A stretch of 64,000 bases of DNA. Origin: a virus. Below the pieces are notes generated by a model. The model had not been told where the DNA came from and ran no database searches. It saw only the letters and a program-made list of their open reading frames with translations. Location of the stretch: the IMG/VR virus record IMGVR_UViG_3300010399_000031, positions 1-64,000 of that record; one strand, 5' to 3'. This document shows positions 1-64,000 of this stretch, piece by piece. The position numbers and the translations under genes were made by a program. Position 1 is the first letter of the stretch, and every line of letters begins with the position of its first letter.

Positions 1-1
1 G

Positions 2-1717
2 ATCGACGCTTATATCCAACAGCTACGCGAGCGCTTAGCAGCGCATGAAGCGATTTTGAACCAAGCGGTGAAAGATCACGCCCAGGTACAAGACACGCTT
101 AAGGTTCTGAAGCAAACAGGAGACGATGGTTTAAAATCATTGTCGGAGAAGCTTAACCGGTTGATCAATGAAAAGCAACAGACGCTTGGCAAGCGTAAGT
201 TTTCGCTAGAGTTTGACAATCCTCGTCAAGCTCTCTTAGCCTTAGAAGCGTCGCGCGATTTGTTGGTTGACGTCTTTTCCAAGTTGCCAGAAAATGAGCA
301 CAAACGATTCAGTCAAGTCAATCGGGAACGCTATCTCGGTGAACAAAAATCACTGCAAGAGACCCTGCACACCTACCGAGGTGGTTTGGATCGACTTCAG
401 GCACAAAAGGATCATCAAGAGCAGCACCTTCAATCCGGACAAGTCGAGTGCCCCACCTGTCACACCCGATTCGCACCAGGTTACTCCGAGCACAAGCTCA
501 AGGAGATTAAGAACGCTATTGAGCGTGGAACAACGAAAAGCGTTGAAGTCGACGGCAAGCTCAAATCCGTTGAATCCAAGCTCGAAGAGATTGACACCTA
601 CGCCAGCTTGTACCGACAATACAGCAACTGCACCAAAGGTTACCCAGCCCTTGGTGCTTTCTGGCGATACCTTGAGCAGGAAAATATTCCGCTATCTGCT
701 CCGCGAATGGTTCTCACGTTAGTAGGGCAAATCGAGCAAGACTTAAAGTACGAGCTTAAAGCCGAGGAGATTCAAGAACAGATCGAATCGACCAAGCAAC
801 TCATGCACCAAGCCACCTTGGTGGGTAATGCAACGCTTTTGGAGACGCAAGAAAAAGCTGCCGAGATCGAGATCACGGTTGAGCAAATTACCCACTACAT
901 GCAGTTTGTGCGGGCAAAAATTGCTGAGCATGTGAATTACCGCCAGCAGTTAAGAGAAGCGTTTGAGTTGGGTGAGAGAATCAAGCAGTTGGAGAAAAAC
1001 TTAACGGGCGTCACCGAGACGATTATCGATACGATGTGGATGGAGACAATCCATCACTGTGTTCGACAATTGCAGTCGCAGCTACTGCGTAAAGAGGAGA
1101 CGCTCAACGAAGTCAAGCAACAACTGCTGCGAGTAAAAGATCTGGAAGAGCAGATCGCCATTGAAATGCAAAAGGAGAAGGCACTTAACATCGTGATCGA
1201 AACGCTTTCACCCAAAGACGGGATGATTGCAGAAGGGTTGCTTGGTTTCATCAAGAACTACGTGAGACAGATGAATAGTCTCATTAAGAAGATCTGGACA
1301 TACCCCTTGATTTTGAAAGAGTGCGGGGTAATGGATGGCAACGGGATTGAGTTGGATTACAAATTTCCGTTGGCTGCATTTGGGGCGAGCCAGATCGTAC
1401 CAGATGTCTCGGAAGGTTCAACCGGACAAACGAGTATCATTGATTTGTCCTTCATGGTGGTGGCCATGAAGTATCTGGGTTTGGCTGAGTCTCCGCTGTA
1501 TCTGGATGAACCTGCTTCCTCGTTTGACAACGAGCACAAAAAGAGCACGATGCTTGCGCTAAAGACTCTGATGGAGACGACAGCGCTTACGCAACTTTTT
1601 CTCATCAGTCACGACTACCAGAATTACTCGTCGTTTGCGAATGTGCAAGTCTGTGTGCTCGATCCGAAAAATATCGTGGTACCTGATACCTATAACGAAC
1701 ATGTGACGATTCAGTAA
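2..1717 (+). CDS. SbcC/Rad50-like recombination ATPase, 5' end outside window
   Basis: The frame is open from the first bases of the window, so this is the C-terminal part of a longer gene; the Walker A half lies upstream. A long heptad-rich coiled coil is broken by a CPTC zinc-hook motif (bases 449-460). The C-terminal ATPase lobe has an ABC-type signature (SEGSTGQ, near base 1410) and a Walker B/D-loop LYLDEPASSFD (near base 1500), followed by a switch histidine in LISHD. This is the layout of SbcC/Rad50 and phage T4 gp46 proteins, which pair with an Mre11/SbcD nuclease for DNA end processing. The partner is not in the window and would be expected just upstream. Family assignment is firm; the specific role is inferred. 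Confidence 0.85.
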   Translation: MDAYIQQLRERLAAHEAILNQAVKDHAQVQDTLKVLKQTGDDGLKSLSEKLNRLINEKQQTLGKRKFSLEFDNPRQALLALEASRDLLVDVFSKLPENEHKRFSQVNRERYLGEQKSLQETLHTYRGGLDRLQAQKDHQEQHLQSGQVECPTCHTRFAPGYSEHKLKEIKNAIERGTTKSVEVDGKLKSVESKLEEIDTYASLYRQYSNCTKGYPALGAFWRYLEQENIPLSAPRMVLTLVGQIEQDLKYELKAEEIQEQIESTKQLMHQATLVGNATLLETQEKAAEIEITVEQITHYMQFVRAKIAEHVNYRQQLREAFELGERIKQLEKNLTGVTETIIDTMWMETIHHCVRQLQSQLLRKEETLNEVKQQLLRVKDLEEQIAIEMQKEKALNIVIETLSPKDGMIAEGLLGFIKNYVRQMNSLIKKIWTYPLILKECGVMDGNGIELDYKFPLAAFGASQIVPDVSEGSTGQTSIIDLSFMVVAMKYLGLAESPLYLDEPASSFDNEHKKSTMLALKTLMETTALTQLFLISHDYQNYSSFANVQVCVLDPKNIVVPDTYNEHVTIQ

Positions 1718-1785
1718 AGCATGTATCTCGTTTTCATTGGACCAGATCTCTTCTTTAAACAGTTTTCTAACCAGAAGGAAAAGTC

Positions 1786-2787
1786 ATGCATAAACAACTC
1801 ATCGAGGTTCTGAACAACGTCAACCAGCAACTCACCGACGTTCAAAAAACGGTAGTGACTACGTTGCTTTCGTTGCAAAGGGGGCAACTGAACCTCGACC
1901 AAGAGAACGAGGAGCTGCTTCGCCAGCTGTTCGAAGCAGCTGTACCTTCGCTAAGTCTCATGGCGTTGAATATGCGTCAGCGAGTAGCGATCGTCACAGG
2001 TAATGCCAATAAGTTGGCTACTCAAGCAAACGAATCAGCACCCAGTTTGGCTGAAGTGCAACAGCGGCATGATGCGGTCAAGTTTGATACGCGCTCTTTG
2101 ACACATGAGTTGCGTGAGGCCACCGGTCAACCCACACCCCCGATGTCGGCCGCACGTCAACGAATCGCAGACATCGCCCAAGGGTTGGCTGAAGGTATGT
2201 TGGGTGAAAAGCTGGGGCCGGACTTTGCCAAGGGACTTCAAGCGCACCGTGCGGAGCAAGCTAAATCAGCGATGCAAACCGACATGCCTACGCTTACATC
2301 GACGGCTCCGACTAAAGTCGAACCGAGCGCTGAGGTATTGAAGCGTCAAAACGAACAGGCCGAGCACGAAAACCTCGTCAAGATGATTTGTGGTGAGAAC
2401 GGATTACTCGCGGTGTGGTTCTCCTCGGACGTCTACGGAGGTGGGCAAGGTCCGTTAAAACCCATCGCAGGAGTCAACCACTATATGGAAGACATTTTGA
2501 TGCTGCCGTACGAACGGCTACTTACCTGGCCGGAAGGGTTCTATCGAAACGCTTCATCCTCGGCGTTTCAGTATCTCGTGAAAACCAACGATGTAATTGG
2601 AGTGATGGACTTCGGTTATCTGGTTTCGGACAACACCGCGCGACAACAACAGGCATTGCAATTAATCTTTCACGGTGATTCGGCCAAACCCAAACGCAAG
2701 TTGCCGTTCACGCATCTGGAAAATTCGTTGATGAAAACGGTGATTCGAGACATCAATACTCGACTTAGTGCGATTCACAAGCAGTAA
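1786..2787 (+). CDS. Hypothetical protein, 333 aa
   Basis: I do not recognise this protein. It begins at an ATG preceded by AGAAGGAAAAGTC, about 70 nt after the SbcC-like gene, so the two are probably cotranscribed. The first 200 residues are helical and polar, with a charged Gln/Ala-rich linker. The C-terminal 130 residues look like a folded domain with many aromatics (WFSSDVYGGG, MEDILMLPYERLLTWPEGFY). It ends at a strong bidirectional hairpin. A replication or recombination accessory role is possible from position only. Confidence 0.7.
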   Translation: MHKQLIEVLNNVNQQLTDVQKTVVTTLLSLQRGQLNLDQENEELLRQLFEAAVPSLSLMALNMRQRVAIVTGNANKLATQANESAPSLAEVQQRHDAVKFDTRSLTHELREATGQPTPPMSAARQRIADIAQGLAEGMLGEKLGPDFAKGLQAHRAEQAKSAMQTDMPTLTSTAPTKVEPSAEVLKRQNEQAEHENLVKMICGENGLLAVWFSSDVYGGGQGPLKPIAGVNHYMEDILMLPYERLLTWPEGFYRNASSSAFQYLVKTNDVIGVMDFGYLVSDNTARQQQALQLIFHGDSAKPKRKLPFTHLENSLMKTVIRDINTRLSAIHKQ

Positions 2788-2795
2788 GTACAAAC

Positions 2796-2835
2796 GGCAT
2801 AAAACGGGAGAGTCATAAGACTCTCCCTATATGCC
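2796..2835. terminator. Bidirectional terminator between convergent genes
   Basis: Arms GGGAGAGTC (2806-2814) and GACTCTCCC (2819-2827) enclose loop ATAA. An outer GGCAT/ATGCC pair (2796-2800, 2831-2835) frames them. There is no long T-run on either strand. It separates a plus-strand and a minus-strand gene and belongs to the TTATGCC terminator family of this window. Confidence 0.75.
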
Positions 2836-2851
2836 CGCGTTAGACGCCGCA

Positions 2852-3664
2852 TTAAGCGGCTTTTTGCACAGATTCGACGTGCTCCATCGTGCGACTGACA
2901 GCGTGCGCGTAAGCTTGAACACGGTAGTACATGATGGAGTAAAACTCCAACTCAGCGGCCACTTGGTATGCGCCGTCGGACAGATCAAGCAACACTTCGG
3001 GACTGACCTTATCGAAGTAGTTCTCGTTCACGAGTCGGCTAATACGATCGAGTAGTTCCGAGCACTCGTTCACTTTCTTGGACAGGTGACTGCGCTCGAT
3101 CAAATTGATCGATTTGGTCAGCCCGTTGGCGGCTTCCAGCGCCGGTTTCCAATCGGCGTTGCGTTTGACCACATCTTCGACTTTGACGGTAGTGCGGGTG
3201 GTGTCGTTAAAGCACGCCTGAATGTCCTTGTTCACCCGTTCACGCTGCAACATCAACTCCGCGTATTGTTTCTTGCGGGTAGCGGTTTCCAGAATCGAGG
3301 AACGGTTGGAGACGAGCATCGCCAAGAAAACGGCGAATTCATCGATCACGGCAACCGAGCCACGAGCATGTTCAACTCCAGGGTACAGAGCCGCGCTGTA
3401 TTCCAGATAGGTGACTTTCAGCCCCTCCGGAACAAAAGCGGTGAGCGGCATCATGTTCGGGTAGCTGCGTTTTTCGACGGTGTTAAGAAAGCTCTTCTCG
3501 TTGCCGGTGAGGGCAACAGCGGGTTCTTGGCTGAACATTCCTTTGAAACCGTCCAACCCACCTTTGACCGAGGGGAAAATACGCTGAATCAGTCCCGAGA
3601 GATCCGATACAACGTACGCTTCGAGTGCGACGAGATCGCGTGCGTGTTTGAGTTGTCTGTCCAT
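2852..3664 (-). CDS. Hypothetical protein, 270 aa, possibly virion-associated
   Basis: No family recognised. The product is largely helical, without signal peptide or membrane segment, and has several Tyr-rich patches (LEYSAALYPG, FYSIMYYRVQAYAH). Like the tail genes it is on the minus strand, in a window where most metabolic-type genes are on the plus strand, and it faces the SbcC-like operon across a shared terminator. Many phiKZ-like virion proteins of this size and composition exist, so a structural role is a guess from context. The start at 3664 is the only ATG giving the full frame; its ribosome site is weak. Confidence 0.6.
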   Translation of the reverse strand: MDRQLKHARDLVALEAYVVSDLSGLIQRIFPSVKGGLDGFKGMFSQEPAVALTGNEKSFLNTVEKRSYPNMMPLTAFVPEGLKVTYLEYSAALYPGVEHARGSVAVIDEFAVFLAMLVSNRSSILETATRKKQYAELMLQRERVNKDIQACFNDTTRTTVKVEDVVKRNADWKPALEAANGLTKSINLIERSHLSKKVNECSELLDRISRLVNENYFDKVSPEVLLDLSDGAYQVAAELEFYSIMYYRVQAYAHAVSRTMEHVESVQKAA

Positions 3665-3775
3665 TTATGGTTCCATGTAAAAACGAGACTGATTCCTGAT
3701 GAACCTACATAAAAATGTAAGCGTGAGTGGCATTCTTTGAGAAATGCTGGGTTTTCACTTAACGGATAACGACAC

Positions 3776-5239
3776 ATGGAACATCTCATGCCCGGCTTTG
3801 TCCGGATCCCGCTGCACAAAGCCATGATCAATATTGGGGCTGGCTTTGACATCGCTACCGGAACTTTCCTGGAAGGCAAGTATGGTGAAATGATTCTGAA
3901 CGGGGGAGTGGCGAATATCACCGGTATCGCAGGGCCGGGTAACAGCTTTAAGTCAACGCTGATGGATTGGATGCTCTTTACCGCGATGATTCGCATCTGT
4001 GAAGAGTCCACCGGCAGCAAGTATGACACGGAAATGAACGTACACGAATGGCGCCTGAAGATGGTCTGCGCCATGATTCAACACTGGTTGAGTCTGGATG
4101 ACCAGCCGGACGTATTCGATCAGGGTCGCTTTATCATCACCGACAAAACCAAACACACGGGTGATGAATGGTACGAAATTCTTCGCGAGTATCTCACCGA
4201 GACGAAGAAAAAAGCACTCAAGCAATTGATGCGCAATACGCCTTTCCAAGAGCGCGACGGCAGCCTGATGCAAATTCCGGTACCCACGTTCACCGGGGTC
4301 GATTCGTTCTCACAGTTCATCTCGGCCAATGCAATGAAGATCCAGGAAGAAAATCGCATTGGCACGTCCGACACGAACATGTTGAACATGAATCAGGGAC
4401 GCGCCAAAGCGCAGTTCTTGATGGATATTCCGGCGCTGGCGCAGGCTGTGTACAACTACGTGTTTCTTACGGTACATATCGGGGAAGAGTATCAACTCGA
4501 TCCGCGCAATCCGAAGCAAAAGAAGTTGCAGTATCTGAAGCAAGGTCAGAAGATCAAGGGTGCGCCGGAAGGTTTTCTATTTCTCACCAATAATTGCTGG
4601 CTCTCGTCAAGCGCCAGTTTACTTCAAGCTGACGACGGTAATGGTCCGCAGTATCCGCGTGATTCGGACGACAAGCTCAAGAAAGACACCGATCTGAACG
4701 AGGTGACAGTGACGTTGTTGCGGGGTAAGTCAGGTCAATCGGGGTTGCCTTGGCAAGTGGTGGTTTCGCAATCCGAAGGGGTACAACCTTCCTTGACTGA
4801 ATTTCACTACATGCGTGGGGTGAAAGAGTCGGGCGATAAGCGTTGGGGGTTCGAAGGTAATCTTCAGAACTACGCACTCGATTTGCTGCCGAGTGTGCGT
4901 CTGTCGCGCACCACGATCCGTAACAAGATCGATGAAGACGCGCAGCTGCGGCGCGCACTTAATATCTCGTCCGAGATTTGCCAGATGAACGCGCTTTGGC
5001 ACAACATGGACCAGTACATTGTCACCCCTGCTGAATTGTACACCAAACTTAAGGAAAAGGGCTACGACTGGAACACACTGCTCAATACACGGGGTTGGTG
5101 GACCATCGATAACGAGAGCCCCAAACACGCTCAGCCGTTTCTCTCCAGCATGGACTTGTTACGGATGGTCAAGGACGAGTATCACCCATATTTCTTGGAA
5201 ACGGATAAGAAGACCTTGAAAAAGGAATACCAGAAATGA
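3776..5239 (+). CDS. RecA/DnaB-superfamily ATPase
   Basis: Residues 53-61 read GPGNSFKST, a P-loop of the kind seen in phage RecA/UvsX/Sak4-like and DnaB-like ATPases, where the usual glycine before lysine is replaced by Phe. Upstream residues (GGVANITGIAG) form the beta strand leading into the loop. Later strands such as YNYVFLTVHIGEEYQ resemble the sensor/Walker B strand of that fold. At 487 aa it is longer than bacterial RecA and carries a helical C-terminal extension. Likely role is recombination or replication on phage DNA; whether it is a strand-exchange protein or a helicase is not decided by sequence. It overlaps the next small gene by ATGA. Confidence 0.65.
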   Translation: MEHLMPGFVRIPLHKAMINIGAGFDIATGTFLEGKYGEMILNGGVANITGIAGPGNSFKSTLMDWMLFTAMIRICEESTGSKYDTEMNVHEWRLKMVCAMIQHWLSLDDQPDVFDQGRFIITDKTKHTGDEWYEILREYLTETKKKALKQLMRNTPFQERDGSLMQIPVPTFTGVDSFSQFISANAMKIQEENRIGTSDTNMLNMNQGRAKAQFLMDIPALAQAVYNYVFLTVHIGEEYQLDPRNPKQKKLQYLKQGQKIKGAPEGFLFLTNNCWLSSSASLLQADDGNGPQYPRDSDDKLKKDTDLNEVTVTLLRGKSGQSGLPWQVVVSQSEGVQPSLTEFHYMRGVKESGDKRWGFEGNLQNYALDLLPSVRLSRTTIRNKIDEDAQLRRALNISSEICQMNALWHNMDQYIVTPAELYTKLKEKGYDWNTLLNTRGWWTIDNESPKHAQPFLSSMDLLRMVKDEYHPYFLETDKKTLKKEYQK

Positions 5240-5394
5240 AACGACTGCTCTGGGCTTTGTCTGCCTATGCACTTGGAGACAAAGCCTGGCATTATCACGC
5301 TACGGGAGATGCGCTACTGTTGACGATTTTTTTTATCGCTACAGTTTGCGCCATTCAGCAAATATTTGTAAGATACCCGTGGCAACGTGCTTGA
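5236..5394 (+). CDS. Small membrane protein, 52 aa
   Basis: The start overlaps the stop of the RecA-like gene in an ATGA, which suggests translational coupling. The product starts MKRLLWALSAYALGDKAW and has a second hydrophobic stretch (LLLTIFFIATVCAI), so one or two membrane passes are likely. Function unknown. Confidence 0.55.
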   Translation: MKRLLWALSAYALGDKAWHYHATGDALLLTIFFIATVCAIQQIFVRYPWQRA

Positions 5395-5457
5395 TACGGC
5401 GCTAAAGTAATTTGATATGGGAGGTTGTCTCCCGGTTCTTTAGAGGGATTTTTCACA

Positions 5458-5847
5458 ATGGAAGCACCAACCACCGTTGCGGAACAACCAACCAAGGAAG
5501 TTCCCCTACACAAAGCCGCCGAGCACGCACTGGCGAATGCTGGTCACCCCGACCCGGCATTCTGGCATGTGTTCTTACACCCGCATGCACTCGATGAGAA
5601 GTTGGATTTCGATGTGCGGCGATTTCTCATCAACCGTGCATTCGAGATGTCGATCGGCGGGCTCGACCCGCATGCGGTTTTCAGTGAGAAAGTCGCGCAA
5701 GATTACGCGCGCGATCAACTCGACGCCCGCTACTGTCTGCTGCCCAAGGGTGACCAAAAGACGTGGCTGCACTCGTTTCAGCAGCAAGTCGTCCCCTTCA
5801 TCATGAAGTACCAGTTGGGTGTGTCACGCCAAGTGCAAGCCGCGTGA
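5458..5847 (+). CDS. Hypothetical protein, 129 aa
   Basis: The start at 5458 (MEAPTTVAEQ) is chosen because GAGGGA lies just upstream; a longer reading from 5425 would run through a small GGGAG/CTCCC hairpin (5419-5433). The acidic N-terminus is followed by a compact helical region with many His and Asp residues. No family recognised. It sits in a plus-strand run of unknown genes after the RecA-like ATPase. Confidence 0.6.
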   Translation: MEAPTTVAEQPTKEVPLHKAAEHALANAGHPDPAFWHVFLHPHALDEKLDFDVRRFLINRAFEMSIGGLDPHAVFSEKVAQDYARDQLDARYCLLPKGDQKTWLHSFQQQVVPFIMKYQLGVSRQVQAA

Positions 5848-5922
5848 AGCCGCATCGGAGGGTGGGATAATTATGCAGACAGTTTAGCAAGATTGTCCCA
5901 CACCCTATGCGGGAGAAAAGTC

Positions 5923-6594
5923 ATGAAAGGTGATCGTAAAGCAGCTACCGCCGAGCTGCTCGCGGGATTGGAAGCCATACTTCCTGGTAGTGAAAATACC
6001 GCGCTCTACAAGGCGAAGTTGGAGTCGATGTCCGATTCCGAATTCGAAGACTGGATCAAAGCGCTGGGGCAAGGCACGCAGCAAATTGCAGTATTTGTGC
6101 CCAATTTCTCCAAGCATCAAATTGACGTCAATCGGAACTTTGACGTGGCCGCTAAATGGGGTCACGATTATTTCCAACGCATCTGGATGATGGGTCCGGA
6201 TGGCTCGTACTACTTGACGCCCAAGAAATATCTGGTCTACGATCTCCCTCTTCGTCGACAGGCACAACACCTGATCAAGAAGATCTCCATTCCCGAGGAT
6301 AACAAATCCGTTGATGATTTGACGGGTCAACCCACGGGTAAATCCAAAGGCAGCAAAGTTTCTTATCCCGAACTACAGGTGTTAGCCGCACTCGGGTTAG
6401 ACCACTCCATTATGGAGATGCTTAAGATTCGTGGCGGTGATACCAAGGCGTTTAACGCTTCGAACACCATCATCGCGAAAACCGGTTCGGTCAGTCAAAA
6501 GGAGATTGAACCGTATGCGGGGGGTGTGGAGTCGACCAAGACACTCGGGATCATACTGACCGCGATGCACCTTTCTAATTCGATTGAAGGATAA
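5923..6594 (+). CDS. Hypothetical protein, 223 aa
   Basis: The start at 5923 follows GGGAGAAAAGTC; an upstream in-frame codon at 5893 lacks such a site. The N-terminal third contains FVPNFSKHQIDVNRNF and a basic, Tyr-rich segment (WMMGPDGSYYLTPKKYLVYD). A Lys/Ser-rich linker (GQPTGKSKGSK) leads to a C-terminal helical domain. I do not recognise the family. It is spaced 3 nt from the next gene, so the two are probably made together. Confidence 0.65.
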   Translation: MKGDRKAATAELLAGLEAILPGSENTALYKAKLESMSDSEFEDWIKALGQGTQQIAVFVPNFSKHQIDVNRNFDVAAKWGHDYFQRIWMMGPDGSYYLTPKKYLVYDLPLRRQAQHLIKKISIPEDNKSVDDLTGQPTGKSKGSKVSYPELQVLAALGLDHSIMEMLKIRGGDTKAFNASNTIIAKTGSVSQKEIEPYAGGVESTKTLGIILTAMHLSNSIEG

Positions 6595-6597
6595 GAC

Positions 6598-7188
6598 ATG
6601 GGTTTGAGTGCAGAAGAAATGGATCGTGTTGGTGATCTGGTCAATACCGCTGTACTCACAGCTATCTCCACTGCTTCGGAGGCTTTGCGTCCGAAGCTTC
6701 TGGGTTTTAGCATCAGCCTTGTGCTCAGAGAGATACCATATCAACTCTTCTCGGGTCAACTGGAGGGCACTAAGCGCTTGGCTGACTTGATGTATCAGGA
6801 TGACGCCATTCGGGATTTTATCTTGACGGTGACGATGCACATCTTCGCTAAATTTGGCGATACGCAAACTCGTTACCCGGCTTTGGTCGATAACATCGCC
6901 CAAGCCATTGGTTTCATCGATGCACCGGCCCCACGCGATAAGAAAGAGGCCGAAAGTACGCCACTTGTCATTGTTCCGGATGAATTGCAAGAGCGACTCC
7001 CCACGATTGACGATGTGCGCGACATCTTGCTTTACAATCGCTGGGCAACCACTTTGGCATTAATGATTCTGTACCTTATGCCGGTGGATGATTTGAATCA
7101 CATCTGGAACGAGCATCTCGAAAGAAAAGCCAAAGCAGAGAAAATCGCTCGCGCTAAAGAGGCAATAATCACCCAAACACCTGGTTAA
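6598..7188 (+). CDS. Hypothetical protein, 196 aa
   Basis: The ATG is preceded by GAAGGATAAGAC and lies 3 nt after the previous stop. The protein is mostly helical and hydrophobic in places (VLTAISTASEAL, LMILYLMPVDD) but has no clear transmembrane span. The C-terminus is Lys/Ala-rich. No family recognised; its tight spacing to the gene at 5923 suggests a common pathway or complex. Confidence 0.65.
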   Translation: MGLSAEEMDRVGDLVNTAVLTAISTASEALRPKLLGFSISLVLREIPYQLFSGQLEGTKRLADLMYQDDAIRDFILTVTMHIFAKFGDTQTRYPALVDNIAQAIGFIDAPAPRDKKEAESTPLVIVPDELQERLPTIDDVRDILLYNRWATTLALMILYLMPVDDLNHIWNEHLERKAKAEKIARAKEAIITQTPG

Positions 7189-7329
7189 TTGTAACAAAAT
7201 CCTTTGTGGAAATTATAAAAATAAGCCCAGGGGTACTTGTTATGCAGTAAGGGAGAACGGATAAAAAAGCAGCGAAATGCCTGCACGAATAGGTCGTTCA
7301 ACAAGCAATGAATTTCAAAGCTCAAGAAC

Positions 7330-7340
7330 GTATATTAACC
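7330..7340 (+). promoter_or_regulatory. Candidate early promoter element GTATATTAAC
   Basis: A TATATTAA block lies about 30 nt upstream of the gene at 7366. Early promoters of phiKZ, read by its virion polymerase, are described as TATATTAC-like. Matching blocks occur at four other gene starts here (8751, 33221, 53303, 59650). The assignment is a motif resemblance only. Confidence 0.3.
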
Positions 7341-7365
7341 TTTTCAATGCCGGGGGTATGGGCAA

Positions 7366-8151
7366 ATGGCTCATGCTAACAAAGTCGAGGGCATTTTGAT
7401 CGGGCTCGATGAGGTGCTCGATACTCGACTGGGGACCATCGGCCTTCTCTCTGGGGAGGCCGCGAAGCAATGCCTTTCCTCGAAACAATATTTCGAACGA
7501 GAGACAGATGAGTTTGACGGCGTGAACATGATCGAATACAAGATCCGATACGCCGAACGGGACCTGGCAGTACTAAAGAACTCGGTGATGACAAGTGCGA
7601 TCTTCCATCTCCGGGATCTACTAAGACAACTGAAGAAACAAGCGGTAACTACGCCGAATCACGATGGCGTTCAAGTAACCGTGAACCTTTATCCCTACCC
7701 TCTGAGTGAGGAAGAAAAAGAGGAATTGCGTAGGGTTTTGTTAGAGCGCTTAAACGGTGGCGCATCTTTAAGGGTAAGTGGAAAGGACCTCGTGTCGATT
7801 GAGTTCATCTACAAGAAGCCAGAGGAACTGACTCCAGCCCACTGCAAAGCGTCTTATGGTGCCATGTACATGTATAACCCATGGACTTGGTTGAACCATT
7901 TTTACAAACCGGAGACCTTCGAAACCGAAGTCAGGTTGCCTGAAGTGATCATCTATGCACCACGTTTATTCCACGACGGAAAACCGGATGCTGATGCTCT
8001 TCGACAATACCAGGCGGAGTTTGTAGGAAAGGCTCCCGACCCCCTTACGTTTGACGAGTTCCGCGTGTCGCCGATAGCCGGGGTGACGCACCTCGACGTA
8101 GGGTATTTCAGCAGTTCTGTGCGCCTTCAGCGTAACCAGGCAACGACATAA
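7366..8151 (+). CDS. Hypothetical protein, 261 aa
   Basis: Unrecognised. It follows a 177-nt gap with a TATATTAA block and no other gene, so it probably starts a new transcript. The N-terminal half is helical. The middle has a beta-rich stretch (QVTVNLYPYPLSEEEKEELRR) and an aromatic segment (YGAMYMYNPWTWLNHFYKP). It faces an opposing gene across a very strong hairpin at 8163-8212. Confidence 0.65.
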   Translation: MAHANKVEGILIGLDEVLDTRLGTIGLLSGEAAKQCLSSKQYFERETDEFDGVNMIEYKIRYAERDLAVLKNSVMTSAIFHLRDLLRQLKKQAVTTPNHDGVQVTVNLYPYPLSEEEKEELRRVLLERLNGGASLRVSGKDLVSIEFIYKKPEELTPAHCKASYGAMYMYNPWTWLNHFYKPETFETEVRLPEVIIYAPRLFHDGKPDADALRQYQAEFVGKAPDPLTFDEFRVSPIAGVTHLDVGYFSSSVRLQRNQATT

Positions 8152-8162
8152 ACAGAGTTCGA

Positions 8163-8212
8163 CCCCCACACCCACTCCCGCCTATTATTCAGGTGAGGGA
8201 GGGGTGTGGGGG
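8163..8212. terminator. Long bidirectional hairpin between convergent genes
   Basis: Arms CCCCCACACCC (8163-8173) and GGGTGTGGGGG (8202-8212) pair perfectly. The stem continues with CTCCC/GGGAG and CCT/AGG to a loop of ATTATTC. There is no T-run and no TTATGCC. It lies exactly between the stops of two convergent genes. Confidence 0.75.
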
Positions 8213-8253
8213 CGGCTGCTGTGAACGTCCGTTCACTTAGCCAATGGTTACAC

Positions 8254-8724
8254 TTAAGCTTCTCCGGGGTGGGGAAACTTCGACATGAAGGTGTCATAGG
8301 ACTGCTGGGGTAATGTGACCGCAGTTTCCCCTTCCAGCAATGTTGGTTCGGGGACCTCAGGACCCAGTTTTGGGGCTGGTCTATCCACAGCGGGCGCGAC
8401 ATCGCGCTTCGAATTATTACCGTACGTCGTTAAAAGTTTTGCGATAACCGCAGCGGCGCCCGCTGTGATTTCACCGTTATTGGCTTCGATCGCCAAGCGT
8501 TTGCGATTAATCGCCGAAGAATCCATATCTTTTAGAGCCGCCAACATCAAGAGGCGATCTTTTGGATCGTCAGGTATTCGTCCGTCTTTTTGCATCATCT
8601 CTTTGACTAACTGCATTCGACGATGATGAACGAAAGCTTGGATATTATCTTCAGAGGGAAGAGGGGGAATCACTTCGAATTCGTTAGGAACGATCTCGAA
8701 GTTTCCTTGAGTTGTATTGTCCAT
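8254..8724 (-). CDS. Hypothetical protein, 156 aa
   Basis: A lone minus-strand gene between plus-strand neighbours. The N-terminus is acidic (NFEIVPNEFEVIPPLPSED). The centre has a helix-rich block (MLAALKDMDSSAINRKRLAIEANNG is its core region) followed by Ala-rich VAKLLTTYGNN, and the C-terminus is Pro-rich. The composition is compatible with a small DNA-binding or regulatory protein, but no family is recognised. The start is the first ATG of the frame; the ribosome site is weak. Confidence 0.5.
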   Translation of the reverse strand: MDNTTQGNFEIVPNEFEVIPPLPSEDNIQAFVHHRRMQLVKEMMQKDGRIPDDPKDRLLMLAALKDMDSSAINRKRLAIEANNGEITAGAAAVIAKLLTTYGNNSKRDVAPAVDRPAPKLGPEVPEPTLLEGETAVTLPQQSYDTFMSKFPHPGEA

Positions 8725-8750
8725 GATGGAGGTCCCAAAGAAATCTCAGT

Positions 8751-8760
8751 ACTATATCAT
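8751..8760 (+). promoter_or_regulatory. Candidate promoter element ACTATATCAT
   Basis: An AT-rich block in the gap between a divergent gene pair (8254-8724 minus, 8810 plus). It resembles the blocks at 33221, 53303 and 59650 (consensus near ATATATMAY). Motif resemblance only. Confidence 0.25.
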
Positions 8761-8809
8761 CTTCTTGAGTAGTTATTCATAAGCTTTGTCAATATAAGGA
8801 GAACTCTTG

Positions 8810-9346
8810 ATGTTGTCTCTCTTATCCGGGATTCACCGGAGTTTGAAAAACAAACTGGTGAAAGATCGCAAAACCAGATTGATGAAGTTGATGGAGCAAG
8901 GGGTCCCGCTTGATCGGATGTGGAAACTGTGTGAACAGATTATCGAGGGAATCAACCCCGATGATTACTGCTTAATTCCTGTCTCGTTACTCCAGATGCA
9001 CACACTGCGTACTCCGTACCGCAGTATCGAGACGTATCATAAAACCGTGAATTATATCCGCTATGCACTAAGGGAGGAAAAGAAACTCGATCGAGGTTGG
9101 TCATCGTTTGAGATGCAAATTATCTCGATGGGTGACTTTATGATCGGGGAAGAAAGATATTATTTGACTTCTGGCGCTTTACCTAAGTTTCTTATTTCAA
9201 TCAAAGAGGTGATCGAACTCATGGCGCAAGCGGATGGACAAGAACTTGGGGTCGCCGGTTACAATAATCGTGCATTGATTCCGTTTTTCGTTCGACTGCG
9301 CGATACGCTTTTAGACCTGTATGACTTACAATTGACACTTAAGTAA
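8810..9346 (+). CDS. Hypothetical protein, 178 aa
   Basis: The ATG at 8810 follows AAGGAGAACTCTTG and is preferred over the TTG directly before it. The product is basic and helical (GIHRSLKNKLVKDRKTRLMK at the N-terminus) with no recognisable motif. It is followed after 80 nt by a gene with its own ribosome site, so it may be the first gene of a three-gene unit that ends at the terminator at 10448. Confidence 0.65.
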   Translation: MLSLLSGIHRSLKNKLVKDRKTRLMKLMEQGVPLDRMWKLCEQIIEGINPDDYCLIPVSLLQMHTLRTPYRSIETYHKTVNYIRYALREEKKLDRGWSSFEMQIISMGDFMIGEERYYLTSGALPKFLISIKEVIELMAQADGQELGVAGYNNRALIPFFVRLRDTLLDLYDLQLTLK

Positions 9347-9426
9347 AAGCAATACCCATATCGCAGTACCCCCAAATGCGCAGTATAACTTAACCCTCTA
9401 TAGCTGTGGCAGGCTAGAAAGGAACA

Positions 9427-9897
9427 ATGATGGCAAGTAATGATTTATTCCGTCTTTTGACCTCTTCCGATAAAGGAGTAGGTCGCACTTTCGGGACAAA
9501 CGGAACATTGTCGAGACTTTTCCGACAAATCTTACGAGACCGCAGAGTCGGTCCTGAGAAGTTTGGTTCCTTAATGTACGATTATTTGAACGACCCCAGC
9601 AACCGAATCGCGAACAATCGAAAAGATCGCACCAGTGCCCGAGGAAACCTCGGCATGGCGCTCACTCAAGATAAGATGACCTGGAAGGTCTTCTGTAAGG
9701 GGTTGAAGTTTTTGAAGATCGTAAAGATCGATATCGCGATTCGCGCGTATTATGCGAATGGTCAAGAAGAGATTCACCAAACCTCCATGGTCCTCGTCGA
9801 TCGCAAGACACCGGATAAACCGGGTGAAGGTACCCCCACACAACCTCATACTGACGGTACGAATGCAAATGAGGATACTGGAAATGACAAACGATAA
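9427..9897 (+). CDS. Hypothetical phage protein, paralogue of the gene at 54881
   Basis: Two start codons are adjacent (9427, 9430) after AAAGGAACA. Residues around LSRLFRQILRDRRVGPEKF and MTWKVFCKGLKFL align by eye with LARKFREILQEHRIGLERF and MSLGVFRMALRIL of the product at 54881. A LTQDKMTWKVF-like block is common in small phage proteins of unknown role. The C-terminal 30 residues are a polar tail (DRKTPDKPGEGTPTQPHTDG). The last bases overlap the next gene. Confidence 0.65.
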   Translation: MMASNDLFRLLTSSDKGVGRTFGTNGTLSRLFRQILRDRRVGPEKFGSLMYDYLNDPSNRIANNRKDRTSARGNLGMALTQDKMTWKVFCKGLKFLKIVKIDIAIRAYYANGQEEIHQTSMVLVDRKTPDKPGEGTPTQPHTDGTNANEDTGNDKR

Positions 9898-10441
9898 ATC
9901 CCCTGCGCAAAGTGCGCTGGCGCGATTTACCAAAGCGAGTGACGGGATTGATCACATCAACATTAGTCCCCAAGGTAAGACTGAGTTAGGTGTCTTACTT
10001 GCGCACTTCACGGAAGCACGGTTCACCCATGAATACCTCGGACCGTTCAATTGCATGGAGGGGTACTGGTACTACGTGAAGACAGCCACACCTGACGATA
10101 AGTTACGCTCACTTGTTGGTAAAGCGGCCTATCAATACGGTAAGGGTTTACCCAGCATTCGGCGGCGGTGCTTCCAAGAAATCATCATGGATGGCAATTA
10201 CTTCAAGATCAGTCAGAACCCGAGGATCAAGGAATTGTTCATCGCCTCAACGTTGCCGCTCACGCAGTACTACAACTACGGACCACACGCCATTCCGATC
10301 AACCCAAAGACCGCGCCATGGCTCGTGCAGGATTTTGAAGAGCTTCGCGAGATGTTCAAGGAAGGGATCCAGAAAGAAATCGTCCCTTACAAGGAATATC
10401 AAGAAGTCTTTGCCACGCGCAAGACACCGACGCATAAGTGA
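9884..10441 (+). CDS. Hypothetical protein, weakly NADAR-like
   Basis: The start at 9884 overlaps the previous stop by 14 nt. The layout EYLGPFNCMEGYWYYVKT, then RSLVGKAAYQYGK, then LTQYYNYG, then a W-x-V segment near the C-terminus, resembles phage proteins with a surface-exposed aromatic 'EGYWYW' block that look distantly like the NADAR/YbiA N-glycosidase fold. That fold acts on ADP-ribose or riboflavin intermediates. The match is from memory of motif order only and the catalytic residues are not confirmed. The alternative is a phage-specific family of unknown role. Confidence 0.6.
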   Translation: MTNDKSPAQSALARFTKASDGIDHINISPQGKTELGVLLAHFTEARFTHEYLGPFNCMEGYWYYVKTATPDDKLRSLVGKAAYQYGKGLPSIRRRCFQEIIMDGNYFKISQNPRIKELFIASTLPLTQYYNYGPHAIPINPKTAPWLVQDFEELREMFKEGIQKEIVPYKEYQEVFATRKTPTHK

Positions 10442-10447
10442 AACCGT

Positions 10448-10480
10448 GAGACACCCCAAAGGTGTCTCCTTTCTTTTTTT
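10448..10480 (+). terminator. Rho-independent terminator
   Basis: Arms GAGACACC (10448-10455) and GGTGTCTC (10461-10468) with loop CCAAA are followed by CTTTCTTTTTTT. This is one of the few terminators here with a classical T-run. Confidence 0.85.
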
Positions 10481-10490
10481 GTTCTCAATT

Positions 10491-11948
10491 ATGGCAACAA
10501 CTCCGCAATTCACAATGCCGGGTGCGCCGCCTCTTGCGCAACCGACCTTTTTCACTGGGCCGAACGATACATTGGCGGTCCAAAATCCCTATACGGCAGG
10601 TGGCGGTGTTGTCAACGCCATTAAAGATGAACTTAGTAACCTCGGGATTTCTATCCCCGATGTGCTCAAAGGTGGTAAAGCCCTGGCGGGTTTACTCCCG
10701 ATTATCACTGGGTTGAAAAACGGTACTTTACTGACAAACCCGATTAATCTCGTCACCCGTCTTTTAGCATCATCTTCCCAGATTACTTCTGCATTCAAGC
10801 TACTTGGGCCGGATTTGCAAAGTGAATTGACAGCAGGGTTAAAGACGCTTGGTCCTGTTGCCGTGACGCTGGCGGGGGTGACTCAGCAATTAAAAGTTAC
10901 AAATTTTAACAATCTGAATTCGATTGGCAACTTCATTAATAGCTTCACCAATGGTGCAGCAAATTTGGGGATTGTTGATAAAGATTCGATTGCGTCGATC
11001 ATCGGTGGAATTGTCAAGCAAGCCGGGGGATATGGGATCACGGGGACTTTTGGCGCAGTGATGACTGGGATCACTGATTTGGAGGTGATTAATAAGGCAG
11101 CGGGTTTATCTTTGCCTTCGGTTATCTCCAATGGCGACATCGCTTCACTTAGTCAGATTGCATCGTCACTATCTCCTGGTGGGGTGTCGTTGATCAACCC
11201 CTCGGCGCTTTCGCAGTTCGGTTCACTGTACTCGCGTTTAGGATCCATTGGTACAGGTAATGGAAATGCACCGGCCACCGATAGCAGTACGTTTGCCAGC
11301 GTCATGGGTGCGTTTAACAGCGCTAATAGCGCTTGGAATACATGCACCCGCAACGGGTCAACCACGACGGATTTGACGACTTTAACAGGAGTATCGTCAG
11401 ATTTTTCGGATATGATGGGCAACGCCGTGATGACGCTACCTGAGCAAAGTGAACAGCAAGACTACGCGCTGGCTGGCCTTTACGGGGCGCAAGATGTGTC
11501 TTCCTCCATCGCGGAGAACTTCCCAAATGTGGTGCAATCACAAGGGAACTCATCGATCAAAAACACCGGAACGGCTGATCCGCAATCGAACGGATTGCTC
11601 GATAAATTAGCAAGTATCATGCCGGGTTTGTCTTTTGCCAAAGACGGGCAACAAGCCATTGCTCAGCAGCAAGCCACGGATCAGTATTACTCGGCCATGT
11701 CAGAGATCAACAATGGTACGTACGATCCGACCAAATACGGTTTACCCGCTTCACAGTCAAGTAGCAATACAGTCGCCCCGGCTGTACAGACGTCTTCGGC
11801 AAGTACGGTACCAACCGTGACCGATACCTTTGGTAATGAAGTTCCGGTAACAAGTCATATTTTACTTGGGTATACGCCACTGGGTCGTGCCGTCTACTCA
11901 GACGATGGATATATCCCGAAGACGCCGCTCTTTTCTTCACCTCCTTAA
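10491..11948 (+). CDS. Probable virion protein, Ser/Gly/Ala-rich, 485 aa
   Basis: The frame is open far upstream through the preceding gene, but the likely start is the ATG at 10491 (MATTPQFTMPGAPP), directly after the terminator. The product is rich in Ser, Gly, Ala, Thr and Asn with repeated hydrophobic helices (GKALAGLLPIITGLKNG), low Cys, and a Gln-rich segment near residue 390. Such composition is typical of phage tail or internal virion proteins. The C-terminus (SHILLGYTPLGRAVYSDDGY) looks like a conserved tag. It converges with two very long minus-strand tail genes, supporting a structural role; the exact role is unknown. Confidence 0.65.
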   Translation: MATTPQFTMPGAPPLAQPTFFTGPNDTLAVQNPYTAGGGVVNAIKDELSNLGISIPDVLKGGKALAGLLPIITGLKNGTLLTNPINLVTRLLASSSQITSAFKLLGPDLQSELTAGLKTLGPVAVTLAGVTQQLKVTNFNNLNSIGNFINSFTNGAANLGIVDKDSIASIIGGIVKQAGGYGITGTFGAVMTGITDLEVINKAAGLSLPSVISNGDIASLSQIASSLSPGGVSLINPSALSQFGSLYSRLGSIGTGNGNAPATDSSTFASVMGAFNSANSAWNTCTRNGSTTTDLTTLTGVSSDFSDMMGNAVMTLPEQSEQQDYALAGLYGAQDVSSSIAENFPNVVQSQGNSSIKNTGTADPQSNGLLDKLASIMPGLSFAKDGQQAIAQQQATDQYYSAMSEINNGTYDPTKYGLPASQSSSNTVAPAVQTSSASTVPTVTDTFGNEVPVTSHILLGYTPLGRAVYSDDGYIPKTPLFSSPP

Positions 11949-11953
11949 TTAAT

Positions 11954-11993
11954 GGCATAAATGGGGACTCCTTAAGGAGTCCCCGAATATGCC
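11954..11993. terminator. Bidirectional terminator with framed TATGCC
   Basis: A perfect palindrome (11963-11984), arms GGGGACTCC and GGAGTCCCC around TTAA, is framed by GGCATA (11954-11959) and TATGCC (11988-11993). It lies between convergent virion genes and has no T-run. Confidence 0.75.
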
Positions 11994-11994
11994 G

Positions 11995-14118
11995 TCAGTG
12001 CTCCACACCCTTATAGATCATCGAGGCCAGCCGCGCTGGTGGTGTGTTTCCCATCCAAGAAGCGAAGTGTGCCCACGAAGCCCAGGTTTTAAAGTTGGTC
12101 ATCTGCTTGGTCAAGTTAAGCTTATACTTGCGCCACGGGTAGATTTGATCAGCCAAACCCATTCCACCGAGTACTGCCATGTAATCGGTGAAGATGGTAT
12201 CTTCATCAAACGAGCCTCCTGCAATCGCTCCCAAAGCAAAGCCACCAATCGCACCACCTGCCCCACCAAGTAACCCACCCGCTACAGCCCCGGCAGCAGC
12301 GGCCGAGAAACTGATACCTTGAGTAATTGGCATATGCATGATGCTGGACAAATCCATCACCGTGAACGACACATCGATGGCCATGACGTGACCTTCTCGT
12401 GTAAAACCGAGATTACCTGTTCCTCGGTTAATCGACATATCAGTGACAAGACCCAGCCGGGTCTGACAGCGACCCTTATCGTACAATTCGATAATGAAAG
12501 GAGAAGTGTACGATTGCTTACCCGTGGAAAGCGGCAGCGCCATGGCTAAAAGCATCGCCAACGGGATGTGGATGTTGATCATCTGGCTAAGCGGGTTGCC
12601 ATACGGAGACACCAAATTGATGGTGTAATTCATCCCCTTACCAACACTGGCTGAAGAAGACTCCCAATGTTTCGGGATGTCAATAAAAGCTGCACCCGCC
12701 AAGGCTGCCAACCCCGAAATGTTCAACTGTTCAGCCGCACCCCTTACCACATCCATCGCGCTATTGACCACAGAGCCGAGCAACTTTCCAACTGGTCCAC
12801 CTACGAGATCAAAATTTGCCAAGTCAAACGTAGTCGAGCGAGAAGAACTGGACATCGAATTGATCTTGTTGCCAATTTCCGAATCAGCCACCGAGGAAGA
12901 AAACGATTCCCCAACACTACCCGTTGCATTGACGCGAAAACAAGCGAACTCTGCCCCATCGTCCATTTCAGCTTTAAGAAAAGCACCAAAACCATCATCG
13001 GCTGTCGGAGACGAAACCAGTTGCTCAACGGAGGTATCTGGTTGGGCGGTAAAACCGGTGTTACTGGCGTTGCTTCCGCTATCGCTGTTATCGGTCGCAT
13101 CAGCACTGGAAGCTGGAGGTGAAACCGGTTGGCCTTCTGGGATACCGCCACCTGCAAATTTCCCGTTGGAATCCACGCGCCCGGCAAAACCAGAAAGGTA
13201 GGTACCAAAATCTGGCGGGGTATCTGAGTATGTCTCTTGCATCACTTGCGTAAAAGCTGTGGTCAGGTCCGATTGACCTTCGGAAGCAGCTTGTTCCATG
13301 GCGTTGTAGTAACGATGCTGTAAGCGCATCGCGCGCGTTGCCATGGCATAAACGTTAATTTCGCCGCCCTCGCCAAAGATATTAGGTGAATTTTGCGCAA
13401 ACACCTGACGCGCTTGATCATCCCACTGATAGCCTTGTGACAGATCCAGTAGCGTCGCTTCTTGTGTGGTACCTTGCGAATCAACCGATCCCGTGAAGGT
13501 TTGCGAGCCCGAACCCAGGCGTGGCACAATTCCTCGGTTCACCGCAATCTGGTTGACGATGGTTTGCACCGCGTTCCAGTAAAGCGGCATTGTCGGTTTA
13601 AGGTAATAAAACTTGGAAGCGGGTTTGCCCGCAAAAAAGCGGTATCCCACTCCCAACAAATGGACCGACAAAGGTAGCCAGTTCATCACTGACACTGCAA
13701 AACCAATGGCACGGCCCAGTGCATAGAACGCACCCGTGGCACGCCCTGTGCGTGCCAATTGACCTGCTCCCGTGTTGTAAAAACCGGTGAAGAAGGTGGT
13801 CAAGGAGTTAAACTCCGGCACCCCACAACGAATGAAAATCAACTGACTATTGTCGTCGATGTTTTCACTGTACCAGCGACCCTGTCCTTTACTACCTGTG
13901 AGACGATTGGTTGCAGGGCGCAAATCCGCTGTACGGGTAAATTGAGGCGGGGGGTTAATAGCAAAGTTTCCCCCCAAGGTGGTGTCGGTGAACTTGGTTT
14001 GATTGGTCGAAAAAGTGCGTCTGGCCAAATCACCTGAGGTTGAATCAAGTGCTGAATTGGGAACTGCGAATGATTGACGAATCCAGCTTGTGTCTTTCAC
14101 CATGAATGGGCTAACCAT
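11995..14118 (-). CDS. Large probable tail/virion protein, 707 aa
   Basis: The start at 14118 (MVSPFMVK) is preferred because GGAG lies 9 nt upstream on the minus strand; upstream in-frame ATGs at 14139 and 14169 lack one. The middle third is Ser/Asp-rich and low in complexity. Near the C-terminus is a Gly/Ala-rich stretch (AGAVAGGLLGGAGGAIGGF) that could insert in a membrane, followed by a basic, Trp-rich tail (WRKYKLNLTKQMTNFKTWAS). It is transcribed directly after the 2430-residue transglycosylase protein, so a role in the tail tip or in DNA ejection is likely. No precise family is recognised. Confidence 0.7.
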   Translation of the reverse strand: MVSPFMVKDTSWIRQSFAVPNSALDSTSGDLARRTFSTNQTKFTDTTLGGNFAINPPPQFTRTADLRPATNRLTGSKGQGRWYSENIDDNSQLIFIRCGVPEFNSLTTFFTGFYNTGAGQLARTGRATGAFYALGRAIGFAVSVMNWLPLSVHLLGVGYRFFAGKPASKFYYLKPTMPLYWNAVQTIVNQIAVNRGIVPRLGSGSQTFTGSVDSQGTTQEATLLDLSQGYQWDDQARQVFAQNSPNIFGEGGEINVYAMATRAMRLQHRYYNAMEQAASEGQSDLTTAFTQVMQETYSDTPPDFGTYLSGFAGRVDSNGKFAGGGIPEGQPVSPPASSADATDNSDSGSNASNTGFTAQPDTSVEQLVSSPTADDGFGAFLKAEMDDGAEFACFRVNATGSVGESFSSSVADSEIGNKINSMSSSSRSTTFDLANFDLVGGPVGKLLGSVVNSAMDVVRGAAEQLNISGLAALAGAAFIDIPKHWESSSASVGKGMNYTINLVSPYGNPLSQMINIHIPLAMLLAMALPLSTGKQSYTSPFIIELYDKGRCQTRLGLVTDMSINRGTGNLGFTREGHVMAIDVSFTVMDLSSIMHMPITQGISFSAAAAGAVAGGLLGGAGGAIGGFALGAIAGGSFDEDTIFTDYMAVLGGMGLADQIYPWRKYKLNLTKQMTNFKTWASWAHFASWMGNTPPARLASMIYKGVEH

Positions 14119-14199
14119 TTCTTTTTTCTCCAGCGGCATATTTCGAAAAATGAGGAGAATCCCGCCCAATACTTGCGACAGAATTCTCCATTCACACGA

Positions 14200-17100
14200 T
14201 TAAGCGTTAAAGTTAGGCTTAGCCATGGAAACAGGAGAGCGCTTCATCGGTTGCGGCTGAGAAGACGCGGCTTTTCTCGATGCAATGGTGTTTTGCATGC
14301 TATCCGAATCATTACCCGTCGACACTTGTGATGCCCCGGTTTTCTGATCTTGATTCACCGATTGAGCTGCGTACTTCACCAACAGCTGCAATTGCGCCAA
14401 CATCTCTTTCGAGACGCTAAGTTGTTGAGCAGCTAATCCACCATCGGGTAACGTTGCTTGACTGGAGGCTTGCTGAGCACGGCGGGTGGCTAAGAGGTCT
14501 GTTGCACTGCGTGCTGCATCTGGGGAAAATCCTGTCCCCATGGCAGCGCCTGGACCCATCTCCGGAATAGCAAACGGATCTTTCGCACCTGCACCAGTTG
14601 TCCCAGTGCTGGATGAAGAAAGCGGTTTACCATTTCCACCCATTGCATCGAACACCGTGTTCCCGGCACCCAATGCAGCAGCAGCGGCCACCGGCGGCCC
14701 GCTAGAGCCTCCAAAACCCATGGGAGAGCCCGTTCCAACGGACGAACCCACAGGTCTTGAGCCCGGTGCATTAAAGCGATCTGCACCATTATTATCCTTG
14801 GTACTCACCGCTCCTACCGGAGCTGCACCTACACCTGAAGGCGGCTTCCCAGTCGTGCTTCCAGCATCCGAGGCTGTCAACTGCTCCCCACCAGCGGTAC
14901 CAATACCGAATTGTCGACCCTTGTTGGCAACCAACGCATTCAAGTACTGAACCACTTCACCGACGGTACGCTCCCGCTGACCTTCGTAGAAGATATTGCG
15001 GTTCTTTGCAGCTTGTTCTGGTAGAAGTTGGGCGGCGACCTGATTGGGGTTGCCTTTAAGCAGTTTAAGAGCGGTGCCTGCACCAAAGAAGTGCGCTGCG
15101 TACACCTCACCTGCGGTGGGTTGGCGACCCAACCCACGTGACAAGATGTTGATGTTATCTTTGGTGAACTCCGCCCCCATCAGAGCGTTAGCTTTCGGGT
15201 TGGTTCGAGGTGTACCAGGTAAGATGCCATACTTCGATCCATACTTCTTGATCACCTCGTTCCAAGTGCTTGTGATAAACTGATACAACCCCGTTGCCGT
15301 AGAAGTACCCGCTTTCACCGTGGCTTTGAAACCCGATTCAATAGCTGCCATTGTTGCCATCAGCTTCGGATCGACCCCTACCATTTTAGCTGCCGCCAAA
15401 ATGAGATCTTTCAAGGCCGCCCAACTACCGTCACCTTTCGGATCAGGTAAGCTATTGACGCTCCCGCCCGTACCAGAGGAGCTGGCTTGAATTGCTATCC
15501 CTTGCGAGGCTCCAAAGGCTCCTGCACCGGCTGCGTCACTGTAGGACTTACCTACCCCACCGAACGCGTTACCAACCGCATCAGCGGCTCGCCCTAACCA
15601 GTTCTTCTTCCCATCAGCCCCGGTGGTCAACTCGCTCCACTTCTTCGAGAGCCACGACTGCTGAGCGCTTCCCGCTGCACTACCCTTACTGCTATCGCTC
15701 TCGCCTGCCCCTGGTGTGCCTTTAATCTCATCGAGTTTCGTTCTCGTGGCCCGATCTTGCAAGCCCGCGTAGTTTTCATCCGTCGAGGAGACATCAACAT
15801 TGGCCTCATACTTCGGCCACGGCATCTGTGCAACTGACCAGACGCTACCACTCTTACCGCTGGAGGTTCGAATGGCGGCAGCCACATCCAACATTTGGTC
15901 AGCTTTAAGCGCCAGCACCGCTGCACGCGGATCGGTTTTCTTCGCTGTACTGCACACCGCGCTTAGGTAATTCAAGAACGTGGGCAAAAAGCGCAGATTA
16001 AACCAAGCGATCCAACTGTACGCATCAGTTGATGACGGACCATTGACACCAAAAGCTGGGGCTTGCTCCGCAAAGGTTCGTTTAATGTCACCCTTATACG
16101 TCGCGTGGAAATTACTTCCGATGTCAATATCCTTCATGACAGCGTTTTCCAACACGAGCAAAGTTTTCACCTTCTCGATATTCATGTCTTTTAACCCGTA
16201 GGTCTTAAACCGAATCGTCGAGAGACCATCAAGCGTAGCGCCCGTGGTCAGGTGAGCGGCATCAAAATTACCCTTCATGGTGATAAGCGAACCCGCAGCG
16301 GATGCACCCGCTTGAGCACCGGCAGCCGTACCAGCCAAATCTTTCAGCGGTTGCCAGTTGGTACTCTTACCTTTAAGTCCCAGTCCTTGCGCCGTGGTGG
16401 CCTCGGCTTGAACTTCAGCCACCGTTTTAACCTTAGGCATGGAGGCAGGCTCTTTGGCAGCATCGGGATCGCTTTTGACTTTCGACTCGATAGAAGCCAT
16501 GAGGGTTTTGGCGTACTGCGCGACATCCGCATCGCTGGTCTCTAGACCATCCATGTGGGGAAAAGGCGCCGTCATGTACTTATACGGTCCACCCGGATAG
16601 CTTGCCACTTGCACATACATCTTCTTTTGCGCAGGTTTAAAGCTCTCCACATCGCGCAAGCTTTTGGCTTGCTCAGACACGCGCCGCATCGCTTGCATGT
16701 GTACCAAGAACACCGGTTTAAAGCGCAGGCTAAACCATTGCAACCATTTAGTCTTTTGCTCCTTATCGCCGATATCCACCCCAAAAGGAGAAAGCAAATC
16801 CTCTTCCTTTAACCCTTTGTTGGTGAGTGTAGGAACACCACTGACGTGGAACTGAACATTGGGTTCCAGCATGTCTTCGAGTTTGAAGATCGCGTCGGCA
16901 TGAGCCTCGTCTTTCGGCGAGAAGCCGTACTGGATATAGCGCAGGTTAGAAAGCTCGGTTAGCTTTTTGCGCTTAGCGTACTTATAGAGCTTGTAAGCTC
17001 CGTAAGCACCGGCTGCCAGCAAACCTGCCCCGATCAGAACCGGTGCGCCAACTGCACCCAAAATCGCACCACCCAAACCCAGTGCACCACCTTCAATCCC

Positions 17101-20100
17101 CATCAACCCAGCTGCGGTAGACGCTAGACCATAGCCCGTGATCGCGGTGCCAGCCGTGTTTAAGGCCGAACCGATCCCGTGGTGTCCATGGGTGTTAGCA
17201 TAGTGGGCAGCCAAATCGACACCTAAACCCAACCCCAGACCACCACCGGCTTTAGCCAACCCGAGTGCACCACGACCGAGCATACTACCAAACCTTAGGC
17301 CGTTTTTGGTCAGATCCCGAGCAAGCCAAGGTACACCCTTGGTGACACCCAACTTAGTGGCACCCCAAAGTCCGCGAGCACCCAGTCTCAAACCAGCCCC
17401 CAAGCCGCGACCCAGCATCCCAAAACCACGACCGGCCAAGCGAGCGGTAGAGACGTTTCCGGCTCGGTTCAACTCGTAAAGACTACCTGCACCCTTCCAC
17501 GCGGCGCTCCCGCCTCTTTTCAGAAGTGACAAAATACGACCGCGTACCTGTTTGCCCAACCCCACCGCTTCAGCCGCTTTCCCTCCATGCAGGGCGTCAG
17601 CTGCCAATGCTTCGGCTTCTTCAGCTGAGAGGCCCGCTGCGCGCGCTGCTTGCAAAATCTCTTCCGCCTCATGGGCGGCTTTGATTCCTTTGGCTGCACG
17701 CATCGCCTCCATGGTGCCAACTAATCCACCTTGACCGGCCATGCGGGCGGCATTAGCGGCTTTGAGCAGATCACCACTGGCTTCCAAACCTTTACCAGCA
17801 AGTCGACCACCGCCACGCAATGCTCCCCATATGCCGCGACCTGCACCGCGCAAAAGCTTTCCTCCTGGAATCAGCGTCAAAGCATCCAAAGCGTAACCGC
17901 CGTAGTTGGCCAGAGTCGAACCCAAACCCCCAGCTTTTTCCTCAGCAGTAGCGCCTGCTTTACGCTGACGCCATGCGTCTCGCAGTGCTTTAAGACCAGC
18001 AGCGCCGGCTCCAAAGATCGAAAACCCGCTCGCACCGAGCTTTTGCTCAGCAGCACGCTCCGCATCAGCGGCGGATTCTCCGTGCGCCACTGTCCCGGCT
18101 ACGCCGTGTTTAACTTCATCCTCGTAGCTGCCTTCTCGGATGCCGTCCCCGTTGACATCACCCAAAGTACGGCGTCGTCTTGGCAGCCGTTCTTTAAGCA
18201 AATCACGGATCTCGGTCAAGCGCTCGATGATGGTTTTACCACCTGAGAATGCAATCCCATCAACCTTAAACCAGTTCTTAAAGCCCGCCCATTTGCCAGA
18301 GAGAAACTCTTTGGCCATGTTCCAACCGTTTTGCACCTTTTGGAACGCCATTTGCATGGTATCCTTCCCAAACTGCATCAGGCGCAACTTACCGGTAAGG
18401 AGCGGGCGACCGAAGCGATCGCACAAACCAACCCGCAGGTGATTGTCAGTGAGGACTTGCTCGCCTTTCAGATCCATCACAGGACCATCGATATCGGCCG
18501 GCGTCATGACGTATTTATCCGGACGGTGAACCGAACGATACCCTTTTGCCCGCATCACAATGGCTTGGAGTTTCGGGTTCTTAAGATCATCCAGGGTGAA
18601 CACATCTTGAGCGTCTAAGTATTCTTGAGCTTTATGCAAACCCGTACGCACCGCCCCGTAAGCCGAGAGGGTGCCAGAACGCGCTTGGGTGAAAAGTTCT
18701 TTACCCTTATCGAGGAGCCAGTTTTTGGCGGCGAGCAACTTCTTTCCAGCCGTGGTGCGAATAAACGCTTTAGCGGCTTGTTGGGGGTCAAGGATGATGT
18801 TACCCAATTCATCGTAGACGGCACCCTTAATCTCTTTCCACGAATGAATCACCTTGCGCTTGGCATCAGTGATGGGGCCATCGTAGTAAAGACCCGCTTT
18901 AAATCCCCACGCTGTTAAGCGTGGTTTCAGCTCGCCGTCGATATAGACTTCTTTCATGTCCTCCCATTTGTCTTTAGCCGATTGCCACCAGCTTCCGACT
19001 TTGTTGGTTATATTGTCCCAGTGCTCATGACGCTTACCCCATTGGGCGGTACCCCAACCCGGTTGCTTCCACCACTGCCAAGCGCGCTGACCCAACCCTT
19101 TGAGATGCTCTTGCCCCATACGCCAATTCTGACGCAGTGAACGATCCAACACACCGGGACCACCCGGACCCCCAGGGCGAGGTTCACCCATCATTCCCAT
19201 CCCGCCGACGTCACCACCGTTATAGACGAGGACGCCGCGTTGGATTTCTTCTTCGATACGCAAAAGCGTTTGATTGACCTTCTCTAACATCGAGAGGCTA
19301 TTGTTCGCCTTAATCGCATCGATCACTTCGGTGAAGTTTTGTCCACCAGCCGTGCTACGATCGTAACTAGCTTCGTAAGAAGGCGCTGCGTTAAAAACAT
19401 TGGTGGTAGCGTGACGCGTGCCTGCTCCACGCATTCCTGCTTGAGCCGCACCGCCGCGTTTGCGAGACGCGCGCCGCAAGGCACTGCGCATACCTTGCTC
19501 AGGGCTGTACTGGTTATCCAGGTGATAGTTGGCAATCCGATCGATGTCGATATTGCCGAACTTGTCCACAAGACCTAAACTCTTTACTTCGTCAAGCAGC
19601 CCGGCGTTGACGAGGTCTTGAATATCCTCGCGTGCCAGTTTAATGCCTTGGCCAATGGCGGTGTGTTTAGTAGCAAACTGAACACGCTTGCTGTAGTCTC
19701 GATCACTGTCTTTACCATAGCGCCCGGCGAAGTGATTGGCCAATTCAGTGCTGTGACCAAAGTGATGGTTAAACGCATCGGTATATTGCTCAGTGGAACC
19801 CGAGCGGTTGTACAGATTGTCACGCAACAGTTGCTTGCGCAACGCTGCCCGTGCACCAACAGAGAGCTTTTTGTCAGGATCAATTTCGTTAAGCAACCCC
19901 TCCATGTCGGAGTTCAGCATCTGGCTACTGCTCTTATCGATCACGGTTTCAAAGAGCTTTTTACGCACCGCACTTTTGGCACTGAACTTATTGGACATAA
20001 AGTCGTAGTGCGTCAGTTCAATGCCTTCGTTACCAGTTCGCATCACCTGCAATTCGCGAAAGATCCGAGCGAGGTAGCCCGGAATGACTTCCGTGATCGA

Positions 20101-21492
20101 CTTGGCCACTTGTCGACTAAAGATTGCCGGACCTTGCATGTCTTTGAGTCGATCTTTCTGAATGGTGCGGTCAAGTCCGCCATTCATCATGATCGCATCG
20201 CGCAACATATCCTGGATGGGGCCGGGGACATAGCGTAACCAACCGGGCAGGTTGTCAAAGCCTTGTGCCCAATCTTTCGCTTTACCAGGCAAGTTCGTTG
20301 CGTGATATTGCACCATGTTACCGATGCGTCCGCCCCGGCGCAAAAACTCCGCGATTTTTCCATCTTTCGGAAGTCGCTTTTTGATCCACTTGATCGCATG
20401 CGTACCGGCAGCTTGAGCGGCCATCCCCGATGCACCTTGCATCAAGATTTCTTCCGGCCGCATCCCCGTCATCTCAGCTAAGCTGACGATGTCCGCTGTA
20501 CTCTCCAGCCCTTGCAACCCCTGGGAGGCGCCCCATGCAAAGTCTTTAACGCGCTGACCCATCACCTTACGCAGATTTTCACCCGTCTTACGAATGAAAT
20601 CTGCCCGCGCACCGAGTAGGCCACTGCCGAACGAATCGACTGCGCCCATGAACTTATTGCGCGCCATCTGCTTAAGCCGTTCCGATTCGGTAATCTTCAC
20701 GTACTCAGGCAGTGCTGTGTTCTTGATGATCTTCTGGTAAGCCTCGGTGGCTACCTCGTTCATACGGCGTTGCTCAACAACGATGTCACGCAGCGCGTAG
20801 AACGAACGGAATTGCAACTCCAAAGACTTACGATGATAAGCCGAGGTGACGTTATTTTGATACGCCGCCAATTGCGCTACCGACAACCGGATCTGGTTAA
20901 GCTGACCCATGCTGTCTTTGTGACGGATCTGATCGATCCCTTCGCGAATTTTACTGCGCGAGTCTTCCGATTGCTGACGCTTCGCTTCGCTAATGACCTG
21001 GTGCTTAAGTACCTCTGCCACTTGCGCTTGCAGCATCGATTCACGCTGCGCTTCGGCATCAACGTAAGATGCGCCCGGTTCAATCGAGCGGCCAAACTTC
21101 TTCAGTTTTTCTGCCAGTCCTTTGGGCAGATATTTATCAATCGGTTCTTCCATTCGCTGAACAACGCGCTTCATGTCGTTCAGCAAAGGCTTCATTTCCC
21201 GTGAGGTCTCATCGTATAGACTCTTCAGGGTGCTCGACGCTTCATCAGCAATGTCGAGTGCCGTGCCGTAACCTTTGGGTAAATCACTACGAATGGTGCG
21301 GCGCCAGTAATTGTTATCCAAGAGACCTTGACTACCAACTGCACCTTTGAGCGCCGTCTTTGAAAGACTTAATGCCGCTTGACGAGCGCTGCGCTTATCG
21401 TCACGTTCTCCGAATGCTTTAAACTCGGGAATGTCCAGCGAATCATCGAAGCTGAAATCATTTCCGGTTTCAAACTTAATTTTCCCAGCCAT
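14200..21492 (-). CDS. Giant tail protein with lytic transglycosylase domain (phiKZ gp181-like)
   Basis: At 2430 aa this is the largest gene in the window. Residues about 2018-2190 form an SLT-type lytic transglycosylase: MAAIESGFKA holds the likely catalytic Glu near residue 2052, followed by GLYQFITSTW and, further on, YAAHFFGAGTA. Such domains cut peptidoglycan during DNA entry. Residues 1-900 are helical and Arg/Lys-rich, about 1110-1125 carry DVNGDGIREG (an EF-hand-like loop), about 1415-1510 are Gly/Ala-rich and hydrophobic, and about 2190-2340 are a Ser/Gly-rich linker. In phiKZ the equivalent gp181 neighbours virion polymerase gp180, as here. Length and helical content also fit a tape-measure role. 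GGAG upstream supports the start. Confidence 0.85.
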   Translation of the reverse strand: MAGKIKFETGNDFSFDDSLDIPEFKAFGERDDKRSARQAALSLSKTALKGAVGSQGLLDNNYWRRTIRSDLPKGYGTALDIADEASSTLKSLYDETSREMKPLLNDMKRVVQRMEEPIDKYLPKGLAEKLKKFGRSIEPGASYVDAEAQRESMLQAQVAEVLKHQVISEAKRQQSEDSRSKIREGIDQIRHKDSMGQLNQIRLSVAQLAAYQNNVTSAYHRKSLELQFRSFYALRDIVVEQRRMNEVATEAYQKIIKNTALPEYVKITESERLKQMARNKFMGAVDSFGSGLLGARADFIRKTGENLRKVMGQRVKDFAWGASQGLQGLESTADIVSLAEMTGMRPEEILMQGASGMAAQAAGTHAIKWIKKRLPKDGKIAEFLRRGGRIGNMVQYHATNLPGKAKDWAQGFDNLPGWLRYVPGPIQDMLRDAIMMNGGLDRTIQKDRLKDMQGPAIFSRQVAKSITEVIPGYLARIFRELQVMRTGNEGIELTHYDFMSNKFSAKSAVRKKLFETVIDKSSSQMLNSDMEGLLNEIDPDKKLSVGARAALRKQLLRDNLYNRSGSTEQYTDAFNHHFGHSTELANHFAGRYGKDSDRDYSKRVQFATKHTAIGQGIKLAREDIQDLVNAGLLDEVKSLGLVDKFGNIDIDRIANYHLDNQYSPEQGMRSALRRASRKRGGAAQAGMRGAGTRHATTNVFNAAPSYEASYDRSTAGGQNFTEVIDAIKANNSLSMLEKVNQTLLRIEEEIQRGVLVYNGGDVGGMGMMGEPRPGGPGGPGVLDRSLRQNWRMGQEHLKGLGQRAWQWWKQPGWGTAQWGKRHEHWDNITNKVGSWWQSAKDKWEDMKEVYIDGELKPRLTAWGFKAGLYYDGPITDAKRKVIHSWKEIKGAVYDELGNIILDPQQAAKAFIRTTAGKKLLAAKNWLLDKGKELFTQARSGTLSAYGAVRTGLHKAQEYLDAQDVFTLDDLKNPKLQAIVMRAKGYRSVHRPDKYVMTPADIDGPVMDLKGEQVLTDNHLRVGLCDRFGRPLLTGKLRLMQFGKDTMQMAFQKVQNGWNMAKEFLSGKWAGFKNWFKVDGIAFSGGKTIIERLTEIRDLLKERLPRRRRTLGDVNGDGIREGSYEDEVKHGVAGTVAHGESAADAERAAEQKLGASGFSIFGAGAAGLKALRDAWRQRKAGATAEEKAGGLGSTLANYGGYALDALTLIPGGKLLRGAGRGIWGALRGGGRLAGKGLEASGDLLKAANAARMAGQGGLVGTMEAMRAAKGIKAAHEAEEILQAARAAGLSAEEAEALAADALHGGKAAEAVGLGKQVRGRILSLLKRGGSAAWKGAGSLYELNRAGNVSTARLAGRGFGMLGRGLGAGLRLGARGLWGATKLGVTKGVPWLARDLTKNGLRFGSMLGRGALGLAKAGGGLGLGLGVDLAAHYANTHGHHGIGSALNTAGTAITGYGLASTAAGLMGIEGGALGLGGAILGAVGAPVLIGAGLLAAGAYGAYKLYKYAKRKKLTELSNLRYIQYGFSPKDEAHADAIFKLEDMLEPNVQFHVSGVPTLTNKGLKEEDLLSPFGVDIGDKEQKTKWLQWFSLRFKPVFLVHMQAMRRVSEQAKSLRDVESFKPAQKKMYVQVASYPGGPYKYMTAPFPHMDGLETSDADVAQYAKTLMASIESKVKSDPDAAKEPASMPKVKTVAEVQAEATTAQGLGLKGKSTNWQPLKDLAGTAAGAQAGASAAGSLITMKGNFDAAHLTTGATLDGLSTIRFKTYGLKDMNIEKVKTLLVLENAVMKDIDIGSNFHATYKGDIKRTFAEQAPAFGVNGPSSTDAYSWIAWFNLRFLPTFLNYLSAVCSTAKKTDPRAAVLALKADQMLDVAAAIRTSSGKSGSVWSVAQMPWPKYEANVDVSSTDENYAGLQDRATRTKLDEIKGTPGAGESDSSKGSAAGSAQQSWLSKKWSELTTGADGKKNWLGRAADAVGNAFGGVGKSYSDAAGAGAFGASQGIAIQASSSGTGGSVNSLPDPKGDGSWAALKDLILAAAKMVGVDPKLMATMAAIESGFKATVKAGTSTATGLYQFITSTWNEVIKKYGSKYGILPGTPRTNPKANALMGAEFTKDNINILSRGLGRQPTAGEVYAAHFFGAGTALKLLKGNPNQVAAQLLPEQAAKNRNIFYEGQRERTVGEVVQYLNALVANKGRQFGIGTAGGEQLTASDAGSTTGKPPSGVGAAPVGAVSTKDNNGADRFNAPGSRPVGSSVGTGSPMGFGGSSGPPVAAAAALGAGNTVFDAMGGNGKPLSSSSTGTTGAGAKDPFAIPEMGPGAAMGTGFSPDAARSATDLLATRRAQQASSQATLPDGGLAAQQLSVSKEMLAQLQLLVKYAAQSVNQDQKTGASQVSTGNDSDSMQNTIASRKAASSQPQPMKRSPVSMAKPNFNA

Positions 21493-21562
21493 AACTGTGG
21501 CTCCGTATATTGCTGAGGGAAACGTCCCTCACTCATAAGTTTTCGATTCAAAAAGGATAGCG

Positions 21563-23194
21563 ATGAGCGCGAAACTCGATATCCCGTTCAATTTGACACT
21601 CTTGCAACTGACTCCGGCTAAGCTGCACCTGATGCGGCCGGTGAAAGTGCTTGACAGTTTCGATGGTACGGGCAGCAATTTTCATCCCGATGGGTTGTTC
21701 AGTACCGAGATTTTTGGCCGGGTCGGAGACGAGCTGCGTTCGCGCCGCTTTTCCTACATCGACATCAAGATCTCGATTTTCCACCCGATCATTTATCGCG
21801 CACTGGCGGATTTGAAACAGCTGTACATGGGCATTATCGCTGGCACTGAATATGCCGTGTTCGATGATGAGGAAAAGGACTTCGCTCGGTCGGACTCAGT
21901 GCATGGGAAAACGGGGTTTCAGTTCTTTGTCTCCAACTGGAAACGTATCGAGTGGAAGGACACCAAATCGGTATCACGTGAACACAACATCAAGCTTATT
22001 CAGATGTATCAGGATAAGTGCATGATTGACCATGTGGTGGTCTTGCCCGCTGGTTTGCGCGATATGGAGATTTTGGCAGACGGTCGCCCGCAGGAAGACG
22101 AAGTCAATTCGCTCTATCGGCGACTACTGATGGTGGCCAATACGATCAGCGACGCTTCGATTGCGCATAACCCTGAGGTGATCAACAATACGCGCTTCAC
22201 ACTTCAAAAGAGCTTCAATCAGATTTACTCGACCTACGAGGAGATGATTGCGGGTCGCCGTAAGTTGATTCAAAACCGTTGGGTCTCGCGCCGTATCTTT
22301 AACGGCACGCGAAATGTGATTACCGCAGCGGACACGGCAGTTGCGTACCTAGGTGCACCAGGTGGTATGAGTATCAACGATACGGGTGTTGGCTTGTATC
22401 AGACACTTAAGATGCTGCTACCGGTATCGAAGTATTTGCTGCGCACAAGCTTTCTATCCACGGTTTTTGTAGCAGCCGATCAACCGGCGCAATTGGTGAA
22501 CAAAAAGACTCTCAAAGCTGAACCGGTAACCCTCAAACCGACAATGTACGATCGCTGGATGACCGATGAAGGGCTTGAAAAAGTCATCGCAGCTTTTGCC
22601 CATGAGGACAATCGCCACAAACACTTGGAGTTAGAGAACCACTATCTGGGTCTGATTTACAAGGGACCCGATGGCACATTTCGTTTGATGCACGATATCG
22701 ATGAAGTGCCGCAAGGGCGCGAGAAGAAAGACGTTCACCCCCTCACCTTTTGTGAGTTGCTGTACTGCTCAACGTATTTTGCGCTCAATAAATATCCAGT
22801 CTTTGTGACGCGTTACCCGGTCACAGGAATTGGCTCGATCTATCCGTCGATGGTTTTCTGTCAGACGACGATCAAATACGAAAAGCGCCACGAGTTATCC
22901 CTCAACTGGGATCCGATGGGTGAGGAGCGTACCGCTTATCAATTTCCCATCACAGGAAGCGCATTTGTCAACACATTGATTCCTCATCCAGCTAAACTCG
23001 TGGGTCTGGGTGCTGACTTTGATGGAGATACGTGTTCAGGTAACTCGATCTACACGAAAGAAGCGGTCGATGAAGTACATCGCTTTTTACAGACCGTGCG
23101 CGCTTATGTCAACACCAATGGCGAGTTTATGGCCTCCACCTCTACCGATACGGTAGAACTCGTCTTGCACAATTTCACTGGGGTTAAAGAATGA
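21563..23194 (+). CDS. Virion RNA polymerase beta' subunit, N-terminal fragment (phiKZ gp180-like)
   Basis: Residues 483-489 read GADFDGD, the Mg-binding catalytic signature of multisubunit RNA polymerase beta' subunits (D485, D487, D489 as the aspartate triad). The usual first residue Asn is Gly here. The N-terminal block GRVGDELRSRRFSYIDIK corresponds to the 'FGHIEL' region. The protein stops about 55 residues after the triad, so the C-terminal half of beta' must be a separate gene, as in phiKZ; no such gene is in this window. AAAGGA precedes the start. The stop overlaps the beta start as ATGA, implying coupled translation. Assignment to the virion rather than the non-virion enzyme rests on the neighbouring gp181-like gene. 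Confidence 0.9.
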   Translation: MSAKLDIPFNLTLLQLTPAKLHLMRPVKVLDSFDGTGSNFHPDGLFSTEIFGRVGDELRSRRFSYIDIKISIFHPIIYRALADLKQLYMGIIAGTEYAVFDDEEKDFARSDSVHGKTGFQFFVSNWKRIEWKDTKSVSREHNIKLIQMYQDKCMIDHVVVLPAGLRDMEILADGRPQEDEVNSLYRRLLMVANTISDASIAHNPEVINNTRFTLQKSFNQIYSTYEEMIAGRRKLIQNRWVSRRIFNGTRNVITAADTAVAYLGAPGGMSINDTGVGLYQTLKMLLPVSKYLLRTSFLSTVFVAADQPAQLVNKKTLKAEPVTLKPTMYDRWMTDEGLEKVIAAFAHEDNRHKHLELENHYLGLIYKGPDGTFRLMHDIDEVPQGREKKDVHPLTFCELLYCSTYFALNKYPVFVTRYPVTGIGSIYPSMVFCQTTIKYEKRHELSLNWDPMGEERTAYQFPITGSAFVNTLIPHPAKLVGLGADFDGDTCSGNSIYTKEAVDEVHRFLQTVRAYVNTNGEFMASTSTDTVELVLHNFTGVKE

Positions 23195-26100
23195 TTTATT
23201 ACGACCTCTTTTTCCGTAAGTTCGGCATTCGACGTGTCGATAAGTTGCTCTCTCCGCCGCTGGCCGCGACGCGTCTGATGGAGTTACCGCTGCTTTCGAT
23301 CTACCACTATCTGGGATCGAACACCGGGGTCGATGTGGCGCCTTCCTCGAACGAATACCTCTTTCGCAACATCACGCGCTCGATCGCCATTCAACACATC
23401 ACGGAGCCAGGGGCCCGTCTTGGCTTGCCGCAAAAGCACGTGGTGAGTTGGCCCCAGGTCATTCGTCACTACCAGTCGCGCAATCGTCGTTTTCAACAAA
23501 TCAGTAAGCTCGCGCAGTATGAAAACACACCGATGACATTGGTGGTGCAAAACTACGGATTTATTCCGTTGGGGTTAAAGTACCAGCGTAACGTGCTCAG
23601 TGCGTATTACCAATGGCATAATCAGCAAGCGGCATTGTGGGATCGAGTAGCAATGTTAGCTGGTGAGAGTGTGCGTAATCAGTTTGTTAAGTTTAACTTA
23701 CCGACAACATTGCCGTCGGTGGGCGACTTGCAACAAGCACAAGCGAAGATGAATGCCACCACCATTCATCATGTCTACGAACCCGATGCTTTTGTGATCT
23801 TGGAGCTGTGGAAGTGGTTGGGCGATTACCGCTCTGAGTCGCTGCTTGCACGAGTGCCGGAAGACAAACTCTCGAAAGTGAACATCATCTTCGAGGAGTC
23901 AGGCCGCTGGTTGATGCTTAACCTGGGTTTGCTCAATAGCTGGCGCAACACCCCGAAGGTGGAGTTGACCAAACTGGCTGAAGGACAAAACCCGAACCAC
24001 TCGGGTATCGATTCGCACCAGTTGCAACGTCGTTTTCTTGGGATGCTGATGCGGCTTTTCCAAGCGCGTTCGGTTTCGAATAAGGATCTCGGAGAAGACG
24101 TCGTCAATGAGGATAGCGACGGAAAAAAATCCGACGGTAGTGAAGAAGCTACACTGACCGCTCCGGTGTCTTCGCTACCAAAGGTCAACCCGGTAACCGG
24201 CAGCACAAGCACGGCGTTGGTCGACACGCAAGTGCGCACCAACCCGCTCGACATTCTCAACCCGAATCGGGATGAGCAGCAAACGCAGACACAGCTGCAT
24301 TTGAGCGTTGAGCAAGAGCGTCAACTCGAAGCGGATCTGTTGGAGCTGGATCGTATCAGTAAGGCGGTGATTCAGCGGCGCAAAGAGATGATGGAGTTCA
24401 TGGTCGAAAACGACGAAGAACCCCTATCTGCCACGCAAGGGATGCGTTTGGGTCAGACGCAAGTATCAAACCCGATACAAGCGCCGCGTAAGCTACCCGA
24501 GCTTAAACCAATCGATCCGAAACCAGAGGTAAGTGCAACCACCCATGATTACACCTCAGGGGTGCAAAAGCTTATCGATCGGCACGCTGAGCAAGGTATG
24601 CTCTCGGCTGCTGAAGTGCGGCGTTATCAGGAATTGGCACGCAAGCATGAATCGATCACGGCGCCCGATGGTAAGGGTAGCATGAAAGATTTCGTGGTGG
24701 TGCACCCGGAGGCGGTGAAGGTAGAGGCGAAAACCATCCCGGATAAGCCGTCGATTTTCGACAAGAGCATGCTTGCCTCGACGCTACACGAGTTCACCCC
24801 GAAGTATGTGGAAAACGTGTTGCAAAAAGACGTCGCGGCGATGGTGCTGAAGATTCAAGATGCTGGCTACTGCGTGACCGATTACGAAGTCGAACATGTG
24901 GAACAGATCACGGGTGATTACGACATGTACACCTGTCGCGTGACGCCGGTGGAGGGTTCCGCATCCACACTGCGCTGGAAACTGCCGTCGGTGCGAGCCG
25001 ATGGTGTGTTTGTTGCCAATAACGTACCTTACCGGATGCGCACGCAACGCGGGGACTTGCCGATTCGAAAGATCGAAACTTCCCGCGTGGGTCTGACCTC
25101 TTACTACGGGAAAGTGTTTGTCACCCGTAGTGAAAAGAAGGTGAACGACTACGGTGACTGGCTAAGGCGTAACATCATGGCGGCTGGCTTGGACCTGGAT
25201 AACCCGCACGTCAGTGCACTTCACCCAGCTAACGTGTTTGATCATCTCTTTCAAGCACCGCGCCTTTACAGCATCTGTGCCATGGGTTTTCGCGGCTTTA
25301 CGGTGAAACCTGGTGCTTGGCCTGAGAAGGTGAAGTTCAGTAGCCTGGAGTTTAACTTTGACCACACCAAGCGTGAGCAGCTTTACGGTAAAGACGTATT
25401 AGCGCGGGTGGAAAAAGAAGGGGCGTTGATGGTGGGAACCACCGATAAGCGCGATCCGATGATCATGACCGCCGATGGTGGGATCTCGGTGATCGCCGAT
25501 GGTAAGATGATCAATCTCGCCTCGTTCGATGAGTTGTGCGGTTTTGATCCGATGAAAGCGCCGGTCGATTTTGCGGTGGTCTCGGTCTTCGGTCAGAACA
25601 TCCCGCTGGGTGTGGTGCTTGCCTACGAGATGGGACTCTCGTCTTTGCTCAAACACCTTGGGGTAGAACCCAGACGTGTTCCGGCAGGTAAGCGGGTAGG
25701 ATTAACCGGTGAAGAGTACTCGATCGCGTTTGCCGATGAGACGCTTGTGTTTCGCAAGAAAGACAAGTTGCCTGCGATTATCTTGGCAGGCTTTAACGAG
25801 TACTGGAAAGCGGTCAAGCAGTATAGCGTCTACGAGTTCGATAAGCGTGGCGTGTACCTGAATGTGTTGGAAGCATCAGGCGTTGGTTCGCGTTACCTGC
25901 GAGAAATCGATTTACTCTATCAACTCTGGGTAGATCCGATTACCCGTGAGCTGTTGGTGGAGCTGCACGAACCCACTCAGTTCCAGGACATCTTGCTGCG
26001 TGCGGCGGAGTTACTCCTTACCGATACGCACCCGCGCACGCTTGACACCTCTTACCAACGTTTTAAGGGCTATGAGCGTTTTGCAGGGGCCGTTTATACG

Positions 26101-26520
26101 GAACTTGTCAACGCGATTCGTACGCACAATGGGCGTCCGGGTAAGAGCAAGCAGCCGCTCGATTTGAACCCGTTCGAAGTCTGGAAAGCGATCTCTGAAG
26201 ACCCATCGAAGTTGACGGTCAAGGATATCAACCCGATTGAGAACTTGAAACAACAGGAGTCTGTTACCTACTCAGGAACCGGTGGACGCAATTCACGGTC
26301 GATGACGAAAAACACCCGCGCGTACGATGAGAACGACATGGGGGTAATTTCTGAATCCACGGTGGACTCGTCCGATGTGGCGGTGAACACTTACATGAGT
26401 GCGAACCCGCAGTTTGTCTCTTTGCGTGGCTTGACCAAACGCTATGATCTGCACAAAACTGGCGCTACGTCTTTGCTCTCCACCTCGGCCTTGCTCTCCG
26501 TCGCCGCTGACAAAGATGAT
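23191..26520 (+). CDS. Virion RNA polymerase beta subunit, exon 1 (phiKZ gp178-like)
   Basis: This exon encodes 1110 residues. Residues about 600-640 read NNVPYRMRTQRGDLPIRK and then TSRVGLTSYYGKVFV, matching the beta-subunit region before the catalytic core. The first 280 residues are a phage-specific helical domain, and residues about 300-400 an acidic/Gln-rich linker. An in-frame TAA occurs immediately at 26521, the first base of a group I intron. After splicing the reading frame continues ...DKDD-VNISPKRV... at 27902, giving a beta of about 1498 aa. Without splicing only this N-terminal fragment is made. Neighbours are beta' (ATGA overlap) and structural genes. Confidence 0.88.
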
Positions 26521-27901
26521 TAAAGGAATGTTGTGAATAGCAATGAAATCTACTCTTCATCCTATGTTAATCGCTTTTGGGGTGAAGACGTATGGAAAAG
26601 ATCGAACCGGTTGAATCAATTGGTTTTCCAGGTTATTACGAAATTCCGGGGTTTAGTTTTCGATACGCAATTGATCGAGAAGGACGTGTAATTAACAAAT
26701 TGACTCGGAAAGTTCTTTCTGGAAGTGTCAATTCAAAAGGTTACTGCCATTATCGATTAATTGCTAACGATCTTCTGGTCTTAACGATCGGGAGACATAG
26801 GCTCCTGGCTTTCGTATTCAAACACCCTGGTGTTTCGTTAAAAGGTCTTGTGGTTAATCACCTGAACGGGATTCCAGGAGATGATCGTTTGAATAACTTG
26901 GAATGGACAACGCACAAAGGGAACATTGAACACGCAGGTATGTTGGGTCTTACGACCAAATGCATACCGGTATCTGTTCGAGACATCGATACGGGTGTCG
27001 TTATAAAGTTTCCGAGTATCGTTGAGTGTGCTCGTCATTTTGGGGTTACCAAAGATACGATCAATTGGCGTGTAAAAGTAGGTGAGGCGAAACTGTTTCC
27101 AGATCGGAAACAATATCGAACCACACGCGCTGATGATCCGTGGATTTCCCCCGGTAATATGGTGGATGAGAAAGTTGAGTTTGGAAGATCGAGATGCATC
27201 CTACTTCGGTACTTGGATAGCGAAACGGTTGTGGTGTTTCCTCAACTCCAACAATTGGCATCGCATCTCGGTGTCTCACCCGCAACCATCACACTCTGGC
27301 TTAACCAGCCCAATCAACCAGTACTCCCTGGTTGCATCCAGATAAAATTGGCAAGTGATCAGACTCCATGGAGAACGATTGCTGATCCTCGTCTGGAACT
27401 TGAAAACTATACGGGTAAAAAATCCGTCGTGGTGACCAAGACAGCAACCGGAGAATCTAAGATCTTTGATTCAGCTGTGGAATGTGCAAGAAGCATGGGA
27501 ATATTGCCAACCACCCTGAATCTCCGACTGAAATCGAAGGGAACAAAAACTTTCTCTGATGGTTTTAGTTATTGCTACTATTCAGATATTCCAAGGTCCT
27601 ACTCGACGGTAACGTTGAGATAGAATGCTCTCTAATTGCTGGAACCCCCTTAGAGCTGATTCACCAAAGCGAAGTGCGAAAGCACAGACGTTACGGTTGG
27701 AAAACGAATCAGATTGGGCAATCAGCAGCCAAGCCTCCCTGCGCAAGCGAGAGGAAGGTTCAACGACTAACCGCTTATCACGGTGTACCTGACCAAGTGG
27801 CAGGGAAATGGGAGCCGTCCTAAATGGACGAAGATATAGTCTGGACATTCAGGGAAATCCTGAAGCAGCACGTAATGGTGCGGCCTAGAATAACGACCTA
27901 G
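26521..27901 (+). mobile_element. Group I intron in the virion RNA polymerase beta gene
   Basis: Conserved core elements are readable: P (TAATTGCTGGAA, 27633-27644), Q (CAATCAGCAGCC, 27719-27730), R (GTTCAACGACTA, 27758-27769) and S (AAGATATAGTC, 27831-27841). The exon ends ATGAT and can pair with GTTGT at 26530-26534 across a 9-nt loop, placing the usual U.G pair at the 5' splice site. The intron's last base is G (27901). Removing 1381 nt joins beta exons in frame. The open reading frame for an HNH enzyme fills the 5' part, upstream of P3. This is a self-splicing intron by every motif I can check by eye. Confidence 0.92.
26592..27623 (+). CDS. Intron-encoded HNH homing endonuclease with NUMOD repeats
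   Basis: The N-terminal 60 residues look like a NUMOD4 DNA-binding module (GFPGYYEIPGFSFRYAIDRE). The HNH core is VVNHLNGIPGDDRLNNLEW with the flanking TTHKGNIEHA typical of phage homing enzymes. Three NUMOD1-like helix-turn-helix repeats follow (near FPSIVECARHFGVTKDTI, FPQLQQLASHLGVSPATI and FDSAVECARSMGILPTTL), an unusually long DNA-reading tail. The gene lies wholly inside the group I intron, ending 10 nt before core element P. It would cut intron-less alleles of the polymerase gene. Translation may depend on timing of splicing; the ribosome site is GGGGTGAAGACGT. Confidence 0.9.
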   Translation: MEKIEPVESIGFPGYYEIPGFSFRYAIDREGRVINKLTRKVLSGSVNSKGYCHYRLIANDLLVLTIGRHRLLAFVFKHPGVSLKGLVVNHLNGIPGDDRLNNLEWTTHKGNIEHAGMLGLTTKCIPVSVRDIDTGVVIKFPSIVECARHFGVTKDTINWRVKVGEAKLFPDRKQYRTTRADDPWISPGNMVDEKVEFGRSRCILLRYLDSETVVVFPQLQQLASHLGVSPATITLWLNQPNQPVLPGCIQIKLASDQTPWRTIADPRLELENYTGKKSVVVTKTATGESKIFDSAVECARSMGILPTTLNLRLKSKGTKTFSDGFSYCYYSDIPRSYSTVTLR

Positions 27902-29068
27902 GTGAACATCTCGCCCAAGCGTGTCAACTTCATCGCCATCCAGCACGGACACGGCGTTGCCTGTGCCGGCTACCACGCCAGCGCCGTTCGCACAGGCTAT
28001 GAGCAAGTCATTGCGCATCGCACAAGCGACCTCTATGCAACGACGGCGAAAAAACCTGGTAAGGTGATTTCACTCGATGAGCGGGGGATGATTGTCGAGT
28101 ACGATGACGGCAGCAAACAAGGCATTGAGTTGGGGCGACGCTTTGGTACGGCAGAAGGCTCAACCATCCCGCACGATGTGCGCGCTGCGGTTAAACCTGG
28201 GGCGAAGTTTAAAGTCGGGGATGTACTCGCTTACAACGAGGGGTTCTTTGAACCTGACTTTATCGACCCTTCTCAGGTGGTATGGAAGCCCGGTGTCACG
28301 GTCAAAGTGGCGCTCATGGAGAGCCCTCTGACGCTGGAGGACTCTTCCGCCATTAGTGCTCCGACAGCTAACCTTTTACGCACCAAAACGACTAAAGAAC
28401 GCGAGATTATCGTGAACTTTAAGCAGACGGTGCGGGAGATGGTGAAGGTCGGTCAAGCGGTCTCGTCCGAGGATATTTTATGCGTGATCGAAGACGAAAC
28501 CACGGCACGCAACGAACTCTTTGACAAAGAGTCGCTGGACACGCTACGCGTGCTTTCAGCGCAAACGCCTCAAGCCAAAGTCAATGGCATCGTGGAGCGC
28601 ATCGAGGTGTACTATCACGGTGAAAAAGAGGATATGTCGGATTCGTTGCGGCTACTGGCCAATGCATCAGATCGGGAGTTTGCAGCGCGTCACCGCTCAG
28701 TAGGACGCACGGTGATGACAGGTCAGGCGGGCGACAGCTACCGCAGCGATGGCGATCCGCTGCTACTGGACACTCTTGCAATCAAGATTTACATCACTGC
28801 CGAGGTCCCGGCCGGGGTGGGTGATAAGGGGGTGTTTGGTAACCAGATGAAGACGGTGTTCGGAACAGTGTTGGAGCACGAGGTGACGACCGAGTCGGGT
28901 GAGAAAATCGGTGCGATCTTTGGCGCGAAGAGTATTCAAGCGCGGATCGTACACTCTCCTGATCAGATCGGAACTACGACGACCAATCTGAACCTATTGG
29001 CCGCGCGCGTGGTGCGAACCTATCACCGACAGCCGCAACCTGCGCCGCTTAAGTCGCATAAAGACTGA
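27902..29068 (+). CDS. Virion RNA polymerase beta subunit, exon 2 (phiKZ gp149-like)
   Basis: This exon encodes 388 residues that continue beta after splicing. It begins VNISPKRVNFIAIQHG, matching the bacterial beta segment DVSPRQ...SLIPF, and contains AEVPAGVGDKGVFGNQ, equivalent to the KVGDKxxxxxGNKG motif with catalytic-site lysines. Residue numbering of that motif in the spliced protein is about 1412-1422. In phiKZ the matching C-terminal part (gp149) is a separate gene elsewhere; here it is continuous with the N-terminal part. The GTG at 27902 is an exon junction, not a demonstrated start. A terminator follows. Confidence 0.88.
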   Translation: MNISPKRVNFIAIQHGHGVACAGYHASAVRTGYEQVIAHRTSDLYATTAKKPGKVISLDERGMIVEYDDGSKQGIELGRRFGTAEGSTIPHDVRAAVKPGAKFKVGDVLAYNEGFFEPDFIDPSQVVWKPGVTVKVALMESPLTLEDSSAISAPTANLLRTKTTKEREIIVNFKQTVREMVKVGQAVSSEDILCVIEDETTARNELFDKESLDTLRVLSAQTPQAKVNGIVERIEVYYHGEKEDMSDSLRLLANASDREFAARHRSVGRTVMTGQAGDSYRSDGDPLLLDTLAIKIYITAEVPAGVGDKGVFGNQMKTVFGTVLEHEVTTESGEKIGAIFGAKSIQARIVHSPDQIGTTTTNLNLLAARVVRTYHRQPQPAPLKSHKD

Positions 29069-29084
29069 CCGCATCGCTCGGGTG

Positions 29085-29128
29085 ACGGGCAATCCTGTAA
29101 GGGGGTTGCCCGTACTCCTTATTTTTTA
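29085..29128 (+). terminator. Terminator after the RNA polymerase genes
   Basis: Arms ACGGGCAA (29085-29092) and TTGCCCGT (29106-29113) are followed by ACTCCTTATTTTTTA. It ends the polymerase transcription unit. Confidence 0.75.
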
Positions 29129-29151
29129 CCAATCCTGCAATAGGACTTTCC

Positions 29152-29352
29152 ATGAAAAACCGTGAATCCGAACGGACACTGGTGACGCTGGCGAACGCGG
29201 AAGAACTCGTGGCGCTCGTGACCAAGAATGTCGTGGGTGAAGAGGTGGCTGACATGTACGACGGCACTCCGCTCACGCTCGATGTGGTGCGTCGTCTGGC
29301 TTTGGTGAAATTCCAAGGTCAACTCTCGAACTTCATCCCTGTGGGGAACTGA
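29152..29352 (+). CDS. Small hypothetical protein, 66 aa
   Basis: A short gene between the polymerase terminator and a structural gene, ending 2 nt before the next start. AGGACTTTCC precedes the ATG. The product is charged and helical (LANAEELVALVTKNVVGEE) and could be a small assembly or chaperone factor for the gene it is coupled to, but nothing identifies it. Confidence 0.6.
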   Translation: MKNRESERTLVTLANAEELVALVTKNVVGEEVADMYDGTPLTLDVVRRLALVKFQGQLSNFIPVGN

Positions 29353-29354
29353 AC

Positions 29355-30827
29355 ATGTTGAGTCTTAACTCTTTGAACGCGGCCATCCCGCTTGCCGAAA
29401 TTATGGACCGCAGCAACCAGATGTTGCTGCCGGTGCCGGGTACGCCGCTCGAACAACTGGTGAATGCCACGCGCAGCAACACGCAGTTTGCACTCCCGGT
29501 GAACAACAAACAAGGGGAGTTCCAACCGAGCACTTACGACATCGAATACATCGCCAACAAGCGCAGTGAGGCAGGTGTATGCGAACATGACGTGGTGCAA
29601 GATGAAATCGTCGATATGGCGGCGCGCGCAGTGCGCGGGCATTTGGTGGTGATTCGTAATGCCGTGATTCCGGCAATCGTCGAGTTGCACGATAACGTGG
29701 CCAAAGCCATGAGTGCACTGCCGGTTTCGCGTATGCTAGGAATGGAGGTGAAGATCTACGATTTGCCGCAACCGCTAAAGTCACCGGCCATCGAAAATCT
29801 CATCTCCAAGTACGAAGGAGTGCCGCACGAGTCACCGGCGCTACGCATGAAGTGTCCGGACATCCAGATGGAGGATCTGTGCGCACTCATGAAAACGAGT
29901 GCGGGTGGTTTCGACAGTGAAGTCGATAAGTGGGTCGCCGTAGAGGGTGATTCGTTTTTCCTGCAACTGTGGGAAGACGTGTTCCAGACGAAGAACAATC
30001 ACTTCGATAAGTTCAGTCAAGCGATCGACGATCGCGAGCAAGGGATCAATCGCGCTTTGGCAATCTTTCTGATTGCTCGTAAGCTCTACGAAGATCCAGT
30101 TGAGGGGATCTCCATGTCCCTGCCCTCGTTCAAATCACTCGCGGCTCAATTTCGTGATCAAGCGGCGGCTAAGATTCGCCGAGCTTTGGGTGAGTGGGAA
30201 CTCGTCAAGCGTCGTCAGCTGCTCGTGAAGAAAGTCGACGACAAGTGCATCATCGTCAACGAAGTGGTCTACCGTCCGTGGATCATGGAAGGTAAGGGCG
30301 ACAATGACGTGCTCTTTGGTAACCTCGTGAAACAAACGGGGTACACGACGGTTGAGCAGTTGACGGAAAACGCGGGTGAGTTGAAAGCGACTTGGAATCG
30401 CACCGCAGCAGCTTCGGCCACAGGCGATCGCGCCGCGCGCTTTTTGCAACTCAAAGAGCTACTCTTCTCGGAGTTTCGTAAATCGATTCACGATTTAAAG
30501 GGTGACGTTGAAGGTCCCGACACGGCTGCTCAAGAGCGAGAGGATGTCCTTCTACGCTTTAAGACCGAGTTGGCAAAGCTGCGCGACACCGATGTGGAGT
30601 CGGTCGAACAGTTTTACCCGCTGTGCCTGAAGCTCGTGTGTCGCTCGCGTTTTTACAAGGTACCCGATGCGGAGAACTTCATCTGCCAGATGATGAAGAT
30701 CGAGAAGGATAACCCCGGCATCACCCCCCGCGAAGCTTCGACGATCGCCACAGTCGACTACATTGCCGGCTGGGTAGCTGAGATGTTCAAGGTTGTGGCC
30801 GTCGGTAGTGCTGCCGCCCGACGTTAA
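29355..30827 (+). CDS. Probable virion structural protein, 490 aa
   Basis: Position between the virion polymerase and the prohead protease matches phiKZ gp177/gp176, which are virion proteins. The product is soluble-looking with a conserved feel in the middle (MLGMEVKIYDLPQPLKSP) and helical C-terminal third. No enzymatic motif is seen. The start ATG follows GGGGAACTGAAC. It is followed after 12 nt by another gene with AAGGAGGCGAC, consistent with one late operon. Confidence 0.65.
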   Translation: MLSLNSLNAAIPLAEIMDRSNQMLLPVPGTPLEQLVNATRSNTQFALPVNNKQGEFQPSTYDIEYIANKRSEAGVCEHDVVQDEIVDMAARAVRGHLVVIRNAVIPAIVELHDNVAKAMSALPVSRMLGMEVKIYDLPQPLKSPAIENLISKYEGVPHESPALRMKCPDIQMEDLCALMKTSAGGFDSEVDKWVAVEGDSFFLQLWEDVFQTKNNHFDKFSQAIDDREQGINRALAIFLIARKLYEDPVEGISMSLPSFKSLAAQFRDQAAAKIRRALGEWELVKRRQLLVKKVDDKCIIVNEVVYRPWIMEGKGDNDVLFGNLVKQTGYTTVEQLTENAGELKATWNRTAAASATGDRAARFLQLKELLFSEFRKSIHDLKGDVEGPDTAAQEREDVLLRFKTELAKLRDTDVESVEQFYPLCLKLVCRSRFYKVPDAENFICQMMKIEKDNPGITPREASTIATVDYIAGWVAEMFKVVAVGSAAARR

Positions 30828-30839
30828 TAAGGAGGCGAC

Positions 30840-31565
30840 ATGGACCCGCGTAAATTGATTCATGACGCCGCCAAGGTTCAGTCGCATCTGAGAGAATTAC
30901 CCGATGAGCGACTGGTCGCCGTCAAACCGGTGAAGATTTACATCCCAAGCCGGTTTGCCGAGCGTAACCTCGCCACGATTGGTATCGAGACACGCATTTG
31001 TGGGATTGCGGGTGTAGTTGTGGAAGATCGCTACTACGGGCTTTTCCTCGTGAACGCCATGATGCAGATCGATCCGACCAGTACGCTCAAAGTCATGGTT
31101 GAGGAAGACGAGTATTACGAGTTCTCGTTTGATGCGGGAGCCACCGTCATGCCGACCACCCAGTTGGTGAAACAAGATACTCTGGTGTTTCGTATCTATG
31201 ACGAATTTATCGCCAAAGGACGGGTACCGTGGTACATGGGTTATGACGAGTTGGGTAAGCTCTTTGATACGGCGAAAACCTTCGCGGGGGCGAACATCGG
31301 TCAGAACCACGAAGTCACGGAGTTACTGGTTTCGATGATTGCGCGCGATCCGAGTGATCGTTCGAAGTATTATCGGCAGACCGTTAAGTCACGTGAAGAC
31401 CTCATCAAGCATCCCCCCGCGATTATTCCGTTGCGCAGTGTGCAGTACTCAGCGACCAATACGGTGAACAAGTTGGCCGGATCGTATTTCCAGGACGCTT
31501 TAACCTCAGCCTTAGTAAGCCCTGGCTCGCGCACTGAGCGAATTGAAAAACTACTCCGAACCTAA
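30840..31565 (+). CDS. Probable virion structural protein, 241 aa
   Basis: AAGGAGGCGAC precedes the ATG. The protein begins with a basic helix (MDPRKLIHDAAKVQSHLREL) and has a beta-rich middle (VKIYIPSRFAERNLATIGIE). The relative order before the prohead protease corresponds to phiKZ gp176. No motif gives a precise function. The stop is embedded in a nested inverted repeat and is followed by an inserted HNH gene. Confidence 0.65.
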   Translation: MDPRKLIHDAAKVQSHLRELPDERLVAVKPVKIYIPSRFAERNLATIGIETRICGIAGVVVEDRYYGLFLVNAMMQIDPTSTLKVMVEEDEYYEFSFDAGATVMPTTQLVKQDTLVFRIYDEFIAKGRVPWYMGYDELGKLFDTAKTFAGANIGQNHEVTELLVSMIARDPSDRSKYYRQTVKSREDLIKHPPAIIPLRSVQYSATNTVNKLAGSYFQDALTSALVSPGSRTERIEKLLRT

Positions 31566-31600
31566 TTGGTTACATATCACTCTAAAGTGATGCCAATTAG
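31562..31600. repeat. Nested inverted repeat upstream of the freestanding HNH gene
   Basis: Outer arms CTAATTGG (31562-31569) and CCAATTAG (31593-31600) enclose inner arms ATCACT (31576-31581) and AGTGAT (31586-31591) with loop CTAA. It overlaps the stop of the upstream gene and ends 12 nt before the HNH start. It may be a terminator, an RNA-processing site, or a structure that hides the HNH ribosome site. Confidence 0.6.
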
Positions 31601-31612
31601 TACGGAGTTTTC

Positions 31613-32380
31613 ATGGACCATGAAGAGAAGTTTTGTATCAGGTGCGGCGAATCGAAGCCGTTGGCTAGATTCGCCGTTCATCCTGGAAGTGGCAATCTAA
31701 GAAACGTTTGCAAAGATTGTCGAAATATATCTAACAGGGAAAGGTATAGAAATGGTGGTAGCACTTATCACGAGGAGTACCGTAAAAGAAACAAGAAAAA
31801 ATTGACGAAGTATTTCAGGGAATATGAAGAGAAAAATTACGACGGCAGAAGAAAGAAAAGAAAAGAGCGTTACCTTCTTGATAAAAGAACCGGGTTACCG
31901 CTTCATACTCGCCGGCGAAGAAGTCAACCAGGAAAACTTCACGCGAACGCTACCGTTAGAGATGCAATTTCATCCGGGGTTTTGATTCGCCCAGAATCGT
32001 GTTCAAATTGCCCGCGTAAAGACCACATTCACGGGCACCATGATTCCTATCTAAAGAAAGATCGGTTGAATGTTCGTTGGTTGTGCGCTAGATGTCATCG
32101 CGCATTTCATCTGAAATATCATCTTGTAGTTATTCTTTTGGATGAAGCTGAGGTTATCCACCCGTACACACCAGATGGCGTGTATATCGGTGTGTTTTCC
32201 CAAGCGATCCAGCATTATCCCGAAAGGAAGATTCCCGCTGAGTTAAATGATGTAGAAGTTAAGATTTATCAAAAGGTATTTCAGTACCTTGAACATTTAG
32301 GTGGAAACTTCACCAAGATGGAGTATGGAGAAATCGCGGGAGGTTTATTCGGGATCTCGGCGATTGCTCTTAAAGAATGA
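31613..32380 (+). CDS. Freestanding HNH endonuclease with two zinc-binding pairs
   Basis: A first Cys4 finger is near the N-terminus (CIRCGESK ... CKDCRN). A second Cys4 site frames the HNH core (CSNC ... HIHGHHDSYLKKDRLNVRWL ... CARC, then HRAFH). The centre is very Lys/Arg-rich. The gene is AT-richer and uses different codons from its neighbours, a sign of recent transfer. It lies between two virion genes, not inside one, so it is a freestanding homing endonuclease rather than an intron product. The C-terminal 70 residues resemble a helical DNA-binding domain. Confidence 0.85.
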   Translation: MDHEEKFCIRCGESKPLARFAVHPGSGNLRNVCKDCRNISNRERYRNGGSTYHEEYRKRNKKKLTKYFREYEEKNYDGRRKKRKERYLLDKRTGLPLHTRRRRSQPGKLHANATVRDAISSGVLIRPESCSNCPRKDHIHGHHDSYLKKDRLNVRWLCARCHRAFHLKYHLVVILLDEAEVIHPYTPDGVYIGVFSQAIQHYPERKIPAELNDVEVKIYQKVFQYLEHLGGNFTKMEYGEIAGGLFGISAIALKE

Positions 32381-32407
32381 CCAGCATTGTTGTCAAGGAC
32401 AAACACC

Positions 32408-33160
32408 ATGTCTGTTAATAGCGTGCGTTACTCTTGTACGTCCTTGCAAGGGACGAACAAGGCCGGGTTGCTCAAACCCGATGCCAACGGTTACCGACCG
32501 ATGGTGGTCGGGGCGTTGAATATGTTCAACTCAGCTGGTGAGTTTTACGACTACGAGCGAGCCAAAAGCTTGTTCGAAGGATCGAGCCAATTGCAGCGTC
32601 GCGTTCAGCGTGGAGTGCTGAAAGGCGAATACGGGCATCCAAAGTTCGAAGTTGGGATGCGGCCCGACCAATTTGCTCACCGAGTACTCACCATCGATGA
32701 GCGAAACATTTGCTGTCACTTTCGTGAGTTGTGGTTGGATTTTAACAACTTGAAGGACAAAGACGGCAAAGCAGTCGTGGGGATCATGGCCTGGGTCAAA
32801 CCGTCGGGGCCGTTTGGCGGGTATCTGAAGGACTCGCTGGAAAACCCTGACGAGAACGTGTGTTTTTCAATTCGTGCGTTCACCGACGATAAGTACGTTG
32901 CAGGGGTAAAGCAGCGTTACCTGAAGACGGTGGTCACGTTCGACTATGTCCTGGAGCCGGGCATGGCGGTGGCTGAGAAGTATAAGGCTCCGGCACTCGA
33001 ATCGTACGACGAGCAGATCATCACACGTGGTTCATTGGAGCTGGCGATGAAAGCCACGGCAGACGTCGCTATGGAATCGGCTTCGCTTGCAAGTGATCTC
33101 TTTCAAGTCATGGGGTGGCACCTGCCGAAAGGGATCACACCCATCTTCACCCGCTGGTAA
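32408..33160 (+). CDS. Prohead protease (phiKZ gp175-like)
   Basis: The start at 32408 (MSVNSVRYSC) is chosen over 32387 because AAGGACAAACACC precedes it. Residues near LKGEYGHPKF supply the catalytic His and VCFSIRAF the catalytic Ser, the arrangement of herpesvirus/T4-type prohead maturation proteases (S77/S78-like). The length of 250 aa fits. It would cleave scaffold, major capsid and inner-body proteins, as gp175 does in phiKZ, where it cuts after a Glu within SxE-type sites. Order after gp177/gp176-like genes supports the call. It ends at a GNRA-looped terminator. Confidence 0.82.
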   Translation: MSVNSVRYSCTSLQGTNKAGLLKPDANGYRPMVVGALNMFNSAGEFYDYERAKSLFEGSSQLQRRVQRGVLKGEYGHPKFEVGMRPDQFAHRVLTIDERNICCHFRELWLDFNNLKDKDGKAVVGIMAWVKPSGPFGGYLKDSLENPDENVCFSIRAFTDDKYVAGVKQRYLKTVVTFDYVLEPGMAVAEKYKAPALESYDEQIITRGSLELAMKATADVAMESASLASDLFQVMGWHLPKGITPIFTRW

Positions 33161-33170
33161 CAGCATTTGG

Positions 33171-33200
33171 CCCTAGGGGAAACCCTAGGGTTATTATGCC
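33171..33200 (+). terminator. Terminator, CCCTAGGG hairpin plus TTATGCC
   Basis: Two CCCTAGGG arms (33171-33178, 33183-33190) with GAAA loop are followed by TTATTATGCC. It ends the prohead protease unit. It is a clean example of the TTATGCC terminator family. Confidence 0.8.
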
Positions 33201-33220
33201 AGAATCAAACATTTTTTGGC

Positions 33221-33230
33221 AATATATCAC
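33221..33230 (+). promoter_or_regulatory. Candidate promoter element AATATATCAC
   Basis: AT-rich block about 105 nt upstream of the gene at 33335, just after a terminator. It resembles blocks at 7330, 8751, 53303 and 59650. Motif resemblance only. Confidence 0.3.
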
Positions 33231-33334
33231 GATCCAGAGTAGTCAAGGGATTGGAAATTTATCTAATCCATGGTTGCTATAGCCTAAGTTATTTAGCTTA
33301 GGTTTTCCTTCTCTAAACACATCGAGACGAATCA

Positions 33335-33943
33335 ATGGAACAAAACGCGCAGCCCCGTCTGATTGTAGCCGGTACCGCTTACCATTTGGATCGTGCGTTG
33401 ACACATTCGCACACTATGCCCAAGATTGAGTTGAAGACAAGTGAGCTTCAACCTTTCGATAAGGTGGAAGTTGCGACGATTGAACCAACTGATCCGAAGA
33501 TGAATCACGGAGAAGTGACAGTGTTCAAACGTGAAGGTAAATGGATGCTACTCTGGGGTCGGGAGACGGCTCGCCGTGCCATTGAAAACGGCATCATGCA
33601 TCTGAGGGTTACCCTCATGTCCTCGCAGGCTCTAAAGCGCTGTAAAGTGGAAACCTTTACGCATCCCGATCATGGGAAACCTGCGCCGGCTCCGCTGTAC
33701 AGTGACGAGTTTCGCAATACACCGCGCTTTGTCGATAAGCGTCCGGCGCGGGAACATTCGTTAAGTGCGATCTTGGCGGAAAAACACGGTTATCACAACG
33801 GGGATTCGGCGGGTGTGAAAAGGGTAATTGACTCCCATACACCCGGTCCCCGAGGTGATCAAGAAAATCGCTCTGGTCGAACCCTTCGCACCCCCTATGG
33901 TAACAGCGCAGCATCGTATCGCAAGCCGTATCGGGATAAGTAA
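33335..33943 (+). CDS. Hypothetical protein, 202 aa
   Basis: First gene after the prohead protease terminator, preceded by a candidate promoter. The middle (GEVTVFKREGKWMLLWGRET, then ARRAIENGIMHLRVTLMS) has the look of a ParB/Srx-type 'read-out' strand pattern, but conserved ParB catalytic motifs are not evident. The C-terminal third is basic and Pro/Gly/Ser-rich, probably disordered. No function is assigned. Confidence 0.55.
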   Translation: MEQNAQPRLIVAGTAYHLDRALTHSHTMPKIELKTSELQPFDKVEVATIEPTDPKMNHGEVTVFKREGKWMLLWGRETARRAIENGIMHLRVTLMSSQALKRCKVETFTHPDHGKPAPAPLYSDEFRNTPRFVDKRPAREHSLSAILAEKHGYHNGDSAGVKRVIDSHTPGPRGDQENRSGRTLRTPYGNSAASYRKPYRDK

Positions 33944-34020
33944 TAGTTTTTCATGTAGTCGTAACAAGATTGTGACTGAAGACACGGTCACATGTTCAAC
34001 CCCAAGGAAAGGAAAGTATC

Positions 34021-34482
34021 ATGACGGAAATCAAGAAAGAAGTCCTTGACATGTCGGAGAAGATCGGTAAAGGTCTGACTCTGGATGGCAATGTCGTATC
34101 GGCTTCGGATGGACTGTACGAGTCCTTGCTGCCCGAAGGCGTCTCCATGGATCTGCTCGAACGCGTGCAGGCACACGACACGGAAGTGCTCGCCGCCACC
34201 GCGCTCGCCGTCGGTAAGATGGGCAATCACGCCATGAAGAAAGACGAAACGCTGAACAAGATTTCGCTCGTCATGCCCACGGTTGGTAAGGATACCTTCA
34301 GTTTCGCCTACGATCGTTCGCGTCAAGTGCGTGACGGCGCACCCGGCGACAAGGATGCCGGCATGAAGACCAAATACGGCATCATGACGCTCGGTGTGGA
34401 CAAGTACGGCGCAGGTAATCGCGGTGAAGTCGGCGCGGTCAAATCGTTCCTGTCCGCCGAAGCGGCCGAAATGCTCAAGTGA
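34021..34482 (+). CDS. Hypothetical protein with highly biased codon use, 153 aa
   Basis: AAGGAAAGTATC precedes the ATG. Codons are dominated by C- and G-ending forms (CGC, CTG/CTC, GGC, GTC), as in the sheath, tube and PhuZ genes, pointing to very high expression. Residues include MSEKIGKGLTLDGNV and KISLVMPTVGKDTFSF. No motif is known to me; homologous-looking small proteins occur in several giant phages. A structural, nucleus-associated or nucleic-acid-binding role would fit abundance but is not shown. Confidence 0.65.
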   Translation: MTEIKKEVLDMSEKIGKGLTLDGNVVSASDGLYESLLPEGVSMDLLERVQAHDTEVLAATALAVGKMGNHAMKKDETLNKISLVMPTVGKDTFSFAYDRSRQVRDGAPGDKDAGMKTKYGIMTLGVDKYGAGNRGEVGAVKSFLSAEAAEMLK

Positions 34483-34578
34483 GCCGGCCGGTGTAACGAA
34501 CCTGGGGGCTTACTAGCCACAGTGCCCCAGGGTTCCCCGCCAATTCCTCATCTCACCGAGATTGACGAGGAACGCATC

Positions 34579-34662
34579 ATGAGACGCATCGCCCGTGGTG
34601 AAGCAGCGCAAATGGCGCGTGACTTGGCAGAAGAAGAAGGCGAAGGGCCCACGGGTAAGTAG
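34579..34662 (+). CDS. Possible tiny protein, 27 aa
   Basis: A short frame with GAGGAACGCATC before the ATG. It encodes a charged peptide (MRRIARGEAAQMARDLAEEE then GEGPTGK). It lies between the abundant gene at 34021 and a strong terminator, so it could be a real last gene of that unit. Length makes this uncertain. Confidence 0.35.
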   Translation: MRRIARGEAAQMARDLAEEEGEGPTGK

Positions 34663-34690
34663 TAAGTGGTACTCGTTTCGAAGGCGAGTG

Positions 34691-34718
34691 AGGCGAGGGG
34701 GTAAATCCCTCGCCTTTT
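34691..34718 (+). terminator. Rho-independent terminator
   Basis: Arms AGGCGAGGG (34691-34699) and CCCTCGCCT (34707-34715) are followed by TTTT and, 20 nt on, by further T-runs. Confidence 0.8.
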
Positions 34719-34750
34719 CCACGTCCATTCTTTTTTGTCTTTTTTTTGTC

Positions 34751-35119
34751 ATGATTCACATTTACACGCTTCAATTATCAAAGTGGAGACTGGTACAGCG
34801 ACAAGATATTCACATCCTGAACATCACCGCTAAGTCTGGTCTTCAGTGTTTCGCACCTGATAAGGAAAATCTCTGGGCGTATAAAGCAGGTGAAATGACT
34901 GAGGACGAATACACGAAGCGGTACTTGGAGAAGATGCGACGCTGTTACGTACAGTACCGTAACGAATGGAATCGCTTAGAGGGGTTTGAGAAAATGGCGA
35001 TCGCCTGCTACTGCCCAGCAGGCGAATATTGCCATCGTCATCTTTTCAAAGATTGCCTCACCAAGTACTTTGATGCCAAAAACATCGGGTACGAAGACCA
35101 CGGAGAACTTACGACATGA
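34751..35119 (+). CDS. DUF488-like protein, 122 aa
   Basis: The start at 34751 (MIHIYTLQLSKW) is chosen because the longer frame runs through the terminator at 34691. The C-terminal half carries ACYCPAGEYCHRHLFKD, the Cys-x(6)-Cys-His-Arg signature of the DUF488/YeaO family, whose role is unknown though nucleotide-related functions have been suggested. The conserved WNRLEGFEKMAIACYC arrangement matches the family's strand before the CHR motif. The stop overlaps the next start (ATGA), so it is translated with the paired genes that follow. Confidence 0.7.
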   Translation: MIHIYTLQLSKWRLVQRQDIHILNITAKSGLQCFAPDKENLWAYKAGEMTEDEYTKRYLEKMRRCYVQYRNEWNRLEGFEKMAIACYCPAGEYCHRHLFKDCLTKYFDAKNIGYEDHGELTT

Positions 35120-35523
35120 ATATTCAAGATGTGATGACGCGCGTCAATGCTGCACTGGGTCCACGCAAGATTGACTGCATGGGGATTGGTACGGGTGGAT
35201 CTGCCCATGCCATCGGTCGCGAAGAAGCCAACACGAAAAGGACCCTTTACGGAGTGATCTGGGTCAGTGAAGAACAAGAGGAACTGGCCAAGAAGAACAA
35301 CTTTGTGTGGTTCATCGACATCAAGGTAGTTCATGAAGGTCGACTGGAAGATCGTCCGCCTGCAATACAAGCGCTACCAGCACAAATCAGCATCTACGCC
35401 CACGATCCGAGGTTGATCTTCGACGAATTGCTGGGTGCGTTATCCTCGGACTGGAGTTACAATAAGCGATTTAAGACGCAACAGAAATGGTTTCATCCGG
35501 GAACGTACGTTAAAGGGAAATAA
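35116..35523 (+). CDS. Hypothetical protein, first of a tandem paralogous pair
   Basis: Starts in an ATGA overlap with the DUF488-like gene. It shares with the next protein an N-terminal MN-x-D helix, a VIWVSEEQEELAKK / DIWMSDTDKALAEK block and an IQALPAQ / IQVLAYS block, with matching spacing. This suggests ancient duplication. No enzymatic motif is seen. Function unknown. Confidence 0.6.
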   Translation: MNIQDVMTRVNAALGPRKIDCMGIGTGGSAHAIGREEANTKRTLYGVIWVSEEQEELAKKNNFVWFIDIKVVHEGRLEDRPPAIQALPAQISIYAHDPRLIFDELLGALSSDWSYNKRFKTQQKWFHPGTYVKGK

Positions 35524-35526
35524 CAG

Positions 35527-35829
35527 ATGAACGTTGTCGATAAGGTTTTAAAGATTCTGGGTCCTCAACCGGGCGATTTAGAGTATCATTTGTCCAGAAA
35601 CACGCTTGAATATATCTTCGGCGAGGATCGACGTCAGGATCTTGACTTCCACGATATTTGGATGAGCGATACGGATAAAGCGCTGGCTGAAAAAGACGAT
35701 TGTGCTTGGATGCTTTCCGTCTACCAGGCCCGATGCGAAATAAGCGACCCGCACATTCAAGTATTGGCTTATAGCGCCTACGCGCTTATCAAGTACGTAC
35801 TTGATCCGTTAGTTGAAACGGTAAAGTAG
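35527..35829 (+). CDS. Hypothetical protein, second of a tandem paralogous pair
   Basis: 100 aa, 3 nt after its apparent paralogue, with GGGAAATAACAG before the ATG. It lacks the C-terminal 30 residues of its neighbour. The acidic centre (GEDRRQDLDFHDIWMSDTDK) and helical C-terminus give no clue to function. The unit ends at a bidirectional terminator facing the tail tube gene. Confidence 0.6.
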   Translation: MNVVDKVLKILGPQPGDLEYHLSRNTLEYIFGEDRRQDLDFHDIWMSDTDKALAEKDDCAWMLSVYQARCEISDPHIQVLAYSAYALIKYVLDPLVETVK

Positions 35830-35846
35830 CGTCATGATTTTTTGAC

Positions 35847-35885
35847 GGCATAAAGGGAGAGCCAACCGGCTCTCCCCAATATGCC
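35847..35885. terminator. Bidirectional terminator with framed TATGCC
   Basis: Arms GGGAGAGCC (35855-35863) and GGCTCTCCC (35868-35876), loop AACC, framed by GGCATA (35847-35852) and TATGCC (35880-35885). It separates the small accessory genes from the convergent tail tube gene. Confidence 0.78.
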
Positions 35886-35906
35886 CTCGAAACCATCCAG
35901 CAATGC

Positions 35907-36770
35907 TTACACCTTGATGGCGTTTGCACCCAGGTCTTGCACACCCTGTGCATAGCCGCGCGAGGTGGCCAGCACGTTCGCGTCGATCGAGTTGACGAAC
36001 GACTGTTGCATTTGCGGGTTGGCACCGGTCAGACTGATGCCCGAGAGGATCGACTGTGCGAAGAGATCGACCCCCGCACCGTACTGGAACACACCCGTGA
36101 ACGGGATGTCTTCCGTGCGGGTTTCACCCGGAGCGGTGATGTCACGGCGACCCGTGATGGCGCCCGTATTGGTCGGATACATGTTCGTACCCAGCCACGA
36201 CTGCACCACCTGTGTGCCCGAGGGATCCGGTTCGATGAACAGGATCGTTGCCGCGTACATATCCGCCAGCAGGTCCGTGACGCCAGCGCCATAGGTGGCG
36301 ATGTTGGCGAACTTGCTGTTTTCGTCCATGATCAGATTGTTGATCCAAGCACGGAAGAAGGCGGCGCACGGCATGCCGTATTTCTCGTTAAAACGCATGA
36401 CGACGTTGGAGACTTCCATCGTCACGTTGGTGGGGTCTTGTTGCCGTTGACCCGCACCGCCAACCGGGGTGTCCGCCGTCTCCACTTGCAGACCAGCGTT
36501 CAGACCCGTGATCGAGATCGCGTGCAACTCGATAAGTGCACGCAGCGTCTTAATGTACGAATCTCCATTGGGTAGCAGCGAAAAACCGCGTGGCGCTTCG
36601 ACGAGAATCGGGATGAGGTTGTGTTGAACGTATTGCTGGTTGCTGACCCATTCAGCGAGGACGGGCGAATAGCCCATCTGTCCGCCGTACTGAAGGTCGA
36701 GCATCACGTTCTGATGACCGGCAGCGTAAGAGGTGCCGTTCTGCAAGATGGCGTCGGTAATGCGGCCCAT
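35907..36770 (-). CDS. Tail tube protein (phiKZ gp30-like)
   Basis: A 287-residue protein directly downstream of the sheath gene, the invariant sheath-then-tube order of contractile tails. Strongly biased, C/G-ending codons indicate abundant expression. The sequence is beta-rich with low charge (GLQVETADTPVGGAGQ, TNVTMEVSNVVMRF), as expected for a tube ring. AAAGGACTGATGCA precedes the start on the minus strand. It is about the size of phiKZ gp30. It ends at the bidirectional terminator at 35847. Confidence 0.75.
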   Translation of the reverse strand: MGRITDAILQNGTSYAAGHQNVMLDLQYGGQMGYSPVLAEWVSNQQYVQHNLIPILVEAPRGFSLLPNGDSYIKTLRALIELHAISITGLNAGLQVETADTPVGGAGQRQQDPTNVTMEVSNVVMRFNEKYGMPCAAFFRAWINNLIMDENSKFANIATYGAGVTDLLADMYAATILFIEPDPSGTQVVQSWLGTNMYPTNTGAITGRRDITAPGETRTEDIPFTGVFQYGAGVDLFAQSILSGISLTGANPQMQQSFVNSIDANVLATSRGYAQGVQDLGANAIKV

Positions 36771-36856
36771 TGCATCAGTCCTTTAAAATCAGATTTGAGG
36801 TGAGCGAGGGGAACAACGTTCCCCTGCGCCTGAGCTTTGAGGCTAACCAGAATGCG

Positions 36857-38983
36857 TTAGGCCGTCGTTTGCGTGCTTTGCAGGTTCTGCTGGAGCTGCG
36901 CCATGCGCAACGAGTTGATCGTGACAGAACCCACGGTCTTCATGTTGTTCGCATACAGATTGATCACCGTCGTCCAGGTGTAGCCACGTTGCTGGTCGTA
37001 GCCGGTCACCGTCGTCACCGGTTCGATCACGACCCGACCATCGAACCGACCCTTCACGGCATCACTGATGAAGGTATCGACGCCGTCAGCCAGCTGGAGA
37101 TCGGTCAGACTCGATTCACCCGAGTACTCGCGCCAGCTACGTTCGCCGATTTTCTCCAACTCGCAGCAGATCATCGCCGTGAAGTAGGAGTTAAGCACCG
37201 AAGTATCATCGTTGTACACCGTCTTCAGTGCCGGGAAGAAATACGCCCGGCGTGAATACGATTGTACCCAGACAAGACCTGTGGCCCAATCCTTCTGCCG
37301 CTGCGAGACTGGCGTGAAGGTTACATTGATGTCGCTGAAGTACTGTACGACAGAACCCGGTGCGTGGTCGAAATTCTTCGTGCTCTTCCACACGCCATTA
37401 CCTGCACCCATGTATTGCGCGCTCTTGATCAGTATTTCGATCGTCAGCGGCAGTCGCTTGGTGTATTGCGAACCGATGAAGGTTCCCGAGCGACCCACAA
37501 TCATGGCGCGCACCACCGGTGTGCCATAGACTTCCGATTCCGCGTAAAGCGAAACCTGCGTCTTAAGCGAAAGCGCCACCGACGATTCCTGATCGGCCGT
37601 GAGCGCCGGTCCGTTCACGGTGTGGGTTGCGAGTACCAGGAACGTATCCTTGCGATTCGCGATGAACGCCGAGAGCGCCTTTTTGGTCGCAAGCGAGAAC
37701 CCCGTATCGTAGAAGCTCGACTCGGGATTGGCTGCCGTATCCATCTTGACACTATTCGGATCACTGTAATCAGCAGCGATCTGAGCACCCACCAGAGTAT
37801 CGAACAGCGTCTCGTTCATCGTCCCGTCGCCACCGTTAAGTGCGTACAGGTTCGTATTAGGGGTGAGTTTCACCGCGTTAGCGTCGGTCGTGTTAAACAC
37901 GTACGAGCTGTATGGTACCCCTGTGGAGGTCGTACCCCCTACGAAGTTGAACAGATTTTGTTCGCCAGCAGCACCCGTGAAATCGGTGAATGTTGGCGTT
38001 GCTGCCACTTCTGCCGTATAAAACTGTTCGACAAGTGTCGCGATTTCGCTGTCGTAGCTGAAGAACTTACCGAACGGCCCGTACACGTTGGGGGTGAGAT
38101 TCGGGTTGTTCAGATCCTGCCACGCCGAAGGTACGTTTGCACCCACGTAAAGCTGCTGATCGGTGTTCTTATCGATCACTCCCGACACGAAACACACATC
38201 CATGTACTGGCTACCCGCTAACGTGGGGGTCACCGTTGAGCTGGTGTTAGCATCAGGTCGCGTAGCGAATTGGATCCGATACGGATAGACAAGCTCATCG
38301 GCGAGGATACGCGTATCGAGCGGCACCGGCGAGATCGTCGTCGGAGCATAAAAACGGATCGCGTTGTTATTACCAGCCGAACCGAAACTGGAAACTTCTG
38401 CATCCCAGATCGGATACTTCTTGGACTGCGTGGAGGTGGTCGTATCGGTCTGATCGCCAGCTATTTGCGTACCCTGGCCGAATAGATCGTTACCGTCCAC
38501 ATCGGCACCGATCGGGTCGACGACGAATTTCACCTTGTAACCTTGCACCGTCTGGCCGGTGGTCACGGGTAAACCAGTAACACCATCGAGTTGGAACGAA
38601 CCATCCGAATTGCGAGCGTACGTAGGTACTTGGATCGGACCGAGTACATCCAACGACAAACGAATCGCGGCGGGTTTGGGTGCATCGGCCGGTTGCAGTC
38701 GACGGAAAATACAGGAATTGGCGTTGGCGAGTGCGGCGTTAGCCGCGACGGTGGCGTGCGTGGCGAACTTGTCGCGCAAATCGAACGTGCGCGAACCATA
38801 CATCTGGGCGGCGGCAGCGCCGTCCACCAATTGCTCACTGAGCGGGCCTTGAGCTGCGTAGAGGTAAAAGAAAGGAAGATGGCTCGGCAATTGCTCGGGA
38901 GCGATCACGGGAGCAGTTTCGCTGCTGTCCTGAAGTCCCGTCAGATTCACCATCGGTGCAGCATTGACGAAAGTTGCCTGCAT
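36857..38983 (-). CDS. Contractile tail sheath protein (phiKZ gp29-like)
   Basis: The start at 38983 (MQATFVNAAPMV) is chosen because CAGGAATACATC precedes it; an open frame extends to 39061 without a good site. At 708 aa it is in the range of phiKZ-like sheaths. The C-terminal third (TFTPVSQRQKDWATGLVWVQ, then FFPALKTVYNDDTS, then RSWREYSGE) has the typical sheath-core pattern where a Trp/Arg-rich strand and a C-terminal arm join the next subunit. The N-terminal part is a variable outer domain rich in Thr, Asp and Asn. It is followed by the tube gene 86 nt on. Confidence 0.85.
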   Translation of the reverse strand: MQATFVNAAPMVNLTGLQDSSETAPVIAPEQLPSHLPFFYLYAAQGPLSEQLVDGAAAAQMYGSRTFDLRDKFATHATVAANAALANANSCIFRRLQPADAPKPAAIRLSLDVLGPIQVPTYARNSDGSFQLDGVTGLPVTTGQTVQGYKVKFVVDPIGADVDGNDLFGQGTQIAGDQTDTTTSTQSKKYPIWDAEVSSFGSAGNNNAIRFYAPTTISPVPLDTRILADELVYPYRIQFATRPDANTSSTVTPTLAGSQYMDVCFVSGVIDKNTDQQLYVGANVPSAWQDLNNPNLTPNVYGPFGKFFSYDSEIATLVEQFYTAEVAATPTFTDFTGAAGEQNLFNFVGGTTSTGVPYSSYVFNTTDANAVKLTPNTNLYALNGGDGTMNETLFDTLVGAQIAADYSDPNSVKMDTAANPESSFYDTGFSLATKKALSAFIANRKDTFLVLATHTVNGPALTADQESSVALSLKTQVSLYAESEVYGTPVVRAMIVGRSGTFIGSQYTKRLPLTIEILIKSAQYMGAGNGVWKSTKNFDHAPGSVVQYFSDINVTFTPVSQRQKDWATGLVWVQSYSRRAYFFPALKTVYNDDTSVLNSYFTAMICCELEKIGERSWREYSGESSLTDLQLADGVDTFISDAVKGRFDGRVVIEPVTTVTGYDQQRGYTWTTVINLYANNMKTVGSVTINSLRMAQLQQNLQSTQTTA

Positions 38984-39125
38984 GATGTATTCCTGAGTTA
39001 ATGGTATAGTTTCGAAGGCGATGGCAAGCATCATACTTATTTGAAATTTTACCGGGAACACCCATCAGGTCACCGGACAATTTCTATAAAATTAGATGAA
39101 ACTTGTCATCGAGAAAGAATATGGT

Positions 39126-39146
39126 GGTCCAGCAAGCGGCTGGACC
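39126..39146. repeat. Inverted repeat in the divergent region between sheath and next gene
   Basis: Arms GGTCCAGC (39126-39133) and GCTGGACC (39139-39146) lie in the leader of the gene at 39176, between divergent units. It may stabilise the 5' end of a highly expressed transcript or act as an operator. No T-run follows. Confidence 0.45.
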
Positions 39147-39175
39147 CGTGACACTCCATTCAGGATGTACTTGCG

Positions 39176-40105
39176 ATGACCATCTATAAAACAGCTTACG
39201 ACACGTTCGCTTGCCATACCTTTGTGATGTCGAGGGTGAAGCACGCTCTGGATGCGGTGTATCACACTGGTCAGCTGCAAAACATTCCTCGCTCATCGGC
39301 ATACCAATTGCAGGGGGGGTTCCCACTCGCTAACGAAGTGCCGGCTTTTGCCCATCCGATTCAGTTGGATAAGGGCCATGATCACGATGAAGTGGCACCC
39401 GTCGCCATGGATGCGCGCGCCTTTGGTAAATACGACAGCCATGTCGGTGGCTTTGTCGTGCGCAATAAAACGGAGTACGATTTTCTAGTTTTGCGCACAC
39501 GTTTGACCAATTGCTGGGTGCGGGAAGCACCCAGTTTGTTATTGAATGTCGGTACTCTGGCAATGAAGATGTATGCCCAGTGGATCGAACAGAACGTGTC
39601 AAAGAAGTTCTTGCTCGATCCACGCGAGCAACTCGTGTTTCGTATTTATGCAGCTTTTTTCTATTGGTCGCTTTTTCAAGAACACGATCATCCGTTAAGC
39701 GCAGTCGATAAACACCGCGCCATGGCGACCATTTTGAAGTCCACTGGTGCTGTCGCCAAAGAAGTCACCGAAGTGGTGGAACACTTCGAAAAACCGATCA
39801 ACGGGATCGAAGAGTTCTGTGAGTTGGCCAGTGAGGTGGTCAGTTCGATCCGACTAAAGGCGCTGAACGTCGGTGTGTTGTACGCGATTTTGGGCAACAC
39901 CTGGTTTAACAGCAACGGCAAAGAAATCGTCGCAGTTGCACTGGAACATCCTCCGACTTGGATTGCCATGATTACAATGGCTTCACAAGATCGGTCATAC
40001 AAAAACTCGGCTGTCAATCATTTGCTGGAGAAAGTCGATCGGCGTGATAAGGGAGTGTCCTTCATGCGCGCTGTTACCGTCGCTCTGGATGCAGCCCAAG
40101 CATGA
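39176..40105 (+). CDS. Probable virion protein, 309 aa (phiKZ gp28 position)
   Basis: Divergent from the sheath gene and next to it, the place of phiKZ gp28. The product is mainly helical with a His/Asp-rich segment (IQLDKGHDHDEVAPVAMD) and an aromatic patch (YAAFFYWSLFQEHDHP). No enzyme motif is visible. It is followed by a long hairpin terminator. A head-tail connection or tail assembly role is possible from its neighbours. Confidence 0.65.
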   Translation: MTIYKTAYDTFACHTFVMSRVKHALDAVYHTGQLQNIPRSSAYQLQGGFPLANEVPAFAHPIQLDKGHDHDEVAPVAMDARAFGKYDSHVGGFVVRNKTEYDFLVLRTRLTNCWVREAPSLLLNVGTLAMKMYAQWIEQNVSKKFLLDPREQLVFRIYAAFFYWSLFQEHDHPLSAVDKHRAMATILKSTGAVAKEVTEVVEHFEKPINGIEEFCELASEVVSSIRLKALNVGVLYAILGNTWFNSNGKEIVAVALEHPPTWIAMITMASQDRSYKNSAVNHLLEKVDRRDKGVSFMRAVTVALDAAQA

Positions 40106-40121
40106 TTTCCATGTGGGTGAG

Positions 40122-40180
40122 TGAGGCACCTTCCATTTGAAGCCTAAGGGGTTTCAAGTGGGGTGCCTCATTTGCTTATT
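40122..40180 (+). terminator. Long hairpin terminator
   Basis: Outer arms TGAGGCACC (40122-40130) and GGTGCCTCA (40162-40170) with an inner TTTGAA/TTTCAA stem. It is followed by TTTGCTTATTTT. It is about 18 nt ahead of the next start, so that gene may be read through or have its own start site. Confidence 0.7.
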
Positions 40181-40198
40181 TTCGCAAAAGGGATTTTC

Positions 40199-42811
40199 AT
40201 GGCTTTCGATTATATTGTCGACCACGCGCAGAAAAACGTGTGGTGCGTGCCAAGCCAAGATAAGCAATCCATCTTGAAGCTGGCGAAGATTACACCATTA
40301 GGCGGTGTGTGGAACACTGTCCGTGTGCAATGGCGTACGATTAATTTGCCGTTGCAGAACACGCATTTTGCGGTTTATCAAATTGGTCAACTCAATACGT
40401 CCTTCTTAGGTTTGCCCGATAGCCTGGGTAAATGGACAAGCTTTCAAGCGGCAATGAATGTGTTGCCCCTGATTGTCGATCTATTTGGTGTTCAAGGTGT
40501 ACAGCTGCCGCGTTACAGCTGCTGGTACATGACGACTTGGGATCGTAATTTGATTGTTGCAATTCAGTTTCAACCGACGATCAAGATCGATCTGGATACC
40601 GACGATGTATACTTACGAGTGTACACGAACGCCTATTATCAGAGCGCGGCCTCCTCTAAGGTGGCGGACTTTATCAAGTCCAATGGTCAGACCTGTCTGA
40701 ACTCCACTTCGATCGTTAGTTTGCAAAACGAATACGAAGCGCTGCAAAGTCAGATGAGTGCAGGTCAAATCCCCACTGGAGAAGTCTACGCTTTTGTGAA
40801 TGGTTATCGAGTTTCAACGATCGATTTGTTCACTGCGCAAGTAGGTGATTGCGTGGAGTACATTTACGACAGCTCCATTTACGAGGTGGTGGACTTAAAT
40901 GTCTCGGATCTGGTTTCTTTTGCTTCAACCCTTGATGCTGAACAAAAGTATTTGATCCACTATTCACAACCAGGGGACAATCAGATTAACTATGTCGATG
41001 ACATCGATGTGTTTCTCTATCTACCGGGGAGCGATCCGCAAGGGCGTTGGAAGGGTCTCTTTTATATCCGCAACACCCCTGACTCTTTGCGTCAGGTCAC
41101 GCACAAAGACTACGCTATCCCAGTGGCATATGTCACAGCTTACGCTCAACAACAAGATTGGGATGCCTCGCAAATCGTAGTGCGTTTACATGTGCGTAAA
41201 AGCGGCATGAGCCGGGCCTTAGTATTTGAAAACAATCGTATCGAGGAGTTGTATAAACTACCCGACGCAGAACTCGTCCAGGCAATGGTGGGGGTGAATG
41301 CTACGGTGCCAAATTGGCAAGCAGCTGTATTAGAGGCAGCGGCTTATACCGAGATCATGCGGCAGCCCGTGGCCAATGGTATCACCAACCTCATGGTGCA
41401 AAACGCCTATGGTTACAATGCTCTCTCAAAGGTCATCGGTGATACGCCCACTTTCTCGCGAGTGTATTCCGGACAGACGATTGCGGATATCCCGTATGCA
41501 TTGGAAGCGAACTGCACTGCATTTGAATACGATGTCAACGGTTTGTTGATCGGGTTTTTCCAGCACAAATTTGGGCAGACCTACTCATGCTCGACTTCTT
41601 TTGCTAACCTAGTGGAGTTTATCTCTGGGCAAGGTGGGCAATTGCTTGATGAGACCTACGGGCAAAAGCAAGTAGCGATTATCCCCGGAACCAATTATCG
41701 CTACTATATCTGTCCGATTGATCAAGTTACAGGTAACCCCACTTATCAGTGGCAAGATGTCACCGGAAGTTCGAAGTATGCGATCTCGAACAACATGGTT
41801 ACCTGGTTGATTGACACCACCCAGTATTACACGTTAGTGCGAGGTGACCAAAAGTTCCTAGCGTATGAAATGAACCTGATGGCGCAAGCAGGGGTGTTGG
41901 AATTTACACTCACGCAGCAAGCAGTGCGTAACTTACAAATTCAAACCATCGAGATGGAAATTCCGATGGGTGAGTTGCAAGTGTGGCTCAATCAACAAGC
42001 ATTGATTGAAGGAGTTGACTACTTTGTTCAGTTTCCGAAAGTGGTCATCACCAACAAGAACTACTTGCAAAATGTGGCCACTCAGGAGCAAAACATCTTC
42101 GTACGGTTCACAGGTTTTTGCAATAGCGACTTGACGCGTGATGCGGTCCAAGATGTGGGTTGGGTAAAATACGGCAGACTCTCGGACAATAACCGCTACG
42201 ATATTCGCGACGACAAAGTACTTTCGATTTTAGTGGGTGGGCGTACCTACGATCGTTCGCAATTGACGTTCCAGGAAAGCAATGGAGCGGCGTTGCCGCA
42301 AGATGCCCGTAATGGGGAGCCGTATCAGATCCGTGACATTGTGGTACCGCTGGAAGGTTTGGTGGCAGCGGACACCTATAGCTTGCGGTCGCAGTCAGGC
42401 GTCATCGATAAAGTAGTGTCCGATTACCTCACCTCACGATTGCAAGAAAGTGACCCTGACATCCCTTCAGTGATTCCGAATCTGTGGGCGGTGTATAGTC
42501 CCTTTTGCAGTCGGATTTTGAACGACCTGATCAGTGGGGTGTTTGCGCCGTCCTTTCTTACCAGCAACTACAGCGACCAGGATGTCGTGAACGCCTGCGT
42601 TTCGTATGAGTGGTTGCTTGCGTTTGATCAAACGCAAGATGCGATCGAGGCTGACCCGCAGTACATGGTCGTTCACCCGCACAACCTTAATGCACCAATG
42701 ACGGTATCCATCTACGTCTACAAGTTCATCTCCCGGATCGTGAATCTGTACTTGCATAACCGGGTGGATTTGTCGGTGTGGCTGAACATCCAACAAATTG
42801 CTGCCGCATAA
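40199..42811 (+). CDS. Large virion structural protein, 870 aa
   Basis: The start at 40199 (MAFDYIVDHAQKN) follows AAAAGGGATTTTC; an upstream in-frame ATG at 40163 lies inside the terminator hairpin. The protein is beta-rich with many Tyr, Gln, Val and Asn and few Cys, the composition of tail or baseplate proteins. Internal segments such as VYAFVNGYRVSTIDLFTAQV and LQVWLNQQALIEGVDYFVQF look like repeated fibre-type or Ig-like strands. Position between the sheath and terminase corresponds to phiKZ gp27/gp26-type structural genes. Exact role not recognised. Confidence 0.72.
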   Translation: MAFDYIVDHAQKNVWCVPSQDKQSILKLAKITPLGGVWNTVRVQWRTINLPLQNTHFAVYQIGQLNTSFLGLPDSLGKWTSFQAAMNVLPLIVDLFGVQGVQLPRYSCWYMTTWDRNLIVAIQFQPTIKIDLDTDDVYLRVYTNAYYQSAASSKVADFIKSNGQTCLNSTSIVSLQNEYEALQSQMSAGQIPTGEVYAFVNGYRVSTIDLFTAQVGDCVEYIYDSSIYEVVDLNVSDLVSFASTLDAEQKYLIHYSQPGDNQINYVDDIDVFLYLPGSDPQGRWKGLFYIRNTPDSLRQVTHKDYAIPVAYVTAYAQQQDWDASQIVVRLHVRKSGMSRALVFENNRIEELYKLPDAELVQAMVGVNATVPNWQAAVLEAAAYTEIMRQPVANGITNLMVQNAYGYNALSKVIGDTPTFSRVYSGQTIADIPYALEANCTAFEYDVNGLLIGFFQHKFGQTYSCSTSFANLVEFISGQGGQLLDETYGQKQVAIIPGTNYRYYICPIDQVTGNPTYQWQDVTGSSKYAISNNMVTWLIDTTQYYTLVRGDQKFLAYEMNLMAQAGVLEFTLTQQAVRNLQIQTIEMEIPMGELQVWLNQQALIEGVDYFVQFPKVVITNKNYLQNVATQEQNIFVRFTGFCNSDLTRDAVQDVGWVKYGRLSDNNRYDIRDDKVLSILVGGRTYDRSQLTFQESNGAALPQDARNGEPYQIRDIVVPLEGLVAADTYSLRSQSGVIDKVVSDYLTSRLQESDPDIPSVIPNLWAVYSPFCSRILNDLISGVFAPSFLTSNYSDQDVVNACVSYEWLLAFDQTQDAIEADPQYMVVHPHNLNAPMTVSIYVYKFISRIVNLYLHNRVDLSVWLNIQQIAAA

Positions 42812-42824
42812 CGGAGAACATTGA

Positions 42825-44501
42825 ATGTCAACCCCCATTACCACACAGCCGCCTGCTGGCAGTGATGGCGTCGTCCCGCTTTGGCCCAAGAACCAAACGT
42901 GGAAGATCTGGAATGTCAGCGAACTCTACATGGGTCCGCTCACCCCTGGGACCAACCACTACATTCCCAATGTTGGAGATTGGGCTGTCGATACCACACT
43001 CGACCAGTTCTACAAGGTGACGGCGATCGATCCGACCACCTTTATTTCAACGCTCTTGCAGATCCAAGCCGCCGTACCGGTGGATAACTTCAGCAATACG
43101 GATCGCTTGATTTCGCCGGGACCAGGTCCGCGTCCGAACACATTCATCATGTATGCCAACCGTTCGGTTAAACCGACGGTGGCACGCATTGATGGTCGCC
43201 TCAGTATGTACGGTCAGGATGTAACTAGTTTCATCATCGCACTTGGTAGTGAGATCGATGGTACACAAAAGATCATCAGTGCGGTGTATGATCAATCGGG
43301 TACTCTGATAGGTCAGGAAGTGGCAATGGAGTTAGTGGATGGTACGTCGGGTAAAATGGCGCCGATGCCTTTTAACCTCACCGAAAATGTCGATAACGGT
43401 ACCGTGGTCACTGCCATTTTTCTATCCAGTGCCGGTGTCACGGCTTCGCAATCTCAACTGCGGGTCTGGAACACGGCATTCGTGGGTGAACTCGATCAAG
43501 GTACGAAGTACATTACCAGTATCGGCTTGGCTACACCGTTCCTTTCCTCGGCAGATCCCTCCAAGATCCTCTACCCGCTCAATGTTCCGCTGCGTGGGTT
43601 GAATCTAATGGGAATGGTGAACTATTCGGATGGCTCCTCAGTGGAGCTGCCAGTAGATGGAACCAAATTCCAGCTCTTTGGCTTTAATACCGGATTTGTC
43701 GCCACGGTGATCGGACAACAAGTACCGCTGGTTCTGAAGTACAATCTTTCCAGCGATGAAGTGGCGATGGGTGTGTCGGTCAATCAAGGAAACTTCCTCA
43801 CAAAGGAGTTCACCGCGATCACGATCGACGCCGATGGTCAATTCACGGTCAAACTCTTTGCCTACCCGATTTGGGTGGACGCCGTAAATGGTTACAGACT
43901 TCGCTGGTTCATGTTTAACCTGGATCGCGATTTGTGGTATGATGTCACAGCCAATGTTTCGTATCTGACCGGTTATAGTCCAACCACATATGGGGTGCAG
44001 CAAAAGATCCAGGTGCAGCTTAACCTGCAAAGTGTGAACGGTACGTTTAAGAACTACACATTCACGCAGACGCTGTGGCTCACATTGCTCGATCAAGGTA
44101 CGGAGCGCACCACGAATTGGACGATTGCGTTCACGCCGGGACAGACGCCCCAGTTTGGTCCGAATAACTACGCCGCGACCACGTTTATCAACCAGAATCT
44201 GTGGAAAGTTAACCTGGCTATGGGAGAAACTGATCTCGATGTATGGTTGCAGCGTACGTACTACGCCACACAACCGCTTTACGATACACAACAAGAAAGC
44301 GGGCCGCTCGTACCCGATCACTTCTCGCTACTCATCGGTGACACAGAGGTGGCTTTCCCGATTTCGCAATGGAATCAGGATCTCACGGTCACGCAGGCTT
44401 TACCTGACTCGGGTACACTCTTTGTCCGGTTCTACCAGCAAACGAGTGATAACCAATTGCAACTGGCAATTGCGGGATTCCCCTGTTATCAACAGAACTG
44501 A
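42825..44501 (+). CDS. Virion structural protein, 558 aa
   Basis: GGAGAACATTGA precedes the ATG, 13 nt after the 870-residue protein, so the two are co-expressed. It is beta-rich and Thr/Asn/Gln-rich, with a Pro-rich N-terminus (TTQPPAGSDGVVPLWPKNQ). Domains read like stacked beta-sandwiches (GRLSMYGQDVTSFIIALGSE, VPLRGLNLMGMVNYSDGSS). A tail or capsid decoration role is plausible. No catalytic motif is seen. The unit ends at a hairpin followed by CTTTTTTA. Confidence 0.7.
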   Translation: MSTPITTQPPAGSDGVVPLWPKNQTWKIWNVSELYMGPLTPGTNHYIPNVGDWAVDTTLDQFYKVTAIDPTTFISTLLQIQAAVPVDNFSNTDRLISPGPGPRPNTFIMYANRSVKPTVARIDGRLSMYGQDVTSFIIALGSEIDGTQKIISAVYDQSGTLIGQEVAMELVDGTSGKMAPMPFNLTENVDNGTVVTAIFLSSAGVTASQSQLRVWNTAFVGELDQGTKYITSIGLATPFLSSADPSKILYPLNVPLRGLNLMGMVNYSDGSSVELPVDGTKFQLFGFNTGFVATVIGQQVPLVLKYNLSSDEVAMGVSVNQGNFLTKEFTAITIDADGQFTVKLFAYPIWVDAVNGYRLRWFMFNLDRDLWYDVTANVSYLTGYSPTTYGVQQKIQVQLNLQSVNGTFKNYTFTQTLWLTLLDQGTERTTNWTIAFTPGQTPQFGPNNYAATTFINQNLWKVNLAMGETDLDVWLQRTYYATQPLYDTQQESGPLVPDHFSLLIGDTEVAFPISQWNQDLTVTQALPDSGTLFVRFYQQTSDNQLQLAIAGFPCYQQN

Positions 44502-44513
44502 CGGTCGGTTCCA

Positions 44514-44567
44514 ACTACGTCTTTTCACACTGCTCGTTATGGGTGTGGAAGGGCGTAGTCTTTTTTA
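44514..44567 (+). terminator. Terminator with T-run
   Basis: Outer arms ACTACG (44514-44519) and CGTAGT (44554-44559), inner CTTTTCACAC against GTGTGGAAG with G.T pairs, followed by CTTTTTTA. Confidence 0.75.
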
Positions 44568-44598
44568 TGACCTATCCATAACGTCTACAGGACCAGCC

Positions 44599-45132
44599 AT
44601 GTCTGATCTGTTGCAAGCTGCTATTCACCCGCCCGTAATCGTCATGCGGGCCGCCTGGTACACCGAACTCGCCGGACAAGAGTCCGTGTACTACCCTCTT
44701 GTTGTGGGAACCAAATCCTGGAGCGCACCACCATCTGCAATGAATCTTGGGAGCTGGGTAAAAATTCGCCAAGGAGTGATGGTGCGTAGCAGTTGGGGAT
44801 TGATTAACCTTGCGGTGAAATACGACGGTACTCCCTGGTTGTTGGGTCAGCAACCTTTGTTACCAGAAGATGCGCAACCTGTGAGTTGGACGGCGGATGA
44901 TACAAACTTTTGTTCTATTCATTCAGCTGTCTCTTATGGTAAAACAAGTGTTTATCCGGATGCGCAAACAGTGTCAGTGATTGCCCCGAATCCGCCAGTA
45001 CCCGACCCCTCAGAGCCGAAGATCAAAGGTAATCTGGGACGATCCCTTTTGATTACCGCCACGTTTGCCGATGGTACCTCGATTAGCGATGCATTACTCA
45101 TGTATCCGCAACCGGTACCGACAACGACTTAA
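44599..45132 (+). CDS. Probable virion protein, 177 aa
   Basis: The start at 44599 (MSDLLQAAIHPPVIV) follows CAGGACCAGCC; the open frame is far longer but upstream parts lie inside the previous gene. The product is beta-rich and Trp-rich with a Pro-rich stretch (APNPPVPDPSEPK) near residue 140 and a VVGTKSWSAPPS segment. It resembles small structural or adaptor proteins. It sits directly before the terminase. Confidence 0.6.
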   Translation: MSDLLQAAIHPPVIVMRAAWYTELAGQESVYYPLVVGTKSWSAPPSAMNLGSWVKIRQGVMVRSSWGLINLAVKYDGTPWLLGQQPLLPEDAQPVSWTADDTNFCSIHSAVSYGKTSVYPDAQTVSVIAPNPPVPDPSEPKIKGNLGRSLLITATFADGTSISDALLMYPQPVPTTT

Positions 45133-45146
45133 GAGTCGAGGTTAGC

Positions 45147-45254
45147 ATGATACTGTTTGAAGAAGAAGTGGCTAATAATCAATGCGCTCGTTATGGTTGG
45201 TCTCGTCCTTACCAAGGATGGACCTTTTTACCCCTAGAGAATAACCAAGTGTAG
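45147..45254 (+). CDS. Possible leader peptide of the terminase gene, 35 aa
   Basis: ATG ATA CTG TTT GAA opens a 35-codon frame (MILFEEEVANNQ...) with GAGG upstream. Its stop TAG overlaps the AGGAGG ribosome site of the terminase. Its first five residues (MILFE) are the same as the first decoded residues of the terminase frame from ATT at 45265 (I/M-ILFE). This may be a leader that couples terminase translation, or a relic of a duplicated 5' end. Confidence 0.4.
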   Translation: MILFEEEVANNQCARYGWSRPYQGWTFLPLENNQV

Positions 45255-45264
45255 GAGGTGTATC

Positions 45265-47505
45265 ATTATCCTCTTTGAATCTGACTGGGGCAAATACCCA
45301 GAAGCTATCGCAGACTTCACGACGAAGAATACCAGTTTTCTGCGCATGGCTCAAGTACTTCGCCACATGGGAATTTCAAACCATACTTTCATGTTGGCGC
45401 TGCATAACCCCGAATTGCAAGGGGTCGACCCGTTTGACTACGAGAATTTAACACTCGAAATGCAGGGGGCGATCGCGCTGGAATGTAAGGTCAATCCCTG
45501 GTACTTCTTTCGAGAGTGCGCGCGTGCGCCGGTGCAAGGTACGATGGAGCCGGCTCAGGTTGAAGCTAACCGTGGCAATCTGTGTTTGTGGTGGTGTTTC
45601 TTTAACCACCTGTTTATTATCTTGATTCAGATTCGCCAGACGGGTAAATCCTTTTCAACTGATTTGCTCTGGGTGCTCTGTTTGGAGTTGATGTGTGAAC
45701 ATACCACGATCAACTTGTTGACGAAAGACGATATGCTACGCAAAGATAACGTCGAACGGATCAAGAACATTATGCTGGATCTACCGCGCTATTTGGATTT
45801 GCGCACACGGGGGGACGCCGATAATACGGAAATGATTACCGTTAATCGGATGGGTAATAAATGGAAAGCGCACGTACCACAGGCTCAGGAAAAGCTGGCT
45901 AATAACTTAGGTCGCGGGATGACTTCTCCGATCTTCCAGATCGATGAGGGTCCCTTCCAACGCAATATCGCCATTGCTTTGCCGGCGGCGCTGGCCGCTT
46001 CCGCCAAAGCGGTGACCCAAGCCATTGAAAACGACACGCCTTACGGTACCATCATGACCACCACCGCTGGCAAAAAGAATGACCCAGACGGTGCATACGT
46101 CTACGAGATGATTGAAGAGTCAGCACAGTGGACGGAAAAGCTTTACGACTGTAAAAATCGGGAAGAGTTGGAGCGTGTGGTGCGCGGCAGTAGTCGAAAA
46201 AAGCTCTACCAGATTCACGCCAACTTTAACCACATTCAGTTGGGTAAAGACGATCAGTGGCTCTACGAGACGATTCAACGGGTCAAATCTAAAGGGGAAG
46301 CAGCAGATCGCGACTTCTTTAACCGCTGGACGAGTGGTTCGAAGTCCATGCCGTTTTCGATTGAGTTGGCCGAGCGCGCCGCTAAGTCAGAGATGGAGCC
46401 GCTTTATGTGGATATCAGCAAACCCGATGGGTATGTGACGCGTTGGTTTATTCCGGAGTCGCAAATCGAACACCGGATGCAGTCAAGTAAGTTTGTGATG
46501 GGTAAGGATACCTCGGATGCGTCCAATGGCGATGATATCTCCATGATCATTGTCGACATCGAGACAGGTGAAACGGTCGCGGCTGGTACGTTTAATAACA
46601 CGAACCTCACGCCGTATTTCCGTTGGGTGGCTTCCATCTTAGTCAACTACAAGAACGTCACTGCGATCATTGAGCGACGTAGTACCGGTGCAGCTTTGCT
46701 TGACGCCTTGCTTTGGATTTTGCCTCAGCATGGGGAAGATCCTTTCAAGCGCATCTTTAACTTTGTTGTCAATGATTACTTGGAGTATCCAGATCGGTAT
46801 AAAGAAATCAACATGCACGTCAATCGGCGCCCCAGCGATATTTACGTGCGATACAAGAAAACCTTTGGTTTCCCCACTTCAGCTTCGGGTGTGACGTCTC
46901 GTACGGCGCTTTACTCGGAGACACTGACTTCTGCCATGCAGCGTTCGTCCGGGAAGATGCGGGATGCCACCTTAATTAAGCAAACGCTGGGTCTGGTGGT
47001 TAAAGATGGACGGGTCGATCACATGCCGGGTGAACACGATGACATGGTCATCGGTTGGTTGCTCTGTCACTGGTTTATGACTAAAGCAACCAATCTGGCT
47101 TACTACGGAATTGATTCGCGCACCATTCTTGCTAAAGCTCAGCCAGTGAGGATTCTCACTCAAGCCGAACAACATGCTTTGAAAGAGCAAGAGCGTGTGC
47201 GTGCTGAGATTGAAACACTTTATAAACGTCTTCAACGGGAGAATGACGACTTCGTTTGTATGCGTATCGAACACATGCTCAAATCGTTATCGATGAAAAT
47301 CGAGAGTAAAGATGAAGACGCGGTGTCGATGGATGAATTGATTCGTCAAGCTCGGGAAAGCAGACGCGAGCGCAAGCGCTCTCCGCTTGGACAAAAAGGA
47401 CAGTCGATCTATCAGAACTCAGGCTACGCAGGTTCAGCCCACCAAGGTGAATTTTCTGATCGACCCATGTCTGCTAATGAAATCTACCGAAAAAGATATG
47501 GTTGA
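45265..47505 (+). CDS. terL: Terminase large subunit (phiKZ gp25-like), probable AUU start
   Basis: Packages DNA into proheads as ATPase and nuclease. Numbered from the first ATG (45346), Walker A is RQTGKS (97-102) and Walker B FQIDEG (197-202). The nuclease part contains MGKDTSDAS..DD and EHDDMVIGWLL, the usual acidic metal ligands. The first ATG would leave the product short at the N-terminus. The frame is open upstream to a stop at 45235. A perfect AGGAGG (45253-45258) lies 6 nt before an in-frame ATT at 45265, with no ATG, GTG or TTG between, so initiation at ATT is proposed (746 aa). If not, the protein starts at 45346 (719 aa). The C-terminus is Arg/Ser-rich and polar. Confidence 0.9.
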   Translation: MILFESDWGKYPEAIADFTTKNTSFLRMAQVLRHMGISNHTFMLALHNPELQGVDPFDYENLTLEMQGAIALECKVNPWYFFRECARAPVQGTMEPAQVEANRGNLCLWWCFFNHLFIILIQIRQTGKSFSTDLLWVLCLELMCEHTTINLLTKDDMLRKDNVERIKNIMLDLPRYLDLRTRGDADNTEMITVNRMGNKWKAHVPQAQEKLANNLGRGMTSPIFQIDEGPFQRNIAIALPAALAASAKAVTQAIENDTPYGTIMTTTAGKKNDPDGAYVYEMIEESAQWTEKLYDCKNREELERVVRGSSRKKLYQIHANFNHIQLGKDDQWLYETIQRVKSKGEAADRDFFNRWTSGSKSMPFSIELAERAAKSEMEPLYVDISKPDGYVTRWFIPESQIEHRMQSSKFVMGKDTSDASNGDDISMIIVDIETGETVAAGTFNNTNLTPYFRWVASILVNYKNVTAIIERRSTGAALLDALLWILPQHGEDPFKRIFNFVVNDYLEYPDRYKEINMHVNRRPSDIYVRYKKTFGFPTSASGVTSRTALYSETLTSAMQRSSGKMRDATLIKQTLGLVVKDGRVDHMPGEHDDMVIGWLLCHWFMTKATNLAYYGIDSRTILAKAQPVRILTQAEQHALKEQERVRAEIETLYKRLQRENDDFVCMRIEHMLKSLSMKIESKDEDAVSMDELIRQARESRRERKRSPLGQKGQSIYQNSGYAGSAHQGEFSDRPMSANEIYRKRYG

Positions 47506-47541
47506 ACCATTATCTTGTGGTTATAACTGAAGGAGTACCGA

Positions 47542-48048
47542 ATGTCACGTATATTCAAACGAGCGTTGGAGGCTTACGACGACCAATCCACAGGCGGTGA
47601 GAAAGACGTTGTGGTCATGAAAGGTCCGCTCTCTGAGCTTTACACTGAGGCTCTGAATAAAGCGTATGCCAAACCAAACGCCTTAGACGGAGTGGCCGTT
47701 GAATCGCAAGCAAACGATGTGTTGATGATGCAGGCACTCGCCAGCGACTTCAGTAATCCACCTGAGGAAGAAAACTCTGCGAACACGACGGTCTATGGTG
47801 TATCGGCTCAAAATCCGACCAACGATGATTTTGTCAATATCTCGAAAGAGTTCGAAGGTGAAGACAAACTCGTTCTTATCATCGACGGTACCGATGCAGG
47901 ACCTAACAGTCCTGAGGACTCGATTCCGGCTGAGAAAGCGCAGATGCTCACTGGAGCATTGGAATCGTTCGTTATCGCCAACGGTGGGATAGTGTTCCAT
48001 TCGCTGCAAGAGTTTGCCAACGCGCGTGGTAACAAACAAGCAGGTTAA
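47542..48048 (+). CDS. Hypothetical protein, 168 aa, downstream of terminase
   Basis: AAGGAGTACCGA precedes the ATG, 36 nt after the terminase. The product is acidic with a basic N-terminal helix (MSRIFKRALEAYDDQ) and a Pro/Glu/Asn-rich middle, followed by KLVLIIDGTDAGPNSPEDS. Position matches phiKZ gp26, of unknown role. It may assist packaging. It ends at a terminator with TTATGTC. Confidence 0.6.
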   Translation: MSRIFKRALEAYDDQSTGGEKDVVVMKGPLSELYTEALNKAYAKPNALDGVAVESQANDVLMMQALASDFSNPPEEENSANTTVYGVSAQNPTNDDFVNISKEFEGEDKLVLIIDGTDAGPNSPEDSIPAEKAQMLTGALESFVIANGGIVFHSLQEFANARGNKQAG

Positions 48049-48056
48049 ATCCTGTG

Positions 48057-48094
48057 AGCTAGGGGAGCCTTAGGGCTTTCCTAGCTTTTATGTC
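48057..48094 (+). terminator. Terminator, variant TTATGTC
   Basis: A 13-bp stem with two G.T pairs (48057-48069 and 48074-48086, loop TTAG) is followed by TTTATGTC. The tail differs from the TTATGCC consensus at one base. Confidence 0.7.
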
Positions 48095-48145
48095 GTTAAT
48101 TTTGTGTAAGTATCTTAACGACACGCATTCAAAGGGTTTTCCCAA

Positions 48146-49372
48146 ATGAACGGACTCATTAAAGGAGTCTTTGAGGAAGTTTGTCACACACTTCTTCTGG
48201 ACTCCACTCTTGTCAAACGCCTGCGCGTGTATGAAAGTAGTTTCGTGGGTCGGAATGCGGATCACATCGAGTTTTTTGGTGGGCACCTCCTGGGGGTGAA
48301 TCCAGTTAAGTTTCTGCCTTCTGATCAGATGCGTTGGTTCGATGAAATCATCCGGGCAGATGAATTGATTCTGGAAGAAAAACTCTTGGCGCTACCCAGT
48401 GTAAATCGAGATTGGAAAATCTCCTCGAATACGATGAACCTCTCGTGCGCCTGGTTGATTCATGCGATCAACACCTCAAAAGCGATAAGCGCGGAGCAGC
48501 GCAAGCAAGCCATGATGGATGTACTGCTCATCTTGCAGTACAAGTTTTTCACCTCTTTGCTCTTTCACTACTTTCGCTACCCTGCTAAACGGGAAGTGGC
48601 AGAAGCGACTTACGCCGCACTCTCCGATAAGTTCACCTTGCGACAAGTGGGAACATGGTCTGCGCTTTTTCATGATCGGGCAGAAACCATTCTCTCCAAG
48701 GACAGCCCCCATTACGAGACGATTCAAAAGCTTGACTCAGACGAAGGCGTCATCTATTTTCTCAACGACGTGCAAGGGCGTATTCGCGACGTGATGAAAA
48801 ACATCTACGCCGTGTATGACCGGGTTCACAACTCGGGCGTTGCGATCCAAAGCACCTCTGCGGTGGTGGATCATGATGGAGAGAAAATTCTAAAAGACAA
48901 GTCCAAGAACTTGCTGGCCTACACTCGATACCTGAACAGCATCGTTACGGATCAGAACTCCTTTATCCGGGAAGAACTCGTTCGGGTGATTTTGCAACTG
49001 ATGCACACGGCTCCTCCGAGCGTCTTTGAGCAGACACTGCAATGGATGAGTCAACACTATCGACAGAGCAATTACGGGATCATCGAGCAAGTCCTTAACG
49101 AGACGCTCATCCATTCCTTTGCCTACTTCGATGAACATCGCGAGTATGTCCGAGGTGAGCCGAACTTGACGAGCCTACTCGGTCGTCTAAAAGGTGTATA
49201 CACGTCGAGTCGCTCCACGGACCCTGTACTCATGAAGCTGCGTGAAAACGCAGAGAAGCTGGTCGAGATGGCAACTAAGAATAAGAATGAGTCGACGCTT
49301 GCAAGCGTACGCACAGCCTTGTTGCTGTACTTGGTTGCTCGTGCTTTGACCATGACCCACTACGCAGGTTAG
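48146..49372 (+). CDS. Hypothetical protein, 408 aa, probably virion or packaging related
   Basis: A helical, Lys/Leu-rich protein with no motif I recognise. The N-terminus (MNGLIKGVFEEVCHTLLLDS) and the middle (HYFRYPAKREVAEATYAALS) look well folded. It is in the terminase neighbourhood on the same strand but after a terminator, with only a weak ribosome site (GGGTTTTCCCAA). A structural or portal-associated role cannot be excluded. Its size and helical content would also suit a portal-like or scaffolding protein; there is no direct evidence. Confidence 0.6.
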   Translation: MNGLIKGVFEEVCHTLLLDSTLVKRLRVYESSFVGRNADHIEFFGGHLLGVNPVKFLPSDQMRWFDEIIRADELILEEKLLALPSVNRDWKISSNTMNLSCAWLIHAINTSKAISAEQRKQAMMDVLLILQYKFFTSLLFHYFRYPAKREVAEATYAALSDKFTLRQVGTWSALFHDRAETILSKDSPHYETIQKLDSDEGVIYFLNDVQGRIRDVMKNIYAVYDRVHNSGVAIQSTSAVVDHDGEKILKDKSKNLLAYTRYLNSIVTDQNSFIREELVRVILQLMHTAPPSVFEQTLQWMSQHYRQSNYGIIEQVLNETLIHSFAYFDEHREYVRGEPNLTSLLGRLKGVYTSSRSTDPVLMKLRENAEKLVEMATKNKNESTLASVRTALLLYLVARALTMTHYAG

Positions 49373-49435
49373 TTGCGACGCACGGTGAGCTTATCGCGAG
49401 GGTAGGTAAGCTCTACCGTACCTAGGTGGTCAATC

Positions 49436-49849
49436 ATGCACTTCATCAGACGTATTTTGTCTCGATGTTTCCTGTTTGTGGAGAAACGATTAAAAGGAAA
49501 CAAGTCATTCACCAATATCACCATCCCGGAAGATCATGACTTGGTCGGTTGGCTTGAAGGGTACTCTGTTACAGGTTACCGAATCAAGATCTTCTGTAGT
49601 AAGGTACGCTACCGCAAGCAGTACTCACGCTGGTATGTGCCTGCCAGTAACATCGATCTCTACCACGTCTACAGTGTCGTCAGTCCCGACGCACCAGCGG
49701 CGTTAAAACAAGCCTGCTCATTGGAGATCACGATTCCTCCCCCGCATCCTGAGTTTCTCAATACCGAGTTCCAAAAAGACGCAGCGATTGAATGGTACTT
49801 GGATTTGTTGATTCAACGGATTCCTAACGAGGATCGGTTTAACGGGTAA
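49436..49849 (+). CDS. Hypothetical protein, 137 aa
   Basis: AGGTGGTCAATC precedes the ATG. The product starts with a basic, hydrophobic helix (MHFIRRILSRCFLFVEKRLK) that could bind membranes, then becomes beta-rich with many Tyr residues. No family recognised. It ends 11 nt before a pair of opposing terminators. Confidence 0.6.
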   Translation: MHFIRRILSRCFLFVEKRLKGNKSFTNITIPEDHDLVGWLEGYSVTGYRIKIFCSKVRYRKQYSRWYVPASNIDLYHVYSVVSPDAPAALKQACSLEITIPPPHPEFLNTEFQKDAAIEWYLDLLIQRIPNEDRFNG

Positions 49850-49860
49850 TGGTTCCAGGA

Positions 49861-49888
49861 GAGGGGGTTCACACCCCCTCTTTATGCC
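49861..49888 (+). terminator. Terminator, hairpin plus TTTATGCC
   Basis: Arms GAGGGGGT (49861-49868) and ACCCCCTC (49873-49880) with loop TCAC, followed directly by TTTATGCC. It ends the plus-strand gene at 49436. Confidence 0.82.
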
Positions 49889-49891
49889 AGC

Positions 49892-49916
49892 GACATAAAG
49901 GAGGGCTAAGCCCTCC
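49892..49916 (-). terminator. Terminator of the GIY-YIG gene, TTTATGTC
   Basis: On the minus strand, arms GGAGGGC and GCCCTCC (49900-49906, 49910-49916) are followed by TTTATGTC (49892-49899 read in reverse). It ends transcription from the endonuclease gene at 49980-50474 and lies 4 nt from the opposing terminator. Confidence 0.75.
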
Positions 49917-49979
49917 TGACCTTAATTCATTCTTTCTCCAAAAGTAGTTGATCTACAGCTCTGGGTGGTTAATTTACGC

Positions 49980-50474
49980 TCACTTACCGATTCGTCTCCA
50001 CCGAGACCATTGTTGCATTCGACTATCTAATCTTCGAATCAACTCTTCCATGTTCAATTGAAGAATTTGTGCAGCTTCGGTTAAAGTTTCATATCGACGA
50101 CCATTAATCGATACCGGTCGCTTCTGAGCAATTTTATCCAATGGGATTTTGATGTGATCCAAGTAGTTCACGCATTGAGGATTTTCTCTGTGTTCCTCGT
50201 ATAAATTCTTTTCTGCAACATAGGCGTCTGCTCGATCTTCTGTGATAAGGAATGTAAAATGAAATGAAGGATCGTCATCGTAAAGTTTTTGAAGCCACGC
50301 ATTGGGATGTCGGTGGCGTTTTAGACAACTTAGGTGCTGGTAACGCCGCCGAAGTATATCACCAGAACTCCCGATATAAAAATTACCACTTTTGACATGT
50401 GTCATCACGTACGCGGCGTTCAATTTTGGAACCCGACCTATCAGTTTCTTACTCGCCATTGTCCAAGCATCCAT
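49980..50474 (-). CDS. GIY-YIG homing-type endonuclease, 164 aa
   Basis: Residues 22-37 read YVMTHVKSGNFYIGSS, the GIY-YIG motif with the first Gly-Ile-Tyr as AYV. Arg43/44 (RRRYQH) and Glu88 (VAEKNLY) occupy the catalytic Arg and Glu positions. The C-terminal 60 residues look like a DNA-binding tail with a helix-turn-helix (YETLTEAAQILQLNMEELIR). The start at 50474 is set by GGAGGTAACA; an upstream TTG at 50486 is less likely. It is AT-rich relative to its neighbours and lies beside a hairpin-rich non-coding stretch, so it is probably a mobile gene. Confidence 0.88.
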   Translation of the reverse strand: MDAWTMASKKLIGRVPKLNAAYVMTHVKSGNFYIGSSGDILRRRYQHLSCLKRHRHPNAWLQKLYDDDPSFHFTFLITEDRADAYVAEKNLYEEHRENPQCVNYLDHIKIPLDKIAQKRPVSINGRRYETLTEAAQILQLNMEELIRRLDSRMQQWSRWRRIGK

Positions 50475-51036
50475 TGTTACCTCCAAATATATCTACACAA
50501 TCTTTGGAGTGTATTATTTTTCAAAATACTGTAACAATTGTAACAGCGCGCCCATCAGTATTCTTTTAAACCCAGTTCTCCCTCCGGGGGAAGCTACTCG
50601 CTTCCCCCGGACTATGTGTACTGTGTTTGGTGGTTTTCTCCTCTAGGAAATTCCTTTCCAAGGAGTTGATCTGAAAGAAATCTTCTTCAAAAAGAAAAAT
50701 CTCTTTAAAATCAATTACTTACAGAGGAGCTTAACGCTCCTCTGATTTAAGTTTCACTAATTTTTTTTATGACGTTCAGTCAATTTTAGGACCACCCCCC
50801 GAGCGAGCGATAGCAAAGCGAGCAGACGACTTTAATGAGAGAGCTATGCCCTCAATAAGAGGGCCTAGCGAGCGAATGACTCCTTCTTCTGAGCCGAGCT
50901 TTTAAGCTCGGCGATCTATTCTTTATAAAGAGAACGAGCCATGTGAGACTCACCCTTGTGGGGTGAGGATCAAATAAGGGACAGAACAAACCATTGCGCG
51001 AACTATGGCTTTCTGGTCTTTTTCAAGGAAATTACA
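50475..51036. other. Hairpin-rich non-coding stretch, 562 nt
   Basis: No gene is seen on either strand. At least five hairpins occur: TCCGGGGGAAGC/GCTTCCCCCGGA (50583-50611), CAGAGGAGC/GCTCCTCTG (50722-50744), GCCCTC/GAGGGC (50848-50864), GCCGAGC/GCTCGGC (50893-50912) and CTCACCC/GGGTGAG (50949-50967). Most have TTAA- or AATAA-like loops. AGCGAGCGA-type words repeat between them. It could be a processed non-coding RNA, decayed terminators of lost genes, or a replication or mobile-element end. Confidence 0.55.
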
Positions 51037-51294
51037 ATGAGTACTGTTGCAGAGCATCTTGCTATGGTGGAGTTTTATCAAGTAACAGAGAACAAAGAAA
51101 ACTTCGATATAGAAGCGAACCTATTGGTGAGGGTCCACTTAAAAGAGTTGATTGAAAGTATCAACTCTGAAGAGATGAAGTATGCTCGCAAGCATGTCAG
51201 ACAAGCTCTACTCGATATCAGTCCTTCACTTATCCCACTCATTGAACAGTGGGAGAAAACACTAGTGAGTAACTCACCCAGTCAGGTAAGTTGA
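51037..51294 (+). CDS. Small hypothetical protein, 85 aa
   Basis: The start at 51037 (MSTVAEHLAMVEFY) follows CAAGGAAATTACA; the frame upstream runs into the non-coding stretch without a ribosome site. The product is acidic and helical (NLLVRVHLKELIESINSEEM). It is flanked by the hairpin-rich region and a TTTATGCC terminator. Function unknown. Confidence 0.6.
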   Translation: MSTVAEHLAMVEFYQVTENKENFDIEANLLVRVHLKELIESINSEEMKYARKHVRQALLDISPSLIPLIEQWEKTLVSNSPSQVS

Positions 51295-51306
51295 AAATGT
51301 TCTTTT

Positions 51307-51336
51307 CCCCAAGGAATCTCCTTGGGGATTTATGCC
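51307..51336 (+). terminator. Terminator, hairpin plus TTTATGCC
   Basis: Arms CCCCAAGGA (51307-51315) and TCCTTGGGG (51319-51327) with ATC loop, followed by A and TTTATGCC. Confidence 0.82.
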
Positions 51337-51477
51337 CTCAGTCATGTGGCTTAACGCACATAAGGGGTGACAATGAAAACCTAGAGTTATTACTTATCCT
51401 CTAGAGCAATAACAATAAACTATTTTAACCACAATCTTTCCCTTTCAAGAAACGGGTAAAAAAGAAAGGATAAAGCC

Positions 51478-51969
51478 GTGACAGACGAACGTATAAAGGA
51501 CCGGGCAGATTGGATCCATAACGGTTTGCTCTGGTGGCTAAGATTGATTCATGGAGAACAAACGCAGTGGTATCGAAATGCGGCAGCCAGCGCATCTCAG
51601 ATCCAGCGCTTGGAGCACCATTGGGTCAATTTAGGTCACCAGATTTGGGAGAGAGCAGAACTTTCGCTCTATCAAAACGCCCCGAATGTTAGTAACTGGA
51701 CCAATGTTCGGGAATTTCAACGGGACATCATGACATGGGTGAAGGTCTGGCATGACTGCGTCTATCGAGTGCCGGGAAACCCGGTAGTTCGTATGAGTTC
51801 TTTATTGGATGCGCTCATCACTACGTTACACAGTTTTGGTGGTGTGACTGAAGTTGCAGTGGTGGATCCCAATGATGAACTCATCCACATTTGGATTAGG
51901 TTGAAAAACTATCCAGGCTCGTACGCGTGCATGATTAGTCTACCTAAACTTATGGACAACGCTTTTTAA
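51478..51969 (+). CDS. Hypothetical protein, 163 aa, GTG start
   Basis: GAAAGGATAAAGCC precedes a GTG. The product is helical and very Trp-rich (WLRLIHGEQTQWYRNA, WTNVREFQRD, MTWVKVWHDC). The C-terminal half is beta-like. It is the first gene of a three-gene run that ends at 53224, preceded by a T/A-rich leader with a weak GTTATT/AATAAC hairpin at 51384-51411. No family is recognised. Confidence 0.6.
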   Translation: MTDERIKDRADWIHNGLLWWLRLIHGEQTQWYRNAAASASQIQRLEHHWVNLGHQIWERAELSLYQNAPNVSNWTNVREFQRDIMTWVKVWHDCVYRVPGNPVVRMSSLLDALITTLHSFGGVTEVAVVDPNDELIHIWIRLKNYPGSYACMISLPKLMDNAF

Positions 51970-51987
51970 GAACAGGACTTAGGTAAA

Positions 51988-52647
51988 ATGTCAGCTATTT
52001 GGCATGAACAAGAATTCACGTATCGCACCTCGCAATACACACCACAGGCGCCCGTGGCGGGGTTTATTAACTTCCTCTCTAAGCAGTACTATCAAGAAAG
52101 GGATGAAGAGACAATCGAGATGGTTCGACAAGCGATCGGAGAATTCACCAACGACCCGCAAGTGAGACTCGCATCTTCAGTGTTTTCAAACAAACAACAC
52201 GGCAAGCACGAGAGCCTCATGAACGAGCAGTACGTAGCTTACACCAACGCAGGGGTAAAGATGTTTTCCCTTTCGATCGTCTCGGGCGATGATTTGGAGT
52301 TTCCCAGTGCAGTAGAGATGCCGACGACGGGACTACACATCGTCAAGCGCGCCAATGAACGCGGCTACGCGTGTTCGATGTGTTGGGATGGACAGAGCAG
52401 CAAGCAACTCGCCTTGCAGTTCGTCTCGATCTACCACCAGTTGCGTAATCTGGTGTGTTTTCTTTCGGATCGCTGTAAGTTCTACATCCATTACGACCCG
52501 AAAAGCGAGAAGTACTTCGTCTTTGGTCGTCCCTTAGATCAGGCGACTAAGAAGGACGAAGCAGGACAACCCAAGGAAGAGGATCGGTTTCAGGTGCTGA
52601 TCTCGATTATCATTCCTGCGGTACTCACCGATGTCAACGTTTCCTGA
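51988..52647 (+). CDS. Hypothetical protein, 219 aa
   Basis: Second gene of the run, 18 nt after the previous stop. The middle and C-terminal parts are beta-rich (GVKMFSLSIVSGDDLEFPSA) with a Cys pair (YACSMCWDG). The last 17 nt overlap the next start, so the two are probably translationally coupled. No known motif. Confidence 0.62.
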   Translation: MSAIWHEQEFTYRTSQYTPQAPVAGFINFLSKQYYQERDEETIEMVRQAIGEFTNDPQVRLASSVFSNKQHGKHESLMNEQYVAYTNAGVKMFSLSIVSGDDLEFPSAVEMPTTGLHIVKRANERGYACSMCWDGQSSKQLALQFVSIYHQLRNLVCFLSDRCKFYIHYDPKSEKYFVFGRPLDQATKKDEAGQPKEEDRFQVLISIIIPAVLTDVNVS

Positions 52648-53224
52648 CGAGGAACAAATCGTCGAGAGGTTATTGATCCGACCCTTTAGCTTTACGCCGC
52701 AAGAGTTTGGACAATGTCATCGCTTCATGTGGCATCGTTACGATGAAGACACGTATTTTCGTTTTCTAGCGATGCGCTCGCAGTTAGAGCAATTGTGGGA
52801 TGAGCTTGAATTTAAAGCGATCGATACCACATGTCAACAGCATCTCATGAACGACGGGAATCGAGAGATTTACACGATGATTCGTTTGCATGAATTGTAC
52901 GTGACAACCTCGATGCAAAATAACTTCTCGATGGTGGTGTGGACGAACCAAAGGGCGATGGCGCGTTACTCAGAGGAGATTGACCGATTCAATCGGTTAA
53001 TCTCCTGGTATCGCACTCGCGCGCGTGAGCGGGGGGCTTACGTGGTAGACCGAGGGTTGAGAGCCGTGATGAAGTTGATCATGAATCTACCTGACAGCCC
53101 ATCGGTGTGGATCGTTCCAGATTCTTCACAAAACATCTTGGCTTTACAAGTGGTTTGGAAAAAGAGAGTCGATCGAAGTGCTTTGACTTTTACGATTTGC
53201 GATCCGACCCATAAGACGTTTTGA
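52631..53224 (+). CDS. Hypothetical protein, 197 aa
   Basis: Overlaps the previous gene by 17 nt. It is helical and aromatic-rich (FGQCHRFMWHRYDEDTYFRF) with an Arg-rich segment (WYRTRARERGAYVVDRGLRA). The C-terminal layout (LIMNL..SVWIVPDSSQNILALQV) is loosely like that of the protein at 51478, so the cluster may contain distant paralogues. It ends at a TTTATGCC terminator. Confidence 0.62.
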   Translation: MSTFPDEEQIVERLLIRPFSFTPQEFGQCHRFMWHRYDEDTYFRFLAMRSQLEQLWDELEFKAIDTTCQQHLMNDGNREIYTMIRLHELYVTTSMQNNFSMVVWTNQRAMARYSEEIDRFNRLISWYRTRARERGAYVVDRGLRAVMKLIMNLPDSPSVWIVPDSSQNILALQVVWKKRVDRSALTFTICDPTHKTF

Positions 53225-53234
53225 ACAACTAAGG

Positions 53235-53271
53235 GCCGATGGGGAGAAACATTTCCCATCGGCTTTATGCC
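53235..53271 (+). terminator. Terminator, hairpin plus TTTATGCC
   Basis: Arms GCCGATGGG (53235-53243) and CCCATCGGC (53255-53263), followed directly by TTTATGCC (53264-53271). Confidence 0.82.
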
Positions 53272-53302
53272 GTAAGAAAAAGCGAATCTAGATAATTTCA
53301 GA

Positions 53303-53312
53303 CATATATAAC
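53303..53312 (+). promoter_or_regulatory. Candidate promoter element CATATATAAC
   Basis: AT-rich block between the terminator at 53235 and the gene at 53357, at a position where a new transcript must begin. Closest in this window to a TATATTAC-like early promoter. Motif resemblance only. Confidence 0.38.
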
Positions 53313-53356
53313 TCTCGCGAATAGGTAACGTAATCAATTCAATTCGGGGAACTATC

Positions 53357-53821
53357 ATGAGTTTCACACCGTTCATGAATCAAAGTGACGCTATCCGTTT
53401 CGCTGCGTTGATGGAAAGCTTTAATGCATTTGCTAAAAACGATCCCCAAGAAAACTGGGCGCGTCTGTATGACCAGCGCTGCGAGCAACTGGGTAATAAA
53501 AAGGCAATCCGCTTGGTGAACTTGGCCTCTTTTTACATCACCTGTATCAGCACCGAGTTGGATATCATTCGCCGTGAATACCGGCAAGGTAAGATCACGG
53601 AGGAGCAGTTCCAACTTATCAGTAAGTTCGCGGCGCGTCGCTTTCAGGGTAATTTCTCAGTGGACCAAGTCGAGGAGATGGAGTGGCGTTTTCACTGTTT
53701 GAAAGAGCGCGCCATTCCGACGACCAAACCGTTCGAGGATGTGATCGCACATCGCTGCATATTGCGTAATCTGCAAGAATTGAATCGCAAGATTCAACAG
53801 TCAAAAGGTAAAGGAGAGTAA
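53357..53821 (+). CDS. Hypothetical protein, 154 aa
   Basis: GGGGAACTATC precedes the ATG. The product is helical with a basic C-terminus (ILRNLQELNRKIQQSKGKGE). A short segment near VDQVEEMEWRFHCLKE looks like an interaction helix. It is followed 1 nt later by a small gene, so they share a transcript. Function unknown. Confidence 0.62.
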   Translation: MSFTPFMNQSDAIRFAALMESFNAFAKNDPQENWARLYDQRCEQLGNKKAIRLVNLASFYITCISTELDIIRREYRQGKITEEQFQLISKFAARRFQGNFSVDQVEEMEWRFHCLKERAIPTTKPFEDVIAHRCILRNLQELNRKIQQSKGKGE

Positions 53822-53822
53822 A

Positions 53823-54011
53823 ATGCATCAAAACGATTGCCCGGTCGGTAAGGTGGTTATTCCGATGCGCAGAAGCCTCGCGATAATTCGACCGATTAAG
53901 CGCGATGCGCCGTTGATTGACTTTTCTGCAATCATCAGTCAATATCGGCCCGAGCCGTTGTGGTCCAAGTGTCTGCGTCGCATCGCGCGGTTGGTGACGT
54001 ATTTCTGGTAA
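53823..54011 (+). CDS. Small basic hypothetical protein, 62 aa
   Basis: Starts immediately after the previous stop with AAAGGAGAGTAAA as ribosome site. It is Arg/Lys-rich with hydrophobic patches (VVIPMRRSLAIIRPIKRD) and ends in an aromatic VTYFW. It could be a small membrane- or DNA-associated peptide. No family recognised. Confidence 0.55.
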   Translation: MHQNDCPVGKVVIPMRRSLAIIRPIKRDAPLIDFSAIISQYRPEPLWSKCLRRIARLVTYFW

Positions 54012-54070
54012 ATAGTTTTAAGATGTAACAAACAATCTATTTCAAGAACTAATAAGCAGGAGTAAAGAAA

Positions 54071-54856
54071 ATGACGACGATTTGTTTTGACGGGAAAGAA
54101 CTGGTGGCCGACTCGCGTATGTGTGTGGCGGATGTCGACGAGAACAAACGCATTCTTCCGATTCACTCGCTGGAACAAGTGAAGGTGCGCAATAATGACG
54201 CCGTGAAGATCATCGAGCCCAAGCACTTCACGCTCGACGGAGAACCGGTGTTGGCTGTGGCTGTGGCTGGGGATGGTCGTTTGATGGCGAGCCTGACGCA
54301 CATCGATGAGCACGACGAGATCAACGGGAAGGTGGTCGTTCGTGAGTTTTACAGTGACGCCTTTTTCGGTCAGTATAGCGACCTTTCGTGCGAGTCGGAA
54401 CTGATCGTGGTGGCCAAGAGTAAATGGGCGGCGATCAAGATGAACCCGCACCCGGCTGACTCGTTGGTCGATTACGATTATACCATCAACCTCTTTGAAC
54501 GGGATGATGCTCTTCAATGGACGATGAGTGGTTCCGGGTACGCGGCAACGATGGAGGCGATCAAGCATCCGAACTTCAGTACAACTGGTATTACGGCTGA
54601 ATCGCTCAAACGCAAAAACGCGCGTAAGTGCGTGACCTTGGGGATCATCTGTGACCCGTTCTCGGGTGGTCCTTTGCGGGTGTGGTCGGAAGACAGCGGT
54701 GTCAGCGTCGTGGAAATTGACGCCGGCGCCCAGGTGCTCAAAGAGTACATGGAAGCAAACCAGTACAAAGAGGGCACCCCTCCGATTGATGAGGTAAGCG
54801 CCCTAAAACGACGCGATGAGATTCTTGCTGAGCGTGCGGCCCGGCAAGCCGCTTAA
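54071..54856 (+). CDS. Proteasome-like Ntn hydrolase
   Basis: The N-terminus MTTICFDGKELVADSRM matches the T-T-I-x-x-D-G pattern of phage and bacterial Ntn hydrolases related to the 20S proteasome beta subunit. Thr2 would be the nucleophile after Met removal. Asp residues in DGK and ADSR fit the family, and MSGSGYAATMEAI resembles the conserved GSGxxxAxxA segment. The 261-aa length includes a C-terminal charged tail absent from core subunits. A GGAGTAAAGAAA site precedes the ATG. Codon use is strongly biased to C/G endings in places. A peptidase or amidohydrolase role is inferred; target unknown. Confidence 0.78.
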   Translation: MTTICFDGKELVADSRMCVADVDENKRILPIHSLEQVKVRNNDAVKIIEPKHFTLDGEPVLAVAVAGDGRLMASLTHIDEHDEINGKVVVREFYSDAFFGQYSDLSCESELIVVAKSKWAAIKMNPHPADSLVDYDYTINLFERDDALQWTMSGSGYAATMEAIKHPNFSTTGITAESLKRKNARKCVTLGIICDPFSGGPLRVWSEDSGVSVVEIDAGAQVLKEYMEANQYKEGTPPIDEVSALKRRDEILAERAARQAA

Positions 54857-54880
54857 AAACCTTTTCTGAGAGAAAACAAG

Positions 54881-55225
54881 ATGTCAAGATACCGCACTCG
54901 TTTGGTTTCTATCTTCAGTGACCCCGAGAAGGGTATTGCTAAGCTTAAAACGGCTAACACCATCGAGTGTCAGCTCGCTCGTAAGTTTCGGGAGATTTTG
55001 CAGGAACACCGAATCGGTTTGGAGCGCTTTGAGTTCCTTTTGAATAAGTATTGCCAAGAGGAAGTCATCAGCGAAACTAAACCGCTCACGCAGGATCAGA
55101 TCATCTTTCAGTTGCTCAAAAGCGAGATGAGTCTGGGGGTGTTTCGCATGGCGCTACGCATTCTCGGGATTCACCGCGTAGCTATTCCGACTTCGACCGG
55201 ATCGATTTATCTGTCCTGTCATTAA
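54881..55225 (+). CDS. Hypothetical phage protein, paralogue of the gene at 9427
   Basis: Block RKFREILQEHRIGLERFEFL matches RLFRQILRDRRVGPEKF of the product at 9427, followed in both by a LTQD-type loop and a hydrophobic helix (MSLGVFRMALRILGI / MTWKVFCKGLKFLKI). It is shorter and lacks the polar tail. It lies 24 nt after the Ntn hydrolase gene with GAGAGAAAACAAG upstream. Function unknown. Confidence 0.62.
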   Translation: MSRYRTRLVSIFSDPEKGIAKLKTANTIECQLARKFREILQEHRIGLERFEFLLNKYCQEEVISETKPLTQDQIIFQLLKSEMSLGVFRMALRILGIHRVAIPTSTGSIYLSCH

Positions 55226-55307
55226 GTTTCACGTTTGACCCAAGCAAGGGGGTAATTACCCCCACTTCAATTCTTGTTGTTTTTCTAAGAAATAAAGGAG
55301 CATTACC

Positions 55308-56180
55308 ATGAGCCTGATCTCGAACCTCGACGCAATGATCGCCCTTCGTCGCGAAGTGTACGAAGCCCAGAAGCAGAATGACCAAAGCAAGTACTGGAAT
55401 TTGATTTACAACAGCGATGTGTTGGTGGAGTCAACCGTTGAATACGACGCCAACTGGGCCAACGGTACTGGCTACCTTAACGGCGCCGTCAACGCGAAGC
55501 TGCCCGGCGAAATCGGTGCCGTCATCCGCTGCCGCGTCACCGAACCAAATAACCGCCGGATTCTGATGGTGAAAACCACATTCGGCAACGTGGTGGTGTT
55601 CGAGCGCTATACGCCGGGTGAAGACGCCACGGTGAAAGGACCCATCACGATGAACATTCCTGCTGTAGTGGGAACCTCGGAGATGATCGGCTCAGAAGGT
55701 GCTCTTTCGTTCGAGCAACTGAACAGCATCTTCGGTTTCGACGGCTATACGGGTAACGTCGGGGTTCGTCTTCAGCGCTTTGCTGAAAGTGTGGCCGATG
55801 GTGGTTGTCACCAGACCTTGCGTCGGAAACTGCGCCGCTGTGAAGCGATGTTGATTTTGTCCGTCAACGCCTCGCGTATCTTCGAGATTCTTCGTGAGTC
55901 GGCGACGCCGGAATATGCACGCGCTGAGTTAATGTTGACTGCCTGGTATGCGGACAGTGTTGCGCTGATGTACAAAGGAAAGGGTGTCAAATACGAGAAG
56001 TTCGGCATCCAACCCGATGGTTATTACAAGCTTACGGCGACTCAAGCCGACACCATCATCAACACCTCTTTCACCCAACTCACCGCCATGAATTCCGATA
56101 AGGAGTTGAACAACTACTACGGATTGTTCGAGCGAGTGCAAGACGTCAGCTTTCAAGAACACGAAGTTGACGAAGTGTAA
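55308..56180 (+). CDS. Hypothetical protein, 290 aa, highly biased codons
   Basis: AAGGAGCATTACC precedes the ATG. Codon use is C/G-ending as in sheath and PhuZ, pointing to abundance. The protein opens with helices (MSLISNLDAMIALRREVYEA), has a beta-rich middle (GAVIRCRVTEPNNRRILMVK) and helical C-terminal part. It has Cys residues scattered but no metal motif. Coupling with the acidic protein at 56208 (28 nt apart) suggests a partner pair. I do not recognise it; nothing supports calling it the phage nucleus shell. Confidence 0.65.
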   Translation: MSLISNLDAMIALRREVYEAQKQNDQSKYWNLIYNSDVLVESTVEYDANWANGTGYLNGAVNAKLPGEIGAVIRCRVTEPNNRRILMVKTTFGNVVVFERYTPGEDATVKGPITMNIPAVVGTSEMIGSEGALSFEQLNSIFGFDGYTGNVGVRLQRFAESVADGGCHQTLRRKLRRCEAMLILSVNASRIFEILRESATPEYARAELMLTAWYADSVALMYKGKGVKYEKFGIQPDGYYKLTATQADTIINTSFTQLTAMNSDKELNNYYGLFERVQDVSFQEHEVDEV

Positions 56181-56207
56181 TTTAACCCAGTAAGAAAGGA
56201 GCAGCAA

Positions 56208-56630
56208 ATGGATCAAGCACTCATCATCCTCTTGCGAGGTGTGGACGTCGCAGCAAACGATCAGTTCGCCGCGTTCAACCGCGACGGCACCATCGACATC
56301 GAAGCGTTGATGCAGCTTTTCGTGGCCGACACGTTCGAAGACTTCGACTTCATGTCGCAGGCGTTTGGCGACGCGATCGAAATCCTCGTGGCGATCTACA
56401 ACGGGGTGAAGCAGTTCGGCGAATTCGACTACGGTGGTCTGCCGCACTATCTCGTGGATGACTTCACCCGCTACGGTTTCACCTTCGAAGATCGTGTCAT
56501 CAACCTCGAAGACCACGTACGTGTCGTCCAGATGCAAAGCGTGACGCTGGTTGTCGAGCGCTTTAACGAGGACGAAGACGCCATCGGTGTGGGCGATGGT
56601 AGCAGCGAGGAAGAAGACGAAGACGATTAA
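56208..56630 (+). CDS. Acidic protein with Glu/Asp tail, 140 aa
   Basis: AAAGGAGCAGCAA precedes the ATG. Codon bias is very strong. The product is acidic throughout and ends in a Glu/Asp run after GDGSS, a tail that could mimic DNA or bind a basic partner. The core is hydrophobic (MQLFVADTFEDFDFMSQAFG). It is adjacent to the abundant 290-residue protein. Function unknown. Confidence 0.65.
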   Translation: MDQALIILLRGVDVAANDQFAAFNRDGTIDIEALMQLFVADTFEDFDFMSQAFGDAIEILVAIYNGVKQFGEFDYGGLPHYLVDDFTRYGFTFEDRVINLEDHVRVVQMQSVTLVVERFNEDEDAIGVGDGSSEEEDEDD

Positions 56631-56650
56631 GTCTTCGATTGATGGTTCAG

Positions 56651-56683
56651 AAAAGAGAGGGTTTAGCCTCTCTTTTCTTTTTT
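56651..56683 (+). terminator. Rho-independent terminator
   Basis: Arms AAAGAGAGG (56651-56659) and CCTCTCTTT (56666-56674) are followed by TCTTTTTTG. It ends the 55308-56630 pair. Confidence 0.85.
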
Positions 56684-56698
56684 GTTTGCGAGGTTAAA

Positions 56699-57289
56699 AT
56701 GAAACTAAAAGAGCTGGCGCTACGACGCTGGACGGTGGAATTTGCCGATAAGGAAAAAACCAATCCGGTACTCTTAATCGGCAACAAGGATTTACCACGC
56801 GGCAGCATCCAGATGTACCAGATCAAAAGGATCGATTCAACACCACCGTGGTGGTTTGAAATCGAGGTGCTTGACCATACGCCCGAGGGTAGGTTAAGTG
56901 GGGGAGTGTCCCGTTTTACGACCCGCAATGTCGAAGAGTGGCCCAATCTCGACGTGGAAGTTTTCAAACACTTCGAGGTTGATCCGAAGTTGTATCCGGA
57001 GGATATCGAATACAAAAGCTGGCTCGTTCAACCACTTGTCTGCGAATCGACATTTAATCGGGAACAGACAAACTTCGGCCAGCAATGTGAGACACTTCAT
57101 CCTCCGGAGCCATTACTCTATTCAAACCAGGCAAAAGAAAAGATGTTTGTCATGATTCATCCTGGTACGCCTTGGGATGTGACCGAGTGGATCAACAAGC
57201 ATGGTTTGGCTGAGCGTGTAGTCTCGATTGTCGCAACGTCGCTAGGGAACTTTAACATCTTCTATCGCAACGACGTCGAAGTGAAGTAA
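56699..57289 (+). CDS. Hypothetical protein, 196 aa
   Basis: The start at 56699 (MKLKELALRRWTVE) follows GCGAGGTTAAA; the frame extends upstream through the terminator. The middle is beta-rich (LLIGNKDLPRGSIQMYQIKR) and Trp/Pro-rich. No motif recognised. It is 28 nt from the next gene. Confidence 0.6.
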   Translation: MKLKELALRRWTVEFADKEKTNPVLLIGNKDLPRGSIQMYQIKRIDSTPPWWFEIEVLDHTPEGRLSGGVSRFTTRNVEEWPNLDVEVFKHFEVDPKLYPEDIEYKSWLVQPLVCESTFNREQTNFGQQCETLHPPEPLLYSNQAKEKMFVMIHPGTPWDVTEWINKHGLAERVVSIVATSLGNFNIFYRNDVEVK

Positions 57290-57317
57290 TCGCGAAGTAT
57301 TTCTAGGGAGTCAAGCA

Positions 57318-57761
57318 ATGTCAAAAAGTAACCCAGATAGCGGCCAGACGTTTTCTGAATTCTTCATGGAGTGCATGTGGGAGGAATTCAACGTGAAGGC
57401 CAAAGCTCCCGATCAGTTCAACGGACCCGGCACCGGATTGCAATTCCAATTCGATGGTCGCGCTTTGCGCATTCAAGCTACCGACTTCAAATTGCTCGAC
57501 ATGATGCTCGACGCTTTCCAGAAAGAACTCGATTCGGCTTTCAAGACGGACGAGGCTGCGGCTGCACTGCCGAAATTCATCAACGAACTCTGGAACATGT
57601 ACGATCCGAATCCGGATCCCGTAGAGAAGGGCGAGAAGCTCACGCGCTGGACGATCGAATACGATCATCGGTCGTTTATCGACGTGAAGTGTTTCCACAA
57701 CACTTTCCAAGGCTACGACACTATCGGCCTGCGAGTTGCAGTTTTATTCGGAGAAGAATAA
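57318..57761 (+). CDS. Hypothetical protein, 147 aa
   Basis: AGGGAGTCAAGCA precedes the ATG. Codon bias is strong. The product has a helical N-terminus (DSGQTFSEFFMECMWEEFNV) and an acidic, Phe-rich middle. The stop overlaps the next start as TAATG. Function unknown. Confidence 0.62.
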   Translation: MSKSNPDSGQTFSEFFMECMWEEFNVKAKAPDQFNGPGTGLQFQFDGRALRIQATDFKLLDMMLDAFQKELDSAFKTDEAAAALPKFINELWNMYDPNPDPVEKGEKLTRWTIEYDHRSFIDVKCFHNTFQGYDTIGLRVAVLFGEE

Positions 57762-58033
57762 TGTCGCAAAACATCATCCCGGCTAATCCGGTCGAAGGCG
57801 GGCCGTATCCTTTTGCAAGAGGGATGTCGGTCAAGGAGTTGAAGGAACTCATCAAGGACTGGCCGGAAGTCAATCATGAGGGTGAACCGACGGAAGTCTG
57901 GATCGAAACAGGTTTCTGCTTGTCCTCGCCAGTCGTTGTCGCAATGGCGCTCAATTATCGTACGATGGAAGACGGCACGAAGACAGCTGACCTCGTCCTT
58001 GAAAGCAACGCATTCGAGAACAAGTTCGAGTGA
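57761..58033 (+). CDS. Hypothetical protein, 90 aa
   Basis: The real start is 57761, set by GGAGAAGAATA and the TAATG overlap; the frame is open further upstream only as a shadow of the previous gene. It begins MSQNIIPANPVEGGPYPF and contains GMSVKELKELIKDWPE. It ends right at a bidirectional terminator. Function unknown. Confidence 0.62.
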   Translation: MSQNIIPANPVEGGPYPFARGMSVKELKELIKDWPEVNHEGEPTEVWIETGFCLSSPVVVAMALNYRTMEDGTKTADLVLESNAFENKFE

Positions 58034-58034
58034 C

Positions 58035-58075
58035 GGCATAGAGGAGGCTTTCGCCTCCTCCTTCTTTTTTTTTGT
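58035..58075. terminator. Bidirectional terminator
   Basis: Arms GAGGAGGC (58041-58048) and GCCTCCTC (58053-58060) with TTTC loop. On the plus strand it is followed by CTTCTTTTTTTTTG; on the minus strand by TATGCC (58035-58040 reversed). It separates the convergent units ending at 58033 and 58077. Confidence 0.85.
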
Positions 58076-58076
58076 T

Positions 58077-58178
58077 TTAAAAGTGACCCGTTACGAGTCG
58101 ATGTATTACTTCGAAGACTGCGCCACCAATCACGACAATGGTAATGAAAGGTGGTATCCACCATCCGCTTGGAAACAT
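58077..58178 (-). CDS. Tiny membrane protein, 33 aa
   Basis: TTAGGAGGACCT precedes the ATG at 58178. The product (MFPSGWWIPPFITIVVIGGA, then VFEVIHRLVTGHF) has one clear transmembrane helix. It is the last gene of a minus-strand cluster of short genes. Function unknown; the ribosome site makes it convincing despite its length. Confidence 0.6.
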   Translation of the reverse strand: MFPSGWWIPPFITIVVIGGAVFEVIHRLVTGHF

Positions 58179-58186
58179 AGGTCCTC

Positions 58187-58468
58187 CTAACACCACTCGA
58201 TTTTGTTTTCCTTGATCCAGTAGTGAGAGTGACAAGGAAAGTTCTGATTACCGATCGAAGGCCAAAGCGTCACGCGATCTTGCGCATCACGCGTGTACTT
58301 CCAACCACGCTCGTTGTCTCGAAAAGGTGTTACCGTTTTGATCCCACATGTTCCGCAAGCGCACAGATGGATCGCGGTTTGAAACTTCTCCGAGACATAC
58401 AGCACTCCTTGCTCCAACTCACCGGTGATGGTCTCCACAAAGACCGGTCGAAGTTCCATGGTTCTCAT
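58187..58468 (-). CDS. DUF6527-like zinc-binding protein, 93 aa
   Basis: The product contains HLCACGTCGIKTVTPF, a Cys-rich metal site, then GWKYTRDAQDRVTLWPSIGN and PCHSHYWIKENKIEW, the pattern of the DUF6527 family of small Cys/His proteins. The role is unknown; the family often sits near stress or defence genes in bacteria. ATGs at 58468 and 58459 are both possible starts. It lies between two tiny membrane proteins on the same strand. Confidence 0.65.
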   Translation of the reverse strand: MRTMELRPVFVETITGELEQGVLYVSEKFQTAIHLCACGTCGIKTVTPFRDNERGWKYTRDAQDRVTLWPSIGNQNFPCHSHYWIKENKIEWC

Positions 58469-58495
58469 GATCGCTCTTTATTTCAGTGGTGCGAG

Positions 58496-58684
58496 CTACC
58501 AGATTCCGTGGGTAAATCCCAACGCGGGACCAAACACCGAAAGCAGGATCAGCAAGCAGATGATGACGAAGATGATTCGTACTGCCAACGCGAAGGGTGC
58601 AGGAATGGGTAAGGTGCTGATCAACCAATACACTAAACCTAGAATGATCAACACAATCAGCAGATGAACCAATAATGCTGTCAT
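58496..58684 (-). CDS. Small membrane protein, 62 aa
   Basis: TTAGGAGGTTGCT precedes the ATG. The product has two transmembrane helices (LLVHLLIVLIILGLVYWLIS and the stretch AVRIIFVIICLLILLSVFG) and resembles the Thivi_2564-type membrane proteins found in bacteria and phages. It is the first gene after the terminator at 58696-58755. A role in the cell envelope is possible. Confidence 0.65.
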   Translation of the reverse strand: MTALLVHLLIVLIILGLVYWLISTLPIPAPFALAVRIIFVIICLLILLSVFGPALGFTHGIW

Positions 58685-58695
58685 AGCAACCTCCT

Positions 58696-58755
58696 AAAAA
58701 AGATGCTGAGCAAACACCCAGTGTCGAAAACGAACCGAATCAATTCACTCAGCAT
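58696..58755 (-). terminator. Minus-strand terminator, ATGCTGAG/CTCAGCAT stem
   Basis: Arms ATGCTGAG (58703-58710) and CTCAGCAT (58748-58755) enclose 37 nt including a small ACAC/GTGT stem. On the minus strand it runs into CTTTTTT. It ends the 58822-59625 unit just before the ribosome site of the membrane protein gene. Confidence 0.55.
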
Positions 58756-58821
58756 TATTACCCCTTGCCGTTGGTCGCAATTACCATGACCATTGACACG
58801 GGAATTTCTTTTCCTGTTTTT

Positions 58822-59625
58822 TTATCTGTTTCCACCCATGTTCATCCGGATAAGTCGAGTCCAGCTTTCCCGATCGTTCATGAGGGCGGTCTTGGCCCAC
58901 TTCTCGGTCAGGTGGGTTTGATACAATTCTTCAGCATCGGCCCAACCATCGACGATCTCACGAAAACGCCCTAGGTTTTGACCACCGTAGAGTTGCCCCT
59001 TATCCATCTGAATGGTGTATTGGCTGAAGATAAAAGACTTCACCGCCAACTCCACCAATTTGGCAAACGAGCGGTATGAGCGCAGCTGGATGTGCGACAT
59101 ATTCTCGTCATTGGCCAAAATACAGCGCAGATAGATGTTAGCGGGCAACACCACCGTGTCACGCACCATCACCACGTTCTCGCCGATCAGTTGCACATAA
59201 GCGGTGGATGTAACCGGCATCGAACCCATCGCATCCATCACTGCTTGCGTACCTTGCAGCATGAAGGTGTTCTGATCCCCTGCGGCTACGCCATAGGAGG
59301 AGACTTTGGTCGGATCCGAGAACGTGATGTTCATCACACTCATGATCGAGCGACCCTGAGTCTTGTCTTTCGGAATCCGATAGATCGAAGTGTAATCATT
59401 CTGACGGTATGCCGGAATCCCATCGAGCGGAATGAACACTTCCGTGCCACCTACCAAATTGCAGTCGACCAACACGTGCGGGCGCACCACAAGAGACATC
59501 AACTGCTCATCGAGATCCATGAACGCGTCGCGATAACCCTGCTCCACGGGAGTAAAGACGGTGCGCAGGATGTCCATGGGAATGATGCGCTTCACATTGG
59601 CAAGCGCGTAGCGTACGCAATCCAT
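58822..59625 (-). CDS. Probable virion protein, 267 aa
   Basis: AGAGGGATAAC precedes the ATG on the minus strand. The product starts MDCVRYALANVKRIIPMDIL and contains RPHVLVDCNLVGGTEVFIPL, a pattern I associate with virion proteins of phiKZ-like phages, though without certainty. It is on the same strand as sheath, tube and transglycosylase genes. Beta-rich segments dominate the middle. Divergent from the gene at 59706 across an 80-nt control region. Confidence 0.6.
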   Translation of the reverse strand: MDCVRYALANVKRIIPMDILRTVFTPVEQGYRDAFMDLDEQLMSLVVRPHVLVDCNLVGGTEVFIPLDGIPAYRQNDYTSIYRIPKDKTQGRSIMSVMNITFSDPTKVSSYGVAAGDQNTFMLQGTQAVMDAMGSMPVTSTAYVQLIGENVVMVRDTVVLPANIYLRCILANDENMSHIQLRSYRSFAKLVELAVKSFIFSQYTIQMDKGQLYGGQNLGRFREIVDGWADAEELYQTHLTEKWAKTALMNDRESWTRLIRMNMGGNR

Positions 59626-59649
59626 GTTATCCCTCTAAAGAAATTTGAA

Positions 59650-59674
59650 CATATATCATCTACCTGAGGTCAGG
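59650..59674. promoter_or_regulatory. Divergent control region: CATATATCAT block and CCTGAGGTCAGG palindrome
   Basis: The gap between divergent genes holds an AT-rich block (59650-59659), like the other candidate promoters, and four bases on a 12-nt inverted repeat CCTGAGGTCAGG (59663-59674). The arrangement suggests a promoter with an adjacent operator. Confidence 0.35.
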
Positions 59675-59705
59675 CATCCATACAATCCTTTGATAGAGGT
59701 CAAGC

Positions 59706-60020
59706 GTGATACAAGCCAGTCATTTCGATCGAACCAAGGCATTGATATCGGCCAATATCGGCATTTGCGAGCGTCGATTGAAGTTGTTGTTGTCATTTCC
59801 CGACGAAGAGTCCATTCAGTATGTCGCACCACTTGCGTCGTTGGTTCAGCAGTCACTTGAAAAATTAAAAGAGTGCGCCGATAAAGGTAAGCGTCTTCAA
59901 TCAGAAAGTTCTAAAGAAAAATACATCGGGGAGTCTTTGATCCTACTGGAAAATCTTTCGAATCAACTGGATGCATTTGACGACGCTCTTAAGCGAACCA
60001 AATGGGGACGCGTCGAATGA
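59706..60020 (+). CDS. Hypothetical protein, 104 aa, GTG start
   Basis: GAGGTCAAGC precedes a GTG. The product is helical throughout, with a Leu/Ser-rich core (IGICERRLKLLLSFPDEES) and a Lys-rich C-terminus, like a small coiled-coil protein. It is followed after 31 nt by a gene with its own site. Function unknown. Confidence 0.58.
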   Translation: MIQASHFDRTKALISANIGICERRLKLLLSFPDEESIQYVAPLASLVQQSLEKLKECADKGKRLQSESSKEKYIGESLILLENLSNQLDAFDDALKRTKWGRVE

Positions 60021-60051
60021 AAAAGTTAAACAAGAGGACGAAGTAACAATC

Positions 60052-60699
60052 ATGAACCGTGTCTTCCGTATGGCCTTGGAGAATTTGTCTCCAGACATGA
60101 AGTTGTACCATTACGCAGCTCAAAAACACGAGGTGTTAAAAACCGTTGAAGTTCGCAGCAAGATTTCCAAGACTAAGCAAGCCGATGCGTTTGAGGACAT
60201 GAAGATCCACAAAGATCCTGGTACGTATCTCCAGCATATCTCGTTTTTCCTTGAATCGGTTCCCCTGGATGTAGTGGGTCGTGTCTTCGGAAAAGATCAT
60301 CCGTTCTGGTATCCCGGACACGATATTTTCGAACACGTGGTCAGTCTTGATCGCATGTCGGATTTTAAGTACCGAATTGTTGAGTCCCCGCTGGCGAATA
60401 AGATGTTCTACGATACGGATTGGGATGAACTCGACGACAACGACAAGTTGGTGTTTTTCCGCAAACTCGCCGAAGCGCAGAAAGCTGCCGGGGAAATCGG
60501 TAAAGGAGCCAGCCAATTCCATAACGCAGCTATTAAACTAATTGGTTCGACTCGGCGCGCATTTGAGGAGCTACCCAAACAACCTAATTGGGATGAGATC
60601 AAAAAACAGTATGCTGCGACCGTTCCGCATGTGATGTTGTATCCAGAAGGCGGTGAAGTAAAAGTCGATGAAATTCATGAAGTGAAAATCCCGCACTAG
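60052..60699 (+). CDS. Hypothetical protein, 215 aa
   Basis: The start at 60052 (MNRVFRMALENLSPD) follows AGGACGAAGTAACAATC; an upstream frame to 59971 overlaps the previous gene. The product is helical with a conserved-looking centre (VVGRVFGKDHPFWYPGHDIF). It lies directly before phuZ. No motif recognised. Confidence 0.62.
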   Translation: MNRVFRMALENLSPDMKLYHYAAQKHEVLKTVEVRSKISKTKQADAFEDMKIHKDPGTYLQHISFFLESVPLDVVGRVFGKDHPFWYPGHDIFEHVVSLDRMSDFKYRIVESPLANKMFYDTDWDELDDNDKLVFFRKLAEAQKAAGEIGKGASQFHNAAIKLIGSTRRAFEELPKQPNWDEIKKQYAATVPHVMLYPEGGEVKVDEIHEVKIPH

Positions 60700-60757
60700 G
60701 TTTTTAGTGGGCGATCTCCTTCCTATGTGAAGATCTGCTAACAAGGAGTTTAAAGAA

Positions 60758-61759
60758 ATGACTCAGGAACTGAATACCCGTGGCAAAGTGCGCATCTACG
60801 CCTGCGGCGGCTGCGGCGTGAACATCGGTTCGATGTTGGAAAAATGGCGACCCGATCCTTCGCCGACGATTGCTCAACTAGACATCGCCTACATCGACAC
60901 CTCGCGCTCGAACCTCAAACACGTGAACGCGCCGGCCGATCGCATCTACCTGTTCGAAGGTTTGGACGGCTCGGGTCAGATTCGCAAGGAAAACGTCAAG
61001 GACATCTCGGTGAAAGTGGCCGACATTCTGGACACGTTCGAACCGCAAGACCTCGCGATCGTGCTGCACTCGGCCTGTGGCGGTTCGGGTTCAGTCATCG
61101 GCCCCTCGATCGTCTCGGCACTGCTCGAAGCGAAGAAAGCCGTGATCGTGCTCATGGTCGGTTCAGCCGACACGCGACTCGATGCGCTGAACACGATGAA
61201 TACCCTGAAATCGTACGACTCGATCGCCAAGATGCGGGGTCTACCGGTGGTGCTCTCGTACCAGCAAAACAGTCGTGAAAACAAACGCGAAGCGGTCGAC
61301 GAACAGATGGTTGGCACTGCCGTGTCGCTCGCGATTCTGTGGTCGGCGAACAATCGGGAACTGGATTCGAAGGATCTGTACAACTTCCTGAACTTCCACA
61401 TCCCGACCACGTTCGAGGCGCAGGTGGCACACCTCACCTTGCTGCAACCGGACGACACGCTCAGCGAAGACGTCGGTCAAGTCATCTCCGTGGCAACCCT
61501 CGCAAAACGTGGGCAAGACACGGCGCTCGACCCGGCCCCTGAAGTGCAGTATCGCGGCTTTCTCGCCGACGACGCCCCCGATCGACTGCTGGCGGCCATG
61601 CCGACGCATTTCTTCGTGACCGACGGCATCCTCGACGAAGTGAACATGATGCTCAAAACCACCCTCAAGCAACACGAGGTCCAACAACAATCGAGGACAA
61701 CCAAGGAGGGATTCCTCACCGATGCTGACAAGCCTACGCATTCTGGCTTGGTTCTTTAA
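60758..61759 (+). CDS. phuZ: PhuZ-type phage tubulin
   Basis: Forms GTP-driven filaments that centre the phage nucleus and carry capsids in phiKZ-like infections. The N-terminal nucleotide loop is ACGGCGVNIGSM; the tubulin signature is SACGGSGSVIGPSIVS, corresponding to LGGGSGSVLGP in Pseudomonas phage 201phi2-1 PhuZ. The following strand VIVLMVGSADTRLDALNTMN and GLPVVLSYQQNS also match. Length 333 aa is normal. AAGGAGTTTAAAGAA precedes the ATG and codon use is strongly C/G-biased. The C-terminal tail (TDADKPTHSGLVL) is less acidic than the DADDNVDED-type tail of the reference protein. Family assignment is firm. Confidence 0.93.
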   Translation: MTQELNTRGKVRIYACGGCGVNIGSMLEKWRPDPSPTIAQLDIAYIDTSRSNLKHVNAPADRIYLFEGLDGSGQIRKENVKDISVKVADILDTFEPQDLAIVLHSACGGSGSVIGPSIVSALLEAKKAVIVLMVGSADTRLDALNTMNTLKSYDSIAKMRGLPVVLSYQQNSRENKREAVDEQMVGTAVSLAILWSANNRELDSKDLYNFLNFHIPTTFEAQVAHLTLLQPDDTLSEDVGQVISVATLAKRGQDTALDPAPEVQYRGFLADDAPDRLLAAMPTHFFVTDGILDEVNMMLKTTLKQHEVQQQSRTTKEGFLTDADKPTHSGLVL

Positions 61760-61949
61760 ACAGACCAAGTTCAGTTGGCTGGTTCATCAGTTAGCATGGG
61801 TTAAACGAGTCCGTCAGGTGTGGCCAAGAGCGGTCTTGGCTACGCTATTTAAAGTGACCGCTAGACAACGCCGAAGGCGCCTACCGCGCATTAAGAGGAT
61901 GCGTATGGACACGCCTTTTGCGCAAGTCTTGGGGATTGCTAAATCCTGA
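61722..61949 (+). CDS. Basic hydrophobic protein overlapping the phuZ 3' end, 75 aa
   Basis: The frame starts inside phuZ at 61722, with AAGGAGGG 11 nt upstream, and runs 190 nt past its stop. The product is very basic and aromatic (MLTSLRILAWFFKQTKFSWL, then RRRRLPRIKRMRMD). It could be a small membrane- or nucleic-acid-binding protein made together with PhuZ. The overlap and ribosome site support it; composition alone does not. Confidence 0.4.
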   Translation: MLTSLRILAWFFKQTKFSWLVHQLAWVKRVRQVWPRAVLATLFKVTARQRRRRLPRIKRMRMDTPFAQVLGIAKS

Positions 61950-62000
61950 CGGAATTCGCCCCCTGGACTAACTACCCTGATCCAGTCGATCTTTCGTTAA

Positions 62001-62023
62001 AACTTGTCAAAATCTGTCAAGTT
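62001..62023. promoter_or_regulatory. Inverted repeat AACTTGTCA/TGTCAAGTT, candidate operator
   Basis: Nine-base arms with one mismatch around AAATC lie 50 nt after the gene at 61722, in a non-coding stretch. TTGTCA/TTGACA words also resemble host -35 boxes. It could be an operator for a unit starting near 62243. Confidence 0.35.
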
Positions 62024-62144
62024 GGGCATAGCACATGAGAGAGTTGAAGACGCACTCGATACCAAGAGATCATCGGGGTTTGATCACCCTGACTTGATCG
62101 TATGAGTGGTAAATACGTCTACACCATGTCGCACGATACGCCCT

Positions 62145-62217
62145 GAGGGGCCGCCTTGAGAGCTAACCCGAACTCCCGCCCTAAGGGGCGCATCGGTGCG
62201 TAGTCGGCGGGCCCCTC
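62145..62217 (+). ncRNA. Candidate structured RNA element
   Basis: An 11-bp stem is formed by GAGGGGCCGCC (62145-62155) and GGCGGGCCCCTC (62206-62217) with one bulged G. Inside are two competing or stacked hairpins: CGCCC/GGGCG (62177-62181, 62186-62190) and CGCA/TGCG (62189-62192, 62197-62200). No protein frame explains this. It lies in a 290-nt gap upstream of two small genes, so it could be a 5' leader element or an independent RNA. No known riboswitch is recognised. Confidence 0.5.
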
Positions 62218-62242
62218 ACCACCACCCTTTTGGAGGAACCTG

Positions 62243-62344
62243 ATGTTTAGGAGACTAAGAGAATGGTGGGAGTTTTGGATGGATTTTCGAGCTTTCATGA
62301 AAGAACTTAAAGAAGTCAAGAACTCAACCACACTATCCAAATAG
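62243..62344 (+). CDS. Tiny protein, 33 aa
   Basis: TTTGGAGGAACCTG precedes the ATG. The product is aromatic and charged (MFRRLREWWEFWMDFRAF, then MKELKEVKNSTTLSK), like an amphipathic helix. It ends 9 nt before the zinc-ribbon gene. The ribosome site makes it credible. Confidence 0.5.
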   Translation: MFRRLREWWEFWMDFRAFMKELKEVKNSTTLSK

Positions 62345-62353
62345 GAGACCAAC

Positions 62354-62599
62354 ATGTTTGGCCGGTTCTTTAACTGGCTCTTCAGAAAAGAAATTGCAGC
62401 TACGAAAAACGTATTTAGCGATGCGTCGTGTTCGTACTGTGAAAGTCGAGGTTTTTACCAGTACTCGATCGATGAAGTAGCCGTCTACAGTTGCACCCAC
62501 TGCCGCAACGCTTTCACGTTGCCGCGCAACATCTGTACGCTAAGTGATGCAGATCAGGCATTGCCCGAGAAACAGAACACACCCCTTGGCGCGCTTTAG
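62354..62599 (+). CDS. Small zinc-ribbon protein, 81 aa
   Basis: TAGGAGACCAAC precedes the ATG. Two Cys pairs (CSYCESRG and CTHCRNAF), 17 residues apart, form a zinc-ribbon-like site. The N-terminus is amphipathic (MFGRFFNWLFRKE). It may be a small nucleic-acid-binding or adaptor protein. The stop is inside a GCGCG/CGCGC hairpin. Confidence 0.6.
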   Translation: MFGRFFNWLFRKEIAATKNVFSDASCSYCESRGFYQYSIDEVAVYSCTHCRNAFTLPRNICTLSDADQALPEKQNTPLGAL

Positions 62600-62608
62600 C
62601 GCGATTGA

Positions 62609-62664
62609 GTCAGTTTTGCTATCTGTCTTCTATCCAGGAGGCGATAGCAAAACTGACTTATGCC
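62609..62664 (+). terminator. Terminator, 15-bp hairpin plus TTATGCC
   Basis: Arms GTCAGTTTTGCTATC (62609-62623) and GATAGCAAAACTGAC (62643-62657) pair perfectly and are followed directly by TTATGCC. There is no T-run. The loop carries an AGGAGG. It ends the zinc-ribbon unit. Confidence 0.75.
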
Positions 62665-62809
62665 GTTATACGGGATAGTCCTTGGAACAAAGTGAAAGAC
62701 AATTCAGCTTTAAACATAGCTCTAAAACGCACCAGAACGGGCGTAGAGCGGCTCCTTTATCCTTTTTTATACGCACCACGTATCTTGTGGTACAAAGCCG
62801 GGAAAACCG

Positions 62810-63193
62810 ATGCCGAAATACAATGCGACACTCATCCAAGATGCTGGTGAGTTGATTGCGTATCTAGAACAACCACTGTGGGTAATTCTCATGAAGTATG
62901 ATCCGAGACATTACCTCAGTATAAAACACGTCTACGAGTGGTTAATCCGCGAGGAGATCGAAGTTGTCTACGGGCTATCGTGTATCGGACACAGACACCG
63001 ACTCGATCCTTACCGTAAGATACGGAACAAGCTTACCAGAGCCATACCAGTCCCGCTGGAGAAGTTAATTCCAGCCTACATCAAGGCCCCTCGAATTTAC
63101 GATAATCCATTTGTCCAAGTTGATCTGATGGAAGGCACCGACCTTTACATCCAGTACTTTCAACACGGGACTCAATCAGCACTGACTTTCTGA
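62810..63193 (+). CDS. Hypothetical protein, 127 aa
   Basis: Follows a 145-nt gap after the terminator. The product is basic with Tyr and His residues (LSCIGHRHRLDPYRKIRNKL) and a beta-like C-terminus. No family recognised. It is spaced 7 nt from the next gene, so they are probably cotranscribed. The ribosome site is weak (GGGAAAACCG). Confidence 0.55.
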   Translation: MPKYNATLIQDAGELIAYLEQPLWVILMKYDPRHYLSIKHVYEWLIREEIEVVYGLSCIGHRHRLDPYRKIRNKLTRAIPVPLEKLIPAYIKAPRIYDNPFVQVDLMEGTDLYIQYFQHGTQSALTF

Positions 63194-63200
63194 AGAAAAA

Positions 63201-63923
63201 ATGGACCTTGCGCTTTTGGAAGCACTCACCGCTGAAGAGCATAGCGGTCGAAGACTTTATCTGGATATTCTTGAAGTTGCGTCACGACTGGAGCGCAACT
63301 ACGGTCATTACTTCAAACCCTATTTAGGAGAGCAGCTGTATTTTGATGGCGTAAGTCGCCCGATCCTGGATTTCGAAAAGAACACCTATCACTCGATGGT
63401 GGAGAAAGATCCACTAAGACCGGGTGAACTCGTGAGTGTGTCGATCCGCGACGCCAATGCGCTGCGTGAGGCGGATGTGTACGATCAACACGAGCGGCTG
63501 GTGGTGCGGGGTAAAGATGTGGTCAAATTGCGGGTGCAGCCAAGTGATCCTGTGCGCATGATGGATTTCATCGTGGAGTACGTCTCGGACTACTGCCACT
63601 CACGCATTCCCGCATTTGAAAAGAAAGGGCGAGGTCTTAATGAGATCTTCGAAAGTTTTCTCTCACCCGAGATGCTCGATGACTTTGAGGTCTTAAAGAA
63701 AAAGGACCCCAATGATGCGGAATACTTTGTCTCAGAAATCTTCTACTTGATCGATCCCTTGTTAGCCGAAGTGCGCGAATTCATGGGGCCGAACAAGTGG
63801 ATGATTTTCCTGGTCAGGCGCCAAGCGTTTGATTTGGTGCTCGACGCCTATCTAGACTACCGCATCTACGTCTATCATGAGCGACTCAAGCAAGAGCAGG
63901 ACGATACCTCATGCGAGTCGTAA
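63201..63923 (+). CDS. Hypothetical protein, 240 aa
   Basis: The product is helical and acidic (MDLALLEALTAEEHSGRRLY) with a charged middle and C-terminal helices (LDAYLDYRIYVYHERLKQEQ). No motif recognised. Its 3' end overlaps the next gene by 13 nt. Ribosome site GAAGAAAAA is weak, consistent with coupling to the gene before. Confidence 0.6.
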   Translation: MDLALLEALTAEEHSGRRLYLDILEVASRLERNYGHYFKPYLGEQLYFDGVSRPILDFEKNTYHSMVEKDPLRPGELVSVSIRDANALREADVYDQHERLVVRGKDVVKLRVQPSDPVRMMDFIVEYVSDYCHSRIPAFEKKGRGLNEIFESFLSPEMLDDFEVLKKKDPNDAEYFVSEIFYLIDPLLAEVREFMGPNKWMIFLVRRQAFDLVLDAYLDYRIYVYHERLKQEQDDTSCES

Positions 63924-64000
63924 ATCAAGTATTTGTCATCTCGCTACAAGAGCCGGCGCTACTGGTCAAAGACTACATGCGCAAGTTCTACAGTCAGAGT
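63911..64000 (+). CDS. Partial gene cut by the window end
   Basis: An ATG at 63911 overlaps the previous gene and the frame stays open to the last base (30 codons: MRVVNQVFVISLQEPALLVK, then DYMRKFYSQS). Too short to classify. Confidence 0.55.
   Translation, partial: MRVVNQVFVISLQEPALLVKDYMRKFYSQS

Follow-up and report, generated by a model that had tools for sequence, protein, structure and literature searches.

A putative mobile group I intron with an HNH endonuclease in the virion RNA polymerase beta gene of a predicted chimallivirus

Results and Discussion

The polymerase locus and its phage

The DNA analysed here (the window) comprises bases 1-64,000 of a virus record of 243,403 bases, and positions are those of the window unless stated otherwise. 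The region 21563-33160 corresponds to the phiKZ gp180-gp178-gp177-gp176-gp175 neighbourhood, which encodes subunits of RNA polymerase together with a conserved protein, a protein of the virion and the head maturation protease. The phiKZ gp180 homologue, a virion RNA polymerase subunit with the ADFDGD motif (21563-23194, plus strand, PHROG 2986), runs without interruption in the window. The adjacent essential gene for virion RNA polymerase beta, the phiKZ gp178 homologue, is divided into exon 1 (23191-26520), a group I intron of 1393 nt (26521-27913) and exon 2 (27914-29068), all on the plus strand; within the intron lies an open reading frame for an HNH homing endonuclease (26592-27623, plus strand). 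A free-standing endonuclease gene (31613-32380, PHROG 2340, with a zinc-ribbon-like start) is found between the gp176 and head-protease homologues, and a free-standing GIY-YIG endonuclease ORF is located at 49980-50486 on the minus strand.

Phage tubulin PhuZ, a marker of nucleus-forming jumbo phages, is encoded at 60758-61759 (plus strand; PHROG 4733, E 2.7e-81), and a homologue of ChmA, the phiKZ nuclear shell protein (26% identity, E 9.5e-25), is found at record positions 74030-75895. Since both homologues are present, the 243-kb phage can be assigned by gene content to the chimalliviruses.

Exons and intron boundaries

The host gene of the intron was recognised by the PHROG 3148 profile and by homology to phiKZ gp178, in agreement with the first-pass annotation, which had described an interrupted virion polymerase beta gene. 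Exon 1 contains 1110 codons, covers profile positions 1-1050 and ends in ...KDD (GATGAT), as also seen in the alignment with the FLC9, LucasX and phiKZ proteins. It is followed directly by an in-frame TAA (26521-26523), the first codon of the intron as that annotation had stated, so that unspliced RNA would yield the 1110-residue exon-1 product. Exon 2 begins with PKRVNF and covers profile positions 1051-1422, again in line with the homologues. The two profile halves thus join at 1050|1051 across the corrected intron, and splicing at the corrected sites gives a beta protein of 1494 amino acids with its frame restored; the earlier claim that intron removal restores the frame therefore holds with the 3' site given here.

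The 3' junction had previously been placed at 27901, which is wrong by 12 nt, the splice site being after 27913. In uninterrupted homologues (FLC9, LucasX, phiKZ and many metagenomic contigs) the sequence is D-D-P/M/A-K-R with no intervening residues; translation of the window's exon-2 frame from 27902 gives VNIS-PKR where the relatives read DD|PKR, and the four residues VNIS must therefore belong to the intron. A 27901|27902 junction was ruled out on two counts: it adds VNIS, missing from every uninterrupted homologue, and it falls in the 3' arm of a covarying intron hairpin (27883-27903). The corrected boundaries rest on the Rfam match, the exon junction by homology, this terminal hairpin and the DNA match to PhiPA3. 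At the resulting junctions (GATGAT|TAA ... TCG|CCC) a U precedes the 5' splice site, the intron ends in G and the exons are in frame. At the DNA level the ribozyme shares 75% identity with that of PhiPA3, and the match ends precisely at the 3' end of the intron, 27913, where it abuts the PhiPA3 exon.

The ribozyme

In a covariance search, positions 27556-27865 on the plus strand scored 70.5 bits (gathering score 50, E 7e-16) with the Rfam model Intron_gpI (RF00028) over model positions 1-253, i.e. the whole model, confirming the group I assignment made earlier. The ribozyme core, spanning the P3-P9 region, is located at 27624-27882 (plus strand) by the Rfam match, the consensus structure and the core elements. 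The four core elements that had been reported were also recovered, with P-, Q-, R- and S-like sequences at 27634-27644, 27720-27730, 27758-27769 and 27831-27841, respectively. When ten related introns were aligned over the core, a consensus structure of 71 pairs was obtained in which 96.4% of cells are paired and 51 of the 71 pairs show compensatory change; none of 500 shuffles equalled it, and when the partners were shifted by one to three bases pairing fell to 35-43%. The structure was derived from the same ten-intron alignment on which it is scored, which favours it, and the margin is very large. The 3'-terminal intron hairpin (27883-27903, plus strand; arms 27883-27888 and 27898-27903) is paired in every sequence of the ten introns, with double changes in six of its seven pairs. 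The single-sequence fold of the ribozyme is more stable than shuffles (z -2.8) and is not the main evidence. A P1 helix of five pairs can be drawn between GAUGAU and GUUGU at intron position +10; a helix as good is found in about 6% of shuffles, so that the pairing falls short of significance.

The in-frame TAA at the end of exon 1, and a GTG at 27902 that opens the exon-2 frame, would also be expected of a dead intron, in which case beta would be broken or exons 1 and 2 would be made as two separate polypeptides without splicing. We consider this highly improbable in view of the intact ribozyme with its covarying helices, the perfect restoration of the frame and the intact enzyme ORF; moreover, the homologue in phage 201phi2-1 is annotated as one joined protein and was identified by mass spectrometry.

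The intron-encoded endonuclease

The intact ORF at 26592-27623 encodes 343 amino acids and is preceded by a possible ribosome-binding site, GGGGTG (26579-26584, plus strand), read in the sequence. The Pfam families HNH_3 and NUMOD1 pass their cut-offs over this ORF, and the HNH endonuclease previously noted inside the intron is thus upheld. The HNH core extends over about residues 17-117, and residues H69, H90, N102 and N111 are invariant across ten enzymes.

Three NUMOD1-like DNA-binding modules are predicted in the C-terminal part. Of the three repeats described in the first-pass annotation, one passes the Pfam cut-off (residues 125-158); repeats 2 and 3 stay below it and are recovered by self-alignment and in the predicted model. 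In the self-alignment, none of 1000 shuffles was as good as repeat pair 1-2 or 1-3 and one was as good as pair 2-3, and the predicted model has three strand-strand-helix-helix-strand units in this part of the protein. On these two lines of evidence the three repeats are real. I-HmuI of Bacillus phage SPO1 was the only match of the family profile against the PDB (E 7e-25), and it was likewise the sole significant match (1U3E) in a fold search with the predicted model (pLDDT 76, pTM 0.38, the placement of the domains being unsure). I-HmuI shares with the window enzyme the HNH catalytic core and a NUMOD-type DNA-binding module; it differs in gene and insertion site, and the window enzyme has three NUMOD1-like modules. 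The closest enzymes are gp101 of Serratia phage 2050HW (53% identity) and PhiPA3 gp210 (44%). A search of viral contigs with the endonuclease alone yielded three weak relatives and no close copy.

Comparison with known phage introns

In PhiPA3, gp210 is encoded in an intron directly after the same two Asp codons, and the enzyme nicks phiKZ gp178 at that place (PMC11620839). It lowers phiKZ output 3.7-fold in co-infection, and mutation of H82 abolished its activity (PMC11620839, Birkholz et al. 2024). The catalytic His82 aligns with His90 of the window enzyme. When the insertion site was aligned with PhiPA3 and phiKZ, the window intron was found at the same site as that of PhiPA3, directly after the conserved Asp-Asp of the gp178 homologue. 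The PhiPA3 gp211/gp210/gp209 locus is therefore like the window locus in host gene, codon after Asp-Asp, ribozyme (75% DNA identity), HNH enzyme (44%) and catalytic His. It is unlike it in that the window phage belongs to another lineage and that the window intron starts with an immediate in-frame stop. As the site, the ribozyme and the enzyme all match, the window intron can be placed by site, gene, ribozyme and enzyme in the already known PhiPA3 gp210 kind.

The same site is occupied in Serratia phage 2050HW (gp100/gp101/gp102), which has the closest enzyme found; its host polymerase gene is only about 41% identical to that of the window in exon 2, lower than the 53% of the enzymes, and the parts are annotated as separate genes. 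Group I introns also occupy this codon of the beta gene in 201phi2-1 (gp273/274), in HPP-Temi and in the contig L022; unlike the window intron, they are short (336-366 nt) and have no endonuclease.

Distribution among relatives

The nearest cultured relative by the beta exons is Burkholderia phage FLC9, which has no intron. The nearest relatives by polymerase, the contigs L015 and L016, were checked for an uninterrupted junction, and both are empty at the codon with nearly the same junction DNA. The L015 beta is 74% identical to that of the window over the whole spliced protein and 83% in exon 2. On a beta tree of 30 rows, presence or absence of an intron at this codon requires at least seven changes, all forced by starred branches, a count that is blind to gain versus loss. 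It appears from this that the intron has been gained and lost repeatedly at one codon. Endonuclease and ribozyme trees of ten rows are mostly unresolved, and no donor lineage can be named from them.

The near-identical metagenomic contigs L018 (with intron; region 4695-6000) and L020 (no intron) differ by intron presence. The 11.8 kb that they share contain 33 differences. The 109 nt immediately before the insertion hold six of these, and the first 6.7 kb on its downstream side hold none; five differences in the upstream tract were checked and all are synonymous. The tract matches what one-sided co-conversion in homing would leave, and a direction of intron gain is inferred. GATGAT precedes the intron in all seven single-intron alleles and is found at three of 16 empty sites (Fisher p 0.0005, uncorrected for relatedness), a bias that would fit either co-conversion or a pairing requirement. 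Because there are empty-site sister alleles, an incongruent distribution and a co-conversion-like tract, these data support horizontal homing at the virion polymerase codon.

A purely selfish homing intron, spreading in super-Mendelian fashion among close phage relatives with no competitive benefit to the carrier, stands in our judgement an even chance of being the right account. The patchy distribution, the empty sister alleles and the co-conversion-like tract need nothing beyond homing, and the short introns of 201phi2-1, HPP-Temi and L022 resemble copies that decayed after fixation; against this, a 3.7-fold drop in phiKZ output has been measured in co-infection for the PhiPA3 homologue at the same site (PMC11620839).

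Tandem introns and a micro-exon

In two contigs, L025 and L030, the apparent loss of the beta frame is explained by tandem introns with a micro-exon. Two Rfam-positive group I introns lie in tandem at the same spot (L030 5322-5999, L025 4492-5982), separated by an 11-nt micro-exon, CCAAAACGAGT (L030 5660-5670, L025 5609-5619). Joining GATGAT, CCAAAACGAGT and AAATTTT or CAATTTC gives DDPKRVNF, so that the micro-exon is exactly the missing coding sequence. The second-site intron occurs alone in L028, L029 and Klebsiella phage phiKp_32, its boundaries there having been read by eye. For phiNIT1, a small exon flanked by two phage introns has been reported (PMC11878797), and by that account a micro-exon of this kind is not unprecedented. 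L030 carries at least five group I introns in the virion polymerase genes of this one contig (746-1466, 5322-5947, 6891-7133). The Asp-Asp codon might be a long-running contest site of nucleus-forming phages, which cutter introns invade repeatedly across host genera and where, in L025 and L030, a second intron was stacked 11 nt on, having perhaps arisen under attack or serving to block rival enzymes; we offer this as speculation and think it rather unlikely.

Other introns in the window phage and phiKZ

In the window phage, the beta gene of the non-virion RNA polymerase holds a second group I intron, which scores 92 bits and has its own HNH ORF (L013 6898-8135, record about 88897-90134), at HGG(I/N)|KGV, the same site as in phiKZ gp71-73. 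The thymidylate synthase gene is apparently split by a weak group I match of 26 bits (L014 7581-9400, record about 155580-157400), and the ORF therein resembles GIY-YIG enzymes, reminiscent of T4 td; this is probably a third intron of the phage. In phiKZ, the gp179 HNH gene is within a group I intron that splits the gp180 catalytic motif at GAD|FDGD (L009 1657-3090), and gp180 as annotated does not include the exon-2 residues. Introns are present at a place similar to that of the phiKZ gp180 intron in Goslar and LucasX.

Proposed mechanism

We are confident that the element is a mobile group I intron, an orthologue of the PhiPA3 gp210 intron in site and kind, which would combine ribozyme splicing with HNH-mediated homing in, or damage to, co-infecting relatives. 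A ribozyme fold, exon junctions, an intact HNH active site, empty-site sisters and an incongruent distribution can all be read in the DNA. The transcribed intron would fold as a ribozyme and join GATGAT (ending at 26520) to CCCAAG (from 27914), giving the 1494-residue beta; in the predicted spliced RNA, GATGAT is joined to CCCAAGCGT. The 343-residue HNH enzyme would nick or cut this same site in co-infecting relatives whose beta genes have no intron, and repair off the intron-bearing genome would copy the intron in, which is homing. Between genomes too dissimilar for recombination, the cut would merely damage the competitor, as reported for PhiPA3 versus phiKZ. We infer in this way splicing in vivo, cutting and a fitness effect of the window intron.

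It had been proposed that the locus follows the same strategy as PhiPA3, a weapon between phages. A mobile HNH intron of the same site, ribozyme and enzyme kind is borne out; the weapon part is not called for, since ordinary homing explains all the sequence facts. The main maintained role of the enzyme may nevertheless be damage to the virion polymerase gene in those co-infecting relatives that are too divergent for recombination, a possibility that we entertain with some doubt. The site is shared with PhiPA3 gp210 and the enzyme is homologous to it, the PhuZ and ChmA homologues make the same nucleus-forming biology probable, and the junction DNA is conserved among related phages. The closest relative, however, is 84-91% identical within 150 nt of the insertion site, and with it homing rather than killing would be expected.

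Conclusions

The case for PhiPA3 gp210 as a weapon is based on one phage pair. In the present comparison the same codon is occupied in several lineages beside intron-less sisters, with a footprint consistent with recent homing, and the question of weapon versus selfish element becomes testable over many natural phage pairs. The analysis corrects the junction and provides concrete targets such as the L015 allele. It would also imply that distinct nucleus-forming phages swap DNA at the virion polymerase locus despite the phage nucleus.
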